Below are positions 1 to 64,000 of a DNA stretch of 64,000 nucleotides, piece by piece. Below the pieces are notes generated by a model. The model was given only the letters and a program-made list of their open reading frames with translations, did not search any database and was not told where the DNA came from. Source of the DNA: Pseudomonas sp. B6002 (GTDB lineage Bacteria; Pseudomonadota; Gammaproteobacteria; Pseudomonadales; Pseudomonadaceae); assembly GCF_013385985.1 (NCBI RefSeq), contig NZ_JACAOY010000017.1, positions 62,160-126,159 of the forward strand. Direction: 5' to 3'. How positions within the stretch are numbered: the first letter of the stretch is position 1; each line of letters starts with the position of its first letter. Position numbers and translations under genes: made by a program.

Positions 1-3000
1 GCAGCCAGGGCGGCTCGCTCTACCGGTTGCTGGGGGCATTCGTGGTCACCACCGCCAGGGCCGTGATCGAGCCGAAACAGGTACAGCCTGTGATCCTGGT
101 GGTGATGGGGGGCTTTGGTGGAATGGCGGTATTTGATCACCTGGAGGGCTTGTCCCAAGGGCTTCGGGCCAGCTTTGCCAGCCATGACGGCTCGGTGTTG
201 TGGCGCTGCATCCTGCGGGGTGAGCGCGCCGCTGCACGCTTGGCGTTCACCCGACCGACCGTGGTGGACTACAGCGTCGCCGACAATAATGAGCTCCAGG
301 AAGATTTCAGGGTATCGGTTGAACACTATGCGCGGTTGCGCAAACAACTGGTGGCTGGCAAGCGGGTGTTCAGTGAGGTCAGTGACACGGCCCTGGGCCA
401 GCAATGGCTGGCTGCCGAACTGCGCGAGTACCTGCAGGTGCCGTCCAACGATGCACGAACCCTGGCGCTGGCCAACATCGATTTTGTCCGGTTTGCCGCC
501 GAACAGGCGAAAAACCAGCCGGCCTGGCTGGCCACGGCCACCGCCGCCCAGCGCCAGGGCTACCGACGTTTGCAGCGGCGCTTTGTGTCCAGTGCCCTGG
601 CCTTCGAGGATCGGCTGTGGCAGGTCTTGCCGCCGTTGTACACCTTTGCACGCGAGCGACTGGTGGTCCAACTGAAGCAGGATGGCTTTTACCCGGAGCT
701 GGACGTGGACCAGCCTCTGTTGGATATGCCGGACGATGTCAGTGCCCAGCTCTGCGGTTGGTCGAGCCAGTGCATGGTCGGCGACCGTCATGTCAAAATG
801 ATCGCGAGTGCGCAGCGCACCCCGTTCAGTCTTCTGGACCTGGCGTTGCACAATCTTGATGCCGAGGCACCATGGACCGAATGGCGACTGAATCGCGCGC
901 GATATTTGCAGCCTGCCTGGAAAGAACGTCTGAATCCGCGCTACCTGATCAAGACCCTGTCGGCACTGGACCTCGGTGGTCAGTACCATCGTTTGATCCA
1001 GCGTACGTTTGCGCCGGGCTCCAGCGCGCTCCCACGCAGGCTGATCGACCGTGCGACCTTGCAACTGGCACAGATGCAGGCGTATTCGGCGTTGCGCCAG
1101 GGGCTGTCGGTACCGGGCAAAAACCTGTTCGATCTGGCGATGACCGCCAGCGCAGCGGATCACATCAGCCTCGGTTTCCTGCGCTTGTGTGGCCACACGC
1201 TGGAGCATGACCGACACATTGCCGGCGTGCTGGTCATCACCGATACCCTGTCCCAGCGTTGCCTGGTGTATTGGCCGGGTGCCACAGAGTACCCGGTACT
1301 CGCCGAATACAGCAGCCAGGCCGAGGCCCAGGCACATTTGAATCGGGCAGGTGCCACCGCGGACAGTATCAAGGCGTTGGCGCAGCGGGTCGCACCTGGC
1401 TGGGAAGAGGAGGCCCTGGCCAGCTATCCCGGGCAACCGGTACAGAGGCAAAAGCCCCCGGTACTGTTGACCGCCATCGGTTCCGGGGCCATTTGCGGCT
1501 ATGGGGTCCTCGTGGTCTATGAGGCGATCAAACGGCTGGTGCGCACCTTCAAAATCAAGCACAAACTGCCTGGCGCAGAGCTGTCTGTCATTGAGGCGCA
1601 AATCAGGGAACAGATCGAGGCCGATCCGAGCGCCTGGCTGGTGATCGTGCCTACCTCCCACCGTAATGCCCTGGCGCTGTTCGCCCATGCGCGCATGCTG
1701 GAGATTCAGCAACGAGCTCACGCCAGTGCCAACACCCGTGCGACGCTGGCGCGCTACCGCGAGCTGCGCCTTGGCGAGCAGGCGGATGCCACGGTGCGTG
1801 GTCTTTTGTCTTTCATTCCGGTGATTGGCACGGCAGTCAGCGTGTATGAAATGTTGCTGGCTGCCGGGCGCTACCACCTCGGTGGCAAGCCCGAGGACCT
1901 TGTGAATGTGGTGTTTCTCACGCTGATGGCGTTTATCGATGTCGTGACGTCATTTCTCCCGCTTCCCCGACCCGGTGCAAGTGGGGGGCTGCGCAGGGGG
2001 CTTGGCCAGCTCCATCGTCAGGGGTTCGGGTTGAGCCGGTTGTCGTCAGCCCCGCGTCCAGTCAGGTTGCTGGAGCGCTTCAAGAAACCTTTTTCCAGCG
2101 ACGCCGCCGTGCCCCTGAGCGGTCCGGGCAACAAGGGCGTGTACGTTAAAAACGGTGAGCTGCATCTGGTTGATGGCGAACACTACTACCCGGTATACCG
2201 GCGCGGGGATGAGCAGGTGTGGCGGGTGAAAAGCCCTGGCGGCGAAGCTGAGGGAGAGCTGGTGCTGCATATCCGCGAGGGCCGCGAGTGGGCGCTGGGC
2301 GCGGATGCGCCGTTGCCACCCCCACAACCCGGCCCGAGTGCGGCGGTATGGCGGCCGTTTGCCGCGTCGCACACCAGCGAGTGGGTGCCGCCGTCAGTGG
2401 GGAGGCTTGAGCAGAGCCTGTCTCAGACGATCACGGCGCCCAAGACCTTCGATGCCTGGGCGATCAACACGCCCATGACCTTGACCGAGGCTATCCCTGA
2501 ACTCGGCATCTTCGAGGCGTCCGTACCACCCTCGGCGCAGGGCTACAGGGTGCTTCAGCATAACGCTCGCCACTACCGGCTGTTGCCAGATGGTTCGCAG
2601 GTGTCGCCACGTGATGTGGTGTTTATCACCCGTGACCGCCCGCTGGAACACGCGGCGTCACTGGACATTGCCTATTGGCTGGAAGCCGGGACATTCGATC
2701 AACCGATACCGGCTTCGTGGGGGGCGGAGGGACGCTGGACGTTTCATCGCCCGGTGTTCAGCGAGTCGTTGCGGGTGTCCCTGGCGCGAGCCTTTCCCGG
2801 CATGACGGCCAACAGTCGCACGTTTTTGATTGAGCGTCTGCTGGAATTATCCGACCCCAGTCGTCGTCTGACCGCTACCCATCTGCTGCGTCTGAAGGCG
2901 ACCCTGGAACGGTGGCGGATGCCAAACGCAGACGGGCAAACCGACGATCTGCTCAGATTGTTGCGGCCCCTGCACAGTACAAGCAGTGCCAGCATCTACA

Positions 3001-3533
3001 TTGGCCGTGAGTTGACCACGCCGGGGTTTGATCGGGTGGACTTCATCCTGCGCCAATCGCCGCCTCTTGATCTGCGAGCGCCCACCCAGCACAACCTGAT
3101 TCAACGGTCCCATCTGATGCAGGGCGCCGTCCGGGATATTCTCGAACAACAGGGGTTCAGCGTACAGCGTGTGGAAAAGAAACCAGGCTCAGGCGCGACC
3201 GTGGATTTCAGCTGTGCCCATCCTCAGTCCAACAACCTGTATTTCGTGCTCACGCGCTGGGCCAATACCGCCAGCTTCAAATTCTATGGTGCCCATGCCA
3301 TGCAACTGAGTGACGAATGGTTCAATCACCGGGCCGCCACATCGAATTTTGCCGCGTCGTTTGCGCCCATCAAGCAAGCCATGGACGAAGGGAGGTTGGT
3401 CAAGATCATCGCGGGCATCCAATGGACACCCACGACGGCCCCTACAGTGTTCTTTGTGCGGTTTGGCAGCCTCAAGCCCTCAGCAAAGCCGCACCGCCGG
3501 CGCCTGCAAACAAGGCCGCGCTCACGCGATTGA
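1..3533 (+). CDS. Large dermonecrotic-toxin-like protein, 5' end outside window
   Basis: The frame is open from base 3, so the start lies upstream; 1176 residues are visible. It resembles the giant DUF6543/dermonecrotic-toxin-domain proteins of fluorescent pseudomonads. Hydrophobic stretches are encoded near 1458-1545 and 1800-1970, as expected of a membrane-inserting translocation region. A beta-rich module follows (about 2130-2256, VDGEHYYPVYRR then WRV). The last ~165 residues (from about 2990) form a separate globular-looking domain that I cannot assign; it has no recognisable nuclease, protease or ADP-ribosyltransferase motif. No secretion signal can be judged. No immunity-like gene follows, and the 3' end overlaps the convergent LysE-type gene by 62 nt. 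The toxin-family call is fairly sure; the activity is unknown. It shares its module layout with the NEL-type protein at 38446. Confidence 0.7.
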   Translation, partial: SQGGSLYRLLGAFVVTTARAVIEPKQVQPVILVVMGGFGGMAVFDHLEGLSQGLRASFASHDGSVLWRCILRGERAAARLAFTRPTVVDYSVADNNELQEDFRVSVEHYARLRKQLVAGKRVFSEVSDTALGQQWLAAELREYLQVPSNDARTLALANIDFVRFAAEQAKNQPAWLATATAAQRQGYRRLQRRFVSSALAFEDRLWQVLPPLYTFARERLVVQLKQDGFYPELDVDQPLLDMPDDVSAQLCGWSSQCMVGDRHVKMIASAQRTPFSLLDLALHNLDAEAPWTEWRLNRARYLQPAWKERLNPRYLIKTLSALDLGGQYHRLIQRTFAPGSSALPRRLIDRATLQLAQMQAYSALRQGLSVPGKNLFDLAMTASAADHISLGFLRLCGHTLEHDRHIAGVLVITDTLSQRCLVYWPGATEYPVLAEYSSQAEAQAHLNRAGATADSIKALAQRVAPGWEEEALASYPGQPVQRQKPPVLLTAIGSGAICGYGVLVVYEAIKRLVRTFKIKHKLPGAELSVIEAQIREQIEADPSAWLVIVPTSHRNALALFAHARMLEIQQRAHASANTRATLARYRELRLGEQADATVRGLLSFIPVIGTAVSVYEMLLAAGRYHLGGKPEDLVNVVFLTLMAFIDVVTSFLPLPRPGASGGLRRGLGQLHRQGFGLSRLSSAPRPVRLLERFKKPFSSDAAVPLSGPGNKGVYVKNGELHLVDGEHYYPVYRRGDEQVWRVKSPGGEAEGELVLHIREGREWALGADAPLPPPQPGPSAAVWRPFAASHTSEWVPPSVGRLEQSLSQTITAPKTFDAWAINTPMTLTEAIPELGIFEASVPPSAQGYRVLQHNARHYRLLPDGSQVSPRDVVFITRDRPLEHAASLDIAYWLEAGTFDQPIPASWGAEGRWTFHRPVFSESLRVSLARAFPGMTANSRTFLIERLLELSDPSRRLTATHLLRLKATLERWRMPNADGQTDDLLRLLRPLHSTSSASIYIGRELTTPGFDRVDFILRQSPPLDLRAPTQHNLIQRSHLMQGAVRDILEQQGFSVQRVEKKPGSGATVDFSCAHPQSNNLYFVLTRWANTASFKFYGAHAMQLSDEWFNHRAATSNFAASFAPIKQAMDEGRLVKIIAGIQWTPTTAPTVFFVRFGSLKPSAKPHRRRLQTRPRSRD

Positions 3534-4098
3534 ACCAGCCCTGGCCGTTGCCGCTGCGCAGATAACGTGCAGCGCCGTGGGCGCTGAGGCCGTAGAACAC
3601 TTTGCACAACAGGTCGAGTACGGTCCAGGTGGCGATCATGATCAGCAGTTGCGGCAGAAAGGCCTGCTCACTGTGGAGAAACTGTGGCAGGAATGCCGCA
3701 AAGAACAGGATGTCCTTGGGGTTGCTGGCACCCAGAACGAAGGCCCGCCCAAACAGTGCACGAAAGCGTGGAACCGGCGCGCTATAGGGGACTTCTGCGG
3801 CTTTGGCCGGTTGTCGCGATTGCTGCCAGCTCTGCCAGGCGAGGTAGAACAGGTACACCGCGCCGACGATCTTCAAGGCGCTGAACAGTTGTTCGGACGC
3901 CAACAGCAAGGCACCCAGGCCCAGGGCCGAGGCGCTCAGCAGAAGAATAGAGGCAGACACCCCACCGAGAAACGCTGGATACGAACGGCGCAGGCCGTAG
4001 TTGAGACTGTTGCTGATCATCAGCAGTGACAGTGGCCCCGGGATCAGGATCACCACCAATGCTGCGCCGCTGAACAGTAGCCAGGTTTCAAGGTTCAT
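3472..4098 (-). CDS. LysE/RhtB-family amino-acid exporter
   Basis: A 208-residue inner-membrane protein with the usual six hydrophobic segments and the family N-terminus (MNLETWLLFSGAALVV, then IPGP). LysE/RhtB members export amino acids or homoserine-lactone-like compounds; the substrate here is unknown. The start at 4098 is chosen because AGGAG lies just upstream; the longer open frame to 4155 lacks one. It begins 11 nt after the purine permease gene, so the two are probably co-transcribed. Its 3' end runs 62 nt into the convergent toxin gene. Confidence 0.85.
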   Translation of the reverse strand: MNLETWLLFSGAALVVILIPGPLSLLMISNSLNYGLRRSYPAFLGGVSASILLLSASALGLGALLLASEQLFSALKIVGAVYLFYLAWQSWQQSRQPAKAAEVPYSAPVPRFRALFGRAFVLGASNPKDILFFAAFLPQFLHSEQAFLPQLLIMIATWTVLDLLCKVFYGLSAHGAARYLRSGNGQGWFNRVSAALFAGAGGAALLRA

Positions 4099-4109
4099 TC
4101 GTTGCTCCT

Positions 4110-5456
4110 TTATAGAAAGATGAATTTGGCGATGAAGATCGCGCACAGCACCCACAGGCTCACGGAAATTTCGCGGTACTTGCCGGTGCCGGTCTTGAGC
4201 GCCACGTACGTGATGAAGCCCAAGGCGATACCGTCAGCCACCGAGAAGGTCAGCGGCATCATGATCGCGGTGACAATCGCCGGGATGCTGTCGGTGGCTT
4301 CATCCCAATTGATGTGCGCCATGCTCGCCATCATCAGCATTGCCACGTAGATCAGTGCACCTGCGGTGGCGTAGGCCGGGATCATGCCGGCCAGCGGGGC
4401 GAAAAACATCGCCGCCACAAACAGCACACCCACGGTCACCGCGGTGAGCCCGGTACGACCACCGGCCGCGACACCCGCAGCACTTTCCACGTAGCTGGTC
4501 ACCGGCGGCACGCCGACCATGGCACCAAACACGCTGGAGGCACTGTCGGCTTTCAAGGCGCGGGACAGGTTGTCGATGCGCCCATCGGCGTTCACCAGGC
4601 CTGCCCGCTGCGCGACGCCCATCAGTGTACCTGCAGTGTCAAACATGTGTACAAAAAGAAAGGCAAATACCACGCTGATCATGCTGACATTGAATACACC
4701 TTTTACATCCATGGCCATCCAGGTCGGTGCCAGGCTCGGTGGGGTAGAGACCATGCCGTTGTAGTGCACCAGGCCCAGCCCCCAGCCTGCGAGGGTGACG
4801 GCGATGATGCTGATGAGGATCGCGCCGAACACGCGGTGGTAGCTGAGGATGGCGATCAGCAGGAAGCACACGGCCGCCAGCAGTGGTGCAGGTTCGTGCA
4901 GCGAGCCAAGCTTGATCAACGTCGCCGGGCTGTCGACGATGATGCCGGCGGTTTTCAGGCCGATCACACCGAGGAACAAGCCGACACCGGCGCCCATCGC
5001 ATGGCGCAGGCTGACCGGGATGCTGTTGAGCAGCCATTCACGCACCCGCGACAGCGTCAGGCCCATGAACAGCACGCCGGAAATAAACACCGCACCCAGC
5101 GCGGTTTCCCAGTGGTAGCCCATGGTGCCGACCACGGTGTAGGTGAAAAACGCGTTCAGGCCCATGCCGGGCGCCAGGCCCACGGGCCAGTTGGCGTACA
5201 GGCCCATCAGCAGGCAGCCCAGTGCGGCGGCGATGCAGGTGGCGACGAACGCCGCGCCGTGGTCAATGCCGGCGTCGGCCATGATGTTGGGGTTGACGAA
5301 GATGATGTAGGCCATGGTGATGAAGGTGGTGAGGCCGGCGATCAGCTCGGTCTTCACTGTGGTGCCATGCAGGCTGAGTTTGAACAGGCGTTCTAACCAG
5401 CTGTTGTTGGGCGGGGCGATGTCCAGCGTCGGGGCTTCGGATTTGCGGCTTTCCAC
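4110..5456 (-). CDS. NCS2-family adenine/guanine/hypoxanthine permease (AzgA/PbuG type)
   Basis: A 448-residue polytopic membrane protein of the AzgA-like branch of NCS2, which takes up purine bases with protons. The branch hallmarks are visible: LIAGLTTFITMAYIIFVNP near residues 40-58, GLAPGMGLNAFF near residue 95, and a conserved later stretch with TSYVESAAG. GTG is the start, with GAGGAG upstream. LysE follows 11 nt downstream. Two palindromes lie in the promoter (TTTGTATACAAA at 5585 and TTGACC-AATA-GGTCAA at 5544); the first is the kind of site GntR-family regulators bind. Hypoxanthine/guanine versus adenine preference cannot be read from sequence. Confidence 0.88.
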   Translation of the reverse strand: MESRKSEAPTLDIAPPNNSWLERLFKLSLHGTTVKTELIAGLTTFITMAYIIFVNPNIMADAGIDHGAAFVATCIAAALGCLLMGLYANWPVGLAPGMGLNAFFTYTVVGTMGYHWETALGAVFISGVLFMGLTLSRVREWLLNSIPVSLRHAMGAGVGLFLGVIGLKTAGIIVDSPATLIKLGSLHEPAPLLAAVCFLLIAILSYHRVFGAILISIIAVTLAGWGLGLVHYNGMVSTPPSLAPTWMAMDVKGVFNVSMISVVFAFLFVHMFDTAGTLMGVAQRAGLVNADGRIDNLSRALKADSASSVFGAMVGVPPVTSYVESAAGVAAGGRTGLTAVTVGVLFVAAMFFAPLAGMIPAYATAGALIYVAMLMMASMAHINWDEATDSIPAIVTAIMMPLTFSVADGIALGFITYVALKTGTGKYREISVSLWVLCAIFIAKFIFL

Positions 5457-5543
5457 AGCGAGTACTCCTCAAGAGTTTTATTGTTATTTCCAGCGCCGGT
5501 CACAGATGTGGGCAACAGCGCTTTGAGGTGTTGGCAAGTTTTG

Positions 5544-5559
5544 TTGACCAATAGGTCAA
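5544..5559. promoter_or_regulatory. Inverted repeat upstream of the purine permease gene
   Basis: A perfect 6-4-6 inverted repeat, TTGACC-AATA-GGTCAA, about 90 nt upstream of the GTG start. Its size and place fit a dimeric-regulator operator. No protein can be assigned from sequence alone. Confidence 0.4.
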
Positions 5560-5584
5560 GAACTCGCTCGATGTGGATTATGCT

Positions 5585-5596
5585 TTTGTATACAAA
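5585..5596. promoter_or_regulatory. TTTGTATACAAA palindrome, candidate GntR-type operator
   Basis: A perfect 12-bp palindrome between the MarR gene and the purine permease gene, about 130 nt upstream of the permease start. Its TTGTATACAA core is typical of sites recognised by GntR-family repressors of the FadR/HutC branches. The assignment is by motif resemblance only. Confidence 0.4.
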
Positions 5597-5643
5597 TAAA
5601 GCAAATAATGTTTTCAGGGCGACAGATGAATGGCCTCCGACTG

Positions 5644-6084
5644 TTACAAATTACGGGTGGCACACAGCGCCTGATTGACCGCCAACCAGCCACTGACGGC
5701 CTCTTCGCCAGCATCGCTGAAGGCCCGCTGCAACAGCTTCACCTGCTCACGCCGCAGCGACTGCTCCAGGCGCACGCCTTCTTCGCTCAATTGCAGCAGG
5801 CGTTTGCGCTTGTCAGTCTCGGACGCGACGCTGTCGACCAAGTGCATTTCCTGCAATTGGCGTAGCGGAATGTTCAGCGCCTGCTTGCTCACGCCAAGCA
5901 ATTCCAGCAACTCCTTGACGCTCAAGGCCGGGTAACGCGCGATAAAAAACACGATGCGCTGGTGTACTCGGCTCAGGCCGCGGCGCTCGAGCATTTCATC
6001 GGCCTTGGCGGTAAAGGCCTGGTAGCCGAAGAAGAACGCTTCCATGGCTTCTTGCTGGCTGGCGGGATTTTTAAGGTCAAGCAT
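5644..6084 (-). CDS. MarR-family transcriptional regulator
   Basis: A 146-residue protein with a MarR winged helix: helical dimerisation N-terminus, HTH around residues 50-80 (ELLELLGVSKQALNIPLRQL) and a wing containing DKRKRLLQLSEEG. It probably binds DNA as a dimer in response to a small ligand. It is divergent from the aminotransferase/GST pair with an 81-nt shared promoter. That promoter holds two direct copies of TTGACGTAT (6086 and 6128), so it may control itself and the aminotransferase operon. Confidence 0.85.
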   Translation of the reverse strand: MLDLKNPASQQEAMEAFFFGYQAFTAKADEMLERRGLSRVHQRIVFFIARYPALSVKELLELLGVSKQALNIPLRQLQEMHLVDSVASETDKRKRLLQLSEEGVRLEQSLRREQVKLLQRAFSDAGEEAVSGWLAVNQALCATRNL

Positions 6085-6085
6085 A

Positions 6086-6136
6086 TTGACGTATCCGTTG
6101 AAGTCGTCGTAATTTCGGTCAACCAGTTTGACGTAT
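6086..6136. promoter_or_regulatory. Direct repeats TTGACGTAT in the MarR/aminotransferase promoter
   Basis: Two identical 9-mers, at 6086-6094 and 6128-6136, lie 42 bp apart, which is four helical turns. They sit between the divergent MarR and aminotransferase starts. They may be binding sites for the adjacent regulator; this is inference from position. Confidence 0.3.
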
Positions 6137-6165
6137 TTCCCTCAGGCTTCGCTAGCGGTGACCTT

Positions 6166-7332
6166 ATGGCCTTCTCTGAACGTGTTACGCGCCTCAAAAG
6201 CTCCTTGATCCGTGAAATCCTCGCGGCTGCCCAGCGCCCGGAAGTGATGTCGTTTGCCGGCGGCCTGCCGGCCGAGGCCATGTTGCCCGCGCTGAACTGG
6301 GACGATATGCCGTTGAACATCGGCCAATACGGCATGAGCGAAGGCGAACCGCAACTGCGCGAATTGCTCGCCGCCGAGGCGCGCGCCCTGGGCGTGCCGT
6401 GCCAGGCCAGCCAGGTGCTGGTGGTCAGCGGCTCCCAGCAAACCCTCGACCTGGCGGCCAAGCTGTACATCGACAAGGGCACGCCGATCCTGCTGGAAGG
6501 CCCGACCTACCTGGCCGCGCTGCAAATCTTCCAGCTATTCGGCGCCGACTGCCTCACGGTGCCGTTGGAAGCCGATGGTCCCGACTTGGCGGCCTTGCGT
6601 GCCAGCCTCGAACGCCATCGCCCGGCGTTCATCTACCTGATCCCGACCTTCCAGAACCCTTCGGCCGTGCGTTACAGCGAGGCCAAGCGCGCGGCGGTCG
6701 CAGCGCTGCTCGATGAATTTGGCGTGACGCTGATCGAAGACGAGCCTTACCGCGAGCTGACCTTCGACGGAGGCAGTGCCAAACCCATCGCCGGGCGCCT
6801 GAAAAAAGCCAGTTGGATCTACACCGGCACCGTGTCCAAGACCCTGTTGCCGGGCCTGCGCGTCGGCTACCTGATCGCCAGCCCGGACCTGTTCCCGCAC
6901 CTGCTCAAGCTCAAGCAGTCGGCAGACCTGCACACCAATCGTGTTGGCCAATGGCAGGCGATGCAGTGGATCGGCAGCGAAAAATACCAGCAGCATCGGG
7001 TGCAACTGCGCAGCTTTTACCGTGAACGCCGCGATGCATTCCAGGCCGCGCTGGAGCGTCACTTTGCGGACCTGGCCGACTGGCAAGTGCCCCAGGGCGG
7101 ATTATTCTTCTGGCTGACCTTGAAACAGCCGCTGGATACCCGCACTTTGTTGGCTCCATCGCTCGATCAGGACGTCGCGTTCATGCCCGGTGAACCGTTC
7201 TTTTCCGAGCCGGATCAGCACCATGGTTCGCTGCGACTCAATTTCAGTCATATCGACCCGGCCCGTTTGGACGAAGGTCTCAAGCGTTTGGCCGCGGTGA
7301 TCCGTCAAGCACAGCACGCGCAAGCGGCATAA
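6166..7332 (+). CDS. PLP-dependent class I/II aminotransferase (2-aminoadipate/MocR-domain type)
   Basis: A 388-residue fold-type I aminotransferase. Visible are SGSQQTLDLAAKL, the aspartate-containing LIEDEPYREL, the PLP lysine in GTVSKTLLPGLRVGY and a C-terminal GEPFF loop. The closest family look is the 2-aminoadipate/valine-pyruvate aminotransferases used in amino-acid breakdown. The ATG at 6166 gives the normal family length; a longer open frame exists but runs back through the MarR gene. The Shine-Dalgarno is weak. The GST gene follows 10 nt downstream, so they are probably one operon under the divergent MarR protein. Confidence 0.85.
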   Translation: MAFSERVTRLKSSLIREILAAAQRPEVMSFAGGLPAEAMLPALNWDDMPLNIGQYGMSEGEPQLRELLAAEARALGVPCQASQVLVVSGSQQTLDLAAKLYIDKGTPILLEGPTYLAALQIFQLFGADCLTVPLEADGPDLAALRASLERHRPAFIYLIPTFQNPSAVRYSEAKRAAVAALLDEFGVTLIEDEPYRELTFDGGSAKPIAGRLKKASWIYTGTVSKTLLPGLRVGYLIASPDLFPHLLKLKQSADLHTNRVGQWQAMQWIGSEKYQQHRVQLRSFYRERRDAFQAALERHFADLADWQVPQGGLFFWLTLKQPLDTRTLLAPSLDQDVAFMPGEPFFSEPDQHHGSLRLNFSHIDPARLDEGLKRLAAVIRQAQHAQAA

Positions 7333-7342
7333 GGGGAGCCTC

Positions 7343-7945
7343 ATGTACAAGGTTTATGGCGATTACAAGTCGGGCAACTGCTACAAGATCAAATTGATGC
7401 TCAACCTGCTGGGCATCCCGTTTCAATGGATCGATGTCGACATCCTCAGGGGCGACACCCAGACCCCCGAGTTCCTGGCCAAGAACCCCAATGGCAAGAT
7501 CCCGGTGCTGGAGCTGGAAGACGGCACGTGCTTGTGGGAGTCCAACGCGATCCTCAACTTCCTGGCCGATGGCAGCGAATTCCTGCCCAGCGAGCCGCGC
7601 CTGCGCACCCAGGTTTTGCAATGGCAGTTCTTCGAGCAGTACAGCCATGAGCCGTACATCGCGGTGGCGCGCTTCATTCAGTTTTACCTGGGGCTGCCGG
7701 AAGACCGCCTCGAGGAATACAAGAAGCTGCACAAAGGCGGCTACAAGGCGCTGAAAGTCATGGAGCGCCAGCTGCAACTGACGCCGTACCTGGTGGGCGA
7801 GCAGTTCTCCATTGCGGACGTGGCGTTGTATGCCTACACCCATGTGGCCCATGAAGGTGGTTTTGATCTGGACGCTTACCCGGGTGTGCAGGCGTGGCTG
7901 GCCCGCGTTGCCAACCACCCCAAGTATGTCCCGATGCTCGACTGA
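7343..7945 (+). CDS. Glutathione S-transferase family protein
   Basis: A 200-residue cytosolic GST: thioredoxin-fold N-terminus (MYKVYGDYKSGNCYKIKL, with serine in the usual activating position), the cis-proline/glutathione site NPNGKIPVLEL and WESNAILNFLA, then an all-helical C-domain ending in GVQAWLARV. It conjugates glutathione to electrophiles; the substrate is unknown. AAGGGGAG precedes the ATG. It lies 10 nt after the aminotransferase and converges on the terpene operon, 6 nt from its stop. Confidence 0.88.
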   Translation: MYKVYGDYKSGNCYKIKLMLNLLGIPFQWIDVDILRGDTQTPEFLAKNPNGKIPVLELEDGTCLWESNAILNFLADGSEFLPSEPRLRTQVLQWQFFEQYSHEPYIAVARFIQFYLGLPEDRLEEYKKLHKGGYKALKVMERQLQLTPYLVGEQFSIADVALYAYTHVAHEGGFDLDAYPGVQAWLARVANHPKYVPMLD

Positions 7946-7951
7946 GGCTGG

Positions 7952-9481
7952 CTAGGGCGCGGGTGGTATTTGCCACTCGGGCCCTAACGCTGTTAACGGC
8001 AAGTTGTACGAAGCAATCCTGTACAACAGCCGCAGGCCACGGTCCGAGCGTTGTGACAGCTGCGTCAATCGCATGACCCACCTAAGCTGTGCGTGAGACA
8101 CCTTGAGGGTTGTTCCGGATTTCCCCCGGGCCTGGCGCAGTGTCAACAATGCCAGGCCAGTCGCCCACAACAAGAATCGACGAATACCGGCATGTTTGGC
8201 TGGTATGAGCAGGGCGTATTGCAGCGCTCGCTGTAGATGGGAATGGGCAGTGCCAATCAGTTCCTCGATGGTCGGCGACGAGGTGCCGTGTTCGGCGAAC
8301 GGGTCTTGGGGTAACCAGCAGACGCCGCGAATGTGGTCCACCTCCTGATCTTTGAGAATATTCGTCAGCTGCAGCCCTGTGCCGAACGAAACCGCCAGAC
8401 TGCGCAACGTTTCGCGTTGGGCCGCCAGTTCGGGCTCATAGTCGATGAATAGCTCGGTCAGCATTTCTCCCACTACGCCTGCCACGCAATAACAGTAGCG
8501 GTCCAGTTCCTGACGGCTGGCCAAACCCCGCGCGCTGACCTTGCCCTGGAACTCGGCCATACCGCACGTCATGACGGCCAGGCAGTCGATGATGACACTG
8601 CGCTGCGCCGGTTTGAGTGTGCGGTTGACCGTCAATACCCGGGGCATGTGCCTGATCAGTTCGCGTTCGGCCGCAAGCGTCTGCGCTGTCAGGTGCTTGC
8701 TCAGTTCATCGCTAAGGTGTTCGGCGTTCGCCGTGCCGGTGACTGCCTCCAGATAGACTCGTTGGTAATGCTGTTTCTGGGCGAGGGTCAGGCCGGGCTC
8801 ATCTTCGATAGTGTCGGCTATCCGGCAGAGCAGATAGGCATTGGCTACCGCCGAATGCAGTTCGGTGGGCAATTGCGGGATGGTCAACGCGAATGTTCGC
8901 GACACCAGGCGCAGGCTTTCATTCTGAAAGCGCAGAGCATCCTGAAGCCTCCACGCCTGCGCGGACCATTGGTCCAGGCGACTGGCAGGGTCGGCGAGGA
9001 TAATCTTGAACCAGGCGGTAAACCCCTGGGGCTCAGCCATGAGCCATTGTTCCAGCACGGGTAGCTCGATCCAGCACCATTGTGCGGCTTCGTTGGGGTT
9101 GACCAGGGGGGCGTCGTCGAATCCGCCGATGTAGACATGGTTGAACTCATGTTCGATCAATCCATCTGGTACCTCTGTGCGGTAAGTCAGCGTGGTGATT
9201 TGCTGCAGCGGGCAGGTGAAGCCCATCTCTTCGTCAAGCCTACGGATGGCCGCATCGCCAGTAGCCTCGCCGGGGCGTGGGTGGCCGCAACAGGTATTGG
9301 TCCACAAACCGGCGGAATGGTATTTGCCTTGCGCGCGTCGTTGCAGCATCAGCCGCCCGAGCCGGTCGAAGATGAATATGGAAAATGCTCGATGCAGAAG
9401 CCCTTGGCGGTGCACGGACAACTTGTCGTCGGTGCCCGTGGCTTGATCGTTCTGATCAACCAGTATCAGTGACTCTCCCAT
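7952..9481 (-). CDS. Fusion of type I isopentenyl-diphosphate isomerase and squalene/phytoene synthase
   Basis: 509 residues, two enzymes in one chain. Residues 1-170 are a Nudix-type IPP:DMAPP isomerase: TNTCCGHP with the catalytic cysteine (C65), the Nudix-like helix GEATGDAAIRRLDEE and the glutamates E110/E112 in LIEHEFNHVYIG. Residues ~185-509 are a trans head-to-head prenyl synthase of the squalene/phytoene synthase family: SRTFALTIPQLP, first Asp-rich motif DTIED (223-227), YCVAGVVGEM and second motif NILKDQEVD (374-382). It probably isomerises IPP and condenses two farnesyl-PP to squalene or a related product. The ATG is 3 nt after the cyclase stop, with GAGGAG inside the cyclase end, implying translational coupling. 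No hpnC/D/E or FPP synthase genes are nearby. Each domain is certain; the product is inferred. Confidence 0.88.
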   Translation of the reverse strand: MGESLILVDQNDQATGTDDKLSVHRQGLLHRAFSIFIFDRLGRLMLQRRAQGKYHSAGLWTNTCCGHPRPGEATGDAAIRRLDEEMGFTCPLQQITTLTYRTEVPDGLIEHEFNHVYIGGFDDAPLVNPNEAAQWCWIELPVLEQWLMAEPQGFTAWFKIILADPASRLDQWSAQAWRLQDALRFQNESLRLVSRTFALTIPQLPTELHSAVANAYLLCRIADTIEDEPGLTLAQKQHYQRVYLEAVTGTANAEHLSDELSKHLTAQTLAAERELIRHMPRVLTVNRTLKPAQRSVIIDCLAVMTCGMAEFQGKVSARGLASRQELDRYCYCVAGVVGEMLTELFIDYEPELAAQRETLRSLAVSFGTGLQLTNILKDQEVDHIRGVCWLPQDPFAEHGTSSPTIEELIGTAHSHLQRALQYALLIPAKHAGIRRFLLWATGLALLTLRQARGKSGTTLKVSHAQLRWVMRLTQLSQRSDRGLRLLYRIASYNLPLTALGPEWQIPPAP

Positions 9482-9484
9482 GGC

Positions 9485-11395
9485 TCAGTCCTCCTCAATG
9501 GTGAGGTTGCGATAGCGTGCCAAGGCCCATAACGGGAAATACACCGCGTAACCATGGTAATGAAGGTACATCGCGCGAGGGATGCCGGTTCCTGTGGCAT
9601 GGCCGTCAGTCCAAGTGCCGTCGTGGTGTTGTGATTGCTGCAGATAGGCAATGCCTCGCCGGGTTGCCGGATGGTTTACGGCACCGGCGACCATCAGCCC
9701 CAGCAATGCCCACGCCGTTTGCGAGGGGGTACTTTCAGACGGTTGATGCCCCTGGCGTTTCAACGCGTAGCCGCTGGCGTTTTCGCCCCAGCCGCCGTCG
9801 CTGTTCTGGTGCTTTATCAACCACTCGCGTGCCCGCCGGACTGCAGGAAACTGAGGGTCATGACCATTGGTTGCCAGCCCCTCGAGGGCGGACCAGGTGC
9901 CGTAGATAAAATTGATGCCCCATCGACCGTACCAACTGCCGTCGGCCTCTTGTTGCGCCAGCAGGTAATGCAACGCTTTGTCAGTGACATGGCGGGTTGC
10001 CGGCGTGGCCTCCAGTAGCCCAAGCATGCACAGGCAGCGGGCACTGACGTCGGCGCTGGGGAAATCAATCATCAAGCCATGTTCGGCGATGGGAAAACTG
10101 TTGAGGTAATTTTGCGTGTTTTCAGCCTCGTAGGCGCCCCAGCCACCTTGGCGGTTTTGCATGCCCTCTACCCATTCACGGGCCCTGCTGATCGCTTCAC
10201 CGTAGTCTGCGGTGGGATTGGTGCACAGGGCCCGTTGCATGACGGTCGCGACCACGGCGGTGTCGTCGACATCCGGGTGCCTTGGCAGGTTGTATTGAAA
10301 AGCCCAGCCGCCTGGGCGCAGGTCTGGTCGGGTCATGACCCAGTCGCCATAGGTGTCGAGGATTTGTTTGTATCGCAGCCATTTCAGGCCGTGCGAGGCC
10401 GATTCGATTCCGCGTTTTTCACCGGTTTCCAACAAGGCCTGGCACACCCAGGCGGTGTCCCAGATGGGCGATACACACGGTTGGCAGTAAGCGGCTTGCG
10501 GGTGGATGACCAACAGCTTGTCGCGGGCCTTGCGTGCCGTCAGTACCGCCGGATGATCGTCCGGATAGTTCAGCGCCCTGAGCAGGATCACGCTGGCGCC
10601 AATGGTCGGCAGTGTCGCACCATAGCCATCTTCGCCGTTGAGCTGTGCGATGACGCTACTCACCGCACGATCAATCGCTTTTTGTCGCAGACCTTTCGGG
10701 AACCAGGGGGTGCAGCGGTGTAACAGGCGATCAATCCCGCCGAACAGGGCAAACCAGGCCTTATTCTGGTGAGGAGCGCAGCGCAGCGGCCTGGTTTGCT
10801 CGGGCGGCTCCAGGAACAGTTCGGCGATGGAGGTACGTTGAGGGTTGCGCGCGATGGGACGCGACACGTGCAGTACAGAAAATGCCACTGTGTACTTGCG
10901 GGGGAGACAAGCAATCTTCGACAAGTGAAAGGGGAACCAGCGGGGCAGCAGGATCACTTCCACTGGAACCGACGGTAATGCGTGCCAAGGGATAAAGCCG
11001 AACAAGGCCATCCAGATGCGGGTCATCACGTTGCTACCGGCCGCGCCGCCGTGTTGTCGAATCAGTGCACAGGCCCGCTGCAGGGGCTGCTCGTTCTCTG
11101 CACGCCCCAGCAGTTTGAGCGCGAAGTAGGTTTTGACACTGGTACTCAGGTCGAAATGGCCACCCTGAAGCACCGGCCAGCCACCTTCCGGCTGCTGCAG
11201 ATCGCTCATGTAACGCGCGAGCTTGGCCCCGAGGATTGGGTCGATCGGTTCGCCGAGAAAGTGCATCTGTAACACATATTCGGCGGTCATTGCAGCGTCC
11301 GTCTCAAGTTCGAACACCCAATGCCCATCGGGCCGTTGCCGCAAGAGCAAAGCATTCAACGCGTCTTCTATCGCGCATTCCAGACGTGGATTCAT
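9485..11395 (-). CDS. Squalene-hopene-cyclase-family triterpene cyclase
   Basis: A 636-residue class II terpene cyclase of usual SHC length. It has the protonating DVDDTA motif (D375-D378), several QW-type repeats (GGWGAYEAENT, DGSWYGRWG, SDGGWGE) and the STPSQTAWAL stretch. It probably cyclises squalene at the membrane. Several pocket positions differ from my recollection of bacterial HpnF and Alicyclobacillus SHC: M609 where F601 is expected, T261-L262 where I-F or I-Q is usual, and R372-H373 in place of Tyr-Tyr before the DXDD motif. The product may therefore not be hopene. It is the first gene of the operon, with the IDI-squalene synthase fusion directly after it; a perfect palindrome lies 74 nt upstream. 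Confidence 0.9.
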   Translation of the reverse strand: MNPRLECAIEDALNALLLRQRPDGHWVFELETDAAMTAEYVLQMHFLGEPIDPILGAKLARYMSDLQQPEGGWPVLQGGHFDLSTSVKTYFALKLLGRAENEQPLQRACALIRQHGGAAGSNVMTRIWMALFGFIPWHALPSVPVEVILLPRWFPFHLSKIACLPRKYTVAFSVLHVSRPIARNPQRTSIAELFLEPPEQTRPLRCAPHQNKAWFALFGGIDRLLHRCTPWFPKGLRQKAIDRAVSSVIAQLNGEDGYGATLPTIGASVILLRALNYPDDHPAVLTARKARDKLLVIHPQAAYCQPCVSPIWDTAWVCQALLETGEKRGIESASHGLKWLRYKQILDTYGDWVMTRPDLRPGGWAFQYNLPRHPDVDDTAVVATVMQRALCTNPTADYGEAISRAREWVEGMQNRQGGWGAYEAENTQNYLNSFPIAEHGLMIDFPSADVSARCLCMLGLLEATPATRHVTDKALHYLLAQQEADGSWYGRWGINFIYGTWSALEGLATNGHDPQFPAVRRAREWLIKHQNSDGGWGENASGYALKRQGHQPSESTPSQTAWALLGLMVAGAVNHPATRRGIAYLQQSQHHDGTWTDGHATGTGIPRAMYLHYHGYAVYFPLWALARYRNLTIEED

Positions 11396-11468
11396 GAGAT
11401 CACTGCTCCCTGTCGGGGTAAAGCTCCGGTCTGTCAGGGATTAGAACCTCAACGACTCAGCAAGCGAT

Positions 11469-11486
11469 ACTGTCATAAATGACAGT
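11469..11486. promoter_or_regulatory. 18-bp perfect palindrome upstream of the triterpene operon
   Basis: ACTGTCAT-AA-ATGACAGT, an 8-2-8 perfect inverted repeat between the cyclase gene and the LysR gene, both on the minus strand. Beside it is a second repeat, GGTGACC-GAA-GGTCACC (11487-11503), which overlaps the LysR stop codon. The first could be an operator for the triterpene operon. Together they could instead form a weak terminator for the LysR gene, though no T-tract follows. Confidence 0.4.
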
Positions 11487-11498
11487 GGTGACCGAAGG

Positions 11499-12383
11499 TC
11501 ACCGGGGCAGTTGTTCCTTGAGCAATTCAAAACAGCGCTGTGCGGCCGGGCTCAATAGGTGCCCGGTACGGACGATCAGCCCTATCTCGCGATTGACCCG
11601 CGGGTGTTTGATCGCGATCCGTCGCAACCCTTCCAGGCTGTCCGCCGCCGACTCCGGCAGTACGCTGATCCCCAATCCCTGACGCACCAGGGCCAACACC
11701 GTCGACATGTAGTTGGCTTCCATGCCTGCATTCATCGTCAACCGCGTCTCATCGAACAACCCGTCCACCTGCTCACGCACGCTGCTGTCGCGCCCGGTCA
11801 GGATGATCGGCTGGTCCGCCAGTTGCTCAAGGGTCAGTTGGCGGTGGCGGGTGAGGGGGTGGTCCTCAGGCACAAATGCACACAGGCGATCATTGAGCAC
11901 CGGCACGAACTCCAGGCCGTGGCTGAGCCGTGCGCGCACGCCAATGCCGAAATCCACTTCGCCGGACCGCACCTGGGCGTGAATGCGGTGTGCCACCAGG
12001 TCATGCAGGCGCACTTCGATCCCGGCAAAACGCTCGCGGAACAGGCGCAGCGCGGGTGGCAAGGTGCCGGCGCACACCGAGGGCAGGGCGGCAATGGTGA
12101 CCACGCCTCGGCGCAAGGCGGCGAGGTCGCGGGAGCCGGTAACGATGTTGTCCAGGTCCAGCAGCAGTTTTTCCATGGGCCCACGGGCGTCCAGGCCAGC
12201 GGCGGTGATGCTGACATGGCGCGGGCTGCGGTCGAGCAGGGCAACGCCGAGCCAGTCTTCCAGCTGTTGCACCTGCACGGTCAGCGCCGAAGGTGACAGG
12301 TGCAGTTCGTTGGCGGCCTTGGTGAAACTGCCCGTACGGGCTACGGCTAGGAACGCTTGAATGTGTTGGATGCTGTTCTTCAT
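11499..12383 (-). CDS. LysR-family transcriptional regulator
   Basis: A 294-residue LysR regulator. The N-terminal HTH (FLAVARTGSFTKAANELHLSP) is followed by an effector-binding domain with the typical GLGISVLPESAA stretch. It is divergent from the CitMHS/AtuA operon with a 111-nt shared promoter, the classic layout for a LysR activator of its neighbour. The inducer is unknown. The open frame continues far upstream, but residues beyond 12383 are the antisense of the transporter, so the start is MKNSIQ at 12383. Confidence 0.9.
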   Translation of the reverse strand: MKNSIQHIQAFLAVARTGSFTKAANELHLSPSALTVQVQQLEDWLGVALLDRSPRHVSITAAGLDARGPMEKLLLDLDNIVTGSRDLAALRRGVVTIAALPSVCAGTLPPALRLFRERFAGIEVRLHDLVAHRIHAQVRSGEVDFGIGVRARLSHGLEFVPVLNDRLCAFVPEDHPLTRHRQLTLEQLADQPIILTGRDSSVREQVDGLFDETRLTMNAGMEANYMSTVLALVRQGLGISVLPESAADSLEGLRRIAIKHPRVNREIGLIVRTGHLLSPAAQRCFELLKEQLPR

Positions 12384-12494
12384 TTTGTTTTTCCGAACAC
12401 TAGGCTGTGAATATTCCAATTTACAAAGACTAACCCGCTTCCAATACTCCAGGGAAAACAATAACCGGCCACCAAGGCCGCTCTGGAGTACCCC

Positions 12495-13787
12495 ATGCTC
12501 GCAACCCTGGGTGTCATCACCATCCTGTGCCTGCTCGCTGCCGTCATGAGCAAACGCCTCTCGCCCCTGGTGGCCCTGATCGCCTTGCCGATCATTGCCG
12601 CGCTGCTCGGCGGTTTTGGCCTGCAAACCAGCGCCTTCATCATTACCGGTATCAAGAACGTCGCCCCCGTGGTGGGCATGTTCGTGTTTGCCATCCTGTT
12701 TTTCGGGATCATGACCGATGCCGGCATGCTTGACCCCATCATTGATCGCATCCTGCGCACGGTAGGGACGCGTCCTACACGAATTGTCGTAGGCACCGCG
12801 ACCCTGGCGTTGCTGGTGCACCTGGACGGTTCCGGCGCAGTGACCTTCCTGGTCACGGTGCCGGCAATGTTGCCGCTGTATACGCGGCTGGGCATCGACA
12901 AACGTATCCTCGCCTGTGTGTGTGCGATGGCGGCCGGGGTCAACTTCCTGCCGTGGACCGGCCCGGTGCTGCGCTCTTCGGCGGCCCTGCATGTGCCGGT
13001 GGCTGACTTGTTCCAGCCGTTGATTCCGGTGCAGATCGTCGGGCTGATCTTCGTTTTTGCCTGCGCCTGGTGGCTGGGGCGTCGTGAGGAAAAACGCCTG
13101 GGTCTGGGGGCCGGATCCTCGGTGGACGCGGTGCCACAACGGGTGCTCAGCGACGATGAAATCAAGCTGCGCCGCCCGCGCCTGTTCTGGGTCAACCTGG
13201 TGCTGACCGTGCTGGTGATGGTGGTGATGATCGCTGGCTGGGTCGATCCGGTGGTGATGTTCATGCTCGGCACCGTGGTGGCGCTGTGCATCAACTACCC
13301 GAACGTGGACGCCCAGCGTGCACGTATCGACGCCCATGCGAAAACCGCCCTGACCATGGCCAGTATCCTGCTCGCTGCCGGCGTGTTCACCGGCATCATG
13401 CAGGGCACCGGCATGCTCAAGGCGATTGCCGAAGTGGCGGTGGCGCAGATCCCGGCCGGCCATGGCAAGTTGATCCCGGCGGTGGTGGGTTTTATTTCCA
13501 TGCCGCTGAGCATGCTGTTCGATCCCGATTCCTACTATTTCGGCGTGATGCCGGTGATTGCCGAAGTGGGCAAGGCCCTTGGCGTCGACCCGTTGCAAGT
13601 GGCCCAGGCCTCTTTGCTGGGCGTGCACACCACCGGTTTCCCGGTCAGCCCGCTGACCCCCGCGACCTTCCTGTTGGTGGGCCTGTGCAAGATCGAATTG
13701 GCCGATCACCAGCGCTTCACCATTCCGTTTCTGTTTGCCGCGTCGGTGTTGATGACCCTGACCGCGTTGCTCCTGGGAGTGATTTGA
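12495..13787 (+). CDS. CitMHS-family citrate/metal-H+ symporter-like transporter
   Basis: A 430-residue inner-membrane protein with about twelve hydrophobic segments. CitMHS members carry citrate or related tricarboxylates with Mg2+ or Ca2+. Family-like stretches are LVHLDGSGAVTFLVTVPAM and FDPDSYYFGVMPV. The RBS is in CTGGAG just before the ATG. Its stop is 1 nt from the AtuA-like gene, and a LysR gene is divergent, so the three-gene operon probably takes up and breaks down an organic acid. The actual substrate is not evident. Confidence 0.85.
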   Translation: MLATLGVITILCLLAAVMSKRLSPLVALIALPIIAALLGGFGLQTSAFIITGIKNVAPVVGMFVFAILFFGIMTDAGMLDPIIDRILRTVGTRPTRIVVGTATLALLVHLDGSGAVTFLVTVPAMLPLYTRLGIDKRILACVCAMAAGVNFLPWTGPVLRSSAALHVPVADLFQPLIPVQIVGLIFVFACAWWLGRREEKRLGLGAGSSVDAVPQRVLSDDEIKLRRPRLFWVNLVLTVLVMVVMIAGWVDPVVMFMLGTVVALCINYPNVDAQRARIDAHAKTALTMASILLAAGVFTGIMQGTGMLKAIAEVAVAQIPAGHGKLIPAVVGFISMPLSMLFDPDSYYFGVMPVIAEVGKALGVDPLQVAQASLLGVHTTGFPVSPLTPATFLLVGLCKIELADHQRFTIPFLFAASVLMTLTALLLGVI

Positions 13788-13788
13788 C

Positions 13789-15114
13789 ATGAAAACCTTG
13801 CGCATCGGTTCCGGCGCCGGCTATTCCGGCGACCGTATCGAGCCCGCCGTGGAACTGGCCGAGCAGGGCGACCTGGATTACCTGGTGTTCGAATGCCTGG
13901 CCGAACGCACCATTGCGTTGGCGCAACAGGCGCGGATCAACGACCCAGCGGGCGGTTACGACCCGCTGCTGAGTGAACGCATGCGCCGCGTACTGCCCTT
14001 TGTCGGCATGAAGGCAGGGCGCCGACGCTTGCGGGTGATCACCAATATGGGCGCGGCCAACCCGGTGGCGGCAGCCGATGAAGTGCGGCGGATTGCGGCT
14101 GCGCTAGGCCTGGTTCTCAAAGTAGTTGCCGTGGTCGGCGATGACGTATTGCAGGTCTTGCAACCCGAGTTTTTGCTGGATAACGGCCAGACCGTCGGCT
14201 CCTTGGGTGAGCGGCTACTTTCGGCGAACGCCTACCTGGGCGTCGACGGCATTCTGCAGGCGTTGCACGCTGACGCAGACGTGGTGATCACCGGTCGCGT
14301 GGCTGACCCTTCGCTGTTCCTGGCGCCGCAGATGTTTGAATTCGGCTGGGCGCAGGACAATTGGCAGCGCCTGGGGGGCGGTACGCTGGTGGGGCATTTG
14401 CTTGAGTGTGCCGGGCAGGTGAGTGGTGGCTACTTTGCTGACCCGGGTTTGAAGGATGTGGATGACCTGGCGCGCCTGGGTTTTCCGTTGGCCGAGATCA
14501 CTGCAGACGGTGAAGCCTTGATCACCAAGGTCAGCGGTTCAGGTGGTCGCGTCAGCCGCGCTACGTGTACCGAGCAATTGATCTACGAGGTGCACGACCC
14601 GGCGGCCTACCTGACGCCGGATGTGACGGCCGATTTTTCCCAGGTCGGGTTTGTTGAAGAAAGCGTTGATCGGGTGCGTGCCCAGGGCGCGGGCGGCCGT
14701 GCGCGGCCCGAGCAGTTGAAGGTCAGTGTCGGTTATCTGGACGGTTGGATTGGCGAGGGGCAGATGTCGTACGGCGGGCCTGGCGCTGTGGCACGGGCCC
14801 AACTGGCGCGGGATGTGGTGCTCAAGCGCCTGGAATTGATGGGTGTGAAGATGCTGGACGTGCGCGCCGAACTGATTGGCATGGACTCGCTGCACGGCCC
14901 GCGCAGCAGCGTCGAGCCCTGGGAAGTGCGCTTGCGCGTGGCAGCCCGTTGCGAAGAACGCAGCGAGGCGGTGCGGGTCGGCAATGAGGTGGAAACCCTC
15001 TACACCAACGGCCCGTCGGGTGGCGGTGGGGCGAGTAAAAGCGTGCGGCAGGTGGTGGCGGTGGCGTCGTTGCTGCTGCCGCGCGATAAGGTCAACCCGA
15101 GGATTCAAGCATGA
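13789..15114 (+). CDS. AtuA-family protein (DUF1446), large part
   Basis: 441 residues. It starts with the family signature MKTLRIGSGAGYSGDRIEPA, followed by the conserved DYLVFECLAERT and VVITGRVADPSLFL. AtuA was named from acyclic terpene utilisation in P. aeruginosa, but DUF1446 proteins occur in other acyl-CoA or acid pathways and their reaction is not established. The ATG is 1 nt after the transporter stop, and the last codons overlap the next gene in ATGA. The short C-terminal AtuA domain is encoded separately by that next gene. I would not infer terpene catabolism from the name. Confidence 0.85.
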   Translation: MKTLRIGSGAGYSGDRIEPAVELAEQGDLDYLVFECLAERTIALAQQARINDPAGGYDPLLSERMRRVLPFVGMKAGRRRLRVITNMGAANPVAAADEVRRIAAALGLVLKVVAVVGDDVLQVLQPEFLLDNGQTVGSLGERLLSANAYLGVDGILQALHADADVVITGRVADPSLFLAPQMFEFGWAQDNWQRLGGGTLVGHLLECAGQVSGGYFADPGLKDVDDLARLGFPLAEITADGEALITKVSGSGGRVSRATCTEQLIYEVHDPAAYLTPDVTADFSQVGFVEESVDRVRAQGAGGRARPEQLKVSVGYLDGWIGEGQMSYGGPGAVARAQLARDVVLKRLELMGVKMLDVRAELIGMDSLHGPRSSVEPWEVRLRVAARCEERSEAVRVGNEVETLYTNGPSGGGGASKSVRQVVAVASLLLPRDKVNPRIQA

Positions 15115-15428
15115 AACTGCACACGCTGGCCCATTCCCGCACCGGGGACAAGGGCGATACGTCGAACATCTCGATCATTGCGTACCGGGCCGAAGATTAT
15201 CCATTGCTGTGTGAGCAGCTGACGGCCGAGCGCGTGGCCGAGTACTTCGCGGGCTTGCGGGAGCCAGGGGCGGCGCCGGTACGACGGTATGAATTGCCGA
15301 ATGTGCAGGCGCTGAACTTCGTGCTGCCGGGGATTTTGCGGGGCGGGGTGACGCGTTCGCTGGCGCTGGATGCCCATGGCAAGTGCCTGGGTTCGGCACT
15401 CTTGGACCTGGAACTCAACGACCTGTAG
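15111..15428 (+). CDS. AtuA C-terminal-domain-like small protein
   Basis: 105 residues, matching the C-terminal domain that is fused in long AtuA proteins: HSRTGDKGDTSNISIIAY at the start, then NVQALNFVLPGIL and LDAHGKCLG. It probably forms a complex with the preceding AtuA-like protein, whose stop codon it overlaps by 4 nt. Its own stop codon (TAG at 15426-15428) lies inside the first arm of a REP element that begins at 15425. Confidence 0.82.
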   Translation: MKLHTLAHSRTGDKGDTSNISIIAYRAEDYPLLCEQLTAERVAEYFAGLREPGAAPVRRYELPNVQALNFVLPGILRGGVTRSLALDAHGKCLGSALLDLELNDL

Positions 15429-15490
15429 GAGCCCGGCTTGCCGGCGATGGCGTCCTTGAGAACGCTATCGCCGGCAAGCCGGGCTCCTAC
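15425..15490. repeat. REP-type inverted repeat
   Basis: The arms GTAGGAGCCCGGCTTGCCGG (15425) and CCGGCAAGCCGGGCTCCTAC (ending 15490) are exact reverse complements and continue inward. This is the GAGC..GGCTTGCC..GCGAT class of Pseudomonas REP sequence, sitting between convergent genes. It supplies the stop codon of the upstream gene. Confidence 0.85.
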
Positions 15491-15506
15491 AAGTGGGCGT
15501 TGTGTG

Positions 15507-15878
15507 TCAGATCGCGGCGAAGCGCTTGTCCAGGTAATCGATGATCACCTTGGAGTCGTACATCCAGGTGGTCTGGCCGTTCTCTTCGATGCGCAGGCAC
15601 GGCACCTTGATCTTGCCGCCTTGCTCCAGCAGGGTCTGGCGGTCCTGCTCGTTGTTCTTCGCGTCCTTCAACGCCACCGGCACATTCAGGCGGTGCAAGG
15701 TGCGGCGGGTCTTCACGCAGAACGGGCAGGCGTGGAACTGGTACAGGGTCAGGTCCTTGGCGGCCTCGTTCACCTGTGCCTGCTGTTCGGCAGGGCGCTG
15801 CTTTTTACGTGGGCGGGTCAGGAAATCGCCCGCGATGATGACGTGGCCGAGGCCCACTCGAAGTGCTTTGACGAACAT
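15507..15878 (-). CDS. Glutaredoxin-family protein
   Basis: A 123-residue protein: a basic, weakly hydrophobic N-terminal extension of about 40 residues, then a glutaredoxin domain with CPFC (C51, C54), the cis-proline stretch KVPCLRIEENG and a C-terminal DSKVIIDYLDKRF. It probably reduces disulfides or glutathionylated proteins. The N-terminal extension might be a membrane anchor but is too polar to be sure. It lies downstream of folE, separated by a terminator. Confidence 0.85.
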   Translation of the reverse strand: MFVKALRVGLGHVIIAGDFLTRPRKKQRPAEQQAQVNEAAKDLTLYQFHACPFCVKTRRTLHRLNVPVALKDAKNNEQDRQTLLEQGGKIKVPCLRIEENGQTTWMYDSKVIIDYLDKRFAAI

Positions 15879-15936
15879 GGCTTGAACCTCTTGCCCAGAA
15901 CAGAAGGGGTCGCAGCTTACAGCAATTCTGCGGGCG

Positions 15937-15963
15937 AAAAAAAACCGGCAATGAACGCCGGTC
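15937..15963 (-). terminator. Rho-independent terminator of folE
   Basis: On the minus strand the stem ACCGGC-gttcatt-GCCGGT is followed by a run of eight T (15937-15944 read in reverse). It lies 18 nt after the folE stop. Confidence 0.85.
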
Positions 15964-15980
15964 TTTTCCTGCCCCGCCGA

Positions 15981-16526
15981 TTACTTGATCAGGCTGAGGA
16001 ATTCGCTGCGGGTGGCCGCGTTTTCACGGAACTCACCGAGCATCACCGAGGTGATCATCGACGAATTCTGCTTCTCGACACCGCGCATCATCATGCACAT
16101 GTGCTTGGCTTCGATCACCACGGCAACGCCCAGGGCACCGGTCACCTGCTGGACCGCATCGGCGATCTGGCGACTGAGGTTTTCCTGGATCTGCAGGCGG
16201 CGGGCGTACATGTCGACAATTCGCGCGACCTTCGACAGGCCCAGCACTTTGCCGCTCGGGATATACGCCACGTGGGCCTTGCCGATGAACGGCAGCAGGT
16301 GGTGTTCGCACAGCGAGTACAACTCGATGTCCTTGACCAGCACCATTTCGCTGTTGTCGGAGCTGAACAAGGCACCGTTGGTGACTTCTTCCAGCGTCTG
16401 TTCATAACCGCGGCAGAGGTACTGCATCGCCTTGGCGGCACGCTTTGGCGTGTCGAGCAGGCCCTCGCGGGAAACGTCCTCGCCGAGCTGGCCGAGGATC
16501 GCGGTGTAATTCTGTTCCAGGGACAT
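15981..16526 (-). CDS. folE: GTP cyclohydrolase I
   Basis: A 181-residue type IA GTP cyclohydrolase, which converts GTP to 7,8-dihydroneopterin triphosphate, the first step to folate and other pterins. The zinc ligands are visible in [13 protein letters not shown] (Cys and His) and KHMCMMMRG (Cys). The [11 protein letters not shown] and RLQIQE stretches are standard. The start MSLEQNY gives the normal length. A terminator follows. Confidence 0.95.
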
Positions 16527-16604
16527 GAAACTACCTGTGGGATTTTCGCAAAGCGCAAGGTTACGGTGGCGGACACATCGCTGCAAGCCTGACGATGGCA
16601 GTTG

Positions 16605-17162
16605 TTACTCGTCGCGGCCTTCCATCATGGTGCGCTTGAGCATCACATACACCGCACCCGCGCCGCCGTGGCGGGCTTGGCACGAGGTAAAGCCGAGCAC
16701 CTGGGCGTGCTGGCGCAGCCAGGTATTGACGTGACTCTTGATCATTGGCCGCTTGCCATCGAGCCGCACGGCCTTGCCGTGGGTGACGCGCACGCAGCGG
16801 ATTTCGAACTTAGTGGCTTCGGCCAGGAAGGCCCACAGGGTTTCCCGGGCTTTCTCCACGCTCATGCCGTGCAGGTCCAGGCTGCCCTCAAAAGGGATCT
16901 GGCCGATCTTGAGCTTGCGCATCTGGCTTTCCTGCACGCCATCGCGGGCCCACATCAGTTCGTCTTCGGGGCCGACATCGATCACGAACTGGTCCGACAG
17001 GCCGTCCACGGTCGTGGCATCAGTGCGCACGGTCGCGGCCTGGCGCAGCTTGGCGATCTGCGCGCGGTCAGCCTTGGGTTTACCGGTGTCGGCACGGTCG
17101 TGCTTGATCGGCTTGACGCCGCGCAGCTCGTTTTTGAACAGGGAAAAATCGTCGTCTTGCAT
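16605..17162 (-). CDS. Smr-domain (MutS2 C-terminal-like) protein
   Basis: 185 residues. A charged N-terminal half is followed by an Smr domain from about residue 90: LDLHGMS, then VRVTHGKA and a closing ARHGGAGAVYVMLKR. Smr proteins are nucleic-acid nucleases; SmrB cleaves mRNA at collided ribosomes and SmrA is less understood. The usual THGKG reads THGKA here. It is encoded just upstream of folE on the same strand, with a 78-nt gap. Confidence 0.88.
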   Translation of the reverse strand: MQDDDFSLFKNELRGVKPIKHDRADTGKPKADRAQIAKLRQAATVRTDATTVDGLSDQFVIDVGPEDELMWARDGVQESQMRKLKIGQIPFEGSLDLHGMSVEKARETLWAFLAEATKFEIRCVRVTHGKAVRLDGKRPMIKSHVNTWLRQHAQVLGFTSCQARHGGAGAVYVMLKRTMMEGRDE

Positions 17163-17237
17163 GTCAGCCTCGGCGAAGGGCGGGCAGTTTACCTAAATCG
17201 CGGCGGCCGGGGCGCAGGAAACGCTATCCAAGCGCCA

Positions 17238-17558
17238 TCAGTCGTGCTTTTTCATCAGGTGTGAGGCGATGTTGAGCGACAACGGCTGGCGCATTTTCCG
17301 ACGGCTACGGCGCCACAACCACACGCCCAACCACAGCACCAACAGCCCGATCGCCAACAGGATAGCCGAACCGCCAGGGCTGGCGTTCAATTCGCCCAGG
17401 GCGGGCGAGTGACCCAACAAACCGGCGCCACCCGCGCCAGCCATCAACAAACCTACAATCGCCAGCAGCGCGGCAAAGCCCGCCACCAGGCGCAGACGCC
17501 AGTTGCTCGGGCCCTTGGGGCGCAAGCGACGAGCATCAAAACCATCGGATATCTTCAT
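17238..17558 (-). CDS. Small hypothetical membrane protein
   Basis: 106 residues with two predicted transmembrane helices (about 24-45 and 64-85), an Arg/Lys-rich loop after the second (WRRSRRKMRQ) and a short polar tail. I do not recognise the family. It is followed on the same strand by the Smr gene after 75 nt. Confidence 0.7.
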   Translation of the reverse strand: MKISDGFDARRLRPKGPSNWRLRLVAGFAALLAIVGLLMAGAGGAGLLGHSPALGELNASPGGSAILLAIGLLVLWLGVWLWRRSRRKMRQPLSLNIASHLMKKHD

Positions 17559-17699
17559 TCCGACCTTTCCTCCAGGGTATCGGCCCTTCGACCGGACAAT
17601 ACACAGGTTGTTCCGGGGGGAGGGGTAAATGCGCCAAATGAGAAGGCTTTGCGGATGAGCGGGGCCGTAAACAGGCCGCGCCGCTCACCGGAAGGTCGA

Positions 17700-18290
17700 T
17701 CAGATCAGATCTTTGGTCAGCGCCAGGGTGGCGAAGTTGTCGGCCATGATGGCCATTTCGGTCTGTTGCACGTGCTCGGCGCTCAGGATGCCGCCTTTGT
17801 AAGGCAGGTCGCGGGTGGCGCAGGCGTCTTCCACCAGGGTGCAGCGAAAGCCCAGGTTCTTGGCGGCGCGCACGGTGGTGCTGACGCTTGAGTGGCTCAT
17901 GAAACCGCACACGATCAGGTCCAGGGAGCCAAGGTCTTGCAGGTGTTTTTCCAGGCCGGTGCCATGGAACGCGCTGGGCAGCAGCTTGCCGATGACGGTT
18001 TCGTCACCTTCGGGTTCCAGACCGGGAATGAACTGGCCGCGCTCGCCCTGGGGGTCGAACAGGCCGCCCACGGTACCGAGGTGGCGCACATGCACGATGG
18101 GACGTCCGGCGTTACGTGCAGCAGTGACCAGCTGCTTGATGTTGCCAACCGCCGCATCCATGCCCGAGAGGGCGAGTGGGCCGCTGAGGTATTCCTTCTG
18201 GGCGTCGATGATCACGAGGGTCGCATGGTTCAGGTTGGCTGCTGCGTAACCGCGACCGCTGAGTTGAAACATCGTCTTTGGAACGGACAT
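17700..18290 (-). CDS. Isochorismatase-fold (cysteine hydrolase family) protein with Ser in the Cys position
   Basis: 196 residues of the isochorismatase-like fold: the catalytic Asp in LVIIDAQ (D29), the Lys in VIGKLLPSAF (K102) and the nucleophile loop GFMSHSSVSTTVRAA. In amidase members this loop carries Cys before the V; here it is Ser135 (codon AGC at 17886-17888, read in reverse). As in PhzD-type isochorismatases, that argues against thiol amidase chemistry. AGGAG precedes the ATG at 18290. It is divergent from prmB. The substrate is unknown. Confidence 0.82.
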   Translation of the reverse strand: MSVPKTMFQLSGRGYAAANLNHATLVIIDAQKEYLSGPLALSGMDAAVGNIKQLVTAARNAGRPIVHVRHLGTVGGLFDPQGERGQFIPGLEPEGDETVIGKLLPSAFHGTGLEKHLQDLGSLDLIVCGFMSHSSVSTTVRAAKNLGFRCTLVEDACATRDLPYKGGILSAEHVQQTEMAIMADNFATLALTKDLI

Positions 18291-18529
18291 TCTGGGGCTC
18301 CTGTGAGGGGGGCTTTTGCGACATTGTCCACTGGCTGAGCGGTTCTGTGAACCGCTACCATCGTAAGGTACGCCGTTGTTGACGTGCAGCCATGTCAAGT
18401 GGGCGGCTTGTTTAGCGCAATGATGGCAAAATGGATGAAATCCGACGGATGGCGAAGGGTTTTCGTACATCGAAGGGACAGGCGAAGGCTGTTAGAATCG
18501 CCAGTCGTTTTTTCCAGGAGTTCTCCCCC

Positions 18530-19438
18530 GTGATCACATCCCGCCTGCGCACCTTGCGCGACCACATCCGTTGGGCTGTCAGCCGTTTCCATGGGGAAGA
18601 CCTGTTTTTCGGCCATGGCACCGACAATGCCTGGGACGAAGCCCGGCAATTGGTGCTCGGTGCCTTGCACCTGCCTTGGGAAATTGCTGACAGCTACCTG
18701 GACTGCAACCTCGAAGAAGAGGAAATCTCCCACGTACAGCGTCTGCTGCATCGTCGTATCCATGAGCGCGTGCCCACCGCCTACCTGCTGAAAGAGGCGT
18801 GGTTCTGCGGCCTGTCGTTTATTGTCGATGAACGCGTGTTGATCCCGCGCTCCCCGATTGGCGAGCTGATCGAAAACCGCTTCGAGCCTTGGCTGGGGCA
18901 ACCGCCCGCGCGCATCCTCGACCTGTGCACCGGCTCCGGTTGCATCGGTATTGCCTGCGCCTATGAGTTCCAGGACGCCGAAGTGGTGTTGGGGGACTTG
19001 TCCTTCGAAGCGCTGGAAGTGGCCAACCAGAACATCGAGCGCCATGGCGTCGATGAGCGCGTCTACACCGTACAGGGTGATGGCTTCGATGGCCTGCCGG
19101 GCCAGCGTTTTGACCTGATCGTGTCCAACCCGCCGTATGTCGATGCCGAAGATTTCGCCGACATGCCCGACGAATACCAGCACGAACCGGAACTGGGCCT
19201 GGCCTGCGGCGATGATGGCTTGAACCTGGTGCGGCGCATGTTGGCCGAAGCGGCAGACCACCTGACCGAGAAGGGCTTGCTGATCGTTGAAGTGGGCAAC
19301 AGCCAGGTGCACGTCGAGGCGTTGTACCCGGAAGTGGACTTCGCCTGGCTGGACTTCCAGCGCGGCGGCCACGGCGTATTCATGTTGACGGCCGAGCAGT
19401 GCCGCCAGCATCAGGCCATCTTCGCCGCCCGCATTTAA
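18530..19438 (+). CDS. prmB: Ribosomal protein L3 N5-glutamine methyltransferase
   Basis: 302 residues. A PrmB/HemK-type SAM methyltransferase that methylates a glutamine of L3: N-terminal helical domain, SAM site [14 protein letters not shown] and the substrate-glutamine motif NPPYVD. The start is GTG, set by CCAGGAG 9 nt upstream and by the family's usual [12 protein letters not shown] beginning; the open frame itself extends about 100 nt further upstream. It lies close to aroC, as in P. aeruginosa. Confidence 0.93.
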
Positions 19439-19466
19439 CCCAATCGCAAGATAGAAACGCGGTCAC

Positions 19467-19538
19467 TGTGGGAGCTGGCTTGCCTGCGATAGCGATGGTG
19501 AATTCACTGCCGCTATCGCAGGCAAGCCAGCTCCCACA
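19467..19538. repeat. REP-type inverted repeat
   Basis: The arms TGTGGGAGCTGGCTTGCCTG and CAGGCAAGCCAGCTCCCACA are exact complements, with further pairing of GCGATAGCG/CGCTATCGC, flanking about 16 nt. It sits between the convergent prmB and the coiled-coil membrane protein gene. Confidence 0.85.
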
Positions 19539-19562
19539 TGGTTGACCGCATTTCAGCCGCTG

Positions 19563-20369
19563 TCAGCGGTGCGTGGCAATCCAGATCAACAACCCCGCCT
19601 GAAACACGGTAAACGCCACCAGGCAGGTGATGGTAAAGCGCAAACCGCTGTCTTCACGCTTGAACTTGGTGACCTTTTCCTCTTCCTTGCGCAGCTTCAC
19701 TTCCTGCTCTGCCAGGTTCTGCTCGGCCTGTTGCAACATCTGCGCGGCTTCGAGGATCTCCACGAACTGCAGCTTCTCGGTGTTCCAGCTGTCCAGCACA
19801 TCGCTGACCTTGCCCGGCTGTACGTTGCCCTTGAGGTGCTGCACATCGGCGTAAGCCACATCAAACCCCTGGATACGCAGGAAGTGATCACGGCGCAGGC
19901 GCGTGGCTTCGTTTAGCGCGTCCTTATTGGCCAGGTCCACGCCGTCGACGCGGTAGTGGGACCATTTCTTCTTCGCCCACGCCGCACCTTGTGCGACCAG
20001 GAAGCGGCCGATGCCACGGTTGGCGGGTTCGATTTCCAGGCTGTTGCCCGGGCCGAAATGCACGCGATGGGTGTCGTGGTCGACCCAGATGTCCAAGTGG
20101 TTCTGCTCGCGGCGCACCCGTTGCCCTGGCAGTTGAATCACCATGCGCAACAGGCTGTGGCGTTTATCGTGGCGTTCGGCGTAGCCGAACTGCACAAAGC
20201 GCAGCGGCCGCACGCCAGTGGCGCGGTCAGTGGCCAGGGGCGCCAGGCGCAGCATCTTGAAATGTTCGGCCTGCACGTCCGCCCACGGCAAGGCGGCCGC
20301 GTCGTTGGCCTCGGTTTTTTCAGCCGGGGTTTCGGCGGTCGGTTCCGGTGTTGCTTCAGTGGTTGTCAT
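19563..20369 (-). CDS. Hypothetical tail-anchored coiled-coil protein
   Basis: 268 residues. A low-complexity acidic, Thr/Ala-rich N-terminus (about 1-30) is followed by a globular part, a charged coiled coil (about 200-240, rich in Gln, Glu and Lys) and a single hydrophobic helix at the extreme C-terminus. The layout suggests a tail-anchored inner-membrane protein with a cytoplasmic domain. I do not recognise a named family. MTTTEATPE is preferred as start over an upstream extension of 18 residues. Confidence 0.7.
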   Translation of the reverse strand: MTTTEATPEPTAETPAEKTEANDAAALPWADVQAEHFKMLRLAPLATDRATGVRPLRFVQFGYAERHDKRHSLLRMVIQLPGQRVRREQNHLDIWVDHDTHRVHFGPGNSLEIEPANRGIGRFLVAQGAAWAKKKWSHYRVDGVDLANKDALNEATRLRRDHFLRIQGFDVAYADVQHLKGNVQPGKVSDVLDSWNTEKLQFVEILEAAQMLQQAEQNLAEQEVKLRKEEEKVTKFKREDSGLRFTITCLVAFTVFQAGLLIWIATHR

Positions 20370-20468
20370 GCGGCGCGATCCTGTCCAAGCCCAGCGAGTC
20401 GGCAGTCTTTTTACTGTCGACACTGGGCTTATCGGCCGCTTTCTCCAGGACTGGAGGCAAATAGTCGC

Positions 20469-21431
20469 TTAACGGGGCCCAAGTCCGCCGATAAAGCGCA
20501 CCACCCGCTCACCCAGCTCTGCGGCGAGAGGTAATTGCGGGTCGTTGTAGGAGGCCAGTTGTTGCTTCACGTCGTTGGGCACGATGCGCATCACGTGGTT
20601 CATGCCTTCGATCACCGCCAACTGCGCATCGGGCTTGGCCTTTTTCAGTTGCCGGGCATCGCCCACGCCCACCTGGATATCGTTGGTGCCCTGGAGGATC
20701 AGGGCCGGCATGTTCAACTTCGCAAAGGCCGCGGAGGGATCGGCGCGGAACAGGCTGATCAGGTAAGGCTGCACGCTCGGCCGGAATATCCCCTCCAGCG
20801 GGGCGGGGACATCGGCGTCCACTTGGCCAGCCTTGAGGTGGTCGAGGATTTCATTGCTGCGCAGCAGCAGGGCAGGGGGCAGGTGGTCGGCCAATTGCTG
20901 GCGGATCACCTGGTCGACCGGGCGGGCGCTGCCTGACAGCGAAATGACCCCGGCCGGGTCGAGTTGCGGCGCGGCAAGGGCCGCCACCAACGCGCCTTCA
21001 CTGTGGCCCAGCACAATCAGCGGGCCCATGCGTTTGTCAGCCTTGAGCAGCTTGCCCCAGGCCACGGCGTCAGCCACATAGGCGTCGAGGGTCAGGTTGC
21101 GTTCGTCCGGGGTGGCGGCCAGGCTGGCGGCCACCCCGCGCTTGTCGTAGCGCACGCTGGCGATGTTATGCCGGGCCAGTACCCAGGCCAGGCGTTTGAG
21201 GCTGTCATTGCGTGCGCCGTCGGCGCTGTTGCCATTGCGGTCCGTGGGGCCGGAACCGGCGATGATCAGCACCACCGGCACGGGCTTGTCGGACTGGGGC
21301 AGCAGCAACGAACCAAACAGCTCGCCACTGCCGGTGTCCAGGCTGATGGGGCGTTGCAGTACAACGGGGGAGGCGGCCTGGGCCACGGCGGCAAACAGGG
21401 TGAGGGTGAACAGCAGAACTCGCAGCATCAT
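20469..21431 (-). CDS. Secreted alpha/beta hydrolase
   Basis: 320 residues with an N-terminal signal peptide ending near AQAA, then an alpha/beta-hydrolase fold: an oxyanion-type LIIAGSGPTDRNGN, the nucleophile elbow GHSEG, an Asp in LQGTNDIQV and a C-terminal His in GMNHVM. It is probably a periplasmic serine esterase or peptidase-like hydrolase. The start (ATG at 21431, or the next ATG at 21428) is chosen for the signal peptide; no strong Shine-Dalgarno is visible. It is divergent from aroC. Confidence 0.85.
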   Translation of the reverse strand: MMLRVLLFTLTLFAAVAQAASPVVLQRPISLDTGSGELFGSLLLPQSDKPVPVVLIIAGSGPTDRNGNSADGARNDSLKRLAWVLARHNIASVRYDKRGVAASLAATPDERNLTLDAYVADAVAWGKLLKADKRMGPLIVLGHSEGALVAALAAPQLDPAGVISLSGSARPVDQVIRQQLADHLPPALLLRSNEILDHLKAGQVDADVPAPLEGIFRPSVQPYLISLFRADPSAAFAKLNMPALILQGTNDIQVGVGDARQLKKAKPDAQLAVIEGMNHVMRIVPNDVKQQLASYNDPQLPLAAELGERVVRFIGGLGPR

Positions 21432-21574
21432 CGCGCCATTATGAGAAAGGTGCCGGTTGGACAAAGGTCTACCGGTAAGGTTTCGAGGATGAACTACTCG
21501 GTTAGCCTGCGTATACTGGCCGCCTTAAGTTATTACGGTTGACTTGATTCAACTGATTTCACGGAGCGCCCTGC

Positions 21575-22666
21575 ATGTCCGGCAATACCTTCGGCAAACT
21601 GTTCACTGTCACCACCGCGGGCGAAAGCCATGGCCCGGCGTTGGTCGCCATTGTCGACGGCTGCCCGCCGGGTCTGGAGCTGTCTCTGGAAGACCTGCAG
21701 CGTGACCTCGACCGCCGCAAGCCCGGTACCAGCCGCCACACCACCCAGCGCCAGGAGCCCGACGAAGTCGAGATCCTCTCCGGCGTGTTCGAAGGCCGCA
21801 CCACCGGTTGCGCTATCGGCCTGCTGATCCGCAACACCGACCAGAAGTCCAAGGACTACTCGGCCATCAAGGACCTGTTCCGCCCGGCCCACGCGGACTA
21901 CACCTACCACCACAAATACGGCGAGCGCGATTACCGTGGCGGTGGCCGCAGTTCCGCGCGCGAAACCGCGATGCGCGTGGCTGCGGGTGCGATTGCCAAG
22001 AAATACCTGGCCACCCAGGGCATCGTGATCCGTGGCTACATGAGCCAGCTGGGCCCGATCGAAATCCCGTTCAAGACCTGGGACAGCGTCGAAGACAACG
22101 CCTTCTTCAGCCCCGACCCGGACAAAGTGCCGGAGCTGGAGGCCTATATGGACCAGTTGCGCCGTGACCAGGACTCCGTCGGTGCCAAGATCACCGTGGT
22201 GGCCGAAGGCGTCAAACCTGGCCTGGGTGAACCGATCTTCGACCGCCTGGACGCCGAACTCGCCCACGCGCTGATGAGCATCAACGCGGTCAAGGGCGTG
22301 GAAATCGGCGCCGGTTTCGCCTGCGTGTCCCAGCGTGGCACCGAGCACCGTGACGAGCTGACCCCGGAAGGTTTCCTCAGCAATAACGCGGGCGGCATCC
22401 TCGGTGGCATTTCCTCCGGCCAGCCGATTGTGGCGCACCTGGCGCTCAAGGCCACGTCGAGCATCACCACGCCGGGTCGTTCGATCGATGTGCACGGCAA
22501 CCCGGTGGACGTGATCACCAAGGGCCGTCACGACCCCTGCGTGGGCATCCGTGCCACGCCGATTGCCGAGGCGATGATGGCCATCGTGCTGATGGACCAC
22601 CTGCTGCGCAATCGTGGGCAGAATGCGGATGTGCGCGTGAGTACGCCGGTGCTGGGCCAGCTGTGA
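21575..22666 (+). CDS. aroC: Chorismate synthase
   Basis: 363 residues. It converts EPSP to chorismate using reduced FMN, the last shikimate-pathway step. Signatures are GESHGPALV near the N-terminus, [16 protein letters not shown]-type central residues ([12 protein letters not shown]) and [18 protein letters not shown] precedes the ATG. The GTG of the MFS gene follows 10 nt after the stop, so they form an operon. Confidence 0.97.
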
Positions 22667-22676
22667 CGGTTCGGCT

Positions 22677-23837
22677 GTGACAGCCCTTCCATACTGGCGC
22701 CTCTCCAGCTTCTACCTGTTCTACTTCGCCCTGCTGGGGGCGACGGCGCCGTTCCTGGCGCTGTACTTCGATCACCTGGGGTTCTCCAGCGCGCGCATTG
22801 GCGAGCTGGTGGCCATCCCCATGCTGATGCGCTGCGTGGCGCCGAACCTGTGGGGCTGGCTGGGGGATTACACCGGTCGGCGCCTGGCCATCGTGCGTTT
22901 CGGTGCGGTCTGTACCCTGGCCAGCTTCTCGTTGATCTTCGTCAGCAAGACCTACACCTGGCTGGCGCTGGTGATGGCGCTGCATGCGTTCTTCTGGCAC
23001 GCGGTGCTCCCGCAGTTTGAAGTGATCACCCTGGCCCACCTGCACAAACAGACCTCGCGCTACAGCCAGGTCCGGCTGTGGGGCTCCATCGGTTTCATCC
23101 TCACCGTGGTCATCATGGGCCGGTTGTTCGACTGGCTGAGCCTGGACATTTACCCGGTGGTGGTCGTGGTGATCATGGCCGGCATCATCGGCGCCAGCCT
23201 GTGGGTACCGAACGCGCAGCCCGCCACCCACGGCAACCGCCTGGCCGGTGACGGTTTTCTCAAGCAATTGCGCAGTCCTGGCGTGCTGGCGTTCTACGCC
23301 TGCGTGGCGCTGATGCAACTGAGCCACGGCCCGTATTACACCTTCCTGACCCTGCACCTGGAACACCTGGGCTACAGCCGTGGCGTGATCGGCATGCTCT
23401 GGGCGCTGGGGGTGGTGGCCGAAGTGCTGATGTTCCTGGCCATGAGCCGCATCCTCAATCGCTTCTCTGTGCGCAGGGTGTTGCTGGCCAGCTTCCTGCT
23501 GGCCGCGCTGCGTTGGCTGTTGCTGGGTTCGTTCGCCGAATACCTGTGGGTATTGCTGCTGGCGCAAGTCATGCACGCCGCGACGTTCGGCAGCTTTCAT
23601 GCGGCGGCGATTGCCTTTGTGCAACGCAGCTTTGGCGACCGCCAGCAAGGCCAGGGGCAGGCGCTGTATGCCGCACTGGCCGGCACCGGTGGCGCGTTAG
23701 GCGCCCTGTATGCCGGTTACAGCTGGAACCTGCTGGGGCCGACCCTGACATTCAGTATCGCCAGCGTCGCGGCCCTGGCGGCCGCCGTTATCATTGGCCT
23801 GCGCTTGCAAGAGCCGAATAGAGGAACCGTGCAATGA
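22677..23837 (+). CDS. MFS transporter (HcaT/PhpT-like, MFS_1_like)
   Basis: A 386-residue, twelve-helix MFS protein starting at GTG. It has the short N-terminus PYWRLSSFYLFYFALLGA and a loop-2 motif GDYTGRR typical of the phenylpropionate/LacY-like subgroup. The substrate is unknown. It lies between aroC and the acireductone dioxygenase homologue and overlaps the latter in ATGA. Confidence 0.85.
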   Translation: MTALPYWRLSSFYLFYFALLGATAPFLALYFDHLGFSSARIGELVAIPMLMRCVAPNLWGWLGDYTGRRLAIVRFGAVCTLASFSLIFVSKTYTWLALVMALHAFFWHAVLPQFEVITLAHLHKQTSRYSQVRLWGSIGFILTVVIMGRLFDWLSLDIYPVVVVVIMAGIIGASLWVPNAQPATHGNRLAGDGFLKQLRSPGVLAFYACVALMQLSHGPYYTFLTLHLEHLGYSRGVIGMLWALGVVAEVLMFLAMSRILNRFSVRRVLLASFLLAALRWLLLGSFAEYLWVLLLAQVMHAATFGSFHAAAIAFVQRSFGDRQQGQGQALYAALAGTGGALGALYAGYSWNLLGPTLTFSIASVAALAAAVIIGLRLQEPNRGTVQ

Positions 23838-24364
23838 GTTATGTCGCCGTTTATCACATCGCCACGCCTGATACCCCGAACAAGGTGCTCACCCACTTCG
23901 ACGATATCGTGTCGACCCTGGCCGAGCACGGCGTTCGGTTCGAGCGCTGGCAACCCAGCCCGATAGAAAAGGGCGCCAGTGCGGCTGAAATGATCGCGGC
24001 CTACCAGCCGCAGATCGATGCCTTGGGCTACCGCTCGGTCGAGTTGCTGAGTGTCACGGGAGACCACCTGCAGGCGGCCGAAATGCGTGCCCAGTTCCTG
24101 GATGAGCGTCGCTACCCTGAAGACGATGCGCGTTTTTTCATTGCCGGTCAGGGGCTGTTTTGCCTGCATGTAGGTGACTATGTCTACGCGGTGCGCTGCG
24201 AAAAGAACGACTTGCTGGTTGTCCCGGCCGGTCTGCCGCACTGGTTCGACATGGGCGAAAACCCGCACTTTGTGGCGTTGCGCTTGTTTGATTCCGCGCA
24301 GGGTGGGGTGCCCGTCCTGACCGGTGACGCCATTGCCTCAGCGTTTCCTGGTTTGGACGACTAA
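23834..24364 (+). CDS. Acireductone dioxygenase homologue with substituted metal ligands
   Basis: A 176-residue cupin clearly homologous to MtnD of the methionine salvage pathway (NKVLTHFDDI, VRCEKNDLLVVPAGLPHWFDMG). The family ligands HxHxxxE read R92-R-Y94-P-E-D-D98 here, so both His are gone and Glu is Asp; only the last His (H136) remains. A short deletion precedes this site. In P. aeruginosa, as I recall, mtnB and mtnC flank this gene; neither is present here. It is probably not an active acireductone dioxygenase, though the frame is intact and coupled to the MFS gene by an ATGA overlap. Confidence 0.85.
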   Translation: MSYVAVYHIATPDTPNKVLTHFDDIVSTLAEHGVRFERWQPSPIEKGASAAEMIAAYQPQIDALGYRSVELLSVTGDHLQAAEMRAQFLDERRYPEDDARFFIAGQGLFCLHVGDYVYAVRCEKNDLLVVPAGLPHWFDMGENPHFVALRLFDSAQGGVPVLTGDAIASAFPGLDD

Positions 24365-24520
24365 GCATAAGCGTAAAAATGATCAACCCCGGCAGGTTGG
24401 AAGTTGCTGTGGGAAGAAGCCTAGTTATCTGTAAGGTGCGGCTGTTTATTCGAGGTCCTACGTTTTCACGCCATCGGTTATGTAACTCTCTCTTGCCTCA
24501 ATGTTTATAGCGCCTGTCAA

Positions 24521-24534
24521 TCGGAGTAATCCGA
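24521..24534. promoter_or_regulatory. Short inverted repeat upstream of the orphan LuxR-type gene
   Basis: TCGGA-GTAA-TCCGA, a perfect 5-4-5 repeat ending 38 nt before the ATG. It could be an operator or a leader hairpin; it is short enough to be chance. Confidence 0.25.
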
Positions 24535-24572
24535 AGATGGGCGGGGCGTCCGCTAATAATAAGGAGAGAGTA

Positions 24573-24842
24573 ATGAATGGCCCCGAGGAGTCATGCCGTG
24601 CACTGGGTGCTGTACCCATGGCGATCAGAAGACGCCTGAGCTTGTCTGGCAAACCCCTTACACCGACCGAACTGGTCATCCTGCGCTGGGCTTCGGAAGG
24701 GAAGACCGTCTGGGAAATCAGCCAGATTCGCGCGATCTCCGAAGCCACCGTGAAATTCCACCTGCGTAATATCTACGGCAAGCTGGAAGTCACCAACCGG
24801 GTTCAGGCGATGAACGAAGCGGCCCGCCTGGGCCTGTGCTGA
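24573..24842 (+). CDS. Small LuxR-type HTH regulator without sensor domain
   Basis: 89 residues, almost only a C-terminal LuxR/FixJ HTH: LTPTELVILRWASEGKTVWE, then ISEATVKFHLRNIYGKL and NRVQAMNEAARLGL. It lacks a receiver or autoinducer domain. The start at 24573 is set by AAGGAGAGAG immediately upstream; an in-frame ATG at 24501 lacks an RBS. It is isolated, with a strong terminator after it. Targets are unknown. Confidence 0.85.
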   Translation: MNGPEESCRALGAVPMAIRRRLSLSGKPLTPTELVILRWASEGKTVWEISQIRAISEATVKFHLRNIYGKLEVTNRVQAMNEAARLGLC

Positions 24843-24849
24843 GGGCATG

Positions 24850-24890
24850 AAAAAGGGCCGCGACGCTCAACGGCGTCGCGGCCCTTTTTT
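24850..24890. terminator. Bidirectional Rho-independent terminator
   Basis: A 16-bp stem, AAAAGGGCCGCGACGC paired with GCGTCGCGGCCCTTTT, with a 6-nt loop and T/A tracts on both sides. It serves the LuxR-type gene (+) and the convergent DUF3509 gene (-). Confidence 0.95.
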
Positions 24891-24901
24891 GTGGCGGATG
24901 C

Positions 24902-25180
24902 TTAAGCCGAATGGTAGGTCGGCAGGGCAAAGCGGTTCTGGCTTTGCAGCATGGAAATCTGTGGCAGGTCACTGGCTTGCTCGGCCAGGTCGCGGCGAAT
25001 GGCGCTGATCACCCAAGTCAGTTGATCGGCCGTGTGCAGTTGTTGGTACGAGATCGAACGCTTGACCTGTTTGCCTTCGCTGTTGCGCAGGGTCAACAGG
25101 ATGCCACCGTCTGGACGTGGCTGGGTGGTGACGTCGTACTGGGAGAATACAGAAGCGAATTTATCTTGGATCAGGCTCAT
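24902..25180 (-). CDS. DUF3509 family protein
   Basis: 92 residues matching the small Pseudomonas-specific DUF3509 family (start MSLIQDKFASVFSQYDVTTQ, core QVKRSISYQQL). The function is unknown and it is probably cytoplasmic. CGGAG precedes the ATG at 25180. It ends at the shared terminator. Confidence 0.85.
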   Translation of the reverse strand: MSLIQDKFASVFSQYDVTTQPRPDGGILLTLRNSEGKQVKRSISYQQLHTADQLTWVISAIRRDLAEQASDLPQISMLQSQNRFALPTYHSA

Positions 25181-25588
25181 GTCTATCAGCTCCGTTGGCT
25201 CAAGTTGGCAAGCATGGAGTGATAGGTGCAGTGATTGTGCCAGTATTTGGTTTTGTATAAAAACGTTATAAAACAATGAGTTATAAAAAATGGCGATTTT
25301 CGTTTTCGTGCAAATTGCATGAAGGGCCATCGTGCATCCTGCATTTTGCGTTATCCGGGCCGCGCTTTTTCCATGGCGTGCCGGCCCCCTTCATGGATAT
25401 CGACTGCCGGCTGCGAGGGTAAATTCCATTTAAATGAAGGCGTGGCACCGGGATACAAAACTTTTCAAATCCCGCATGTACAGCCCAAGAATGGCTGGCG
25501 TATTTTCCTTCAAGACATCCGGCCTTCTGCCTACAGATGGGTCGCTGTTTCTGGATCATACGAAGAATAAGAAAAAGGACGTTCCTCC
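25181..25588. other. 408-bp intergenic region, divergent promoters
   Basis: No credible gene. The part next to the DUF3509 gene is AT-rich (around 25250-25310). A 10-bp palindrome, CATTTAAATG, lies at 25427-25436. The region must hold promoters for the DUF3509 gene and for the acyl-CoA synthetase; I cannot fix -35/-10 boxes with confidence. Confidence 0.5.
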
Positions 25589-27415
25589 ATGAGCCATCCG
25601 CAAAACGACATGATCACCTGGAGCATGATGCTGCGTAAGGTGCCCGCCATTGTTCGCGCCCTGCCACGGGTGGTGCGCGGCATGCGCGCGGCGAATGTCA
25701 CCGACCCCGCGCAACCCTGTGGCCTGGGCTGGCAGTTTGAACAGGCCACCCTGCGCAACCCGGATGGCATTGCGTTGCTGTCTGCCGACCGCCAGCTCAC
25801 GTACCGTCAAGCCAATCAACGCGCCAATCGCATCGCCCATTACTTGCAGGCCCAGGGCATGCAAAAGGGCGATGTCGTGGCGCTGTTCATCGAGAACCGC
25901 CTCGAATTGCTGCTCAACGTGCTGGCGGTGGCGAAGTTGGGCGGCATTTGCGCGATGCTCAATACGGCGCAGACTCAGGCGGCACTGGTGCACAGCCTGA
26001 ACCTGGTGAGCCCGGCGGCGATTGTGGTAGGCGCGGAACTGGTGGCGGCCTATGAAGCTGTGCGTGAACAGGTGCAGATTCCCGCCGAGCGCACCTGGTT
26101 TGTCGCGGAGCAGCAGGACAATGCAGTACCCCACGGTTACATCGACCTGATGACGGCCAGCGCCGAGTGCCCGGTGGATAATCCTTCCAGCACCGCGCAG
26201 ATCTTTTTCAACGACCCCTGCTTCTATATCTACACCTCCGGCACCACTGGCCTGCCCAAGGCCGGCATCATGAAGCACGGCCGCTGGACCAAGACCGCGG
26301 TCAGTTTCGGCAGCATCGCCCTGGACATGGGGCCAGAGGACGTCCTTTATTGCACCCTGCCGCTGTACCACGCTACTGGCCTGTGCGTGTGCTGGGGCTC
26401 GGCGATTGTCGGCGCCTCGGGGTTCGCCATCCGGCGCAAGTTCAGCGCCAGCCAGTTCTGGGAGGACGCGCGCAGGTTCAAGGCGACGACTCTCGGTTAT
26501 GTCGGCGAATTGTGTCGCTACTTGCTCGACCAGCCCGCCAGCGAAAAAGACCGTGATCACCGCGTGACCAAGATGGTCGGCAACGGCTTGCGCCCTGGGG
26601 TGTGGGCGCAGTTCAAGGCGCGGCATGGCGTCGAGCATGTCTGCGAGTTGTATGCCGCCAGCGACGGCAATATTGGCTTCACCAATATTTTGAATTTCGA
26701 CAACACCGTCGGCTTTTGCCTGCAACACTGGGCGCTGGTGGACTACGCCCACGACACGGGAGAGCCGATCCGTGGCAGCGATGGTTTCATGCAGAAAGTG
26801 AAGAAAGGCGGGCAGGGCTTGCTGCTGGCCCGGATCGATGAAAAGTCACCCTATGACGGCTACACCGACCCGGAAAAGAACCGCAAGGTGATCCTCACGG
26901 ACGTGTTCGAGAAGGGTGACCGCTACTTCAATACCGGCGACCTGGTGCGCAGCATCGGCTTCGGCCACGCGCAATTTGTCGACCGGCTGGGGGATACCTA
27001 TCGCTGGAAGGGCGAAAACGTGTCCACCACGGAAGTGGAAAACGTCTTGCTGCAACATCCGCAGATCGCCGAAGTGGTGGCCTATGGGGTGGAGATCGAA
27101 AACACCAATGGCCGCGCCGGGATGGTTGCCATCACGCCCAGCGAGTCCCTGGCTTCACTGGATATGCGCGAGTTGCTGCAGTTCGCCCACGGCCAGTTGC
27201 CGCACTATGCGGTGCCGCTGTTCCTGCGCATCAAGGTGAAGATGGAAACCACCGGCACCTTCAAGTACCAGAAGGTCAAGCTCAAGGAAGAGGCGTTCGA
27301 CCCGGAGAAGGCCGGTAATGACCCGGTCTACGCGTGGTTGCCGGGTTCGGACTGCTACGTACCGGTGACCGGTCAACTGTTGGCGCAGATCCAGGCTGGC
27401 CACTTTCGTTACTGA
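25589..27415 (+). CDS. Long/very-long-chain acyl-CoA synthetase (FATP-like)
   Basis: A 608-residue adenylate-forming enzyme. It activates fatty acids to acyl-CoA via acyl-AMP. The AMP site P-loop is YTSGTTGLPKAG near residue 213, with TLPLYHATG following, and the hinge/late motif FNTGDLVR then DRLGDTYRWKGENVSTTEVE. It groups with the FATP/very-long-chain branch by its MRAANVTDP..GLGWQFE N-terminus rather than with FadD. It stands alone, with ankyrin and hypothetical genes following. Confidence 0.88.
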   Translation: MSHPQNDMITWSMMLRKVPAIVRALPRVVRGMRAANVTDPAQPCGLGWQFEQATLRNPDGIALLSADRQLTYRQANQRANRIAHYLQAQGMQKGDVVALFIENRLELLLNVLAVAKLGGICAMLNTAQTQAALVHSLNLVSPAAIVVGAELVAAYEAVREQVQIPAERTWFVAEQQDNAVPHGYIDLMTASAECPVDNPSSTAQIFFNDPCFYIYTSGTTGLPKAGIMKHGRWTKTAVSFGSIALDMGPEDVLYCTLPLYHATGLCVCWGSAIVGASGFAIRRKFSASQFWEDARRFKATTLGYVGELCRYLLDQPASEKDRDHRVTKMVGNGLRPGVWAQFKARHGVEHVCELYAASDGNIGFTNILNFDNTVGFCLQHWALVDYAHDTGEPIRGSDGFMQKVKKGGQGLLLARIDEKSPYDGYTDPEKNRKVILTDVFEKGDRYFNTGDLVRSIGFGHAQFVDRLGDTYRWKGENVSTTEVENVLLQHPQIAEVVAYGVEIENTNGRAGMVAITPSESLASLDMRELLQFAHGQLPHYAVPLFLRIKVKMETTGTFKYQKVKLKEEAFDPEKAGNDPVYAWLPGSDCYVPVTGQLLAQIQAGHFRY

Positions 27416-27527
27416 AAGCAGCCTTATTGATTCTGCCTATGGCCGCTTTTGACAAAAAAGCCATGACAGGTGGGAACTCCCTCGCGACACTGGGCGCCAT
27501 ATACAGCACCAGACAAGGAGCCCCCAC

Positions 27528-28043
27528 ATGTCAGACCAAGCCAAACAGATGACTGAAGATGAAGCCGCCGAATTTGCCGAACAGGTCTTCGACGTGGCCC
27601 GCCGCGGCGACGCAGCCATGCTCGCGGCGTTGCTGGCCAAGGGCTTGCCCGCCAACTTCCGTAACCACAATGGCGACACGTTGCTGATGCTCGCGGCCTA
27701 TCACGGCCACGCCGATGCGGTGAAAGTGCTGCTGGAGTTCAAGGCCGACCCACAGATCGCCAACGACAAAAACCAATTGCCGATGGCCGGTGCGGCGTTC
27801 AAAGGCAACCTGGCGGTGGTCAAGGCGCTGATCGAGGGCGGCGCACCGGTGGACGCGGCGTCTTCCGACGGGCGCACCGCATTGATGATGGCGGCGATGT
27901 TCAACCGAGTTGAAATGGTCGAATATCTGCTCGCCCAGGGCGCCAACCCCAAGGCTGCCGATGCCCAGGGTGCCACTGCGCTGGCTGCGGCCCAGACCAT
28001 GGGTGCAGTGGATACGGCGGCGCAGCTGCAGAAACTGGTGTAG
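27528..28043 (+). CDS. Ankyrin-repeat protein
   Basis: 171 residues with about four ankyrin repeats: FDVARRGDAAMLAALLAKG, GDTLLMLAAYHGHADAVKVL, LPMAGAAFKGNLAVVKALI and GRTALMMAAMFNRVEMVEYL. No signal peptide, so it is cytoplasmic, unlike the periplasmic AnkB linked to catalase in P. aeruginosa. It is a protein-protein interaction scaffold of unknown partner. AAGGAG precedes the ATG. Confidence 0.88.
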   Translation: MSDQAKQMTEDEAAEFAEQVFDVARRGDAAMLAALLAKGLPANFRNHNGDTLLMLAAYHGHADAVKVLLEFKADPQIANDKNQLPMAGAAFKGNLAVVKALIEGGAPVDAASSDGRTALMMAAMFNRVEMVEYLLAQGANPKAADAQGATALAAAQTMGAVDTAAQLQKLV

Positions 28044-28085
28044 GCTACGCGCCCTCGAAAACCAGCCCGTCACAGGATCGCCATC

Positions 28086-28616
28086 ATGAAAACCGCCCTC
28101 GTCGAACTCATCAGCAAAATCAGCGCTGGCGTCATGGGGGCGGAGGAAGTGGCGCGCATCGCCGATGAAGCGGCGCAGGCCTACGCAGACCCTGCGGCGT
28201 TTCTGGCAGCCAACCCGGATATCAACTACGACGACACCTTCCCGATTCCGTTGGGGGAGTGGGTGGTGGTCGGCAGCCTGCCCGACACCGTGCTGTTCCA
28301 GGCCGATACCTATAGCGACCTGTTCGCCCAGATCGTCGCCTCGTTCGGCCCTGGTGTCGCCTTCAACCTCAAGCCCAAGCAACTGGCCAAGACCGAAGAC
28401 CTCACGGCCCTCAACCGTATCCAGATCCAGATGAGCGCCCTCAGCCCTGAAGACGGTGGCTACGTGCTGCTCAACTTCAGCCAGTTGCTGGATGACGAGA
28501 TCCAGGCCGTGCTGGTGTACGGCAACGACCTGCCGCGCGTGCTGGAACTGTGTGCCGAAGTGGGTATCAAGGGCGAGCCGTCTTTGGAAGCGTTGCGCAT
28601 TGCCCTGCACGTCTGA
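28086..28616 (+). CDS. Conserved hypothetical cytoplasmic protein
   Basis: 176 residues, acidic, with no membrane segment or signal peptide. I see an alpha-helical N-terminus (LVELISKISAG) and a mixed alpha/beta remainder with LPDTVLFQADTYSDLF. I do not recognise the family. It lies 42 nt after the ankyrin gene and may be co-transcribed with it. Confidence 0.7.
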   Translation: MKTALVELISKISAGVMGAEEVARIADEAAQAYADPAAFLAANPDINYDDTFPIPLGEWVVVGSLPDTVLFQADTYSDLFAQIVASFGPGVAFNLKPKQLAKTEDLTALNRIQIQMSALSPEDGGYVLLNFSQLLDDEIQAVLVYGNDLPRVLELCAEVGIKGEPSLEALRIALHV

Positions 28617-28683
28617 AATAAAACGGAACCCTGGCCAACGCTGAACATCCTAAGCAAACAAGCACCCACTTAGGAGCGACACC

Positions 28684-28875
28684 ATGGGTTCCACTTTTAA
28701 TGGTCTGATCGGGCTGATCATCCTCGCGCTGGATATCTGGGCGATCATCAACGTGTTCAAAAGCGGCGCGAGCACGGGCGCCAAAGTGCTGTGGATCCTG
28801 CTGATCCTGTTGTTGCCGGTATTGGGCCTGATCATCTGGGCCATTGCCGGGCCGCGCGGTAACGTTCGGATCTGA
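28684..28875 (+). CDS. Small PLDc_N-type two-helix membrane protein
   Basis: 63 residues, two hydrophobic helices separated by a FKSGASTGAKVLW loop and ending in IIWAIAGPRG. This is the phospholipase-D/cardiolipin-synthase N-terminal domain pattern standing alone. AGGAG is 5 nt upstream of the ATG. Function unknown. A perfect 11-bp hairpin follows its stop. Confidence 0.82.
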   Translation: MGSTFNGLIGLIILALDIWAIINVFKSGASTGAKVLWILLILLLPVLGLIIWAIAGPRGNVRI

Positions 28876-28885
28876 TCGCGCCCTT

Positions 28886-28911
28886 GTAGCAACTATGCAA
28901 ATAGTTGCTAC
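28886..28911 (+). terminator. Perfect hairpin after the PLDc_N-type gene
   Basis: GTAGCAACTAT-GCAA-ATAGTTGCTAC, an 11-bp stem without mismatch, 10 nt after the stop codon. The following sequence is only moderately T-rich, so termination is likely but not certain. Confidence 0.55.
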
Positions 28912-29021
28912 ATCCCTTCTTATATGTGGATTTTGTGTGTCGAAATATTCGCTGCACAGAATTTTCACATCTTATCCAAGACAATTCTGCGGCTCGATCA
29001 CCCAGCCAAGGCTTTAGCTTG

Positions 29022-29153
29022 CGGGCTATTAAAGCCCGGGCAGCGGCGTCCGTTCAGTAATTAATAGCGTTGATGCCATTGATCGGGCACCATTTGCGCC
29101 ACCGCGTTAACCGCCTACCCCAGCCAGCCTGGGCGAGGGACGGACGCCACTGC
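29022..29153 (+). promoter_or_regulatory. Candidate structured 5' leader of the LtaS-like gene
   Basis: A 6-bp hairpin (29022-29038) is followed directly by a long-range stem that closes about 86 nt. The right arm ends 41 nt before the ATG. Pairing is seen by eye; folding energy and conservation were not computed. Confidence 0.35.
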
Positions 29154-29194
29154 ATTATTTCGCAACTTAAACTTCCAATGGGTCCTGAAACGAC

Positions 29195-31288
29195 ATGGCA
29201 AACCCGGACGCCCTGAGTCAGCAGCGAGCTTCTAATCGCCTGCTGCAACCGACCGTCAAATCCCATCTGGCTTACACGCTGCTCTGCGCACTGGTCATGA
29301 TGGTGATGTTCTCCCTGCTGCGCCTGGCGCTGCTGGTCTACAACCGCGAGATGATCCTCGACACACCGGCCTCGACATTCCTGGAAGCATTCGCCAACGG
29401 CCTGCGCCTGGATATCCGCCTGGTGATGTACGTGCTGGTGCCGCTGCTGCTGGCCTTGTTCAGCGTGCGGGCCATGGCGGCACGTGGGTTCTTCCGTTTG
29501 TGGCTGACCGTCGCGTCCAGCATTTGCCTGTTCCTGGGCCTGATGGAAATGGACTTCTACCGTGAGTTCCACCAGCGCCTCAATGGCCTGGTCTTCCAGT
29601 ACGTGAAGGAAGACCCGAAAACCGTGATGAGCATGCTCTGGTACGGTTTCCCGGTGGTGCGCTACCTGCTGGCGTGGGCCTTGGGTACGCTGATCCTGAG
29701 CATCGCCTTCAAAGGCGCCGACCGCGCAACGCGCCCCCGTGGCCCGTTCAGCGGCGGCAGCATCGGCACGCGCCAGGTGGCCCCTTGGTACACCCGTATC
29801 GCGGTGTTTGTGGTCTGCCTGTTGATCGCCGTGGTCGCCATCCGTGGCACCTTGCGTCAGGGTCCGCCGCTGCGTTGGGGTGACGTCTACACCACCGACT
29901 CGAACTTCGCCAACCAACTGGGCCTCAATGGCACCCTGTCGTTGATTGCTGCGGCCAAGTCGCGCTTCTCCGAAGAACGTTCCAACATCTGGAAGGCCAC
30001 CCTGGAGCAGCCGCTGGCCACCCAGACCGTGCGCGACATGTTGCTGTTGCCGGCGTTCGAGAAGCTGGTGGATACCGACACCGCTGCCGTTCGCCGTGAC
30101 TTCACGCCACCGGCCGAGAAGACCCTGCCGATCAAGAACGTCGTGGTCATCCTGATGGAAAGCTTCGCCGGTCACTCGGTGGGCGCCTTGGGCCGTCCGG
30201 GCAACATCACGCCGTACTTCGACAAACTGTCCAAGGAAGGCCTGCTGTTCGATCGCTTCTTCTCCAACGGCACCCACACCCACCAGGGTATGTTTGCCAC
30301 CATGGCGTGCTTCCCGAACTTGCCGGGTTTCGAATACCTGATGCAGACGCCGGAAGGCAGCCACAAGCTGTCGGGCCTGCCGCAGCTGCTCAGCGCGCGC
30401 AAGTTTGACGACGTGTATGTCTACAACGGCGATTTCGCCTGGGACAACCAGTCGGGCTTCTTCAGCAACCAGGGCATGACCAACTTCATCGGCCGCAATG
30501 ACTTCGTCAACCCGGTGTTCTCCGACCCGACGTGGGGCGTGTCCGACCAGGACATGTTCAACCGTGGCCTGGAAGAGCTGAAGACCCGTGGCGAAAGTGG
30601 CAAGCCGTTCTATGCGCTGTTGCAGACCCTGTCCAACCACACCCCGTATGCCTTGCCGACGCCTTTGCCGGTCGACAAGGTCACTGGCCGTGGCAGCCTG
30701 GACGAGCACTTGACCGCCATGCGCTACTCCGACTGGGCCCTGGGCCAGTTCTTTGAAAAGGCCCGCAAAGAGCCGTACTTCAAGGAAACCCTGTTCGTGG
30801 TGGTGGGTGACCACGGTTTTGGTAACGAGCAGCAGATTACCGAGATGGACCTGGGCCGCTTCAACGTGCCGATGCTGATGATCGCACCGGGCATCCAGGA
30901 AAAATTCGGCCAGCGTGACCACACCGTGGGCACCCAGATCGACATCGTGCCGACCATCATGGGCCGCCTCGGTGGCGAAACCCTGCAACAGTGCTGGGGC
31001 CGCGACCTGCTGAACCTGCCGGAAGGCGACAAGGGCTTCGGCGTGATCAAACCATCGGGCAGCGACCAGACCGTGGCCTTGCTCACCGGTGACCGCGTGC
31101 TGGTACTGCCGAAGGAAATGCCACCCAAGCTGTGGGAGTACGAACTGGGTGAAAGCCCTACCGGCAAAGTGATTCCAGAATCGCCGGACGAGGCTGCCCT
31201 CAAGCAGAAACTCGAGTCGTTCCTGCAGACTGCCACCAAGAGCCTGTTGGATAACACCGCAGGTGTGGTTGATGGCAAGCCGGACTAA
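29195..31288 (+). CDS. LtaS-like membrane sulfatase/phosphoglycerol transferase family protein
   Basis: 697 residues. Five or so N-terminal transmembrane helices (to about residue 220) are followed by an extracytoplasmic alkaline-phosphatase-fold domain: metal site VVVILMESFAG, nucleophile region SNGTHTHQGMFA (Thr), and the late metal site VVVGDHGFGN. In Gram-negatives such proteins transfer phosphoglycerol or phosphoethanolamine to periplasmic glucans or lipids; the acceptor here is unknown. It is followed by a terminator. The start ATG lies after a structured leader; the Shine-Dalgarno is weak. Confidence 0.85.
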   Translation: MANPDALSQQRASNRLLQPTVKSHLAYTLLCALVMMVMFSLLRLALLVYNREMILDTPASTFLEAFANGLRLDIRLVMYVLVPLLLALFSVRAMAARGFFRLWLTVASSICLFLGLMEMDFYREFHQRLNGLVFQYVKEDPKTVMSMLWYGFPVVRYLLAWALGTLILSIAFKGADRATRPRGPFSGGSIGTRQVAPWYTRIAVFVVCLLIAVVAIRGTLRQGPPLRWGDVYTTDSNFANQLGLNGTLSLIAAAKSRFSEERSNIWKATLEQPLATQTVRDMLLLPAFEKLVDTDTAAVRRDFTPPAEKTLPIKNVVVILMESFAGHSVGALGRPGNITPYFDKLSKEGLLFDRFFSNGTHTHQGMFATMACFPNLPGFEYLMQTPEGSHKLSGLPQLLSARKFDDVYVYNGDFAWDNQSGFFSNQGMTNFIGRNDFVNPVFSDPTWGVSDQDMFNRGLEELKTRGESGKPFYALLQTLSNHTPYALPTPLPVDKVTGRGSLDEHLTAMRYSDWALGQFFEKARKEPYFKETLFVVVGDHGFGNEQQITEMDLGRFNVPMLMIAPGIQEKFGQRDHTVGTQIDIVPTIMGRLGGETLQQCWGRDLLNLPEGDKGFGVIKPSGSDQTVALLTGDRVLVLPKEMPPKLWEYELGESPTGKVIPESPDEAALKQKLESFLQTATKSLLDNTAGVVDGKPD

Positions 31289-31299
31289 CTAACCGGCAA

Positions 31300-31334
31300 T
31301 AAAAAAGAGGCCTCCTGGAGGCCTCTTTTTTTTG
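31300..31334. terminator. Rho-independent terminator of the LtaS-like gene
   Basis: The stem AAAAAAGAGGCCTC-ctg-GAGGCCTCTTTTTT runs into further T. It may also serve the convergent DUF3309 gene. Confidence 0.93.
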
Positions 31335-31359
31335 CTTTTTTAAATCTACGGAGCTGCGT

Positions 31360-31512
31360 TTATATCCGGCCGAGCAACAGCAGCACCAGAAGCACTACCA
31401 GTACCACACCGAGGATACCCGAGGGGCCATAACCCCAGTTACGGGAGTGTGGGAATACCGGCAGGCCGCCGACCAGCAGGAGGATCAGGATAATGATCAG
31501 AATGAGGCTCAT
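31360..31512 (-). CDS. DUF3309-type 50-residue membrane peptide
   Basis: A very short gene: 50 residues starting MSLILIIILILLLVGGLP, a polar middle HSRNWGYGPSG and a second hydrophobic run ending LLLLGRI. This hydrophobic-GYGPSG-hydrophobic pattern is the DUF3309 family, common in proteobacteria and of unknown function. AAGGAAG precedes the ATG at a good distance, supporting translation. Confidence 0.85.
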   Translation of the reverse strand: MSLILIIILILLLVGGLPVFPHSRNWGYGPSGILGVVLVVLLVLLLLGRI

Positions 31513-31839
31513 GGTTTATCTTCCTTATAGGCCTTCTGCAAAGACCGGTTATTTAAAGTAAGGTCCGTTTTATTTACGGACGCCTTAACAACTCCGACTC
31601 TGGCCATTCGCAGAAAATTCACTATTTTTTTAAAGCATTTCTCAAACATGCTTATTTCTTTTAATGCGTTCCCAACTTCAGCTGCCTAGTTGAAAAATAT
31701 TGAACTTAGGCTATAGAGCGTCCTCGCACCCGGGCGCCGGTTTGCCTGAGGCATTCATCAATTGGATGGTGCGTGGGTGCAGGAAAAACCTTCGCTACAC
31801 TGCCGATCACTTCTTCTGTGAACCACAAGGCAACTTCCT
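31513..31839. other. 327-bp AT-rich divergent promoter region
   Basis: Between the divergent DUF3309 and SDR genes. It contains an imperfect hairpin at 31559-31587 (TAAGG-TCCGT...ACGGA-cg-CCTTA) and a T/A-rich stretch around 31620-31700. I see no gene. Confidence 0.45.
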
Positions 31840-32655
31840 ATGCAAAATCGCATGATGATCACTGGCGCCGGATCCGGCCTGGGTCGCGAAATCGCTCTGC
31901 GCTGGGCCCGCGAGGGGTGGCAGTTGGCCTTGTCGGATGTCAGCGAGCCTGGCCTGCAGGAAACCCTGAAGCTGGTCCGCGCGGCCGGTGGCGATGGTTT
32001 TGTGCAGCGTTGCGACGTGCGCGACTACAGCCAGCTCACGGCGTTTGCCCAGGCTTGCGAAGTCAAGCTCGGCGGCATCGATGTGATTGTCAACAATGCC
32101 GGTGTGGCCTCGGGCGGCTTTTTCGCCGAGTTGTCCCTGGAAGACTGGGACTGGCAGATCGCAATCAACCTGATGGGCGTGGTCAAGGGCTGCAAGGCGT
32201 TCCTGCCGCTGCTGGAAAAGAGCAAGGGGCGCATCATCAACATCGCGTCGATGGCGGCCCTGATGCAGGGCCCGGCCATGAGCAACTACAACGTGGCCAA
32301 GGCGGGTGTGGTGGCGTTGTCGGAAAGCCTGCTGGTGGAGCTCAAGCAACAGGAGGTGGGTGTGCACGTGGTCTGCCCCTCGTTCTTCCAGACCAACCTG
32401 CTGGACTCCTTCCGTGGGCCAACCCCTGCAATGAAAGCCCAGGTGGGCAAGTTGCTGGAAAGCTCGCCGATCTCGGCAGCCGATATCGCCGACTACATTT
32501 ATCAGCAGGTGGCACAGGGCGAGTTCATGATCCTGCCCCACGAGCAGGGCCGCATGGCCTGGGCGCTGAAGCAGAAAAACCCGCAGTTGCTGTACCACGA
32601 GATGACAACCATGGCGGACAAGATGCGCGCCAAGGCGCAGGCTGCTAAAGCCTGA
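31840..32655 (+). CDS. Short-chain dehydrogenase/reductase
   Basis: 271 residues. A classical SDR: cofactor motif MITGAGSGLGREIA, NNAGV, catalytic Ser in NIASMAA and YNVAK. D38 after the second strand (ALSDVS) favours NAD(H). A C-terminal extension ends in an Ala/Lys-rich tail. Substrate unknown. It is the only gene in its transcription unit; the CsrA-type gene follows after 127 nt with a palindrome between. Confidence 0.88.
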   Translation: MQNRMMITGAGSGLGREIALRWAREGWQLALSDVSEPGLQETLKLVRAAGGDGFVQRCDVRDYSQLTAFAQACEVKLGGIDVIVNNAGVASGGFFAELSLEDWDWQIAINLMGVVKGCKAFLPLLEKSKGRIINIASMAALMQGPAMSNYNVAKAGVVALSESLLVELKQQEVGVHVVCPSFFQTNLLDSFRGPTPAMKAQVGKLLESSPISAADIADYIYQQVAQGEFMILPHEQGRMAWALKQKNPQLLYHEMTTMADKMRAKAQAAKA

Positions 32656-32671
32656 TTGAGGTGCGGTCTGT

Positions 32672-32686
32672 CAGGTAAATTACCTG
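32672..32686. promoter_or_regulatory. 15-bp palindrome upstream of the CsrA-type gene
   Basis: CAGGTAA-A-TTACCTG is a perfect 7-1-7 inverted repeat, 97 nt upstream of the ATG and 17 nt after the SDR stop. The one-base loop disfavours an RNA hairpin of full length and suggests a DNA operator. Confidence 0.4.
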
Positions 32687-32782
32687 GGGGTGTAGGCGGG
32701 GGCTGTTTTTGTCGCAAGGCATTGATGACCCCTACCTGAGCGCGCATGGTCAAGGTCCTGTCATTGAAAAAGGACAACCGCC

Positions 32783-32986
32783 ATGCTGGTTTTAAGCCGT
32801 GCCGTAGGCGAAGTCATCTCCATCGGCGATGACATCACGCTTCACATTCTCGAGTTGAACGGGCCCCAGGTGAAGTTTGGTGTGGAAGCACCGACCGGGG
32901 TGCACGTGCACCGTGCCGAGGTGTATCAGAAAATCCTTGAGCGCCAACGCGCCGCCAGCCATCCAGCGGCGGCGCCCAACCCCTGA
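32783..32986 (+). CDS. CsrA/RsmA-family RNA-binding regulator (RsmI-like paralogue)
   Basis: 67 residues with the CsrA fold: [17 protein letters not shown], then [20 protein letters not shown], including the RNA-contacting R44. It differs from the main RsmA (which begins MLILTRRVGET) and looks like the extra RsmI-type copy found in fluorescent pseudomonads. It probably binds GGA motifs in mRNA leaders and competes for the same sRNAs. AAAGGAC precedes the ATG. It converges on the YheU gene, 8 nt away. Confidence 0.88.
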
Positions 32987-32994
32987 AACCGTTG

Positions 32995-33222
32995 TCAGTC
33001 GAACAGATGCTTGGGCACATCGTGCTTGAGCATCAATTGGCACTGCTCGCTTTCAGGGTCGAATACGATCAGTGCCTGGCCTTTGGTCAACGCCTGGCGC
33101 ACGCGTAATACGCGAGTTTCCAGAGGCGTTTCGTCGCCATTGTCAGTGCCGTCGCGGGTGACGAAGTCTTCGATGAGGCGCGTCAGGGTGTCGACTTCAA
33201 GTGCATCGTGGGGAATCAGCAT
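32995..33222 (-). CDS. YheU family protein (UPF0270)
   Basis: 75 residues with the UPF0270 pattern: MLIPHDALEVDTLTRLIEDF, VTRDGTDNGDE, LETRVLRVRQAL and GQALIVFD. Small cytoplasmic protein of unknown function. It follows the M42 peptidase gene on the opposite side of a 69-nt gap, same strand. Confidence 0.85.
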   Translation of the reverse strand: MLIPHDALEVDTLTRLIEDFVTRDGTDNGDETPLETRVLRVRQALTKGQALIVFDPESEQCQLMLKHDVPKHLFD

Positions 33223-33291
33223 ACAAGCCTCGTGGATAGAGTCCCGGCGATCCTACTGCGCCGGGGCTCTTGTGACCAGCCGTTGCCCGCG

Positions 33292-34476
33292 TCAGGACTT
33301 CTGCCCGACCAGGCTGTCCACCGACGGCACCCGTGTATCGCTCTCCATTTGTGTCTCATGTTCCAGCTGGTGGCTGAACCGGTCCAGGGAGCCCTGGGCG
33401 GGCTGCGCATCGCTGGCGAACACGGGCGGGCTGAGGATGTAGGCACCCAGCAAGCGGCTCAATGCCGCCAGGCTGTCGATGTGCGTGCGCTCGTAACCAT
33501 GGGTGGCATCGCAACCGAACGCCAGCAAGGCGGTGCGGATATCGTGGCCAGCCGTGACCGCCGAGTGCGCGTCGCTGAAGTAATAACGGAACAGGTCACG
33601 GCGCACCGGCAGCTCGTTATCCGAGGCCAGGCGCAGCAGGTGGCGGGACAGGTGATAGTCGTAAGGCCCACCAGAATCCTGCATCGCCACGCTGACCGCA
33701 TGTTCACTGGAGTGCTGGCCGGGGGCGACCGGGGCGATGTCGATGCCGACGAACTCACTCACGTCCCACGGCAAGGCGGCCGCTGCACCGCTGCCGGTTT
33801 CCTCGGTGATGGTGAACAGCGGGTGGCAGTCGATCAGCAAGGGTTCGCCGCTGTCGACGATCGCCTTGAGCGCCGCGAGCAGGGCGGCCACGCCGGCTTT
33901 GTCATCCAGGTGACGGGCGCTGATATGCCCGCTCTCGGTGAATTCGGGCAGGGGGTCGAACGCCACATAGTCGCCGACGCTGATGCCTAGGGAATCACAG
34001 TCGGCGCGGGTGGCGCAGTAGGTGTCCAGGCGCAATTCCACGTGGTCCCAGCTCACCGGCATTTCATCCACGGCGGTGTTGAAGGCATGCCCGGAGGCCA
34101 TCAACGGCAGCACGCTGCCACGGATCACGCCATTATCAGTGAACAGGCTGACGCGGCTGCCCTCGGCAAAGCGGCTTGACCAGCAGCCCACCGGCGCCAG
34201 GCTCAGGCGGCCGTTGTCCTTGATGGCGCGCACGGCGGCGCCGATGGTGTCCAAGTGTGCCGACACGGCGCGGTCGGGGCTGTTTTTCTGGCCCTTGAGG
34301 GTGGCGCGAATGGTGCCGCGCCGGGTCATTTCAAAAGGGATGCCCAGTTCTTCCAGGCGTTCGGCGACGTAGCGCACGATGGTGTCGGTGAACCCGGTGG
34401 GGCTGGGGATGGCGAGCATTTCCAGCAGGACTTTCTGCAGGTAGGTGAGGTCGGGTTCTGGGATGGTTCGGCTCAT
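33292..34476 (-). CDS. M42-family peptidase of the NAGGN osmoprotectant system
   Basis: A 394-residue metallo-aminopeptidase-like protein: di-metal ligands in SAHLDTIG (His), ARHLDDKAG (Asp), FTITEETGSG (Glu pair), VGIDIAP (Asp) and the late His in DATHGYERTHID. Genes of this type accompany NAGGN synthesis and may process or degrade the dipeptide; the role is unproven. AGGAG precedes the ATG at 34476. It is separated from the synthetase gene by a REP element. Confidence 0.87.
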   Translation of the reverse strand: MSRTIPEPDLTYLQKVLLEMLAIPSPTGFTDTIVRYVAERLEELGIPFEMTRRGTIRATLKGQKNSPDRAVSAHLDTIGAAVRAIKDNGRLSLAPVGCWSSRFAEGSRVSLFTDNGVIRGSVLPLMASGHAFNTAVDEMPVSWDHVELRLDTYCATRADCDSLGISVGDYVAFDPLPEFTESGHISARHLDDKAGVAALLAALKAIVDSGEPLLIDCHPLFTITEETGSGAAAALPWDVSEFVGIDIAPVAPGQHSSEHAVSVAMQDSGGPYDYHLSRHLLRLASDNELPVRRDLFRYYFSDAHSAVTAGHDIRTALLAFGCDATHGYERTHIDSLAALSRLLGAYILSPPVFASDAQPAQGSLDRFSHQLEHETQMESDTRVPSVDSLVGQKS

Positions 34477-34516
34477 AAAGACTCCTGTTGGCTTGTCAGG
34501 ATGCAGTGCCTGTAAA

Positions 34517-34593
34517 GGCCTCATCGCGGGCAAGCCCGGCTCCCACAGGTGATCGCATTCCAATGTGGGAGCTGGCTTGCCTGCGATGGGGCC
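34517..34593. repeat. REP-type inverted repeat
   Basis: The left arm, reading CGCGGGCAAGCCCGGCTCCCACA, and the right arm TGTGGGAGCTGGCTTGCCTG have their cores in the opposite order to the other REP pairs. The outer ends GGCC(T)C and G(G)GGCC also pair. It lies between the NAGGN synthetase and peptidase genes. Confidence 0.75.
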
Positions 34594-34624
34594 AGTGCAG
34601 GCACCCCACCTCTCAAGCAGTCAG

Positions 34625-36358
34625 CTAACTGTGGGGAAACAGCAGGTCCACAAACCGCTCAGCCGTCGGCTGCGGCTCATGGTTGGCCAGTCCGGCCCGC
34701 TCGTTGGCTTCGATAAACACGTACTCGGGTTGATCGGCGGCCGGCACCATCAGGTCCAGGCCCACCATGGGGATATCCAGCGCACGGGCGGCGCGCACGG
34801 CGGCGTCCACCAGCGTGGGGTGCAGGATCGCGGTGACGTCCTCCAGGCAGCCGCCGGTGTGCAGGTTGGCGGTGCGGCGCACGGCCAGGGTCTGGCCACG
34901 GGGCAGGATGCTGCTGTAGTCGTAACCCGCCGCGTGCAGGGTGCGCTGGGTTTCGGCGTCGAGGGGGATCTTGCTCTCGCCATCGGTGGCCGCCTGGCGC
35001 CGCCGGCTCTGGGCTTCGATCAATGCGCCGATGGAATGGTGGCCGTCACCGGTCACCTCGGCTGGGCGGCGGATGGCGGCGGCGACCACTTCAAAACCGA
35101 TCACCAGAATGCGCAGATCCAGGCCTTCGTGGAAGCTTTCCAGCAGCACCCGGCTGTCGAACTGGCGCGCCGCCTCGATGGCCTTCTGCACCTCTTCGAT
35201 ACTTTGCAGGTCCACCGCAACGCCTTGGCCCTGTTCGCCGTCCAGCGGCTTGACCACGATGCGCTGGTGCTCATCGAGAAACTCCAGGTTGTCATCGGCA
35301 CTGCCCGCCAACTGCTGCGACGGCAGTTTCAAACCGGCGGCCTTGAGCACCTTGTGGGTCAGGCTTTTGTCCTGGCACAGGGTCATGCTGATGGCGCTGG
35401 TCAGGTCGCTCAACGACTCACGGCAGCGCACACGGCGCCCGCCGTGACTCAGGGTGAACAGGCCAGCGTCGGCGTCATCCACTTGCACATCGATGCCACG
35501 TCGATGGGCTTCCTCGACGATGATCCGCGCATAGGGGTTGAACCCCGCCTGGGGGCCGGGGCCGAGAAACAACGGCTGGTTGATGCCGTTCTTGCGCTTG
35601 ATCGCAAAGGTGGTCAGCGCACGAAAACCGAGCTTGGCGTAAAGGCCCTTGGCCTGGCGGTTATCGTGCAGTACCGACAAATCCAGGTAGCTCAGGCCCC
35701 GGCTCATGAAGTGCTCCACTAAGTGGCGCACCAACACTTCACCGACGCCTGGGCGCGTGCATTGCGGGTCGACCGCCAGGCACCACAGGCTGCAACCGTT
35801 CTCCGGGTCATGGAAGGCTTTCTGGTGATTGAGGCCCATCACGCTGCCGATCACCGCGCCGCTGTCTTCGTCTTCGGCCAGCCAGTACACCGGGCCACCT
35901 TGATGGCGCGGCGTGAGGCGTTCGGCGTCCACCGGCAACATGCCGCGCCCCTGGTACAGCTGGTTGACCGCTGCCCAATCCGCCTCGGTCTGCACCCGGC
36001 GAATACGGAAGCCGCGGAACACCCGGGTGGCCGGGCGGTAGTCGGTGAACCACAGGCGCAAGGTATCGGAGGGGTCGAGAAACAGTTGCTGAGGGTCGAT
36101 CCCCAGGATCTGCTGGGGCGCGGCCACGTACAACGCGATATCGCGCTCCCCGGGCTGCTCGTTGAGCAGCTCCTGGGCCAGGCTCGCGGGGTCGGGAAAG
36201 GTGTGCCCGATCAGCAACCGGCCCCAGCCGCAATGCACGGCAATCGGTTGGTCACTTGAAGGGCTGCCATCTTCGGCGAGCCGGGCTTGCAGACGCTCAT
36301 AAGACGGCGCCTGGCCCTTGAGCAGGCGTTGGCTGTAAGCCGCTGCATGGGGTTTCAT
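34625..36358 (-). CDS. ngg: N-acetylglutaminylglutamine synthetase (GNAT + ATP-grasp)
   Basis: 577 residues, two enzymes in one. A GNAT acetyltransferase occupies about residues 115-260 (CLAVDPQCTRPGVGEVLVRHL, then LGF). An ATP-grasp ligase follows to the end (VVKPLDGEQGQGVAV, LGLDLMV-like VGLDLMVP, FIEANERAG). Together they make acetylated glutaminylglutamine, the precursor of the osmoprotectant NAGGN amide. The ATG is 3 nt after the asnO stop, so translation is coupled. Confidence 0.92.
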   Translation of the reverse strand: MKPHAAAYSQRLLKGQAPSYERLQARLAEDGSPSSDQPIAVHCGWGRLLIGHTFPDPASLAQELLNEQPGERDIALYVAAPQQILGIDPQQLFLDPSDTLRLWFTDYRPATRVFRGFRIRRVQTEADWAAVNQLYQGRGMLPVDAERLTPRHQGGPVYWLAEDEDSGAVIGSVMGLNHQKAFHDPENGCSLWCLAVDPQCTRPGVGEVLVRHLVEHFMSRGLSYLDLSVLHDNRQAKGLYAKLGFRALTTFAIKRKNGINQPLFLGPGPQAGFNPYARIIVEEAHRRGIDVQVDDADAGLFTLSHGGRRVRCRESLSDLTSAISMTLCQDKSLTHKVLKAAGLKLPSQQLAGSADDNLEFLDEHQRIVVKPLDGEQGQGVAVDLQSIEEVQKAIEAARQFDSRVLLESFHEGLDLRILVIGFEVVAAAIRRPAEVTGDGHHSIGALIEAQSRRRQAATDGESKIPLDAETQRTLHAAGYDYSSILPRGQTLAVRRTANLHTGGCLEDVTAILHPTLVDAAVRAARALDIPMVGLDLMVPAADQPEYVFIEANERAGLANHEPQPTAERFVDLLFPHS

Positions 36359-36361
36359 CGA

Positions 36362-38134
36362 TCAGATTCCTTGTTCACTGAGCCACAGGTTCAGCGCCGC
36401 CAGTTGCCACAGCTTGGAGCCGCGCAGCGGAGTCAGTTGGCCTTGCGGGTCGGTGAGCAGACGGTCGAGCATCGCAGGGTTGAACAGGCCACGATCCTGG
36501 CTCGGGTCCAGCAGCAGTTCGCGTACCCAGTTCAGGGTGTCGCCCTGCAAATGCTTGAGGCCCGGCACCGGGAAGTAACCCTTTTTGCGGTCGATGACTT
36601 CACTGGGAATGACCCGGCGCGCCGCTTCTTTCAGCACCTGCTTGCCGCCGTCGGGCAGCTTGAACTTAGCCGGCACGCGGGCCGACAGCTCCACCAGGCG
36701 GTAGTCCAGGAAGGGCGTTCGCGCTTCCAGGCCCCAGGCCATGGTCATGTTGTCGACGCGTTTGACCGGGTCGTCCACCAGCATCACCGTGCTGTCCAGG
36801 CGCAACGCCTTGTCGACCGCAGCGTCCGCGCCGGGCATCGCAAAATGTTCACGTACGAAGTCGCCAGCGGCGTCATTGGCGGTCAGCCATTTAGGCGCGA
36901 CGGTGGCGGCGTAGTCGTCGTAACTGCGATCAAAGAATGCCTCGCGGTACGCCGCATACGGGTCGCTGGCGCCGTCCACCTGCGGGTACCAGTGGTAACC
37001 GGCGAACAGCTCATCGGCGCCCTGGCCGCTCTGCACCACCTTGCAGTGCTTGGCCACTTCCCGCGACAGCAGGTAGAACGCGATACAGTCATGACTGACC
37101 ATCGGCTCGCTCATGGCGCGGAAGGCAGCTGGCAGTTGCTCGATGATCTCGCTTTCGGCAATCCGCAACTGATGATGGCGCGTGCCGTAGTGCTTGGCGA
37201 TCAGGTCCGAATACTGGAACTCGTCGCCGCGTTCGCCACCGGCGTCTTCAAAGCCGATGGAGAAGGTCGACAGGTCTTCCACGCCGACTTCGCGCAACAG
37301 GCCGACGAGCATGCTCGAATCCACACCACCGGACAGCAACACGCCGACATCCACCGCGGCACGTTGGCGGATGGCCACGGCTTCGCGGGTGCTGTCCAGC
37401 ACGCGGTCGGTCCAGTCTTCCAGCGTCAGGTGTTTTTCGTCCTCACGCGGGCCGTAGGGCAGGGTCCACCAGGTTTTCTGCTCGGTCTTGCCGCTGGCGT
37501 CGATGCGCATCCAGCTGGCTGGTGGCAGTTTTTCAATGCCCGCCAGCAGGGTGCGCGGGGCCGGCACCACGGCGTGGAAGTTCAGGTAATGGTTCAGCGC
37601 CACGGGGTCGAGGATCGGGTTGATGTCGCCGCCCTTGAGCAATGCCGGCAACGCCGAGGCAAACCGCAGGCGCTGGCCGGTGCGCGACAGGTACAGCGGC
37701 TTCACGCCGAGACGGTCACGGGCGATGAACAGGCGCTGGGTGTCACGCTCCCAGATGGCAAAGGCAAACATGCCGTTGAGCTTGGGCAGCAGGGCTTTGC
37801 CCCAGGCGTGATACCCCTTGAGCAGCACCTCGGTGTCGCCACCGGAATAGAAGGCGTAGCCCAGGGCTTCCAGCTCTTCTCTCAATTCCGGGAAGTTGTA
37901 GATGGCGCCGTTGAAGGCCAGGGACAGGCCCAGGTGGGCGTCGACCATCGGTTGGGCCGAGCCGTCCGACAGGTCCATGATTTTCAGGCGTCGGTGGCCC
38001 AGGGCAATCGGCCCTTGGGCGTGGAAGCCCCAGGCGTCGGGGCCACGGGGGGCCAAATGATGGGTGATGCGCTCAATCGCAGCCAGGTCGGCAGGTTGGG
38101 CATCGAAACGTAATTCTCCAGCTAATCCGCACAT
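36362..38134 (-). CDS. asnO: N-acetylglutaminylglutamine amidotransferase
   Basis: 590 residues of the asparagine-synthetase type: N-terminal glutaminase with nucleophile Cys2 (MCGLAGE) and FNGAIYNF, then a synthetase domain with the PP-loop SGGVDSS and SGQGADELFAGY. It amidates the dipeptide to NAGGN. First gene of the asnO-ngg-peptidase operon, probably induced by osmotic stress; no regulator is encoded next to it. Confidence 0.93.
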   Translation of the reverse strand: MCGLAGELRFDAQPADLAAIERITHHLAPRGPDAWGFHAQGPIALGHRRLKIMDLSDGSAQPMVDAHLGLSLAFNGAIYNFPELREELEALGYAFYSGGDTEVLLKGYHAWGKALLPKLNGMFAFAIWERDTQRLFIARDRLGVKPLYLSRTGQRLRFASALPALLKGGDINPILDPVALNHYLNFHAVVPAPRTLLAGIEKLPPASWMRIDASGKTEQKTWWTLPYGPREDEKHLTLEDWTDRVLDSTREAVAIRQRAAVDVGVLLSGGVDSSMLVGLLREVGVEDLSTFSIGFEDAGGERGDEFQYSDLIAKHYGTRHHQLRIAESEIIEQLPAAFRAMSEPMVSHDCIAFYLLSREVAKHCKVVQSGQGADELFAGYHWYPQVDGASDPYAAYREAFFDRSYDDYAATVAPKWLTANDAAGDFVREHFAMPGADAAVDKALRLDSTVMLVDDPVKRVDNMTMAWGLEARTPFLDYRLVELSARVPAKFKLPDGGKQVLKEAARRVIPSEVIDRKKGYFPVPGLKHLQGDTLNWVRELLLDPSQDRGLFNPAMLDRLLTDPQGQLTPLRGSKLWQLAALNLWLSEQGI

Positions 38135-38445
38135 AAATTCCTTACCGGTTTTTCCGTTGGGGAGGGGTCAACACTCAATACGCCCCGAAGGGCGCGTACC
38201 CAGAAACTGACCCAGTGCTATCCGTGGAGTTTTAGACCGATAAGTTATAAGGCAAATAGCCGTAACCTTCTGTTGGTCGGTCTTTGTCTGGCGGGGGCTG
38301 CGGCGACATGGCGGTAAATAACGCCAGTTTGCATGGAAAATCCGGGTTGATCGGCTGGCTCAATGCGGGGTTATTCGAATCTGTTTTCCGGCACTTCGCG
38401 CTTATCGTGATCCACCATTATCAAACGCAAAGGAAGACGTTGCTG
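38135..38445. other. 311-bp divergent promoter region, asnO / NEL toxin
   Basis: It holds a short hairpin CGCCC-CGAA-GGGCG at 38181-38194 and AT-rich patches near 38230-38260. A TTG-initiated extension of the toxin frame from 38284 is possible but has no RBS. I see no hrp-box-like type III secretion promoter. Confidence 0.5.
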
Positions 38446-41400
38446 ATGGCGCAAGAACGCGAATCACGGGATGCCGAAAACACCGTGAGCCCGGCTGAAA
38501 TGGAAGCCGCCCTGCTGGAAATGACCGGTGATCTGGGCAAGGCAAGAGTACTGCAAGCCACCCTCCCACAATGGCTGCTGGGGGCCAAACCCATTACGTT
38601 GCAGGCGATCGAACGCACCCATCGGGACGGGCGGGAGACGTACCAGCGGGCGCAGCAGGTGTTTGAACGCCTGCGGCCGCTCGACAGTTTTTGCATCAAG
38701 CAGCTGCAAGCCTTTTTGCTGAGCAAGGGGGTGACTGGCGTGGATGTAGAACGTGACAAGCTGGAGCTGCCCAAACGCAGCTTGTCGGGCGTTGGCATAG
38801 ACCTGGGTGGCGCCCTGCAAGCCACTGTTACCCTTGAAACACTGAGCCTGGTGCAGGCGGCCATGCGCAATTTTTCCGAGGACCAGGCTCAACCTGGCGG
38901 CCTGTCGGCTTCGGCGCTGTTGCGCAGTGCGGCTACCGGGCAGGCGATCGTCGGTATGACGGTGAACGAGTTTGTCGGGTATTGCCGTGAGCTGGATCTT
39001 GGCTGTGCGTACCAGGCCCATATACGCAGCGTTTTTAACCTGCGCGATCCGGGCGCCATCACCCCGGGTTTCAACCCGGTTGCCGTGGACCTTGGCGAGT
39101 CTAAATGCCTTGATCTGCAGATTGACCTGCATATCGCCTATGCCAAGGGGTATCTCAGCGAGCCGACTTACACCTGGTTGCTCAACGTGATCAAGGCTGA
39201 CCAGCCGGCAGATGAGTCGCTGCATGCGATGCCGGAGGGTGAGTCGTGGGTCTGGCAAGGCCTGAATATTGATGGTGCCTGCCTGTGGAGTGTCATGCTG
39301 TTCAGCGCAGAGCCTTATGGCCAGTTACCTGCCAAGGAGTTTGTGGTCTACATGCCTAACGAACCGCTGCGACCGTGGTACGAATACGCCTGTCTGGAGG
39401 AATTCACGTCCTATTTGAGCCTGATGTTGCGGGCGCAGTCTTATCGAAAGGCATTGGGTGCTTATCTGGACGAGTCTGAGCGCCTGGCGTTTTTCCAGCG
39501 CTACGAGGAGAAGCATCAGGTTGGCCCTTTGCGGGTGATTCCGGTGCAGGTACGCGTATCTGAGTTTCAGTTTCAGGCCTGTCTCGGCAAGCTCCAGCTC
39601 GACGCGCAGGTGCTGGCTGTACCCAAGGCCCAAGTGGACGAAGACGCCTGGCAGCGACGCTTGCAAGCTTATCTGGATATCGGGCTGAACCTGCTCAACG
39701 TCGCCGGGTTTGTGGTCCCGGTACTCGGCCAGTTGATGATGGGCGTGGCAATCGGTCAACTGCTAGGCGAGGTGTTTGAAGGGGTCGAGGATTGGGCCCA
39801 TGGCGACAAGGACGAAGCGCTTGGGCACCTCTTCAACGTGGTGGAAAATATCGCAGGCATGATGCTGTTTGCTGCCGGCGGAAAAGTTGTCGGCACCCTC
39901 AAGCGCCAGCTCACGGGCTCTTCGCAGTTTTTTGAAAAAGTCGAACCCATCGCTCTGCAGGATCAGCGCCAGAGGCTGTGGCGCTCACGGCTGGCGCCCT
40001 ACAGCCAGCCTTCGGAGATTTTCCAGCGGGGCTGGCGGGCCGACGCAAGGGGCATTTATCAGGTCAACGGGAATGCCTACGTAAATATCGACGGGGCGCT
40101 TTATGCGATCAGCTTCGACCCGGCCTTAGGCAAGTGGCGTGCCCTGCACCCGCAGCGGCCTGAGGCTTGGCGCCCACCGCTGGAACATAACGGGCAGGGC
40201 GGCTGGCAGCACGCATTCGAGCGCCCGCGAAATTGGCATTCGCCCCTGTATAACCTGGGGCGGATCGACCCCGCCCTGATCGCGATGCCGACAGATCAAT
40301 TGAACAGCCTCGCGACCATCACCGAGCTGGAACTGGCCGATGTGCAACATCTTGCCACGGAGCATGAAGCGTTGCCCGAGCGGGTTCAAAACGCCGTGGC
40401 GCGCTTGCGCCTGCACCATAAACTCGGCGAGTTGCGCTACGGTCTAGAGCATAACGTGCACCCCGACGCTTCGACCGCCCGCGCGCAAATGCTTGCTTTG
40501 CCTTTGATGCCAGGATGGCCTCAGGGGCGTTTTTTTGAAGTGCTCGACGAGCAGGACAATTTGCTCGAAAGCCTGTCGCACCTTGCCCCTCTGGACTATG
40601 AAGACATGAGCATTCATATCACCGAGCAACAGCTCAGGGATGGCCAGGTGATGGAGGTGTTGTTGCAAGCCCTCAGCGCTGAAGAGCGTGCTCACTTGCT
40701 GGGGGAAACGGTTGAGCTGGAGCAGGCACCTGCGCTGCTTCGCAAACGGCTGCTGGAGACGGTCGACACCCGGCATGCGGCGGTGCACCGTCGCCTGTAT
40801 GAGGATTACGAAGGCATTGCCCGCGGTGAACTGGTGCCCTTGGTCGCGCGGTTTCCCCAGTTGCCACGTCGAGTGGCCTGGGAGCTGGCCACCAACGCCC
40901 GCACGGTGGATCGCAAGATCCTGCGCGAGAGTGGGCGCGTGCCGTTGCACCTGGCCCGCAAGACCCAGCTTGCCCTGGACCAGTTACACGAGGACCAGGC
41001 GCTGATGGGGTTGTATTGGCCATCGCTGGCCAACGAGGGGACGCGCCGTATTGCGCTGGGTGCCCTTGAGCGTTTGCAGGGCTGGCCGCAGGACTTGGCG
41101 TTCCAGGTGCGTGAGGGGCGCTTGGACGGGCGCTTGCTTGACCAGGTGGGGCCTGCCGACGCGTCCGTGCGACGCACCATTGTCCAGTCTGCCGAAGGGT
41201 TCCAGGCTTTTGACGGTCAGGGGCACGACCTGGACGCGTTGGCCAGCGGCCCGGATGGCTTGTACCAGGCCATCGTGGACTGCCTGTCGCGTTCCCAGCG
41301 CGCCACCTTGCGGCTGGTGGGCACCCAGACTGGCAGCCGTTTACGCGGCCAGTTGAGGTTCAAGTCCCAGGATGAAAGGTACCGCGTGAAGGGCTACCTG

Positions 41401-43272
41401 TGGCCCGAGCGGGGCATGCCTGAAGCGGCGCCGTCATCGTGTGTCCAGGCACAGGTAGGCCCACCTGCAACGCATCCGCCGGCGCTGGTGCACAAGCTGA
41501 AAAAGCTGTACCCGCTGTTGAGCGACCTGGAGATCTCCCGGCTTATCGAAGGCGCGGGCCACGATCACTTGTCCAGGGCGACGAAGGTGGAAGCCCTTGA
41601 ACATGATTTTTCGTCACTACGCCGTGCGCTGAAAACCTGGAGTCATCAGAAGCCAGCGGGTAACGCCGAGGCCATTGCGCCGTGGGACCACCATCTCAGC
41701 CGGCGGCAGGCCACGAAATTGATCGAGCAATGCTGGCGGCACATGATCGTGGCGCGTGACGAGCGCGGCCTGCGTGTACCGAGCCTGGAACTCGACGGCA
41801 TGCTGTTGGGAGGCTTGCCCACGTTGCCGTCGAACATTCAATTCGATCATGTTCAGCGCTTATCCCTGCGAAACATGCGCCTGGACGATGGCGTTGCTTA
41901 CTTTCTCAAGCACTTCAATGGCTTGCACACCCTCGACCTGACGCAGAATCACATCACCCGACTGCCCGAGGTACTCGGTCATATGCCGCAGCTCACGCGC
42001 CTGCACATGGCAAACAACCAGCTGCAATTGACCGAACACAGCCTTCGCAAGCTGGCTGAATTGCGCAACCTGCGCTCGCTGAACCTGAGCGACAACCCGC
42101 TGCTGGATGTACCGCACGTGGGCAAAATGCTTGATCTGCGCGAGCTGCTGTTGCGCAACTGCAAGCTCAGTGACTTTCCTGAGGAATGCGCTCGGTTACC
42201 GTGGCTTGAACAGGTAGATTTGCGCCAGAACGAAATCAAGGTATTGCCTGACTGGCTGTTCAACATGCCCCGACGGTTTACCAGCGTGTTCAATTTACGC
42301 CTCAACCCGTTGTCATTCGCCAGCCAGCGGGCGCTCAAGAGTTATCGACGTTCTATTGGCACGGGCATGGGGTTTCTAGAGGACGACCTTGCGCGCCTGA
42401 GTGAGCAGAAAGCCCGCGAGCTATGGCTGTGTGAGAGGGGCGTGAGCGATTACGCTGAAAAGGACCGGGTGTGGAGAGGGCTCGTGGATGAGCCGGGTTC
42501 CGACGGTTTGTTCAAGTTGCTCGCGGAATTGGGCGGCACCGCCGATGCGCGCTTTGTGCGTGAAGACCTCGATCGGCGCGTGTGGGGTGTGTTGATGGCC
42601 GCCGCCAACGACGAGGATTTACGCGAGCAGGTGTTCCAGCGCGCCGCGACACCCCTGCGTTGTGATGACGCGGCGGCCAGCAGTTTCAGCGCCCTGGAGG
42701 TCCTCACGGAGATCAGCGACGCCACGCGCTTGATTGAAGGGCGGGTGCTGACCGCCAAACCGCTATTGAAGCTTGCCCGGGGCTTGTTCCGACTGGACCA
42801 GTTGGAAAACATCGCACGGCGTCACAGCGACAGTAACCCCGCGGTGGACCCACTGGAAGTCAGCCTCGCGTACCGTACCGGGCTGGTTGATCGCTTCCAC
42901 CTGCCCGGCCAACCCTTGCACATGCGCTTTGCACGCCTGGGCGGTGTGACGACCAGCGCGCTGGACTCTGCCGAGGCACAGGTCAAGGCGGCGGAGCTGT
43001 CACCCAGCCTGTTGAATTACCTGGTGGAATTGCCGTTCTGGAATGACTACCTCAAGCGTACCTTCAACAGCCGATTCGAGCGTTTGAATGTGCCCTATAG
43101 CCAGCGCGTGAACACCGTGTTCGACCAAAGCCTGACGTTGAGTGACGTCGATTATCGTGACCAGATGAACCTGATCCTGGGCGAGCAGGAACAGGCGCAA
43201 GCGGCGGAAATCCGGCGCCTGAGCGAGGATGCCTTGCGCTTTGATGAGCTGGGTATCTGTCCGCTGGCCTGA
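38446..43272 (+). CDS. Giant toxin: dermonecrotic-toxin-like N-terminus, LRR and NEL E3 ubiquitin ligase
   Basis: 1608 residues. The N-terminal ~600 residues resemble dermonecrotic-toxin (DUF6543) proteins, with hydrophobic segments at about 409-447 and 464-484 and a beta module near 535-574 (NVDGALYAISFD-like; WRALHP). Leucine-rich repeats span about 1139-1288 (LHTLDLTQNHITRLPE, LRSLNLSDNPLLDVP). The C-terminus (about 1320-1608) is a NEL domain as in IpaH/SspH: catalytic C1406 in the CxD motif RCDD, GLFRLDQLENIAR and AEAQVKAAEL. It should transfer ubiquitin inside a eukaryotic host. The start is chosen for AGGAAG 9 nt upstream. No secretion genes or immunity gene adjoin it; it ends 6 nt from the convergent mnmC. 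Confidence 0.92.
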   Translation: MAQERESRDAENTVSPAEMEAALLEMTGDLGKARVLQATLPQWLLGAKPITLQAIERTHRDGRETYQRAQQVFERLRPLDSFCIKQLQAFLLSKGVTGVDVERDKLELPKRSLSGVGIDLGGALQATVTLETLSLVQAAMRNFSEDQAQPGGLSASALLRSAATGQAIVGMTVNEFVGYCRELDLGCAYQAHIRSVFNLRDPGAITPGFNPVAVDLGESKCLDLQIDLHIAYAKGYLSEPTYTWLLNVIKADQPADESLHAMPEGESWVWQGLNIDGACLWSVMLFSAEPYGQLPAKEFVVYMPNEPLRPWYEYACLEEFTSYLSLMLRAQSYRKALGAYLDESERLAFFQRYEEKHQVGPLRVIPVQVRVSEFQFQACLGKLQLDAQVLAVPKAQVDEDAWQRRLQAYLDIGLNLLNVAGFVVPVLGQLMMGVAIGQLLGEVFEGVEDWAHGDKDEALGHLFNVVENIAGMMLFAAGGKVVGTLKRQLTGSSQFFEKVEPIALQDQRQRLWRSRLAPYSQPSEIFQRGWRADARGIYQVNGNAYVNIDGALYAISFDPALGKWRALHPQRPEAWRPPLEHNGQGGWQHAFERPRNWHSPLYNLGRIDPALIAMPTDQLNSLATITELELADVQHLATEHEALPERVQNAVARLRLHHKLGELRYGLEHNVHPDASTARAQMLALPLMPGWPQGRFFEVLDEQDNLLESLSHLAPLDYEDMSIHITEQQLRDGQVMEVLLQALSAEERAHLLGETVELEQAPALLRKRLLETVDTRHAAVHRRLYEDYEGIARGELVPLVARFPQLPRRVAWELATNARTVDRKILRESGRVPLHLARKTQLALDQLHEDQALMGLYWPSLANEGTRRIALGALERLQGWPQDLAFQVREGRLDGRLLDQVGPADASVRRTIVQSAEGFQAFDGQGHDLDALASGPDGLYQAIVDCLSRSQRATLRLVGTQTGSRLRGQLRFKSQDERYRVKGYLWPERGMPEAAPSSCVQAQVGPPATHPPALVHKLKKLYPLLSDLEISRLIEGAGHDHLSRATKVEALEHDFSSLRRALKTWSHQKPAGNAEAIAPWDHHLSRRQATKLIEQCWRHMIVARDERGLRVPSLELDGMLLGGLPTLPSNIQFDHVQRLSLRNMRLDDGVAYFLKHFNGLHTLDLTQNHITRLPEVLGHMPQLTRLHMANNQLQLTEHSLRKLAELRNLRSLNLSDNPLLDVPHVGKMLDLRELLLRNCKLSDFPEECARLPWLEQVDLRQNEIKVLPDWLFNMPRRFTSVFNLRLNPLSFASQRALKSYRRSIGTGMGFLEDDLARLSEQKARELWLCERGVSDYAEKDRVWRGLVDEPGSDGLFKLLAELGGTADARFVREDLDRRVWGVLMAAANDEDLREQVFQRAATPLRCDDAAASSFSALEVLTEISDATRLIEGRVLTAKPLLKLARGLFRLDQLENIARRHSDSNPAVDPLEVSLAYRTGLVDRFHLPGQPLHMRFARLGGVTTSALDSAEAQVKAAELSPSLLNYLVELPFWNDYLKRTFNSRFERLNVPYSQRVNTVFDQSLTLSDVDYRDQMNLILGEQEQAQAAEIRRLSEDALRFDELGICPLA

Positions 43273-43278
43273 AGATAA

Positions 43279-45252
43279 TCAGCCCGTCTTCCCACGGATC
43301 AACGCACGCACGGCAAAGCGGTTCGGGTGGCAGGCCTCGGCGACACTGGCGGCCACGGGCAGCGGTTCATCATTGATCCAGGCTGCCAGCAACTCGCCGC
43401 ACAACGGCGCGGTGATCAGGCCACGTGAGCCGTGACCGCTGTTGACGTACAGCCCGTCGAGCCAGGGGCAGGGGGTGTCCGGTACTTGCCGGGCGTCCTT
43501 GCGCAGCACGCCGTAGGCCTGGTCAAACGCCTCGCGATCCGCCAGCGGGCCGACGATGGGCAAGTAGTCCGGGCTGGTGCAGCGAAAGGCGGCACGGCCC
43601 TGCAGGATCGTCGGGTCCAGCGTTTCGGCCTGCAGGCGCTCGGCCAAGTCTGCCGAGATGTCCTGGAGCAGCGCCAGGTTGCCGGCGTGCTCGGCGGCCG
43701 TGGGCGTGAGGTCATCGCTCTTGAAGTCGAAGCTGGCGCCCAGCGTGTGCTCGCCCAGGCGCGGCGGTGCCACATAACCTTCGGCACACACCACCGTGGT
43801 GAGCGCTGCGCTGTCAGCGGTTTGCGGCAGGCGGGTGATCTGCCCACGAATGCGCTTGAGGGGCAGGTCGGCAAATCGCTGGACCTCGGCGGCGCCGGCC
43901 AGTACCACCACGGCGGCGCTGGCCAACAGGCGATCACCGTCCCAGGCTTGCCAGTGGTCATCGACTTTGCGCAGGTCGAGTACCTCATGGTGCGGCAGCA
44001 CGCTGATACCGGGCTGACCGGCTTGCCATTCACACAGCGCGGGCGGGTGCACCCAACCGCCTTCGGGGAAGAACAGGCCGCCGTGCGCCAGGACGATACC
44101 GGCTTTGGCCTGGGCCTGCTCGCGGTCGAGCAGGTGCAACAGGTCGGGTGCGAATGCCTCGGCAAGTTGGGCCTGGCGCTGGCCTTCCTTGGCATCGAAC
44201 GCCAGTTGCAGCACGCCGCAGCCATCCCAGTCCACACCGCGGTGCAGGTGTTCCAGCAGGCGACGGGTATAACCGAAGCCCGCGACGATCAGTTGCGACA
44301 GCGCCGTGCCATGGGCTGACAGCTTGAGGTACAGCACGCCCTGAGGGTTGCCCGACGCTTCCTGGGCCAATGCCGGGTGGCGCTCCAGAATGCTTACCCG
44401 CCAACCGCGTGCTGCCAGGCTGGCGGCACTGGCGCAACCGGCCAGGCCCCCGCCGATGACCAGCGCATGGCGTTCGCCTTGGGGCGCAGGCGGTCGTGCG
44501 AACCACGGCTTGGCCTGAGGCGGCGCTGGAGTATCGGCCGGCCAGCCGAGGAATTCGCCGCGCAGGATCTCCCACTTGTGGCCGATGCCGGGCGTGCGCT
44601 TCATCTTGAAACCGGCAGCGTTGATCAAGCGGCGAACCCAGCCGGTGCTGGTGAAGGTGCTGATGGTCGAGCCGGGGGCTGCGAGGCGCGCCAGTTCGGC
44701 AAACAGCTCGGCGGTCCACATCTCGGGGTTTTTGGCCGGGGCGAAACCATCGAGAAACCAAGCGTCGATGTGCGCGTCCAGTTGCGGCAATTGCTCCAGC
44801 ACGTCGCCGATCAACAGGGTCAGGGTCACGCGGCCGTTATCCAGCACCAGGCGTTGGAAGCCTTGGTGAATGGCAATGTACTGCACCAGCAATTGCTCGG
44901 CGAAGGGTTGCAGCTCGGGCCAGAGGGCGAGGGCGCGTTGCAGGTCGGGGTGGCTCAGCGGGTATTTCTCCACGCTGACAAAATGCAGGCGCGCGCCGGT
45001 CACCGCGTGTTGCTCAAACAACTGCCAGGCACACAGGAAATTCAACCCGGTGCCGAACCCTGTTTCGCCAATCACCAAGCGCCCGCCCGCCGGCAGGGCG
45101 GCAAAACGCTCCTGCAAACGGTTCTGTTCGAGGAACACATAGCGGGTTTCTTCAAGGCCCGATTGGTCGGAAAAGTACACATCGTCGAACACCCGCGAGT
45201 GCGGGCGACCTTGTTCATCCCAGTCAAGCTGGGCGTGGGTGATGGGGTTCAT
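43279..45252 (-). CDS. mnmC: Bifunctional tRNA mnm5s2U34 methyltransferase/oxidoreductase
   Basis: 657 residues. The N-terminal methyltransferase (MnmD) has SAM site IGETGFGTGLNFL and FLDGFAPAKNPEMW. The C-terminal FAD oxidase (MnmC1) has ALVIGGGLAGCASA and ILERH. Together they convert cmnm5s2U to mnm5s2U at tRNA wobble position 34. Normal length and intact motifs. Confidence 0.95.
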   Translation of the reverse strand: MNPITHAQLDWDEQGRPHSRVFDDVYFSDQSGLEETRYVFLEQNRLQERFAALPAGGRLVIGETGFGTGLNFLCAWQLFEQHAVTGARLHFVSVEKYPLSHPDLQRALALWPELQPFAEQLLVQYIAIHQGFQRLVLDNGRVTLTLLIGDVLEQLPQLDAHIDAWFLDGFAPAKNPEMWTAELFAELARLAAPGSTISTFTSTGWVRRLINAAGFKMKRTPGIGHKWEILRGEFLGWPADTPAPPQAKPWFARPPAPQGERHALVIGGGLAGCASAASLAARGWRVSILERHPALAQEASGNPQGVLYLKLSAHGTALSQLIVAGFGYTRRLLEHLHRGVDWDGCGVLQLAFDAKEGQRQAQLAEAFAPDLLHLLDREQAQAKAGIVLAHGGLFFPEGGWVHPPALCEWQAGQPGISVLPHHEVLDLRKVDDHWQAWDGDRLLASAAVVVLAGAAEVQRFADLPLKRIRGQITRLPQTADSAALTTVVCAEGYVAPPRLGEHTLGASFDFKSDDLTPTAAEHAGNLALLQDISADLAERLQAETLDPTILQGRAAFRCTSPDYLPIVGPLADREAFDQAYGVLRKDARQVPDTPCPWLDGLYVNSGHGSRGLITAPLCGELLAAWINDEPLPVAASVAEACHPNRFAVRALIRGKTG

Positions 45253-45393
45253 GGGCGGCTCGGCAAAATCAAGGCGGCCATTCTAGCCGATCAATGGGCT
45301 TTGAATTGACCCACGGCAAGCGTGGGTGGAATTTCCTCCCGCGTGTTGTTGCCCAATCCGCTAGTCTTGATCCATCTTCACACGGAGCTGCCC

Positions 45394-46908
45394 ATGTTCG
45401 AATCCGCCGAAATCGGTCACGCCATCGACAAAGACACCTACGACGCCGAAGTGCCGGCGCTGCGCGAAGCCCTGCTGGAAGTGCAGTACGAGCTGCAGCA
45501 GCAGAAGCGCTTCCCGGTGATCATCCTGATTAACGGTATCGAAGGCGCCGGCAAGGGCGAGACCGTCAAGCTGCTCAATGAATGGATGGACCCGCGCCTG
45601 ATCGAGGTGCGCACCTTCGACCAGCAGACCGACGAAGAACTGGCCCGCCCACCGGCGTGGCGCTACTGGCGGCAGCTGCCGGCCAAGGGGCGCATGGGCA
45701 TCTTTTTCGGCAACTGGTACAGCCAGATGCTGCAAGGCCGGGTGCACGGGCAGATCAAGGACGCACGCCTGGACCAGGCCATTGCCGGCGCCGAACGCCT
45801 GGAAAAAATGCTCTGCGATGAAGGCGCGCTGATCTTCAAGTTCTGGTTCCACCTGTCCAAGAAACAGATGAAGGCACGGCTCAAGGCCCTGGCCGACGAC
45901 CCGCTGCACAGCTGGCGCATCAGCCCGCTGGATTGGCAGCAATCGGAGACCTACGACAAGTTCGTGCACTTCGGTGAGCGCATCCTGCGCCGCACCAGCC
46001 GCGACTATGCGCCTTGGCATGTCATCGAAGGTGTGGACGCCCATTATCGTGGGCTTACCGTGGGCAAGCTGCTGCTGGAAGGCCTGCAGAATGCTCTCAA
46101 ACTGCCAAAGGGCAAGGCCAGCGGCATGAACCCGGCGCCGCTGATTGCGTCGGTGGACAAAAAGAGCCTGCTCGACAGCCTGGACATGACCCTGCGCCTG
46201 GAGAAGGACGACTACGAAGAACAGCTGATCACCGAGCAGGCGCGCTTCTCTGGCCTGATGCGCGACAAGCGCATGCGCAAGCACGCCTTGGTCACCGTGT
46301 TCGAAGGCAACGATGCGGCGGGCAAGGGCGGGGCGATTCGCCGGGTGGCGGCGGCGCTGGACCCGCGCCAGTACCACATCGTGCCGATTGCCGCGCCGAG
46401 TGAAGACGAGCGTGCCCAGCCTTACTTGTGGCGCTTCTGGCAGAAGATCCCGGCGCGGGGCATGTTCACGGTGTTCGACCGCTCCTGGTACGGCCGCGTG
46501 CTGGTGGAGCGCATCGAAGGCTTCTGCACCCCGGCCGACTGGATGCGCGCCTATGGCGAGATCAACGACTTCGAGGAGCAACTACGCGATGCCGGGGTGA
46601 TCGTGGTCAAGTTCTGGCTGGCCATCGACAAGGACACCCAACTGGAACGTTTCCAGGCTCGCGAGGAGATTCCGTTCAAGCGTTTCAAGATCACCGAAGA
46701 CGACTGGCGCAACCGCGACAAATGGGACGACTACCGCGCGGCCGTCGGCGACATGGTCGACCGCACCAGCACCGAAGTGGCGCCCTGGACCCTGGTGGAG
46801 GCCAACGACAAGCGCTGGGCGCGGGTCAAGGTCTTGCGCACCATCAACCTGGCGCTGGAAGAGGCGTTCGCCAAATCCGACAAGCACGACAAGAAGAAAA
46901 AGAAATAA
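45394..46908 (+). CDS. pap: Polyphosphate:AMP phosphotransferase (two-domain PPK2 class II)
   Basis: 504 residues with two tandem PPK2 domains: Walker A INGIEGAGKGETV in the first and FEGNDAAGKGGAIRR in the second, each followed by a lid region (second: FDRSWYGRVLVER). It makes ADP from AMP and polyphosphate. The Lys-rich tail KKKKK is typical. The start MFESAEIG is set by CACGGAG upstream; the frame extends further but without an RBS. Confidence 0.93.
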   Translation: MFESAEIGHAIDKDTYDAEVPALREALLEVQYELQQQKRFPVIILINGIEGAGKGETVKLLNEWMDPRLIEVRTFDQQTDEELARPPAWRYWRQLPAKGRMGIFFGNWYSQMLQGRVHGQIKDARLDQAIAGAERLEKMLCDEGALIFKFWFHLSKKQMKARLKALADDPLHSWRISPLDWQQSETYDKFVHFGERILRRTSRDYAPWHVIEGVDAHYRGLTVGKLLLEGLQNALKLPKGKASGMNPAPLIASVDKKSLLDSLDMTLRLEKDDYEEQLITEQARFSGLMRDKRMRKHALVTVFEGNDAAGKGGAIRRVAAALDPRQYHIVPIAAPSEDERAQPYLWRFWQKIPARGMFTVFDRSWYGRVLVERIEGFCTPADWMRAYGEINDFEEQLRDAGVIVVKFWLAIDKDTQLERFQAREEIPFKRFKITEDDWRNRDKWDDYRAAVGDMVDRTSTEVAPWTLVEANDKRWARVKVLRTINLALEEAFAKSDKHDKKKKK

Positions 46909-47021
46909 CCCGTGGCCCGTCATCATGGGTTTGCATATCCGGGGTGAATGATCATCGCGGTTGGCGGGATCGGGATCTATCCTCGATCCATCTCCTGACA
47001 ACCACAAGATCGAGGTAGCCC

Positions 47022-48206
47022 ATGCGTGAAGTAGTGATCGTCGACAGCGTGCGAACCGGCCTGGCCAAGTCCTTTCGCGGCAAGTTCAATCAGACACGCC
47101 CGGATGACATGGCGGCCCATTGCGTCAACGCGTTGCTCACCCGCAACGGCATTGACCCGGCGACGGTGGAGGACTGCATCGTGGGTGCCGGCTCCAACGA
47201 AGGCGCCCAGGGCTACAACATCGGGCGCAACGTGGCGGTGCTCTCGCAATTGGGCACCGGTACGGCCGGGATGACCCTCAATCGTTTCTGCTCTTCGGGG
47301 CTGCAAGCGATTGCCATTGCGGCCAACCAGATTGCCTCGGGGTGCAGCGATATCATCGTTGCCGGCGGTGTGGAATCCATCAGCCTGACCATGAAAAGCG
47401 TCAACACCGATAACCTGATCAACCCGCTGCTTAAAGAGCAGGTGCCGGGTATCTACTTCCCCATGGGCCAGACCGCCGAGATTGTCGCGCGCCGCTACAA
47501 CGTCAGCCGCGAAGAGCAGGACCTGTACGCCCTGCAAAGCCAGCAGCGCACGGCCCAGGCCCAGGCCGATGGCTTGTTCAACGATGAAATCGTGCCCATG
47601 GCCGTCAAGTACAAGGTCGAGGACAAGAACACCGGCGCCGTGCAAGTGCTCGACGGCGTGGTGGATCGCGATGACTGCAACCGCCCCGACACCACCCTGG
47701 CCAGCTTGCAGGGCTTGAAGCCCGTGTTTGCCGAAGACGGCTCGGTGACGGCGGGCAACTCTTCGCAATTGTCCGACGGCGCTTCGATGACGTTGGTCAT
47801 GAGCCTGGAAAAGGCCCTGGCCCTGGGGCTCAAGCCCAAGGCGTTTTTCCGGGGCTTTACCGTGGCCGGCTGTGAGCCGGACGAGATGGGCATCGGTCCG
47901 GTGTTTTCGGTGCCCAAGCTGCTCAAGGCCAAGGGCTTGCAGGTGGCGGACATCGACCTGTGGGAGCTCAACGAAGCGTTCGCGTCCCAGTGCCTGTATG
48001 CGCGTAACCGCCTGGAGATCGACAACGCCAAGTACAACGTCAACGGCGGCTCGATTTCCATTGGCCACCCGTTCGGCATGACCGGTTCGCGGCAGGTGGG
48101 GCACCTGGTGCGTGAGTTGCAACGGCGCAACCTGCGCTACGGCATCGTCACCATGTGCGTGGGCGGCGGCATGGGCGCGACCGGATTGTTCGAAGCGGTG
48201 CGTTGA
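47022..48206 (+). CDS. Acetyl-CoA C-acyltransferase (thiolase)
   Basis: 394 residues. A degradative/biosynthetic thiolase with nucleophile Cys in NRFCSSGLQAI, the His of SIGHPFGMTGSR and the late Cys of CVGGGMGAT. It cleaves or forms 3-ketoacyl-CoA. It stands alone in the window (gap of 113 nt after pap), so its pathway is not indicated. GAGGTAG precedes the ATG. Confidence 0.92.
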   Translation: MREVVIVDSVRTGLAKSFRGKFNQTRPDDMAAHCVNALLTRNGIDPATVEDCIVGAGSNEGAQGYNIGRNVAVLSQLGTGTAGMTLNRFCSSGLQAIAIAANQIASGCSDIIVAGGVESISLTMKSVNTDNLINPLLKEQVPGIYFPMGQTAEIVARRYNVSREEQDLYALQSQQRTAQAQADGLFNDEIVPMAVKYKVEDKNTGAVQVLDGVVDRDDCNRPDTTLASLQGLKPVFAEDGSVTAGNSSQLSDGASMTLVMSLEKALALGLKPKAFFRGFTVAGCEPDEMGIGPVFSVPKLLKAKGLQVADIDLWELNEAFASQCLYARNRLEIDNAKYNVNGGSISIGHPFGMTGSRQVGHLVRELQRRNLRYGIVTMCVGGGMGATGLFEAVR

Positions 48207-48233
48207 TCCGTTCCTGACGAAACCGGATCAAAT

Positions 48234-48321
48234 TGTGGGAGCTGGCTTGCCTGCGATAGCGGAGTGTCAGACCAGAATACGTTGGCTTCAAACCGCTATC
48301 GCAGGCAAGCCAGCTCCCACA
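48234..48321. repeat. REP-type inverted repeat
   Basis: The arms TGTGGGAGCTGGCTTGCCTG (48234) and CAGGCAAGCCAGCTCCCACA (ending 48321) continue into GCGATAGCGG/CCGCTATCGC. They are spaced by about 30 nt. The arms are identical to those at 19467. Confidence 0.88.
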
Positions 48322-48415
48322 TTTGATTTGCGTAATGCTGAAAAAAACGCTCGCCAGCGCCCCCCTTAGTCCCCCTAGAATGCCCCTTCCACTTCCTCTG
48401 GCATCTGGGGCATTC

Positions 48416-49372
48416 ATGCACATCTCTTCCGGCCGCTGGGTCTACGGCTTTTGCTTGACCCTGCTGACCGCACTGCTCTGGGGCATCCTCCCAGTGAAAC
48501 TCAAACAGGTCCTGCAGGTGATGGACCCGATCACCGTGACCTGGTTTCGCCTGATCGTCGCTGGCAGTTGCCTGTTCATCTACCTGGCACTCACCAAACG
48601 CCTGCCCAGCCGCAAGGTGCTCGGGCCCAGAGGCGGTTGGCTGGTAGGCATGGCGGTGTGCGGCCTGGTGGGCAACTACGTGCTGTACCTGGTAGGCCTG
48701 AAAATGCTCAGCCCTGGCACCGCGCAGCTGGTGGTGCAGATGGGGCCGATCTTCCTGATGATCGCCAGTGTCTTTGTGTTCAAGGAGCGTTTCAGCCTGG
48801 GGCAAGTAGCCGGGTTGGTGGTGCTGGTCGTGGGGTTCGGCCTGTTCTTCAACCAGCGCCTTGAGGAAATGCTGACTTCGTTGGGCACCTACACCGCCGG
48901 TGTGTTGACCATCCTGCTCGCCACCACCATCTGGGTGTTTTACGCCCTGGGCCAGAAGCAATTGCTGACGGTGTGGAATTCGCTGCAGGTGATGATGGTG
49001 ATCTACCTGTCGTGCGCCGTGTTGCTCACGCCCTGGGCCCACCCTCTGGAAGCCCTGGACCTCAGCCCGCTGCAAGGCTGGCTGTTGCTGGCGTGTTGCA
49101 TGAATACCCTGGTGGCCTACGGCGCATTCGCCGAAGCTCTGGCCCACTGGGAAGCCTCGCGGGTGAGCGCCACCCTGGCCCTTACGCCGTTGGTGACCTT
49201 TGTCGCCGTGGCGCTGGCCGCCTGGCTGTGGCCGGACTTTGTGCAGGCCGAAGAGATCAACGCCCTGGGCTATGCCGGGGCGTTGGTGGTGATGCTGGGG
49301 TCAGCGACCGTGGCGCTGGCACCGTCGCTGATTGCCGGGCTCAAGGCCCGGCGTGTGCGCATGGCGTCTTAA
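48416..49372 (+). CDS. EamA/DMT-family exporter
   Basis: 318 residues, ten transmembrane helices in two EamA repeats ([20 protein letters not shown] early; second repeat from [12 protein letters not shown]). Exports an unknown metabolite. The start MHISSGRW at 48416 is preferred because an upstream extension would run into the REP element. Its last 4 nt overlap the convergent fumC stop region. Confidence 0.85.
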
Positions 49373-50751
49373 TTGCCCAGCATGTTTTCCGGGCGTACCC
49401 ACTGGTCGAACTCTTCGTCCGTGAGGTAGCCCAGCTCCAGGGCGGCTTCGCGCAGCGTCAGCCCCTCGGCATAGGCTTTCTTGGCAATCTCTGCCGACTT
49501 GTCATAGCCGATATGCGGGTTGAGCGCAGTCACAAGCATCAGCCCGCGCTCCAGGTGTTCGGCCATCTGCCCAGCGTCGGGCTCAAGCCCGGCCACGCAA
49601 TGCTCCTGGAAGTTATTGCAGCCGTCCGCCAGCAAGCGGATCGACTCCAGCAGGTTGTGGATGATCACTGGCTTGTACACGTTCAACTGCAAGTGTCCCT
49701 GGCTGGCAGCCATGCCGATGGTCACGTCATTGCCCAGTACTTGGCAGGCCAGCATCGACAGTGCTTCGCATTGGGTAGGGTTGACCTTGCCCGGCATGAT
49801 CGAGCTGCCCGGTTCGTTGGCCGGCAACTTCACTTCGGCCAGCCCCGCGCGTGGCCCGGAGCCCAGCAGGCGCAGGTCATTGGCGATTTTCATCAGGGCC
49901 ACCGCCAGGGTTTTCAGCGCGCCGTGCAGGGTCACCAGGGGTTCGTGGCCGGAGAGGGCGGCGAACTTGTTCGGCGCCGTGACGAACGGAAAGCCTGACA
50001 ACGCAGCCAATTCGGAGGCAATGGCCTCGCCAAACCCGTGGGGCGCATTGAGCCCGGTGCCCACGGCGGTGCCACCCTGGGCCAGTTCGCACACGGCGGG
50101 CAGGGCGCTGCGGATCGCGCGTTCGGCGTAATCCAGTTGGGCAATAAAGGCAGAGAGTTCCTGGCCGAAGGTGATGGGCGTGGCGTCCATCATGTGGGTG
50201 CGGCCGGTTTTTACCAGGGTCATATGGCGCGCGGCCAGCTCGGCCAGGCCACCGGAAAGCGTGGCGATGGCCGGCAGCAAGCGCTGGTGCACGGCCTGCA
50301 CGGCGGCAATGCTCATGGCCGTGGGGAAGCAGTCGTTGGAGCTTTGCGAGCGGTTCACATGATCGTTAGGGTGCACCGGGCTCTTGCCGCCACGGGTCTT
50401 GCCCGACAGCTCGTTGGCGCGGCCGGCGATCACTTCGTTGGCGTTCATGTTGCTCTGGGTGCCGCTGCCGGTCTGCCACACCACCAGCGGGAACTGGTCG
50501 TCATGCTGGCCTGCGAGCACTTCGTCGGCGGCCTGTTCGATCAGGCGGGCGATGTCGGCGGGCAGGTCGCCATTGCGGTCGTTGACCCGTGCGGCGGCTT
50601 TCTTGATCAGGGCCAGGGCGTGCAATACCGCCAGGGGCATGCGCTGTTCGCCGATGGCGAAATTCACCAGCGAACGTTGGGTCTGGGCGCCCCAGTAAGC
50701 GTCATCCGGGACATGGACTTCTCCCAGGCTGTCGGTTTCGATACGGCTCAT
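49369..50751 (-). CDS. fumC: Class II fumarate hydratase
   Basis: 460 residues of the fumarase/aspartase fold: [14 protein letters not shown], the HPNDHVN loop, [11 protein letters not shown] and the signature [11 protein letters not shown] with the catalytic Ser. Converts fumarate to malate without an Fe-S cluster. Start MSRIETDS at 50751 with GAAGGAG upstream. The following DUF2059/bolA neighbourhood matches the P. aeruginosa fumC2 region as I remember it. Confidence 0.94.
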
Positions 50752-50932
50752 CGGGCACACTCCTTCAGGTCTGTTTGCGCAGTTTAGGCCGTGATCGACC
50801 GGGTGGGTTCCCTAAAAGACTTTTCATCGGGCAATCCAGGCCCGACAAGGCTCGGGGTTGAGCCATAAGGTTTTTTAGGCGCAGAATGGGCGCCCTTGGG
50901 GTCTTACCTCGCCTGCTAGAAAAGGAAACTCG

Positions 50933-51451
50933 ATGACTCGTCTTCGTGCCATCTGTACCGCGGTTGCTCTGGTTTGCGCCAGCGGCCAGGTTTTTGCCGA
51001 TACCGCCAGCCACAACGCCAGTGCCGAAGCCTTCCTTACCCTGGCCCATGCCGACAAGCTGGGTACCCCGGTGTACATGCAAGTGCAGCAAATGTTCGCC
51101 CAGCGTTTCGAACAGACCAAGGCGCCTGCCGCCAAGCAGTCCGTACTGGACAGCTACCAGGCCAAGGCCAACGCCGCGCTGGACCAGGCCATTGGCTGGC
51201 CGAAGCTGAAGCCGGACATGGTCAAGCTCTACACCAGCAACTTCAGCGAATCCGAGCTCAAGGACCTGGTTGCGTTCTACCAGTCGCCACTGGGCAAGAA
51301 AGTCCTGGAAAAAATGCCGCAGCTGACCCAGCAATCGGCCCAGATGACCCAGGCCAAGCTGGAAAGCGCCGTGCCGGTGGTGAACAAGCTGCTGGAAGAC
51401 ATGACCAACGAGCTGACGCCTAAAGCCGCCGCTCCGGCCAAGAAGAAGTAA
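50933..51451 (+). CDS. Periplasmic DUF2059 protein
   Basis: 172 residues: signal peptide ending near GQVFA, then a helical DUF2059 domain with DMVKLYTSNFSESELKDLVAF and YQSPLGKKVLEKMP. Lys-rich tail KKK. Function unknown. The BolA gene follows 12 nt after the stop, likely one operon. Confidence 0.87.
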   Translation: MTRLRAICTAVALVCASGQVFADTASHNASAEAFLTLAHADKLGTPVYMQVQQMFAQRFEQTKAPAAKQSVLDSYQAKANAALDQAIGWPKLKPDMVKLYTSNFSESELKDLVAFYQSPLGKKVLEKMPQLTQQSAQMTQAKLESAVPVVNKLLEDMTNELTPKAAAPAKKK

Positions 51452-51463
51452 GCAGGAATGACC

Positions 51464-51754
51464 ATGCAACAGCGTATCGAAACGGCGCTTGCCGCCCTGG
51501 GCACCGACCACTTGAGCGTGCTGGACGAAAGCCACATGCACAGCCGTGGGTTGCAGACCCACTTCAAGGCCGTGCTGGTCAGCCCGCAGTTCGAGGGGCT
51601 CAACCGCGTCAAGCGCCACCAGAAGGTCTACGCCACCCTGGGTGACCTGATGAGCGAGTTTCATGCGCTGGCGCTGCATACCTACACGCCTGAAGAATGG
51701 GCGAAAATCGACGCAGCCCCGGCCTCGCCGACCTGCGCCGGCGGGCATGACTGA
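51464..51754 (+). CDS. BolA-family protein
   Basis: 96 residues with the BolA fold: LSVLDESHMHSRG, then KRHQKVYATLGDLM. BolA proteins bind monothiol glutaredoxin and Fe-S clusters, or DNA. AGGA at 51454 would have no spacing to the ATG at 51458 but is 6 nt from the one at 51464, so the shorter start is chosen. A terminator follows. Confidence 0.9.
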   Translation: MQQRIETALAALGTDHLSVLDESHMHSRGLQTHFKAVLVSPQFEGLNRVKRHQKVYATLGDLMSEFHALALHTYTPEEWAKIDAAPASPTCAGGHD

Positions 51755-51795
51755 CGCACGGGTGTCTCTGGCACCGGGCATTTGTTAGAATCCGC

Positions 51796-51825
51796 AACGC
51801 GCCGCTTAGTCGGCGCGTTTTTTTT
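51796..51825 (+). terminator. Rho-independent terminator after the BolA gene
   Basis: AACGCGCCG-cttagt-CGGCGCGTT followed by six further T. It separates the DUF2059/bolA unit from trhO. Confidence 0.93.
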
Positions 51826-51872
51826 GCATCCGGTTCACCCCTTACGAGGGTAGCCACCTGGAGAAAACACCC

Positions 51873-52814
51873 ATGACTCAACCGATTGTCGTGGCGGCAC
51901 TGTATAAGTTCGTCACCCTCGAAGATTACGTCGCCCTGCGCGAGCCACTGCTGCAGGCGATGGTCGACAACGGCATCAAAGGCACCTTGCTGATCGCCGA
52001 AGAAGGCATCAATGGCACCGTTTCCGGCAGCCGCGAAGGCATCGATGGCCTGATCGCCTGGCTCAAGACCGACCCGCGCATGGTCGACATCGACCACAAG
52101 GAATCCTACTGCGACGAGCAGCCGTTCTATCGCACCAAGGTCAAGCTCAAGAAAGAGATCGTGACTCTGGGCGTCGAAGGCGTCGACCCGAACAAAAAGG
52201 TCGGCACCTACGTCGACCCGCAGGACTGGAACGCGCTGATCAGCGACCCGGAAGTACTGCTGATCGACACCCGTAACGACTACGAAGTGTCCATCGGCAC
52301 CTTTGAAGGCGCAATCGACCCGAAAACCACCAGTTTTCGCGAATTTCCCGACTACATCAAAGCCAACTTCGACCCGGCCAAGCACAAGAAGGTCGCCATG
52401 TTCTGCACCGGTGGCATCCGTTGCGAAAAGGCGTCGAGCTACATGCTCAGCGAAGGCTTCGATGAGGTCTACCACCTCAAGGGCGGCATCCTGAAGTACC
52501 TCGAAGAGGTGCCGCAGGAAGAAACCAAATGGCAGGGCGACTGCTTTGTGTTCGACAACCGTGTGACCGTGCGCCACGACTTGAGCGAAGGCGACTACGA
52601 TCAATGTCATGCCTGCCGCACACCGGTGAGCGTCGAAGACCGTGCGTCCGAGCACTATGTGGCGGGCATCAGTTGCCCGCATTGCTGGGATAAGCTGCCG
52701 GAGAAGACCCGTCGCAGCGCGATTGACCGGCAAAAGCAGATTGAGCTGGCCAAGGCCCGCAATATGCCGCACCCGATTGGCTTCAACTATAAGCAATCAT
52801 CTTCCGAGGCCTGA
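51873..52814 (+). CDS. trhO: tRNA uridine(34) hydroxylase, rhodanese-like
   Basis: A 313-residue UPF0176 protein: N-terminal acylphosphatase-like domain, rhodanese domain with active Cys in [10 protein letters not shown], and a C-terminal zinc-type segment ([15 protein letters not shown]). TrhO installs ho5U34 in tRNA. The DsbA-like gene starts 3 nt after its stop. Confidence 0.92.
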
Positions 52815-52817
52815 CCC

Positions 52818-53453
52818 ATGCCCGCGCGCCTGCTCTATGTGATGGACCCGATGTGTTCCTGGTGCTGGGGTTTTGCCCCGGTGGCCGAGGCGTTGGTGGA
52901 GCAGGCCCAGGCGGCCGGCGTGGAACTGCACCTGGTGGTGGGCGGTTTGCGCACCGGCAGTGGTGCGGCGCTGGAGCCGACCACTCGGCGCTACATCCTC
53001 GAACACTGGCAGGCGGTCACCGAGGCCACCGGCCAGCCGTTCAAACGCGAAGGCGCGCTGCCTGACGGTTTTGTGTACGACACCGAGCCTGCCTGCCGCG
53101 CGATCGTCACCGCACGCAGCCTGGCGCCGGATTGTGCATGGAAGCTGCTGGGGCTGATCCAGCGGGCGTTTTATGTCGAGGGCCGTGACGTGACCCTCGC
53201 CAGCGTGCTGGTGGAGTTGGCCGAAGAGGCGGGCATCCCGCGTATCGAATTTGCCGGCGCCTTCGACCGCGCCGAGCAGCATGCCGCCACGGCCGCCGAC
53301 TTCACCTGGGTGCAGGACCTGGGCATTGCCGGTTTCCCGACGCTGCTGGCCGAGCGCAATGGCCAGCTGGCCTTGCTGACCAACGGCTACCAGCCGTTGT
53401 CCGAGCTGTCGCCGCTGCTGGGCCGATGGCTGGAGCGAGCAGCCTGTGCATGA
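52818..53453 (+). CDS. Cytoplasmic DsbA-family oxidoreductase
   Basis: 211 residues, thioredoxin fold with a helical insert and CSWC (residues 13-16) instead of the CPHC of DsbA; the cis-Pro loop is GFPTLL. No signal peptide, so it probably acts in the cytoplasm, like FrnE-type proteins. Follows trhO by 3 nt; the ABC exporter overlaps its last 8 nt. Confidence 0.87.
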   Translation: MPARLLYVMDPMCSWCWGFAPVAEALVEQAQAAGVELHLVVGGLRTGSGAALEPTTRRYILEHWQAVTEATGQPFKREGALPDGFVYDTEPACRAIVTARSLAPDCAWKLLGLIQRAFYVEGRDVTLASVLVELAEEAGIPRIEFAGAFDRAEQHAATAADFTWVQDLGIAGFPTLLAERNGQLALLTNGYQPLSELSPLLGRWLERAACA

Positions 53454-55266
53454 CCAGCCTGACCTCACTGAGCAGCCCAAACGTACTGATCGCCTGACCT
53501 GGGCGGAAATTCGCCGCCTGGCCCTGCGTCACAAGAAATCCCTGTGGATCGCTAATGGCGTCGCCGTGCTGGCGACCCTGTGCAGCGTGCCCATCCCTCT
53601 GCTGTTGCCGTTGCTGGTAGACGAAGTGCTACTCGGCCACGGTGATGCCGCCCTGAAAGTCATGAACCACGCGCTGCCCCTGGGCTGGCAAAAAGCGGCG
53701 GGCTATATCGGCCTGATGCTGCTGGTGACCCTGCTGCTGCGCTGCGGCGCGCTGGTGTTCAACGTGGTGCAGGCGCGGTTGTTCGCGCGGTTGGCCAAGG
53801 ACATCGTCTACCGTATCCGCGTGCGCCTGATCGAACGGCTCAAGCGCATTTCCCTGGGGGAATACGAAAGCCTGGGCAGCGGTACAGTCACCACGCACCT
53901 GGTCACCGACCTGGACACGCTGGACAAGTTTGTCGGCGAAACCCTCAGCCGCTTCCTGGTGGCGATGCTTACGCTGGTGGGCACTTCGGCGATCCTGGTG
54001 TGGATGCATTGGCAGCTGGCGTTGCTGATCCTGCTGTTCAACCCGCTGGTGATCTACGCCACCGTGCAGTTGGGCAAGCGCGTCAAACACTTGAAGAAGC
54101 TGGAGAACGACAGCACGTCGCGGTTTACCCAGGCCCTGACGGAAACCCTCGACGCGATCCAGGAAGTGCGCGCCGGCAACCGCCAGGGCTTCTTCCTCGG
54201 GCGCCTCGGCCAGCGTGCCCAGGAGGTGCGTGACTACGCGATCAACTCCCAATGGAAGAGCGACGCATCGAGTCGCGCCAGCGGGCTGCTGTTTCAGTTC
54301 GGCATCGACATCTTCCGCGCAGCGGCAATGCTCACCGTGTTGTTTTCCGACCTCTCCATCGGCCAGATGCTCGCGGTGTTCAGCTACCTGTGGTTCATGA
54401 TCGGCCCGGTGGAGCAACTGTTGAACCTGCAATATGCCTACTACGCGGCAGGTGGGGCGCTGACGCGGATCAACGAGCTGCTGGCGCGTGCCGACGAGCC
54501 GCAATATGCCGGCGGTGAAGACCCGTTCATCGGGCGCGAAACCGTCGGTATCGAGGTGCGTGGCCTCAACTTCGGCTACGGCGAAGACCTGGTACTCGAC
54601 CAGCTGAACCTGGCCATTGCGCCGGGCGAGAAGGTGGCGATTGTCGGTGCCAGCGGCGGTGGCAAAAGTACCCTGGTGCAACTGCTGCTGGGGCTGTACA
54701 CGCCGCAGGCGGGCAGCATTCGTTTTGGCGGGGCGACCCAGCAGGCAATCGGCCTGGAGACCATTCGCGAGAACGTCGCCGTGGTGCTGCAACACCCGGC
54801 GCTGTTCAACGATACGGTGCGCGCCAACTTGACCATGGGCCGCGAACGCTCGGACCAGGCGTGCTGGCAGGCACTGGAAATCGCCCAGCTGGATGCTACC
54901 GTCAAGGCATTGCCCCTGGGCCTGGACAGTGTGGTGGGGCGCTCGGGTGTACGTTTTTCCGGCGGCCAGCGCCAACGCCTGGCCATTGCGCGCATGGTCC
55001 TGGCCGAGCCCAAGGTAGTGATCCTCGACGAAGCCACCTCTGCCCTGGACGCTGCCACCGAGTACAACCTGCACCAGGCGCTGGCGCGGTTTCTCAGTGG
55101 GCGTACTACACTGATCATCGCCCACCGGCTTTCAGCGGTGAAACAGGCTGACCGGGTGTTGGTGTTTGATGGTGGGCATATCGCCGAGGACGGCGACCAT
55201 CAGCAGTTGATCGCCGACGGTGGCCTGTACGCCAAGCTATACGGGCATTTGCAGCAAGTGCGTTGA
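53446..55266 (+). CDS. ABC exporter, fused permease and ATPase
   Basis: 606 residues: six-helix type 1 exporter membrane domain (to about residue 310), then a nucleotide-binding domain with Walker A GASGGGKST, signature FSGGQRQR, Walker B VVILDEATS and a switch His (IIAHRLS). Works as a homodimer or with a partner; substrate unknown. GTG start overlapping the DsbA-like gene by 8 nt, with GGAGCGA upstream. Confidence 0.9.
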   Translation: MHDQPDLTEQPKRTDRLTWAEIRRLALRHKKSLWIANGVAVLATLCSVPIPLLLPLLVDEVLLGHGDAALKVMNHALPLGWQKAAGYIGLMLLVTLLLRCGALVFNVVQARLFARLAKDIVYRIRVRLIERLKRISLGEYESLGSGTVTTHLVTDLDTLDKFVGETLSRFLVAMLTLVGTSAILVWMHWQLALLILLFNPLVIYATVQLGKRVKHLKKLENDSTSRFTQALTETLDAIQEVRAGNRQGFFLGRLGQRAQEVRDYAINSQWKSDASSRASGLLFQFGIDIFRAAAMLTVLFSDLSIGQMLAVFSYLWFMIGPVEQLLNLQYAYYAAGGALTRINELLARADEPQYAGGEDPFIGRETVGIEVRGLNFGYGEDLVLDQLNLAIAPGEKVAIVGASGGGKSTLVQLLLGLYTPQAGSIRFGGATQQAIGLETIRENVAVVLQHPALFNDTVRANLTMGRERSDQACWQALEIAQLDATVKALPLGLDSVVGRSGVRFSGGQRQRLAIARMVLAEPKVVILDEATSALDAATEYNLHQALARFLSGRTTLIIAHRLSAVKQADRVLVFDGGHIAEDGDHQQLIADGGLYAKLYGHLQQVR

Positions 55267-55464
55267 GGTTGAGTTTGCAATGGTTTTCTGTGATTAGTAC
55301 GAGAGTCTCCCCAGGAAATAGCGGCCTTCCTGCTCCTTAATCAAGGCGCGGGCGCTTGAATCGACGCGGTCCGTTTGGTCGGGCCGGGCGAATTCCGCCA
55401 AGGCTGTGCTGTCAGGAGCGTTAACCACTCGCCGTTTTTTGGTAGTGCTTGTGCAAGGGACCTC

Positions 55465-57939
55465 ATGAAGCAAAAGCGGACTCTCGGAACGACGTTAAGC
55501 ACGCCTCGGCTATTGGGCATCGTCTGGCCCTTTATCGCGGTGGTGCTGTTCCAGGCATTATTGGGCTGCGTGAGCCTCTACGTGCTCTCGGCCGTGCGCG
55601 GTTATGTGGCGGGCGAAAGCCTGTGGTCCAAGGGCCAGAAAGACGCGATCTACTACCTGACGCTGTACGCCGACAACCGCGACGAAGCCACCTACATCAA
55701 GTATCAGCAGGCCATCGCCGTGCCCCAGGGCGGGCATGAGCTGCGCATCGCCCTGGACCATTCCACGCCCGACCTGGCCGCAGCGCGCCTGGGCATTCTC
55801 AAGGGCGGCAACCACCCGGACGACGTCTCCAGCCTGATCTGGCTGTACCTCAACTTCCGCCATTTCAGTTACCTGGAAAAAGCCATTGAGCTGTGGACCG
55901 TGGGCGACGGCTACCTCGTGCAATTGGATGACCTGGCGCAGACCATGCACCGGGCGATCACGGCCAATCAAGTCAGCAGCGGCGATGTGCGAGAGTGGAA
56001 GGCGCGCATTATTGGCATCAACGATGGGGTCACCCCGGCCGCCAAGGCGTTCAGTGATGCATTGGGCGAAGGCTCGCGAGTCATCCTGAGGTTGCTGTTG
56101 ATCACCAACCTGGCCACCGCCTTGGGCTTGATCGCCCTGGCATTGTTGCGCACCCACAAATTGCTGACCCAGCGCCATGCGTTCGCCGACGCCCTGCAGG
56201 TGGAAAAGGAGCGGGCGCAGATCACCCTCGAATCGATTGGCGACGGGGTGATCACTACCGACGTCGATGGCGCCATCGCCTACATGAACCCGGCCGCCGA
56301 GGCGCTCACCCACTGGAAGTCAGCCCAGGCCCAGGGCTTGCCGCTGGCGGCGCTGTTCAACCTGCTGGATGAGAACGCCGAGCCTGACGGCTTCACCTTG
56401 ATCGAGCACATCATCAAGGGCCAGCTCAGTGGTGGCAGCGAGCATTCCAAACTGATCCAGCGCCTGGACGGCAGCACAGTCTCGGTGACCCTGGTGGGCG
56501 CGCCGATCCGCAGCGCCGGCAAAGTCAGCGGGGCGGTGCTGGTGCTGCATGACATGACCCAGGAACGCCAATACATCGCCAACCTGTCCTGGCAAGCGAC
56601 CCACGACGCGTTGACCGGCCTGGCCAACCGCCGCGAGTTCGAGTTCCGCCTGGAGCAGGTGCTGCAGCAGGTGGGGCGTCAGCCGGGCGGTCGGCATGCG
56701 TTGATGTTCCTGGACCTGGACCAGTTCAAGCTGGTCAACGACACCTGTGGCCATGCGGCCGGTGATGAGCTGCTGCGGCATATCTGTGCGCTGCTGCAAT
56801 CGGACCTGCGCGAGGGTGACACCCTGGCGCGGCTGGGGGGCGATGAGTTCGGCATCCTGCTGGAGAACTGCCCGGCGCCGGTCGCGGAAAAGATCGCCGA
56901 GAGCCTGCGCCATACCGTGCAGAGCCTGCATTTCGTGTGGAAGGGCCGGCCGTTCATGACCACGGTCAGTATCGGGCTGGTGCATATCTCGCAAGCGCCC
57001 ACCACTCTGGAAACCTCGTTGCGCGCCGCCGACATGGCCTGCTACATGGCCAAGGAAAAAGGCCGCAACCGCGTGCAGGTCTACCACGCCGATGACTCGG
57101 AGCTGTCGTTGCGTTTTGGTGAAATGGCCTGGGTGCAGCGCTTGCACATGGCGTTGGAGGAGAACCGCTTTTGCCTGTATGCACAGGAAATCTCTGCGCT
57201 GGGCCACACCGATGGGGGCGACGGCCACATAGAGATCCTGCTGCGCCTGCATGACGAGGCCGGCCGGATCATCCTGCCCGACAGTTTTATTCCAGCGGCC
57301 GAACGTTACGGCTTGATGACCTCGTTGGATCGCTGGGTGGTTGAGAACGTCTTCAAGATCATCGCCAACTGTATGCGTGAGCGCCCAGGCCGACCCATGG
57401 CGATGTGTGCGATTAATCTGTCAGGTATTACTATTGGCGATGATGATTTTCTCGGTTTTCTGCATGAGAAGTTTCAGGCTTATAACATTCCACCGACGAT
57501 GATCTGTTTTGAAATAACAGAAACCAGCGCTATAGCGAATTTAGGTAGCGCGATACGATTTATCAATGAACTCAAGGCGTTAGGTTGTCATTTCTCCCTT
57601 GATGACTTTTGTGCCGGTATGTCCTCATTCGCTTATCTCAAACATTTACCTGTAGACTTCCTGAAGATCGATGGAAGTTTCGTAAAGGATATGCTGGACG
57701 ACCCGATTAACCGCGCGATGGTCGAAGTGATCAATCACATTGGCCATGTCATGGGTAAGCGCACAATTGCCGAGTTTGTTGAAACACCGCAAATCGAACA
57801 GGCTTTACTTGAGATAGGTGTGGATTACGCTCAGGGTTACCTGATTGAACGACCGCAATTGTTTACCTTTGATAGCTTGCAGTGTCGACCTGTGCGGCCG
57901 CAGCCTCTGCTGTTCAAGGCGCCCGGCACATTCCGCTGA
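55465..57939 (+). CDS. RbdA-like membrane PAS-GGDEF-EAL cyclic-di-GMP protein
   Basis: 824 residues: TM helix (about 17-40), periplasmic sensor, TM helix (about 207-229), PAS (about 245-365), GGDEF 458-462 with an I-site REGD (449-452), and an EAL domain with EIL at 590-592, DDF at 713-715 (DDFCAG) and KIDGSFV. Both catalytic signatures look usable, as in P. aeruginosa RbdA, a GTP-stimulated phosphodiesterase that promotes biofilm dispersal; gene order also matches. The start is set by AAGGGA 4 nt before the ATG. From about 57410 to 57870 GC falls to roughly 40 percent with TTA and ATA codons. Confidence 0.92.
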   Translation: MKQKRTLGTTLSTPRLLGIVWPFIAVVLFQALLGCVSLYVLSAVRGYVAGESLWSKGQKDAIYYLTLYADNRDEATYIKYQQAIAVPQGGHELRIALDHSTPDLAAARLGILKGGNHPDDVSSLIWLYLNFRHFSYLEKAIELWTVGDGYLVQLDDLAQTMHRAITANQVSSGDVREWKARIIGINDGVTPAAKAFSDALGEGSRVILRLLLITNLATALGLIALALLRTHKLLTQRHAFADALQVEKERAQITLESIGDGVITTDVDGAIAYMNPAAEALTHWKSAQAQGLPLAALFNLLDENAEPDGFTLIEHIIKGQLSGGSEHSKLIQRLDGSTVSVTLVGAPIRSAGKVSGAVLVLHDMTQERQYIANLSWQATHDALTGLANRREFEFRLEQVLQQVGRQPGGRHALMFLDLDQFKLVNDTCGHAAGDELLRHICALLQSDLREGDTLARLGGDEFGILLENCPAPVAEKIAESLRHTVQSLHFVWKGRPFMTTVSIGLVHISQAPTTLETSLRAADMACYMAKEKGRNRVQVYHADDSELSLRFGEMAWVQRLHMALEENRFCLYAQEISALGHTDGGDGHIEILLRLHDEAGRIILPDSFIPAAERYGLMTSLDRWVVENVFKIIANCMRERPGRPMAMCAINLSGITIGDDDFLGFLHEKFQAYNIPPTMICFEITETSAIANLGSAIRFINELKALGCHFSLDDFCAGMSSFAYLKHLPVDFLKIDGSFVKDMLDDPINRAMVEVINHIGHVMGKRTIAEFVETPQIEQALLEIGVDYAQGYLIERPQLFTFDSLQCRPVRPQPLLFKAPGTFR

Positions 57940-57984
57940 AAACTTTGCTGGTCTGTACTATCACACTTAAAAAGGAGCCCTACA

Positions 57985-58791
57985 GTGATCGACACATTCA
58001 ACAGAACCGGCCCGCTTATGGAAGCCTCGAGTTACCCCGCCTGGGCGCAGCAATTGATCCAGGACTGTAGCGAGAGCAAGCGCCGAGTTGTCGAGCACGA
58101 ACTGTACCAGCGCATGCGCGACAACACGCTCAGCGCCAAGACCATGCGCCACTACCTGATCGGTGGCTGGCCCGTGGTGGAACAGTTTGCCTTGTACATG
58201 GCACAGAACCTCACCAAGACCAAGTTTGCCCGCCATCCTGGGGAGGATATGGCGCGCCGGTGGCTGATGCGCAATATTCGCGTGGAACTGAACCACGCTG
58301 ATTATTGGGTGCATTGGGCGCGGGCACATGGTGTCAGCCTCGAAGAACTGCAGGCGCAGAATGTACCGCCTGAGTTGCACGCATTGAGCCATTGGTGCTG
58401 GCACACCAGCTCGGCCGATGCGTTGATCGTGGCGATTGCCGCGACCAACTACGCCATTGAGGGGGCCACTGGGGAGTGGTCCGCCGTGGTGTGTTCCACC
58501 GGTGTGTACGCGGCAGCCTTCCCTGAGGAAGACCGCAAGCGTGCAATGAAGTGGCTGAAGATGCACGCCCAGTACGACGATGCCCACCCGTGGGAAGCGC
58601 TGGAAATCATCTGCACCCTGGCCGGGATGAACCCGAGCAAGGCCCTGCAGGTGGAGTTGCGCCAGGCGGTGTGCAAGAGCTACGACTACATGTACCTCTT
58701 CCTGGAGAGCTGCATGCGCCTGGAGAAAGAAAAGGAAAAGACGCCCGTAGCCGTTCGCGAGCGTCAGGCGCGCGTGGCCAGCGAAGCGTGA
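57985..58791 (+). CDS. TenA/PqqC-like heme-oxygenase-fold protein, possible diiron enzyme
   Basis: 268 residues, all-helical, in the TenA/PqqC/CADD superfamily. Potential metal ligands are E101 and H104 (VELNHADYW), a Glu in AIEGATGEW (E159 or E164), and H194-x3-D198-x2-H201, a spacing seen in heme-oxygenase-like diiron oxidases. Often annotated as a TenA regulator, but no DNA-binding domain is present. GTG start with AAAGGAG 8 nt upstream. It lies 45 nt after the RbdA-like gene, as in P. aeruginosa. Confidence 0.82.
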   Translation: MIDTFNRTGPLMEASSYPAWAQQLIQDCSESKRRVVEHELYQRMRDNTLSAKTMRHYLIGGWPVVEQFALYMAQNLTKTKFARHPGEDMARRWLMRNIRVELNHADYWVHWARAHGVSLEELQAQNVPPELHALSHWCWHTSSADALIVAIAATNYAIEGATGEWSAVVCSTGVYAAAFPEEDRKRAMKWLKMHAQYDDAHPWEALEIICTLAGMNPSKALQVELRQAVCKSYDYMYLFLESCMRLEKEKEKTPVAVRERQARVASEA

Positions 58792-58801
58792 TGTAAGCGT
58801 G

Positions 58802-58825
58802 ATGGCGGGGTGCTTACCCCGCCAT
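58802..58825. terminator. Perfect hairpin between convergent genes
   Basis: ATGGCGGGG-TGCTTA-CCCCGCCAT, a 9-bp stem enclosing the stop codon of the diguanylate cyclase gene and 11 nt after the TenA-like stop. No T-tract follows, so termination is plausible only. Confidence 0.45.
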
Positions 58826-59743
58826 TGCCAAGCGGTTGCGGCCTTCGCGCTTGGCCACGTACAGCGCGTTGTCGGCGCGGCGCAACAAGCTGTCAGCGGT
58901 CTCTGCTGCCAACAAGGTCGAGCAACCCAGGCTCACCGTCAATTCGATCCGCGTACCGTCCGCCCAATAATCCTGGGCTTGTGCCGCCTGGCGCAGGCGC
59001 TCACCGACCATCGCCGCCGCTTCCCGGCCGGTGTTCGACAGCAGGATCAGAAACTCTTCCCCGCCAAACCGAAACACCATGTCCACATTGCGCAACTGGC
59101 TTTTGATCGCGCCAGCCACGGCGCGCAGCACGTTATCGCCGGCAGCATGGCCGTGGGTGTCGTTGATTTTCTTGAAGTGGTCGATGTCCAGCATCAGCAA
59201 AGACAGCGGGCTCAGATGCCGACGTGCCATGTCGATTTCCCGTTGCAGGGTCTGGTCCATGGCGATGCGGTTGCCGGTTTCGGTCAAGGGGTCGCGCAGG
59301 GCGCTGCGGGTGGCGGCGCGGTAGAGCAGGGCGTTGCGCATGGGGTACAGCAAGGTGGCCAACAACGATTCGAGCTGCCCGAGTTCTTCTTCGACCAGGC
59401 GCTGGTTGCGACGGAAGATCAGCTCGCCCAGGTGCTCGCCTTCATGGCTCAAGGTGTAGCTCACCGAGTGATGGCCGCGATGGCCGAACTCCAGGCGCAG
59501 GTCGCTGGCTTCGTGGCGATAATGCAGGGCGTCCAAAGGGACAAGGCGTTGGATCTCGCGGAAAAACAGGCCGAGGATGCGCTCCGGCTCCAGGCTGGTT
59601 TGCAAGTGCAGGCCCAATTGCTGGCGCAGTTGAGCGATCGACGCAGGGCGGCGAATGGGGAGGAGGGAAGGCTGACCAAAGCCCAGGCGTTGCAATTTGG
59701 CACTGTCGAAGTCAATTGCGTGAGTCTGGGTCGGTGTTTTCAT
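58814..59743 (-). CDS. Diguanylate cyclase (GGDEF)
   Basis: 309 residues. An N-terminal region of about 140 residues resembles a degenerate GAF-like sensor (LGLFFREIQRLVPLDALHY), then a GGDEF domain reading FGGEEFLIL with a product-inhibition site RNVD five residues before it. It should make cyclic di-GMP in the cytoplasm and be feedback-inhibited. The start MKTPTQT at 59743 is chosen over an upstream non-ATG extension. No partner gene. Confidence 0.88.
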   Translation of the reverse strand: MKTPTQTHAIDFDSAKLQRLGFGQPSLLPIRRPASIAQLRQQLGLHLQTSLEPERILGLFFREIQRLVPLDALHYRHEASDLRLEFGHRGHHSVSYTLSHEGEHLGELIFRRNQRLVEEELGQLESLLATLLYPMRNALLYRAATRSALRDPLTETGNRIAMDQTLQREIDMARRHLSPLSLLMLDIDHFKKINDTHGHAAGDNVLRAVAGAIKSQLRNVDMVFRFGGEEFLILLSNTGREAAAMVGERLRQAAQAQDYWADGTRIELTVSLGCSTLLAAETADSLLRRADNALYVAKREGRNRLAMAG

Positions 59744-60050
59744 AAGCGATCGGCCTCTAAGCACTTACTGTCTTACAGGCTCGATGAGAGTGGCGAGTGC
59801 CAAGCGTCTTACTGTTCCTTCAGTTCCGTAAAACATTGGAAACAGTTTAAACCGCTTTGCCAAGGGTTATAACCCCTGGGTACTGCCGCACGTCTTGTCA
59901 TCGCTTAACCTGCTTGGAAAAGGTTAGAGCGAGATTCATGCCAAATCGTTTCTCTGAAATAAAACGCCTTATAAATCAAGCGACTGTTTCCAACCTTGAA
60001 AACAGCCGCTGAATGGTGACGCCAGTTATTTGGCAACTAAGCGGGCGGCC
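59744..60050. other. 307-bp intergenic region
   Basis: Upstream of the diguanylate cyclase and downstream of the MFS gene. It contains a 12-bp palindrome GGGTTATAACCC (59864-59875) and a distant inverted pair TTGGAAACAG (59836) / CTGTTTCCAA (59984). No gene or clear terminator is seen. Confidence 0.45.
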
Positions 60051-61325
60051 TTACTGTTTTTGGGGATCGAACTGTTTATCGCGAATAAACAATGCGGGGA
60101 TCACACCACAAATAAAGTACGCACCGCCCATCACCAGGAAGCCCATGCCGATGGAGCCGTGGGACGCCAGGAAACCGATGGCCGCCGGCGCCACTGCTGC
60201 GCCAATACGCCCGATGTTGTAGGCGCCGCCCACTGCCGAACCGCGAAATTTCGCCTCGAAGCTTTCTGTCATGTAGGTAGCGTTCACACCGTAGGGAATC
60301 CCGTACAGGAAGCCGAACACTACCAGCATCCACAGGATGTTCTCGGGGCTTTGATACAACACGATCACGGGCAGGAAGATCGCCGTGCCCAGGGCGCCGA
60401 AGGCGAACACGGTGCGGCGGCCTAAACGATCTGCCGCAAGGCCGGCGAGGATCTTGCCGAAAATCATCGCGGCATAAGTGCCGACCATGTAGCTGGTCAT
60501 CGATTTGAAGTTCATCCCCAATTCGCTTTCCAGGTAGGACGGCATCCAGTTGTTCACGCCGTAGTAGCCGAACTGCAGGAAGCCTGCGGTGAGCGCCCAC
60601 AGCAGAAACATGCGGCTGGCTTTCGGGTCGCTGAAGATCAGCTTGAACATGCCGTCGGGCTTTTTCTGTGTGGCCTGGCGCTTGCCGTTGGCTTTCTCTT
60701 TGGCGCGCTCGGCCTGGGCGGTGATCCAGGCCTGGGGTTCTGGTACCAGGCGTTGCATCAGCACCGCCAGGATCACCGGGATGATCGCCACGTAGAACAA
60801 CCAGCGCCAGCCGTGCTCAGGCAGGATCCAGCCTGCCAGCAGGGTGGCGACGATGTAACCCACCGACCAACCGGCCTGCAGGGTGCCGAGTACGGTGGTG
60901 CGATAGCGTGTCGGGACGTATTCGGCCATCAGGGTATTGCACGCCACGTAGAGGGCGCCCAGGCCCAGGGAGGCGAAAAAACGTGTGCTCGCGAACTGCC
61001 AATAACTGTGGGTCATGCCCAGCACCGCCGTGCCGACAGAGAACAGCACGATGCTCCACACCACGGTTTTCACCCGGCCGAAACGGTCGCAGGCCCAGCC
61101 GCCGTAGATCCCACCGATGGCCATGCCCGCCAGGGTGAAGCTGCCCAGGCTGCCAGCCTCGACGCTGGTCAGGCCAAACTCAGCCTTGAGGCTGCTGAGG
61201 CTGTAAGACAGCAACATCAGGTCTGCACCATCGATCAACAGGCCGAGGAAGCAGAAGGCGAACACAACAATCCACAGTTTGCTTTTTGCAGGCGACAACG
61301 CGCCCGCCGATGCGGCGACTTCCAT
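60051..61325 (-). CDS. MFS transporter, aromatic acid:H+ symporter type
   Basis: A 424-residue, twelve-helix MFS protein with loop-2 motif GGWACDRFGRVK, loop-8 ADRLGRRT and an N-terminal LLIDGADLMLLSYSL stretch (Asp in helix 1) typical of the AAHS group (PcaK, GenK). It probably imports the acid degraded by the neighbouring acyl-CoA dehydrogenase and hydratase. It follows the dehydrogenase on the same strand, 55 nt away. Confidence 0.85.
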   Translation of the reverse strand: MEVAASAGALSPAKSKLWIVVFAFCFLGLLIDGADLMLLSYSLSSLKAEFGLTSVEAGSLGSFTLAGMAIGGIYGGWACDRFGRVKTVVWSIVLFSVGTAVLGMTHSYWQFASTRFFASLGLGALYVACNTLMAEYVPTRYRTTVLGTLQAGWSVGYIVATLLAGWILPEHGWRWLFYVAIIPVILAVLMQRLVPEPQAWITAQAERAKEKANGKRQATQKKPDGMFKLIFSDPKASRMFLLWALTAGFLQFGYYGVNNWMPSYLESELGMNFKSMTSYMVGTYAAMIFGKILAGLAADRLGRRTVFAFGALGTAIFLPVIVLYQSPENILWMLVVFGFLYGIPYGVNATYMTESFEAKFRGSAVGGAYNIGRIGAAVAPAAIGFLASHGSIGMGFLVMGGAYFICGVIPALFIRDKQFDPQKQ

Positions 61326-61380
61326 AGCGATACCTTGTTTGTAGTTGTTAGGGCATTGGGTATGGGTGAAGCGGTGAAAC

Positions 61381-62535
61381 CTAGCGTTGCGCCGCGCGAA
61401 TCATGTTGCGGGCAATCACCAACTGCTGGATCTGCGTCGTGCCCTCATACAGGCGGAACAAGCGCACATCCCGGTAGAACCGTTCGATGGCGTATTCGCT
61501 GATGTAGCCGGCGCCGCCATGGATTTGCACACAGCGGTCGGCGACGCGGCCGCACATTTCGGTGGCGAACATCTTCGAGCACGAGGCTTCGGTGCCGATG
61601 TCCTGGCCTTCATCGCGCTTGCGCGCGGCGTCCAGCACCATGCAGCGGGCGGCGTAGATCTCGGCCTTGCTGTCGGCGAGCATCGCCTGGATTAACTGGA
61701 ACTCGGCGATCGGTTGGCCGAACTGCTTGCGCTCGATGGCGTAGTGCAGGGCGTCATTCAACATGCGTTCCGCAGCACCGACACTGACGGCGGCGATGTG
61801 CAGGCGACCCTTGTCGAGCACCTTCATGGCGGTCTTGAAGCCCACGCCTTCAACGCCGCCGATCAACTGGCTGACGGGTACGCGCACATTGTCGAAAATC
61901 ACGTCGCTGGTGTGGGCACCTTGCTGGCCCATCTTGTGGTCGCGCTTGCCCAGGGACAGGCCGGGGGTGTCACGCTCAACGATAAATGCGCTGATGCCAC
62001 CCGAGCCTTTGATCGTCGAGTCTGTGCGTGCCATCACCGTGAAAATGCCGGCGTGGGGTGCGTTGGTGATAAAGCGCTTGGTGCCGTTGATCACGTAGTG
62101 GTCGCCATCGCGCACGGCGGTGGTTTTCAGCGAGGCGGCGTCGGAGCCGGAATCGGGTTCGGTCAGGCAGAACGAGCTGAGCAGATCGCCGCTGGCCAGC
62201 AACGGCAGGTAGTGCTCTTTTTGTGCGTCGGTGCCGTCTAGCAGGATGCCGATGGAACCGATGCCATTGTTGGTGCCGAAGTAGGAACGGAACGCCGGTG
62301 AGGTGCGCCCCAGTTCAAAGGCGATGGTCACCTCTTCTTCCATGGTCAGGCCCAGGCCGCCGTAGGCTTCGGGAATGGTCAGGCCGAACAGGCCCATGTC
62401 CTGGAACTGGCTGACGATGTCCGCCGGGATTTCATCGGTCTCGGCGACTTCGTTTTCCCGTGGGATCAGCGCTTCGTCGACGAACTGCGCGATGGCGTCC
62501 ACCAGGATATGAAGCGTTTGTGCGTCTCGGATCAT
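61381..62535 (-). CDS. Acyl-CoA dehydrogenase
   Basis: A 384-residue flavoenzyme: CLTEPDSGSDAASLKT (FAD/substrate loop), QIHGGAGYISEYAIERFYRD and the catalytic Glu in LYEGTTQIQQ. Short- to medium-chain or branched-chain type. GAGGA touches the ATG at 62541 but is 6 nt from the one at 62535, so MIRDAQT is the start. It is between the IclR regulator and the MFS gene, all on the minus strand. Confidence 0.92.
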   Translation of the reverse strand: MIRDAQTLHILVDAIAQFVDEALIPRENEVAETDEIPADIVSQFQDMGLFGLTIPEAYGGLGLTMEEEVTIAFELGRTSPAFRSYFGTNNGIGSIGILLDGTDAQKEHYLPLLASGDLLSSFCLTEPDSGSDAASLKTTAVRDGDHYVINGTKRFITNAPHAGIFTVMARTDSTIKGSGGISAFIVERDTPGLSLGKRDHKMGQQGAHTSDVIFDNVRVPVSQLIGGVEGVGFKTAMKVLDKGRLHIAAVSVGAAERMLNDALHYAIERKQFGQPIAEFQLIQAMLADSKAEIYAARCMVLDAARKRDEGQDIGTEASCSKMFATEMCGRVADRCVQIHGGAGYISEYAIERFYRDVRLFRLYEGTTQIQQLVIARNMIRAAQR

Positions 62536-62604
62536 GTGCATTCCTCAGCGGCCCGTTTGGCGGGCCTGTTATCGTCGATCTGCCGAGGCCATGCACCGGT
62601 CCAG

Positions 62605-63462
62605 CTAGCGGGTGGCGGCCTCGATGTTGTTCACCATGTGCTTGAGGCGTGGGCCGATGTCGTCTTCGAGTTTCTCCCGCGAGAGGTGGAAACTCGGTCC
62701 GCCACAGTTGAACGCCAGCAAGCCGTGTTGTGCGTGTCGCAGCGGTACGGCGATGGCGTTGACATCGCGGTGCCACTCACCGATCGACATGCAATAGCCG
62801 AAGTCGGTGTAGTCCCGGAAGGCGCGTTCCAGCCCCTTGCGGATGGTTGGCCACTCCTCCAGATGACGCTGGCGGATGTGGTCGAGAATGAACTCCCGCT
62901 CGTTTTCCGGCATCGCTGCCAGGCAGGCGCGGCCTGCTGAACTCAAGTGCAACGGCAACCGCGTACCGACCTGGCGGCGCATGGTCATGTTCGCTTCGCC
63001 CTGGACCACGTCCAGGTACACCGCATCGAGGCGGTCCCGGGTGGCCATCGCGACGGCGGCCTGGGCGTACTTGGCCATGGTCTCCATCAACGGGTGGGCC
63101 ACGGCCCGTACCGACAGGTTCGACAACATGGCGTAACCGAAGGCCATCACGCCCACGTCCAGCTGATACCGACCCGACTGCGGCATTTGCTTGAGGTAAC
63201 CCAAGCGCATCAGGGTGTGGGTCATCCGCGTGATCGTCGGCTTTGGCAGCCCGGTCTTGCGCGCCAGTTCCTGGTTGCCCAGCACACTCTCGCTCGGCGT
63301 GAAGCAGCGCAGCAGTTCCAGGCCGCGCGCCAGGGCGGTGACGAACTGGCGGTCCTTGTCTTCCTCCTCATCGCTGTTCATGGGGTCAATCAGCACATGC
63401 TCGAAGGCGGTGTTGCCTGCAGGCACTTCGGTGCTGTCCGCATCCAGGTTTCGACGGCGCAT
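62605..63462 (-). CDS. IclR-family transcriptional regulator
   Basis: 285 residues. An acidic N-terminal extension (about 40 residues) precedes a winged helix (LGNQELARKTGLPKPTITRM) and an IclR effector domain (AVAMATRDRLDAVYLD, GRACLAAM, AVPLRHAQHGLLAFN). It is divergent from the enoyl-CoA hydratase gene; two TTTCGC-ATA-GCGAAA-type palindromes lie between. The start at 63462 is chosen over 63474 because GAGGC is 6-7 nt upstream of it. Confidence 0.88.
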   Translation of the reverse strand: MRRRNLDADSTEVPAGNTAFEHVLIDPMNSDEEEDKDRQFVTALARGLELLRCFTPSESVLGNQELARKTGLPKPTITRMTHTLMRLGYLKQMPQSGRYQLDVGVMAFGYAMLSNLSVRAVAHPLMETMAKYAQAAVAMATRDRLDAVYLDVVQGEANMTMRRQVGTRLPLHLSSAGRACLAAMPENEREFILDHIRQRHLEEWPTIRKGLERAFRDYTDFGYCMSIGEWHRDVNAIAVPLRHAQHGLLAFNCGGPSFHLSREKLEDDIGPRLKHMVNNIEAATR

Positions 63463-63505
63463 GGTAAGCCTCATTTTTTTATAAAATCAACAAAACAAAA
63501 TAGTA

Positions 63506-63520
63506 TTCCGCACAGCGAAA
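63506..63520. promoter_or_regulatory. Candidate IclR operator 1
   Basis: TTCCGC-ACA-GCGAAA, a near-perfect 6-3-6 repeat 44 nt upstream of the iclR start. It matches the second site (63666) over 21 bp with two mismatches, and the sequence type matches known IclR-family sites. Confidence 0.55.
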
Positions 63521-63665
63521 CTAAGCAAATTTTTAAAGTGCGGCTCCAGTGACTGATAAAAACCTTAAAAACAAAGGCTTATAGGCCATTTACAAATGCG
63601 TTCGAGTTTTTACGTTTACACCCGCAGAGCCGATACCTATGATTATCGCTAAATACGGAATGTTA

Positions 63666-63680
63666 TTTCGCATAGCGAAA
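63666..63680. promoter_or_regulatory. Candidate IclR operator 2
   Basis: TTTCGC-ATA-GCGAAA, a perfect 6-3-6 palindrome 44 nt upstream of the enoyl-CoA hydratase start, a repeat of the site at 63506. Confidence 0.6.
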
Positions 63681-63724
63681 CTAATAGCGGTCCAACTAAC
63701 AAGAACGTTGCAGCAGGAGTGAAT

Positions 63725-64000
63725 GTGACCAGCGCAAACCCATCCGTGGTGACCCTCGACGTCCAGGATAACGGCGTGGCCGTGGTGCGTATCCACCGCC
63801 CCGACGTGAAGAACGCCCTCAATGCCCAGGTGCGCGAAGCACTGGCCGAGCACTTTCGTGACTTGGCCAAGCGCCGCGATGTGCGTGCCATCGTGCTCAC
63901 CGGTGGCGAGCAATTCTTCGTCGCTGGCGCGGACATCAAGGAGTTCGCCAATGCAGGCGCAATCGATATGTACCGCCGCCACACCGAGTACCTGTGGGAA
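63725..64000 (+). CDS. Enoyl-CoA hydratase/isomerase family protein, 3' end outside window
   Basis: 92 codons visible. The crotonase fold begins VTLDVQDNGVAVVRIHRPD and shows NALNAQV and the oxyanion/CoA stretch FVAGADIKEF. The start is GTG at 63725, with CAGCAGGAG upstream; the ATG at 63723 is followed at once by TGA. Together with the acyl-CoA dehydrogenase it gives two beta-oxidation-type steps controlled by the IclR protein. Whether it is a simple hydratase or a fused multifunctional enzyme cannot be told from this part. Confidence 0.88.
   Translation, partial: MTSANPSVVTLDVQDNGVAVVRIHRPDVKNALNAQVREALAEHFRDLAKRRDVRAIVLTGGEQFFVAGADIKEFANAGAIDMYRRHTEYLWE

What the first reader, a model, noticed from the sequence alone, without database searches (positions are those of the whole stretch)
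7952..11395. Two-gene triterpene operon with an isopentenyl-diphosphate isomerase fused to squalene/phytoene synthase
One chain carries an intact type I IDI (TNTCCGHP, EHE) and an intact squalene/phytoene synthase (DTIED, NILKDQEVD), translationally coupled to a squalene-hopene-type cyclase. I know of no standard hopanoid cluster with this fusion: those use hpnC/D/E or a stand-alone synthase, and many pseudomonads lack IDI and hopanoids. The operon is self-contained from IPP handling to cyclisation except for FPP synthase.
Basis: partly seen in the sequence, partly recalled or inferred. Interest (0 to 1): 0.8.

Follow-up and report, generated by a model that had tools for sequence, protein, structure and literature searches.

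The report
Bacterial isomerase–squalene synthase fusion operon
A Pseudomonas carries a two-gene operon in which one protein joins the enzyme that balances the two C5 isoprene units to the enzyme that makes squalene, next to a cyclase whose active site has been rebuilt, so the product is probably an unusual triterpene and not an ordinary bacterial hopanoid.

Summary
In detail: 7952-9481(-) encodes one 509-aa chain with a type I IDI and a squalene synthase (SQS) domain, three bases downstream of a squalene-hopene-family cyclase. The fusion was found in 4 of 399 sampled genomes of the genus and in none of 273 others of the class. Both domains are under purifying selection.

Three corrections. (1) IDI-SQS fusions are known from diatoms and other algae; here both halves group with bacterial enzymes, so this one looks independent. 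(2) IDI is optional: it was lost at least twice (P. viridiflava; G100/dw_612) while the synthase stayed open. The same IDI clade is fused to terpene synthases in at least 14 of 399 genomes. (3) The cyclase is probably not a hopene synthase: W169, I261, F601 and F/Y605, constant in the 89 other SHC-type rows compared (G037 apart), are replaced in all four operon cyclases, and no HpnH passes cut-off.

Best reading: a squalene-supply module feeding a cyclase with a non-hopene product. In G186 a related fusion sits in a sterol-type gene set.

The parts
9485..11395 (-). cyclase of the squalene-hopene cyclase family, 636 aa, DVDD acid motif intact (residues 375-378)
   Evidence: PF13249/PF13243 and TIGR01507 633.7 bits over cut-off 431.1; 1gsz best solved relative; residue audit
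7952..9481 (-). IDI-squalene synthase fusion, 509 aa
   Evidence: full-length homologues; model matches human SQS and E. coli IDI
8981..9475 (-). type I IDI domain, residues 3-167
   Evidence: NF002995 164.6 bits (cut-off 127) and TIGR02150 127 bits (cut-off 105.8)
8105..8911 (-). squalene synthase domain, residues 191-459 (PF00494 match; the predicted helices run on to about residue 500)
   Evidence: PF00494 144.4 bits; Foldseek best hit 3wej human SQS, E 1.7e-11; model
9490..9496 (-). Shine-Dalgarno-like GAGGAGG inside the cyclase 3' end, upstream of the fusion ATG
   Evidence: sequence; inference
11469..11486 (-). palindromic element ACTGTCATTTATGACAGT upstream of the cyclase; candidate operator
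   Evidence: core CTGTNATTTNTGACAGT also just upstream of the aligned cyclase start in P. viridiflava and both P. frederiksbergensis operons; 0 of 100 shuffles of the window hold the core; 2 matches of the 18-base pattern in the whole genome. The pattern was written after seeing the four sequences.

Best explanation
The operon makes and cyclises squalene. The IDI half of the fusion turns IPP into DMAPP, so that the cell's FPP synthase is not short of its starter; the SQS half condenses two FPP, through presqualene diphosphate and with NADPH, to squalene; the co-translated cyclase protonates squalene with its DVDD motif and cyclises it. Because the cyclase has lost aromatic residues of the late cyclisation pocket, the product is most likely a triterpene other than hopene or diplopterol, perhaps stopped at fewer rings. 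The fusion arose inside Pseudomonas from a local terpenoid IDI and a gammaproteobacterial one-enzyme SQS, separately from the algal fusion; IDI is a flux booster that lineages can lose. Shown: fusion, domains, gene order, distribution, trees, purifying selection, active-site replacements. Inferred: all catalysis, the flux role, the product.
For: Both domains at family level and in the model. One-enzyme SQS: SR[TS]F and paired DxxxD motifs aligned with eukaryotic SQS, the model nearer human SQS than CrtM, and no second PF00494 match in the genome that could act as HpnC/HpnD. Purifying selection: dN/dS 0.096 (IDI) and 0.157 (SQS) between the two P. frederiksbergensis strains at unsaturated dS; 0.15-0.23 for SQS and 0.16-0.20 for IDI in the window comparisons that could be computed. 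IDI as booster: terpene synthase PF19086 in 36 of 48 genomes with IDI against 17 of 351 without; same IDI clade fused to terpene synthases in at least 14 genomes and beside DXS in others. IDI lost while SQS stays open, at least twice. Product: 169, 261, 601 and 605 replaced in 4 of 4 operon cyclases and constant in all SHC-type rows with data (88, 88, 89 and 89); changes at F601/F605 and at I261 alter which rings the A. acidocaldarius enzyme forms from geranylgeraniol (passages of PMC11165016); HpnH over cut-off in 0 of 7 Pseudomonas G-genomes tested and not in P. sivasensis, but in 3 of 3 canonical genomes.
Against: No biochemistry or lipid data. The cyclase still passes TIGR01507 easily and keeps W312, F365, Y420, W489, Y609 and Y612. 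The window SQS has V in an otherwise acidic motif position and fails the equivalog cut-off of TIGR01559, 86.1 against 286.75 bits. P. sivasensis P7 keeps an intact fusion with only a cyclase remnant, so the fusion need not feed this cyclase. Many dS values are saturated. 8 of the 48 IDI genomes have neither terpene synthase nor this SQS.
Confidence: 0.58

Rival explanations
1. Ordinary minimal hopanoid operon: the cyclase makes diploptene/diplopterol in spite of its replacements and the cell simply lacks side-chain tailoring.
For: TIGR01507 and PF13243/PF13249 over cut-off; DVDD, W312, F365, Y420, W489, Y609 and Y612 kept in the window protein.
Against: Four positions constant in the 89 other SHC-type rows are changed in all four operon cyclases; separate deep clade, SH-aLRT 99; no HpnH over cut-off in carriers.
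Confidence: 0.25
2. The IDI half is a passenger of a chance gene fusion with no benefit to flux.
For: It was lost in frame at least twice while SQS stayed open; MEP-pathway bacteria can live without IDI (recalled).
Against: Catalytic residues kept and dN/dS 0.084-0.197 in the 7 of 10 IDI comparisons that could be computed; IDI strongly associated with terpenoid genes in the genus; same IDI clade fused to two other synthase types.
Confidence: 0.2
3. The SQS half stops at presqualene diphosphate or makes a dehydrosqualene, and another enzyme finishes.
For: Below the TIGR01559 cut-off; partial HpnD and CrtB similarity. HpnE was not searched for.
Against: Fold and N-terminal motif nearest to eukaryotic SQS; no other PF00494 match in the genome.
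Confidence: 0.12
4. The cyclase takes a substrate other than squalene (oxidosqualene or a prenylated aromatic).
For: Rebuilt pocket; the fusion persists without the cyclase in P. sivasensis P7.
Against: In three of the four operons the cyclase is paired with the intact fusion, and in the fourth with its SQS half; the window operon has only these two genes.
Confidence: 0.12
5. The fusion came from algae by horizontal transfer.
For: Same architecture in diatoms.
Against: SQS half nests among gammaproteobacterial SQS (100/99) and IDI half among Pseudomonas IDI (100/100); algal sequences could not be placed in these trees.
Confidence: 0.02

Closest known systems
Algal IDI-SQS fusion (PtIDISQS, Phatr3_EG02290, of Phaeodactylum tricornutum; other diatoms, haptophytes, heterokonts)
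   Same: One chain with IDI and squalene synthase; feeds cyclic triterpenoids (passages of PMC12168105, PMC9033121, PMC6330534).
   Different: The algal version feeds sterols through oxidosqualene cyclase; the bacterial halves group with bacterial enzymes and the operon partner is an SHC-family cyclase. The domain order of the algal protein was not seen in a passage.
Gammaproteobacterial SQS-SHC loci (Dyella, Azotobacter, Rhodanobacter)
   Same: Same SQS family, 45-54% identical in the best segment; SHC follows SQS on the same strand in 50 of the 69 non-Pseudomonas loci (some loci end early).
   Different: Order SQS then SHC; SQS not fused to IDI; canonical SHC pocket; HpnH over cut-off in the three such genomes tested: Dyella, Azomonas, one MAG.
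Pseudomonas IDI-terpene synthase fusions (L043, L044, L046 and 11 more)
   Same: Same IDI clade at the N-terminus of a prenyl-diphosphate-consuming enzyme.
   Different: C-terminal half is a class I terpene synthase (PF19086 in the three scanned; the rest by blastp), not SQS.
Squalene-hopene cyclase of Alicyclobacillus acidocaldarius (1gsz)
   Same: Full-length homologue, E 6.5e-116, DxDD kept.
   Different: W169, I261, F601 and F605 are L, T, I and M in the window protein.

Membership tests
Type I isopentenyl-diphosphate isomerase | NCBIfam equivalog cut-offs | tested here: met
   164.6/127 and 127/105.8 bits
Type I isopentenyl-diphosphate isomerase | Cys/Glu catalytic pair and metal-binding His/Glu (positions recalled) | tested here: met
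   C65, E112; H24, H30, H67, E110 by alignment with E. coli IDI
Type I isopentenyl-diphosphate isomerase | Isomerase activity | not testable with these tools
   needs assay
One-enzyme (eukaryotic-type) squalene synthase | SQS_PSY domain with two DxxxD motifs and SRxF | tested here: met
   V at one usually acidic position of motif 2
One-enzyme (eukaryotic-type) squalene synthase | TIGR01559 equivalog cut-off 286.75 bits | tested here: not met
   86.1 bits; so filed as SQS_PSY family, SQS-like, not as that equivalog
HpnC/HpnD of the HpnCDE route | TIGR03464/TIGR03465 cut-offs | tested here: not met
   39.7/250.45 and 63.8/278.6 bits
Squalene-hopene cyclase | TIGR01507 cut-off and DxDD | tested here: met
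   633.7/431.1 bits, DVDD
Squalene-hopene cyclase | Pocket residues W169, I261, F601, F/Y605, constant in the compared set | tested here: not met
   L, T, I, M in the window protein; all other SHC-type rows with data keep them, G037 left out
Extended hopanoid cluster | HpnH (TIGR03470) | tested here: not met
   no match over cut-off in the own genome, against 3 of 3 canonical genomes
Algal IDI-SQS fusion lineage | Common descent with the algal fusion | tested here: inconclusive
   both halves group with bacterial enzymes, but no algal sequence was available

The most novel reading that the evidence does not exclude
Pseudomonads have evolved, independently of algae, a plug-in squalene factory (an IDI-SQS fusion) that has been joined to different cyclisation endings: a new clade of SHC-derived cyclases with a rebuilt pocket that makes a non-hopanoid triterpene (window), and, in genome G186, a sterol-type set of epoxidase, oxidosqualene cyclase, CYP51 and sterol methyltransferase. 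More broadly, N-terminal fusion of IDI to the enzyme that commits prenyl diphosphates is a recurrent Pseudomonas solution to DMAPP shortage.
Probability: 0.45. Interest if true: 0.76.

Novelty: new variant of a known kind. Interest (0 to 1): 0.6.

Why it matters
If right, the same enzyme fusion arose separately in algae and in bacteria, which argues that putting IDI on the squalene-committing enzyme gives a real advantage. The genus offers natural deletions of each part (IDI gone, cyclase gone) to test this. The cyclase clade is a candidate source of new triterpene skeletons, and a sterol-type gene set in a Pseudomonas would matter for sterol evolution and biomarkers.

Tried and rejected
Assembly or frame error at the junction: rejected, since other separately assembled genomes carry the full-length fusion. 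Wide distribution on plasmids: no plasmid record covers 80% of the protein. Fusion outside Pseudomonas: none of the matches (E <= 1e-25) in 273 other genomes of the class spans both domains; two IDI matches (G453, G592) run past residue 200 only through stop codons. Spurious neighbour: the 768-aa ORF 11499-13805(-) overlaps a transporter-like gene on the other strand and holds a LysR-like gene only at its end (by eye); not counted as part. The IDI half of the model has low confidence (most 10-residue blocks under 70, since only four rows cover it), so it was not used for residue claims. One origin of the fused IDI rows is neither shown nor rejected (p-AU 0.297). G+C of the operon (0.597 against 0.614) is not unusual (40 of 243 window positions are lower). 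Position 262 of the cyclase was first counted as constant (79 of 79 rows); the 11 lower-ranking cyclases fetched afterwards vary there, so I dropped it. The palindrome is not tied to a regulator: its second copy in the genome has no ORF of 150 aa or more nearer than about 490 bases, and a copy in L157 is unexplained. Literature: ten searches showed no bacterial IDI-SQS fusion, IDI-terpene synthase fusion or Pseudomonas sterol cluster in the titles and abstract starts listed; only open-licence papers are held. Passages only were read in six papers; in PMC13277303 the two Pseudomonas mentions concern ketosteroid isomerase.
Full report
What is there. On the minus strand, 9485-11395 encodes a 636-aa cyclase and 7952-9481 a 509-aa protein whose first third is a type I IDI and whose rest is a squalene/phytoene synthase. 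The cyclase stop (9487-9485) is followed by three bases and the fusion ATG (9481); GAGGAGG lies at 9490-9496. The AlphaFold model (mean pLDDT 78) is confident for the synthase half and poor for the IDI half, which only four rows cover; Foldseek finds human squalene synthase first (3wej, E 1.7e-11, 23% identity) and E. coli IDI further down (1nfs, E 6e-6). The own genome has no other SQS/PSY match, no second good type I IDI match (only one of 32% over residues 4-88), no type II IDI over cut-off, and two polyprenyl synthases that can supply FPP.

Is the fusion real and where. In 399 genomes of the genus (own included; at most 3 candidates per genome scored), 4 have a match over the whole protein: G000, G053 and G328 (P. 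frederiksbergensis 39A2 and 38F7; contig lengths equal those of L051 and L052), and G186. The scan of named genomes kept 80 loci; 3 are fused: L051, L052 and P. sivasensis P7 (L105); none of the 69 loci from outside Pseudomonas is. In 274 genomes of the class (own included) no other match spans both domains.

Selection. Nei-Gojobori dN/dS between the two P. frederiksbergensis strains is 0.096 (IDI), 0.157 (SQS) and 0.264 (cyclase); window against those strains and P. sivasensis gives 0.159-0.197 (IDI) and 0.145-0.159 (SQS), against the P. viridiflava SQS 0.234 and the G100 SQS 0.15; window against G186 could not be computed because dS was saturated. Most of these dS values are near or above 1, so the ratios are rough.

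History. In the SQS tree (72 rows; loci L106-L128 and second copies were left out to keep it small) the five fused rows, three rows with the IDI deleted and one further SQS (L037) form a clade (100/99). The window groups with IDI-less P. viridiflava p11.D4 (97/77) inside a clade with P. sivasensis (100/94); IDI-less dw_612 and G100 sit inside the P. frederiksbergensis clade (100/99). The IDI-less P. viridiflava and G100 proteins still begin with the first residues of IDI, so they look like in-frame deletions. The cyclase is missing in P. sivasensis P7 and G100, but remnants of its last residues lie just upstream of the synthase gene. Window, P. viridiflava and P. sivasensis share one site (LysR and transporter on one side, aminotransferase on the other), while P. 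frederiksbergensis and G100 share another, between glmU-like and glmS-like genes (names by eye and size). The element ACTGTNATTTNTGACAGT goes with the cyclase at both sites.

IDI as a terpenoid gene. In the IDI tree (47 rows; three long-branched rows of a first tree were dropped) the fused IDIs lie in a 37-row clade of Pseudomonas IDIs (100/100), apart from ten IDIs of Azotobacter, Azomonas, other gammaproteobacteria and two Pseudomonas; with three stand-alone IDIs they form an 8-row clade (100/95). The same 37-row clade contains 14 IDIs fused to class I terpene synthases. Terpene synthase PF19086 occurs in 36 of 48 genomes with IDI and 17 of 351 without (Fisher p about 6e-28, not corrected for relatedness); 8 of 48 have neither terpene synthase nor this SQS.

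The cyclase. The four operon cyclases form one clade (SH-aLRT 99; quick tree; the joining of G037 to it involves long branches). I compared 90 other rows (88 distinct sequences): the SHCs of at least 560 aligned residues in the fetched loci, and all 40 non-own class matches, 11 of them fetched late. One row (L222) is oxidosqualene-type (V-D-C in the acid motif) and one (L219) is partial. In the 89 SHC-type rows W169 is kept in 88 of 88, I261 in 88 of 88, F601 in 89 of 89 and F/Y605 in 89 of 89; the operon cyclases have L or I, T or A, I or V, M or L. The G037 cyclase (W, L, V, M at these four positions) was left out of the count because it may share the change. DxDD is kept in all four; P. viridiflava has further changes at 312, 365 and 420. 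Passages of PMC11165016 say that changes at F601 and F605 helped tricyclisation of geranylgeraniol, and changes at I261, G600 and L607 favoured bicyclisation, in the A. acidocaldarius enzyme. HpnH is over cut-off in none of the seven Pseudomonas G-genomes tested nor in P. sivasensis, but in the Dyella, Azomonas and MAG genomes. Hence a C30 product without the HpnH step, probably not hopene.

G186. Its fusion (601 aa) is on a 58-kb contig with a LasC/MonCI-like flavin epoxidase, a P450 whose best solved relatives are CYP51, an oxidosqualene-cyclase-like protein (TIGR01787 412.7 over 322.7; TIGR03463 727.6, under its cut-off of 851; VSDC in place of DVDD), a methyltransferase with the sterol methyltransferase C-terminal domain, transposase pieces and a TraG gene. 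This looks like a sterol-type set near mobile DNA; contamination is not excluded.

Precedent. Passages seen: PMC9033121 (SQS-IDI fusions in diatoms, some haptophyte and heterokontophyte algae, proposed multifunctional), PMC12168105 (PtIDISQS forms squalene via presqualene diphosphate, citing Fabris 2014), PMC6723447 (most diatoms), PMC6330534 (Phatr3_EG02290). So the architecture is known; the bacterial occurrence was not seen in the listings of the ten searches made.

Verdict. A real, selected, patchily lost bacterial IDI-SQS fusion with an altered SHC-family cyclase: new variant of a known kind.

Noticed in passing
L159 (G186:C21:20000-39999): 1639-3444-, 4887-6602-, 9224-10570+, 12475-13521-, 13900-15918-: Sterol-type gene set in a Pseudomonas genome (IDI-SQS fusion, LasC-like epoxidase, CYP51-like P450, sterol methyltransferase domain, oxidosqualene cyclase) among transposase and conjugation genes.
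   Followed up: partly
L043, L044, L045, L046, L143, L145, L146, L147, L149-L154: IDI fused N-terminally to class I terpene synthases of two dissimilar types in at least 14 of 399 Pseudomonas genomes.
   Followed up: partly
G495:C186, G430:C28, G498:C22, G619:C38: IDI matches in long frames (510-635 aa) in other genomes of the class; what the rest of those frames encodes was not looked at.
   Followed up: no
L109:7830-11033+; also G536:C23 (1077-aa frame): SQS and squalene-hopene cyclase apparently fused in one 1067-aa frame in a Nevskiaceae MAG; a similar long SQS frame in G536.
   Followed up: no
L038-L042: Other Pseudomonas SQS genes without fused IDI: DUF3142 gene next to SQS in L040 and L042, large proteins with weak TPR or HEAT matches below cut-off in L038-L040 and L042, an AcrB-family pump in L038 and an efflux outer-membrane protein in L040; G037 (L042) also has SHC, IDI, a prenyl synthase and a DXS copy.
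   Followed up: partly
L162 (G000:C45): 7515-9254- and 9229-10299+: Own genome carries a weak cyclase-repeat protein (579-aa frame) beside a class I terpene synthase; weak cyclase-repeat and PF19086 matches lie close together also in G037, G067, G234 and G395.
   Followed up: no
window 11469-11486: Palindrome ACTGTCATTTATGACAGT upstream of the cyclase; its core is kept in four operons at two genomic sites.
   Followed up: partly
L035:10663-12678- (P. viridiflava p11.D4): Cyclase with further replacements at W312, F365 and Y420, in the strain whose synthase lost the IDI domain; could be decay or a new activity.
   Followed up: no
L037:10073-14017- (Pseudomonas sp. PB106 / G294): LRR-NEL domain protein, effector-like by Pfam, next to the SQS gene.
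   Followed up: no
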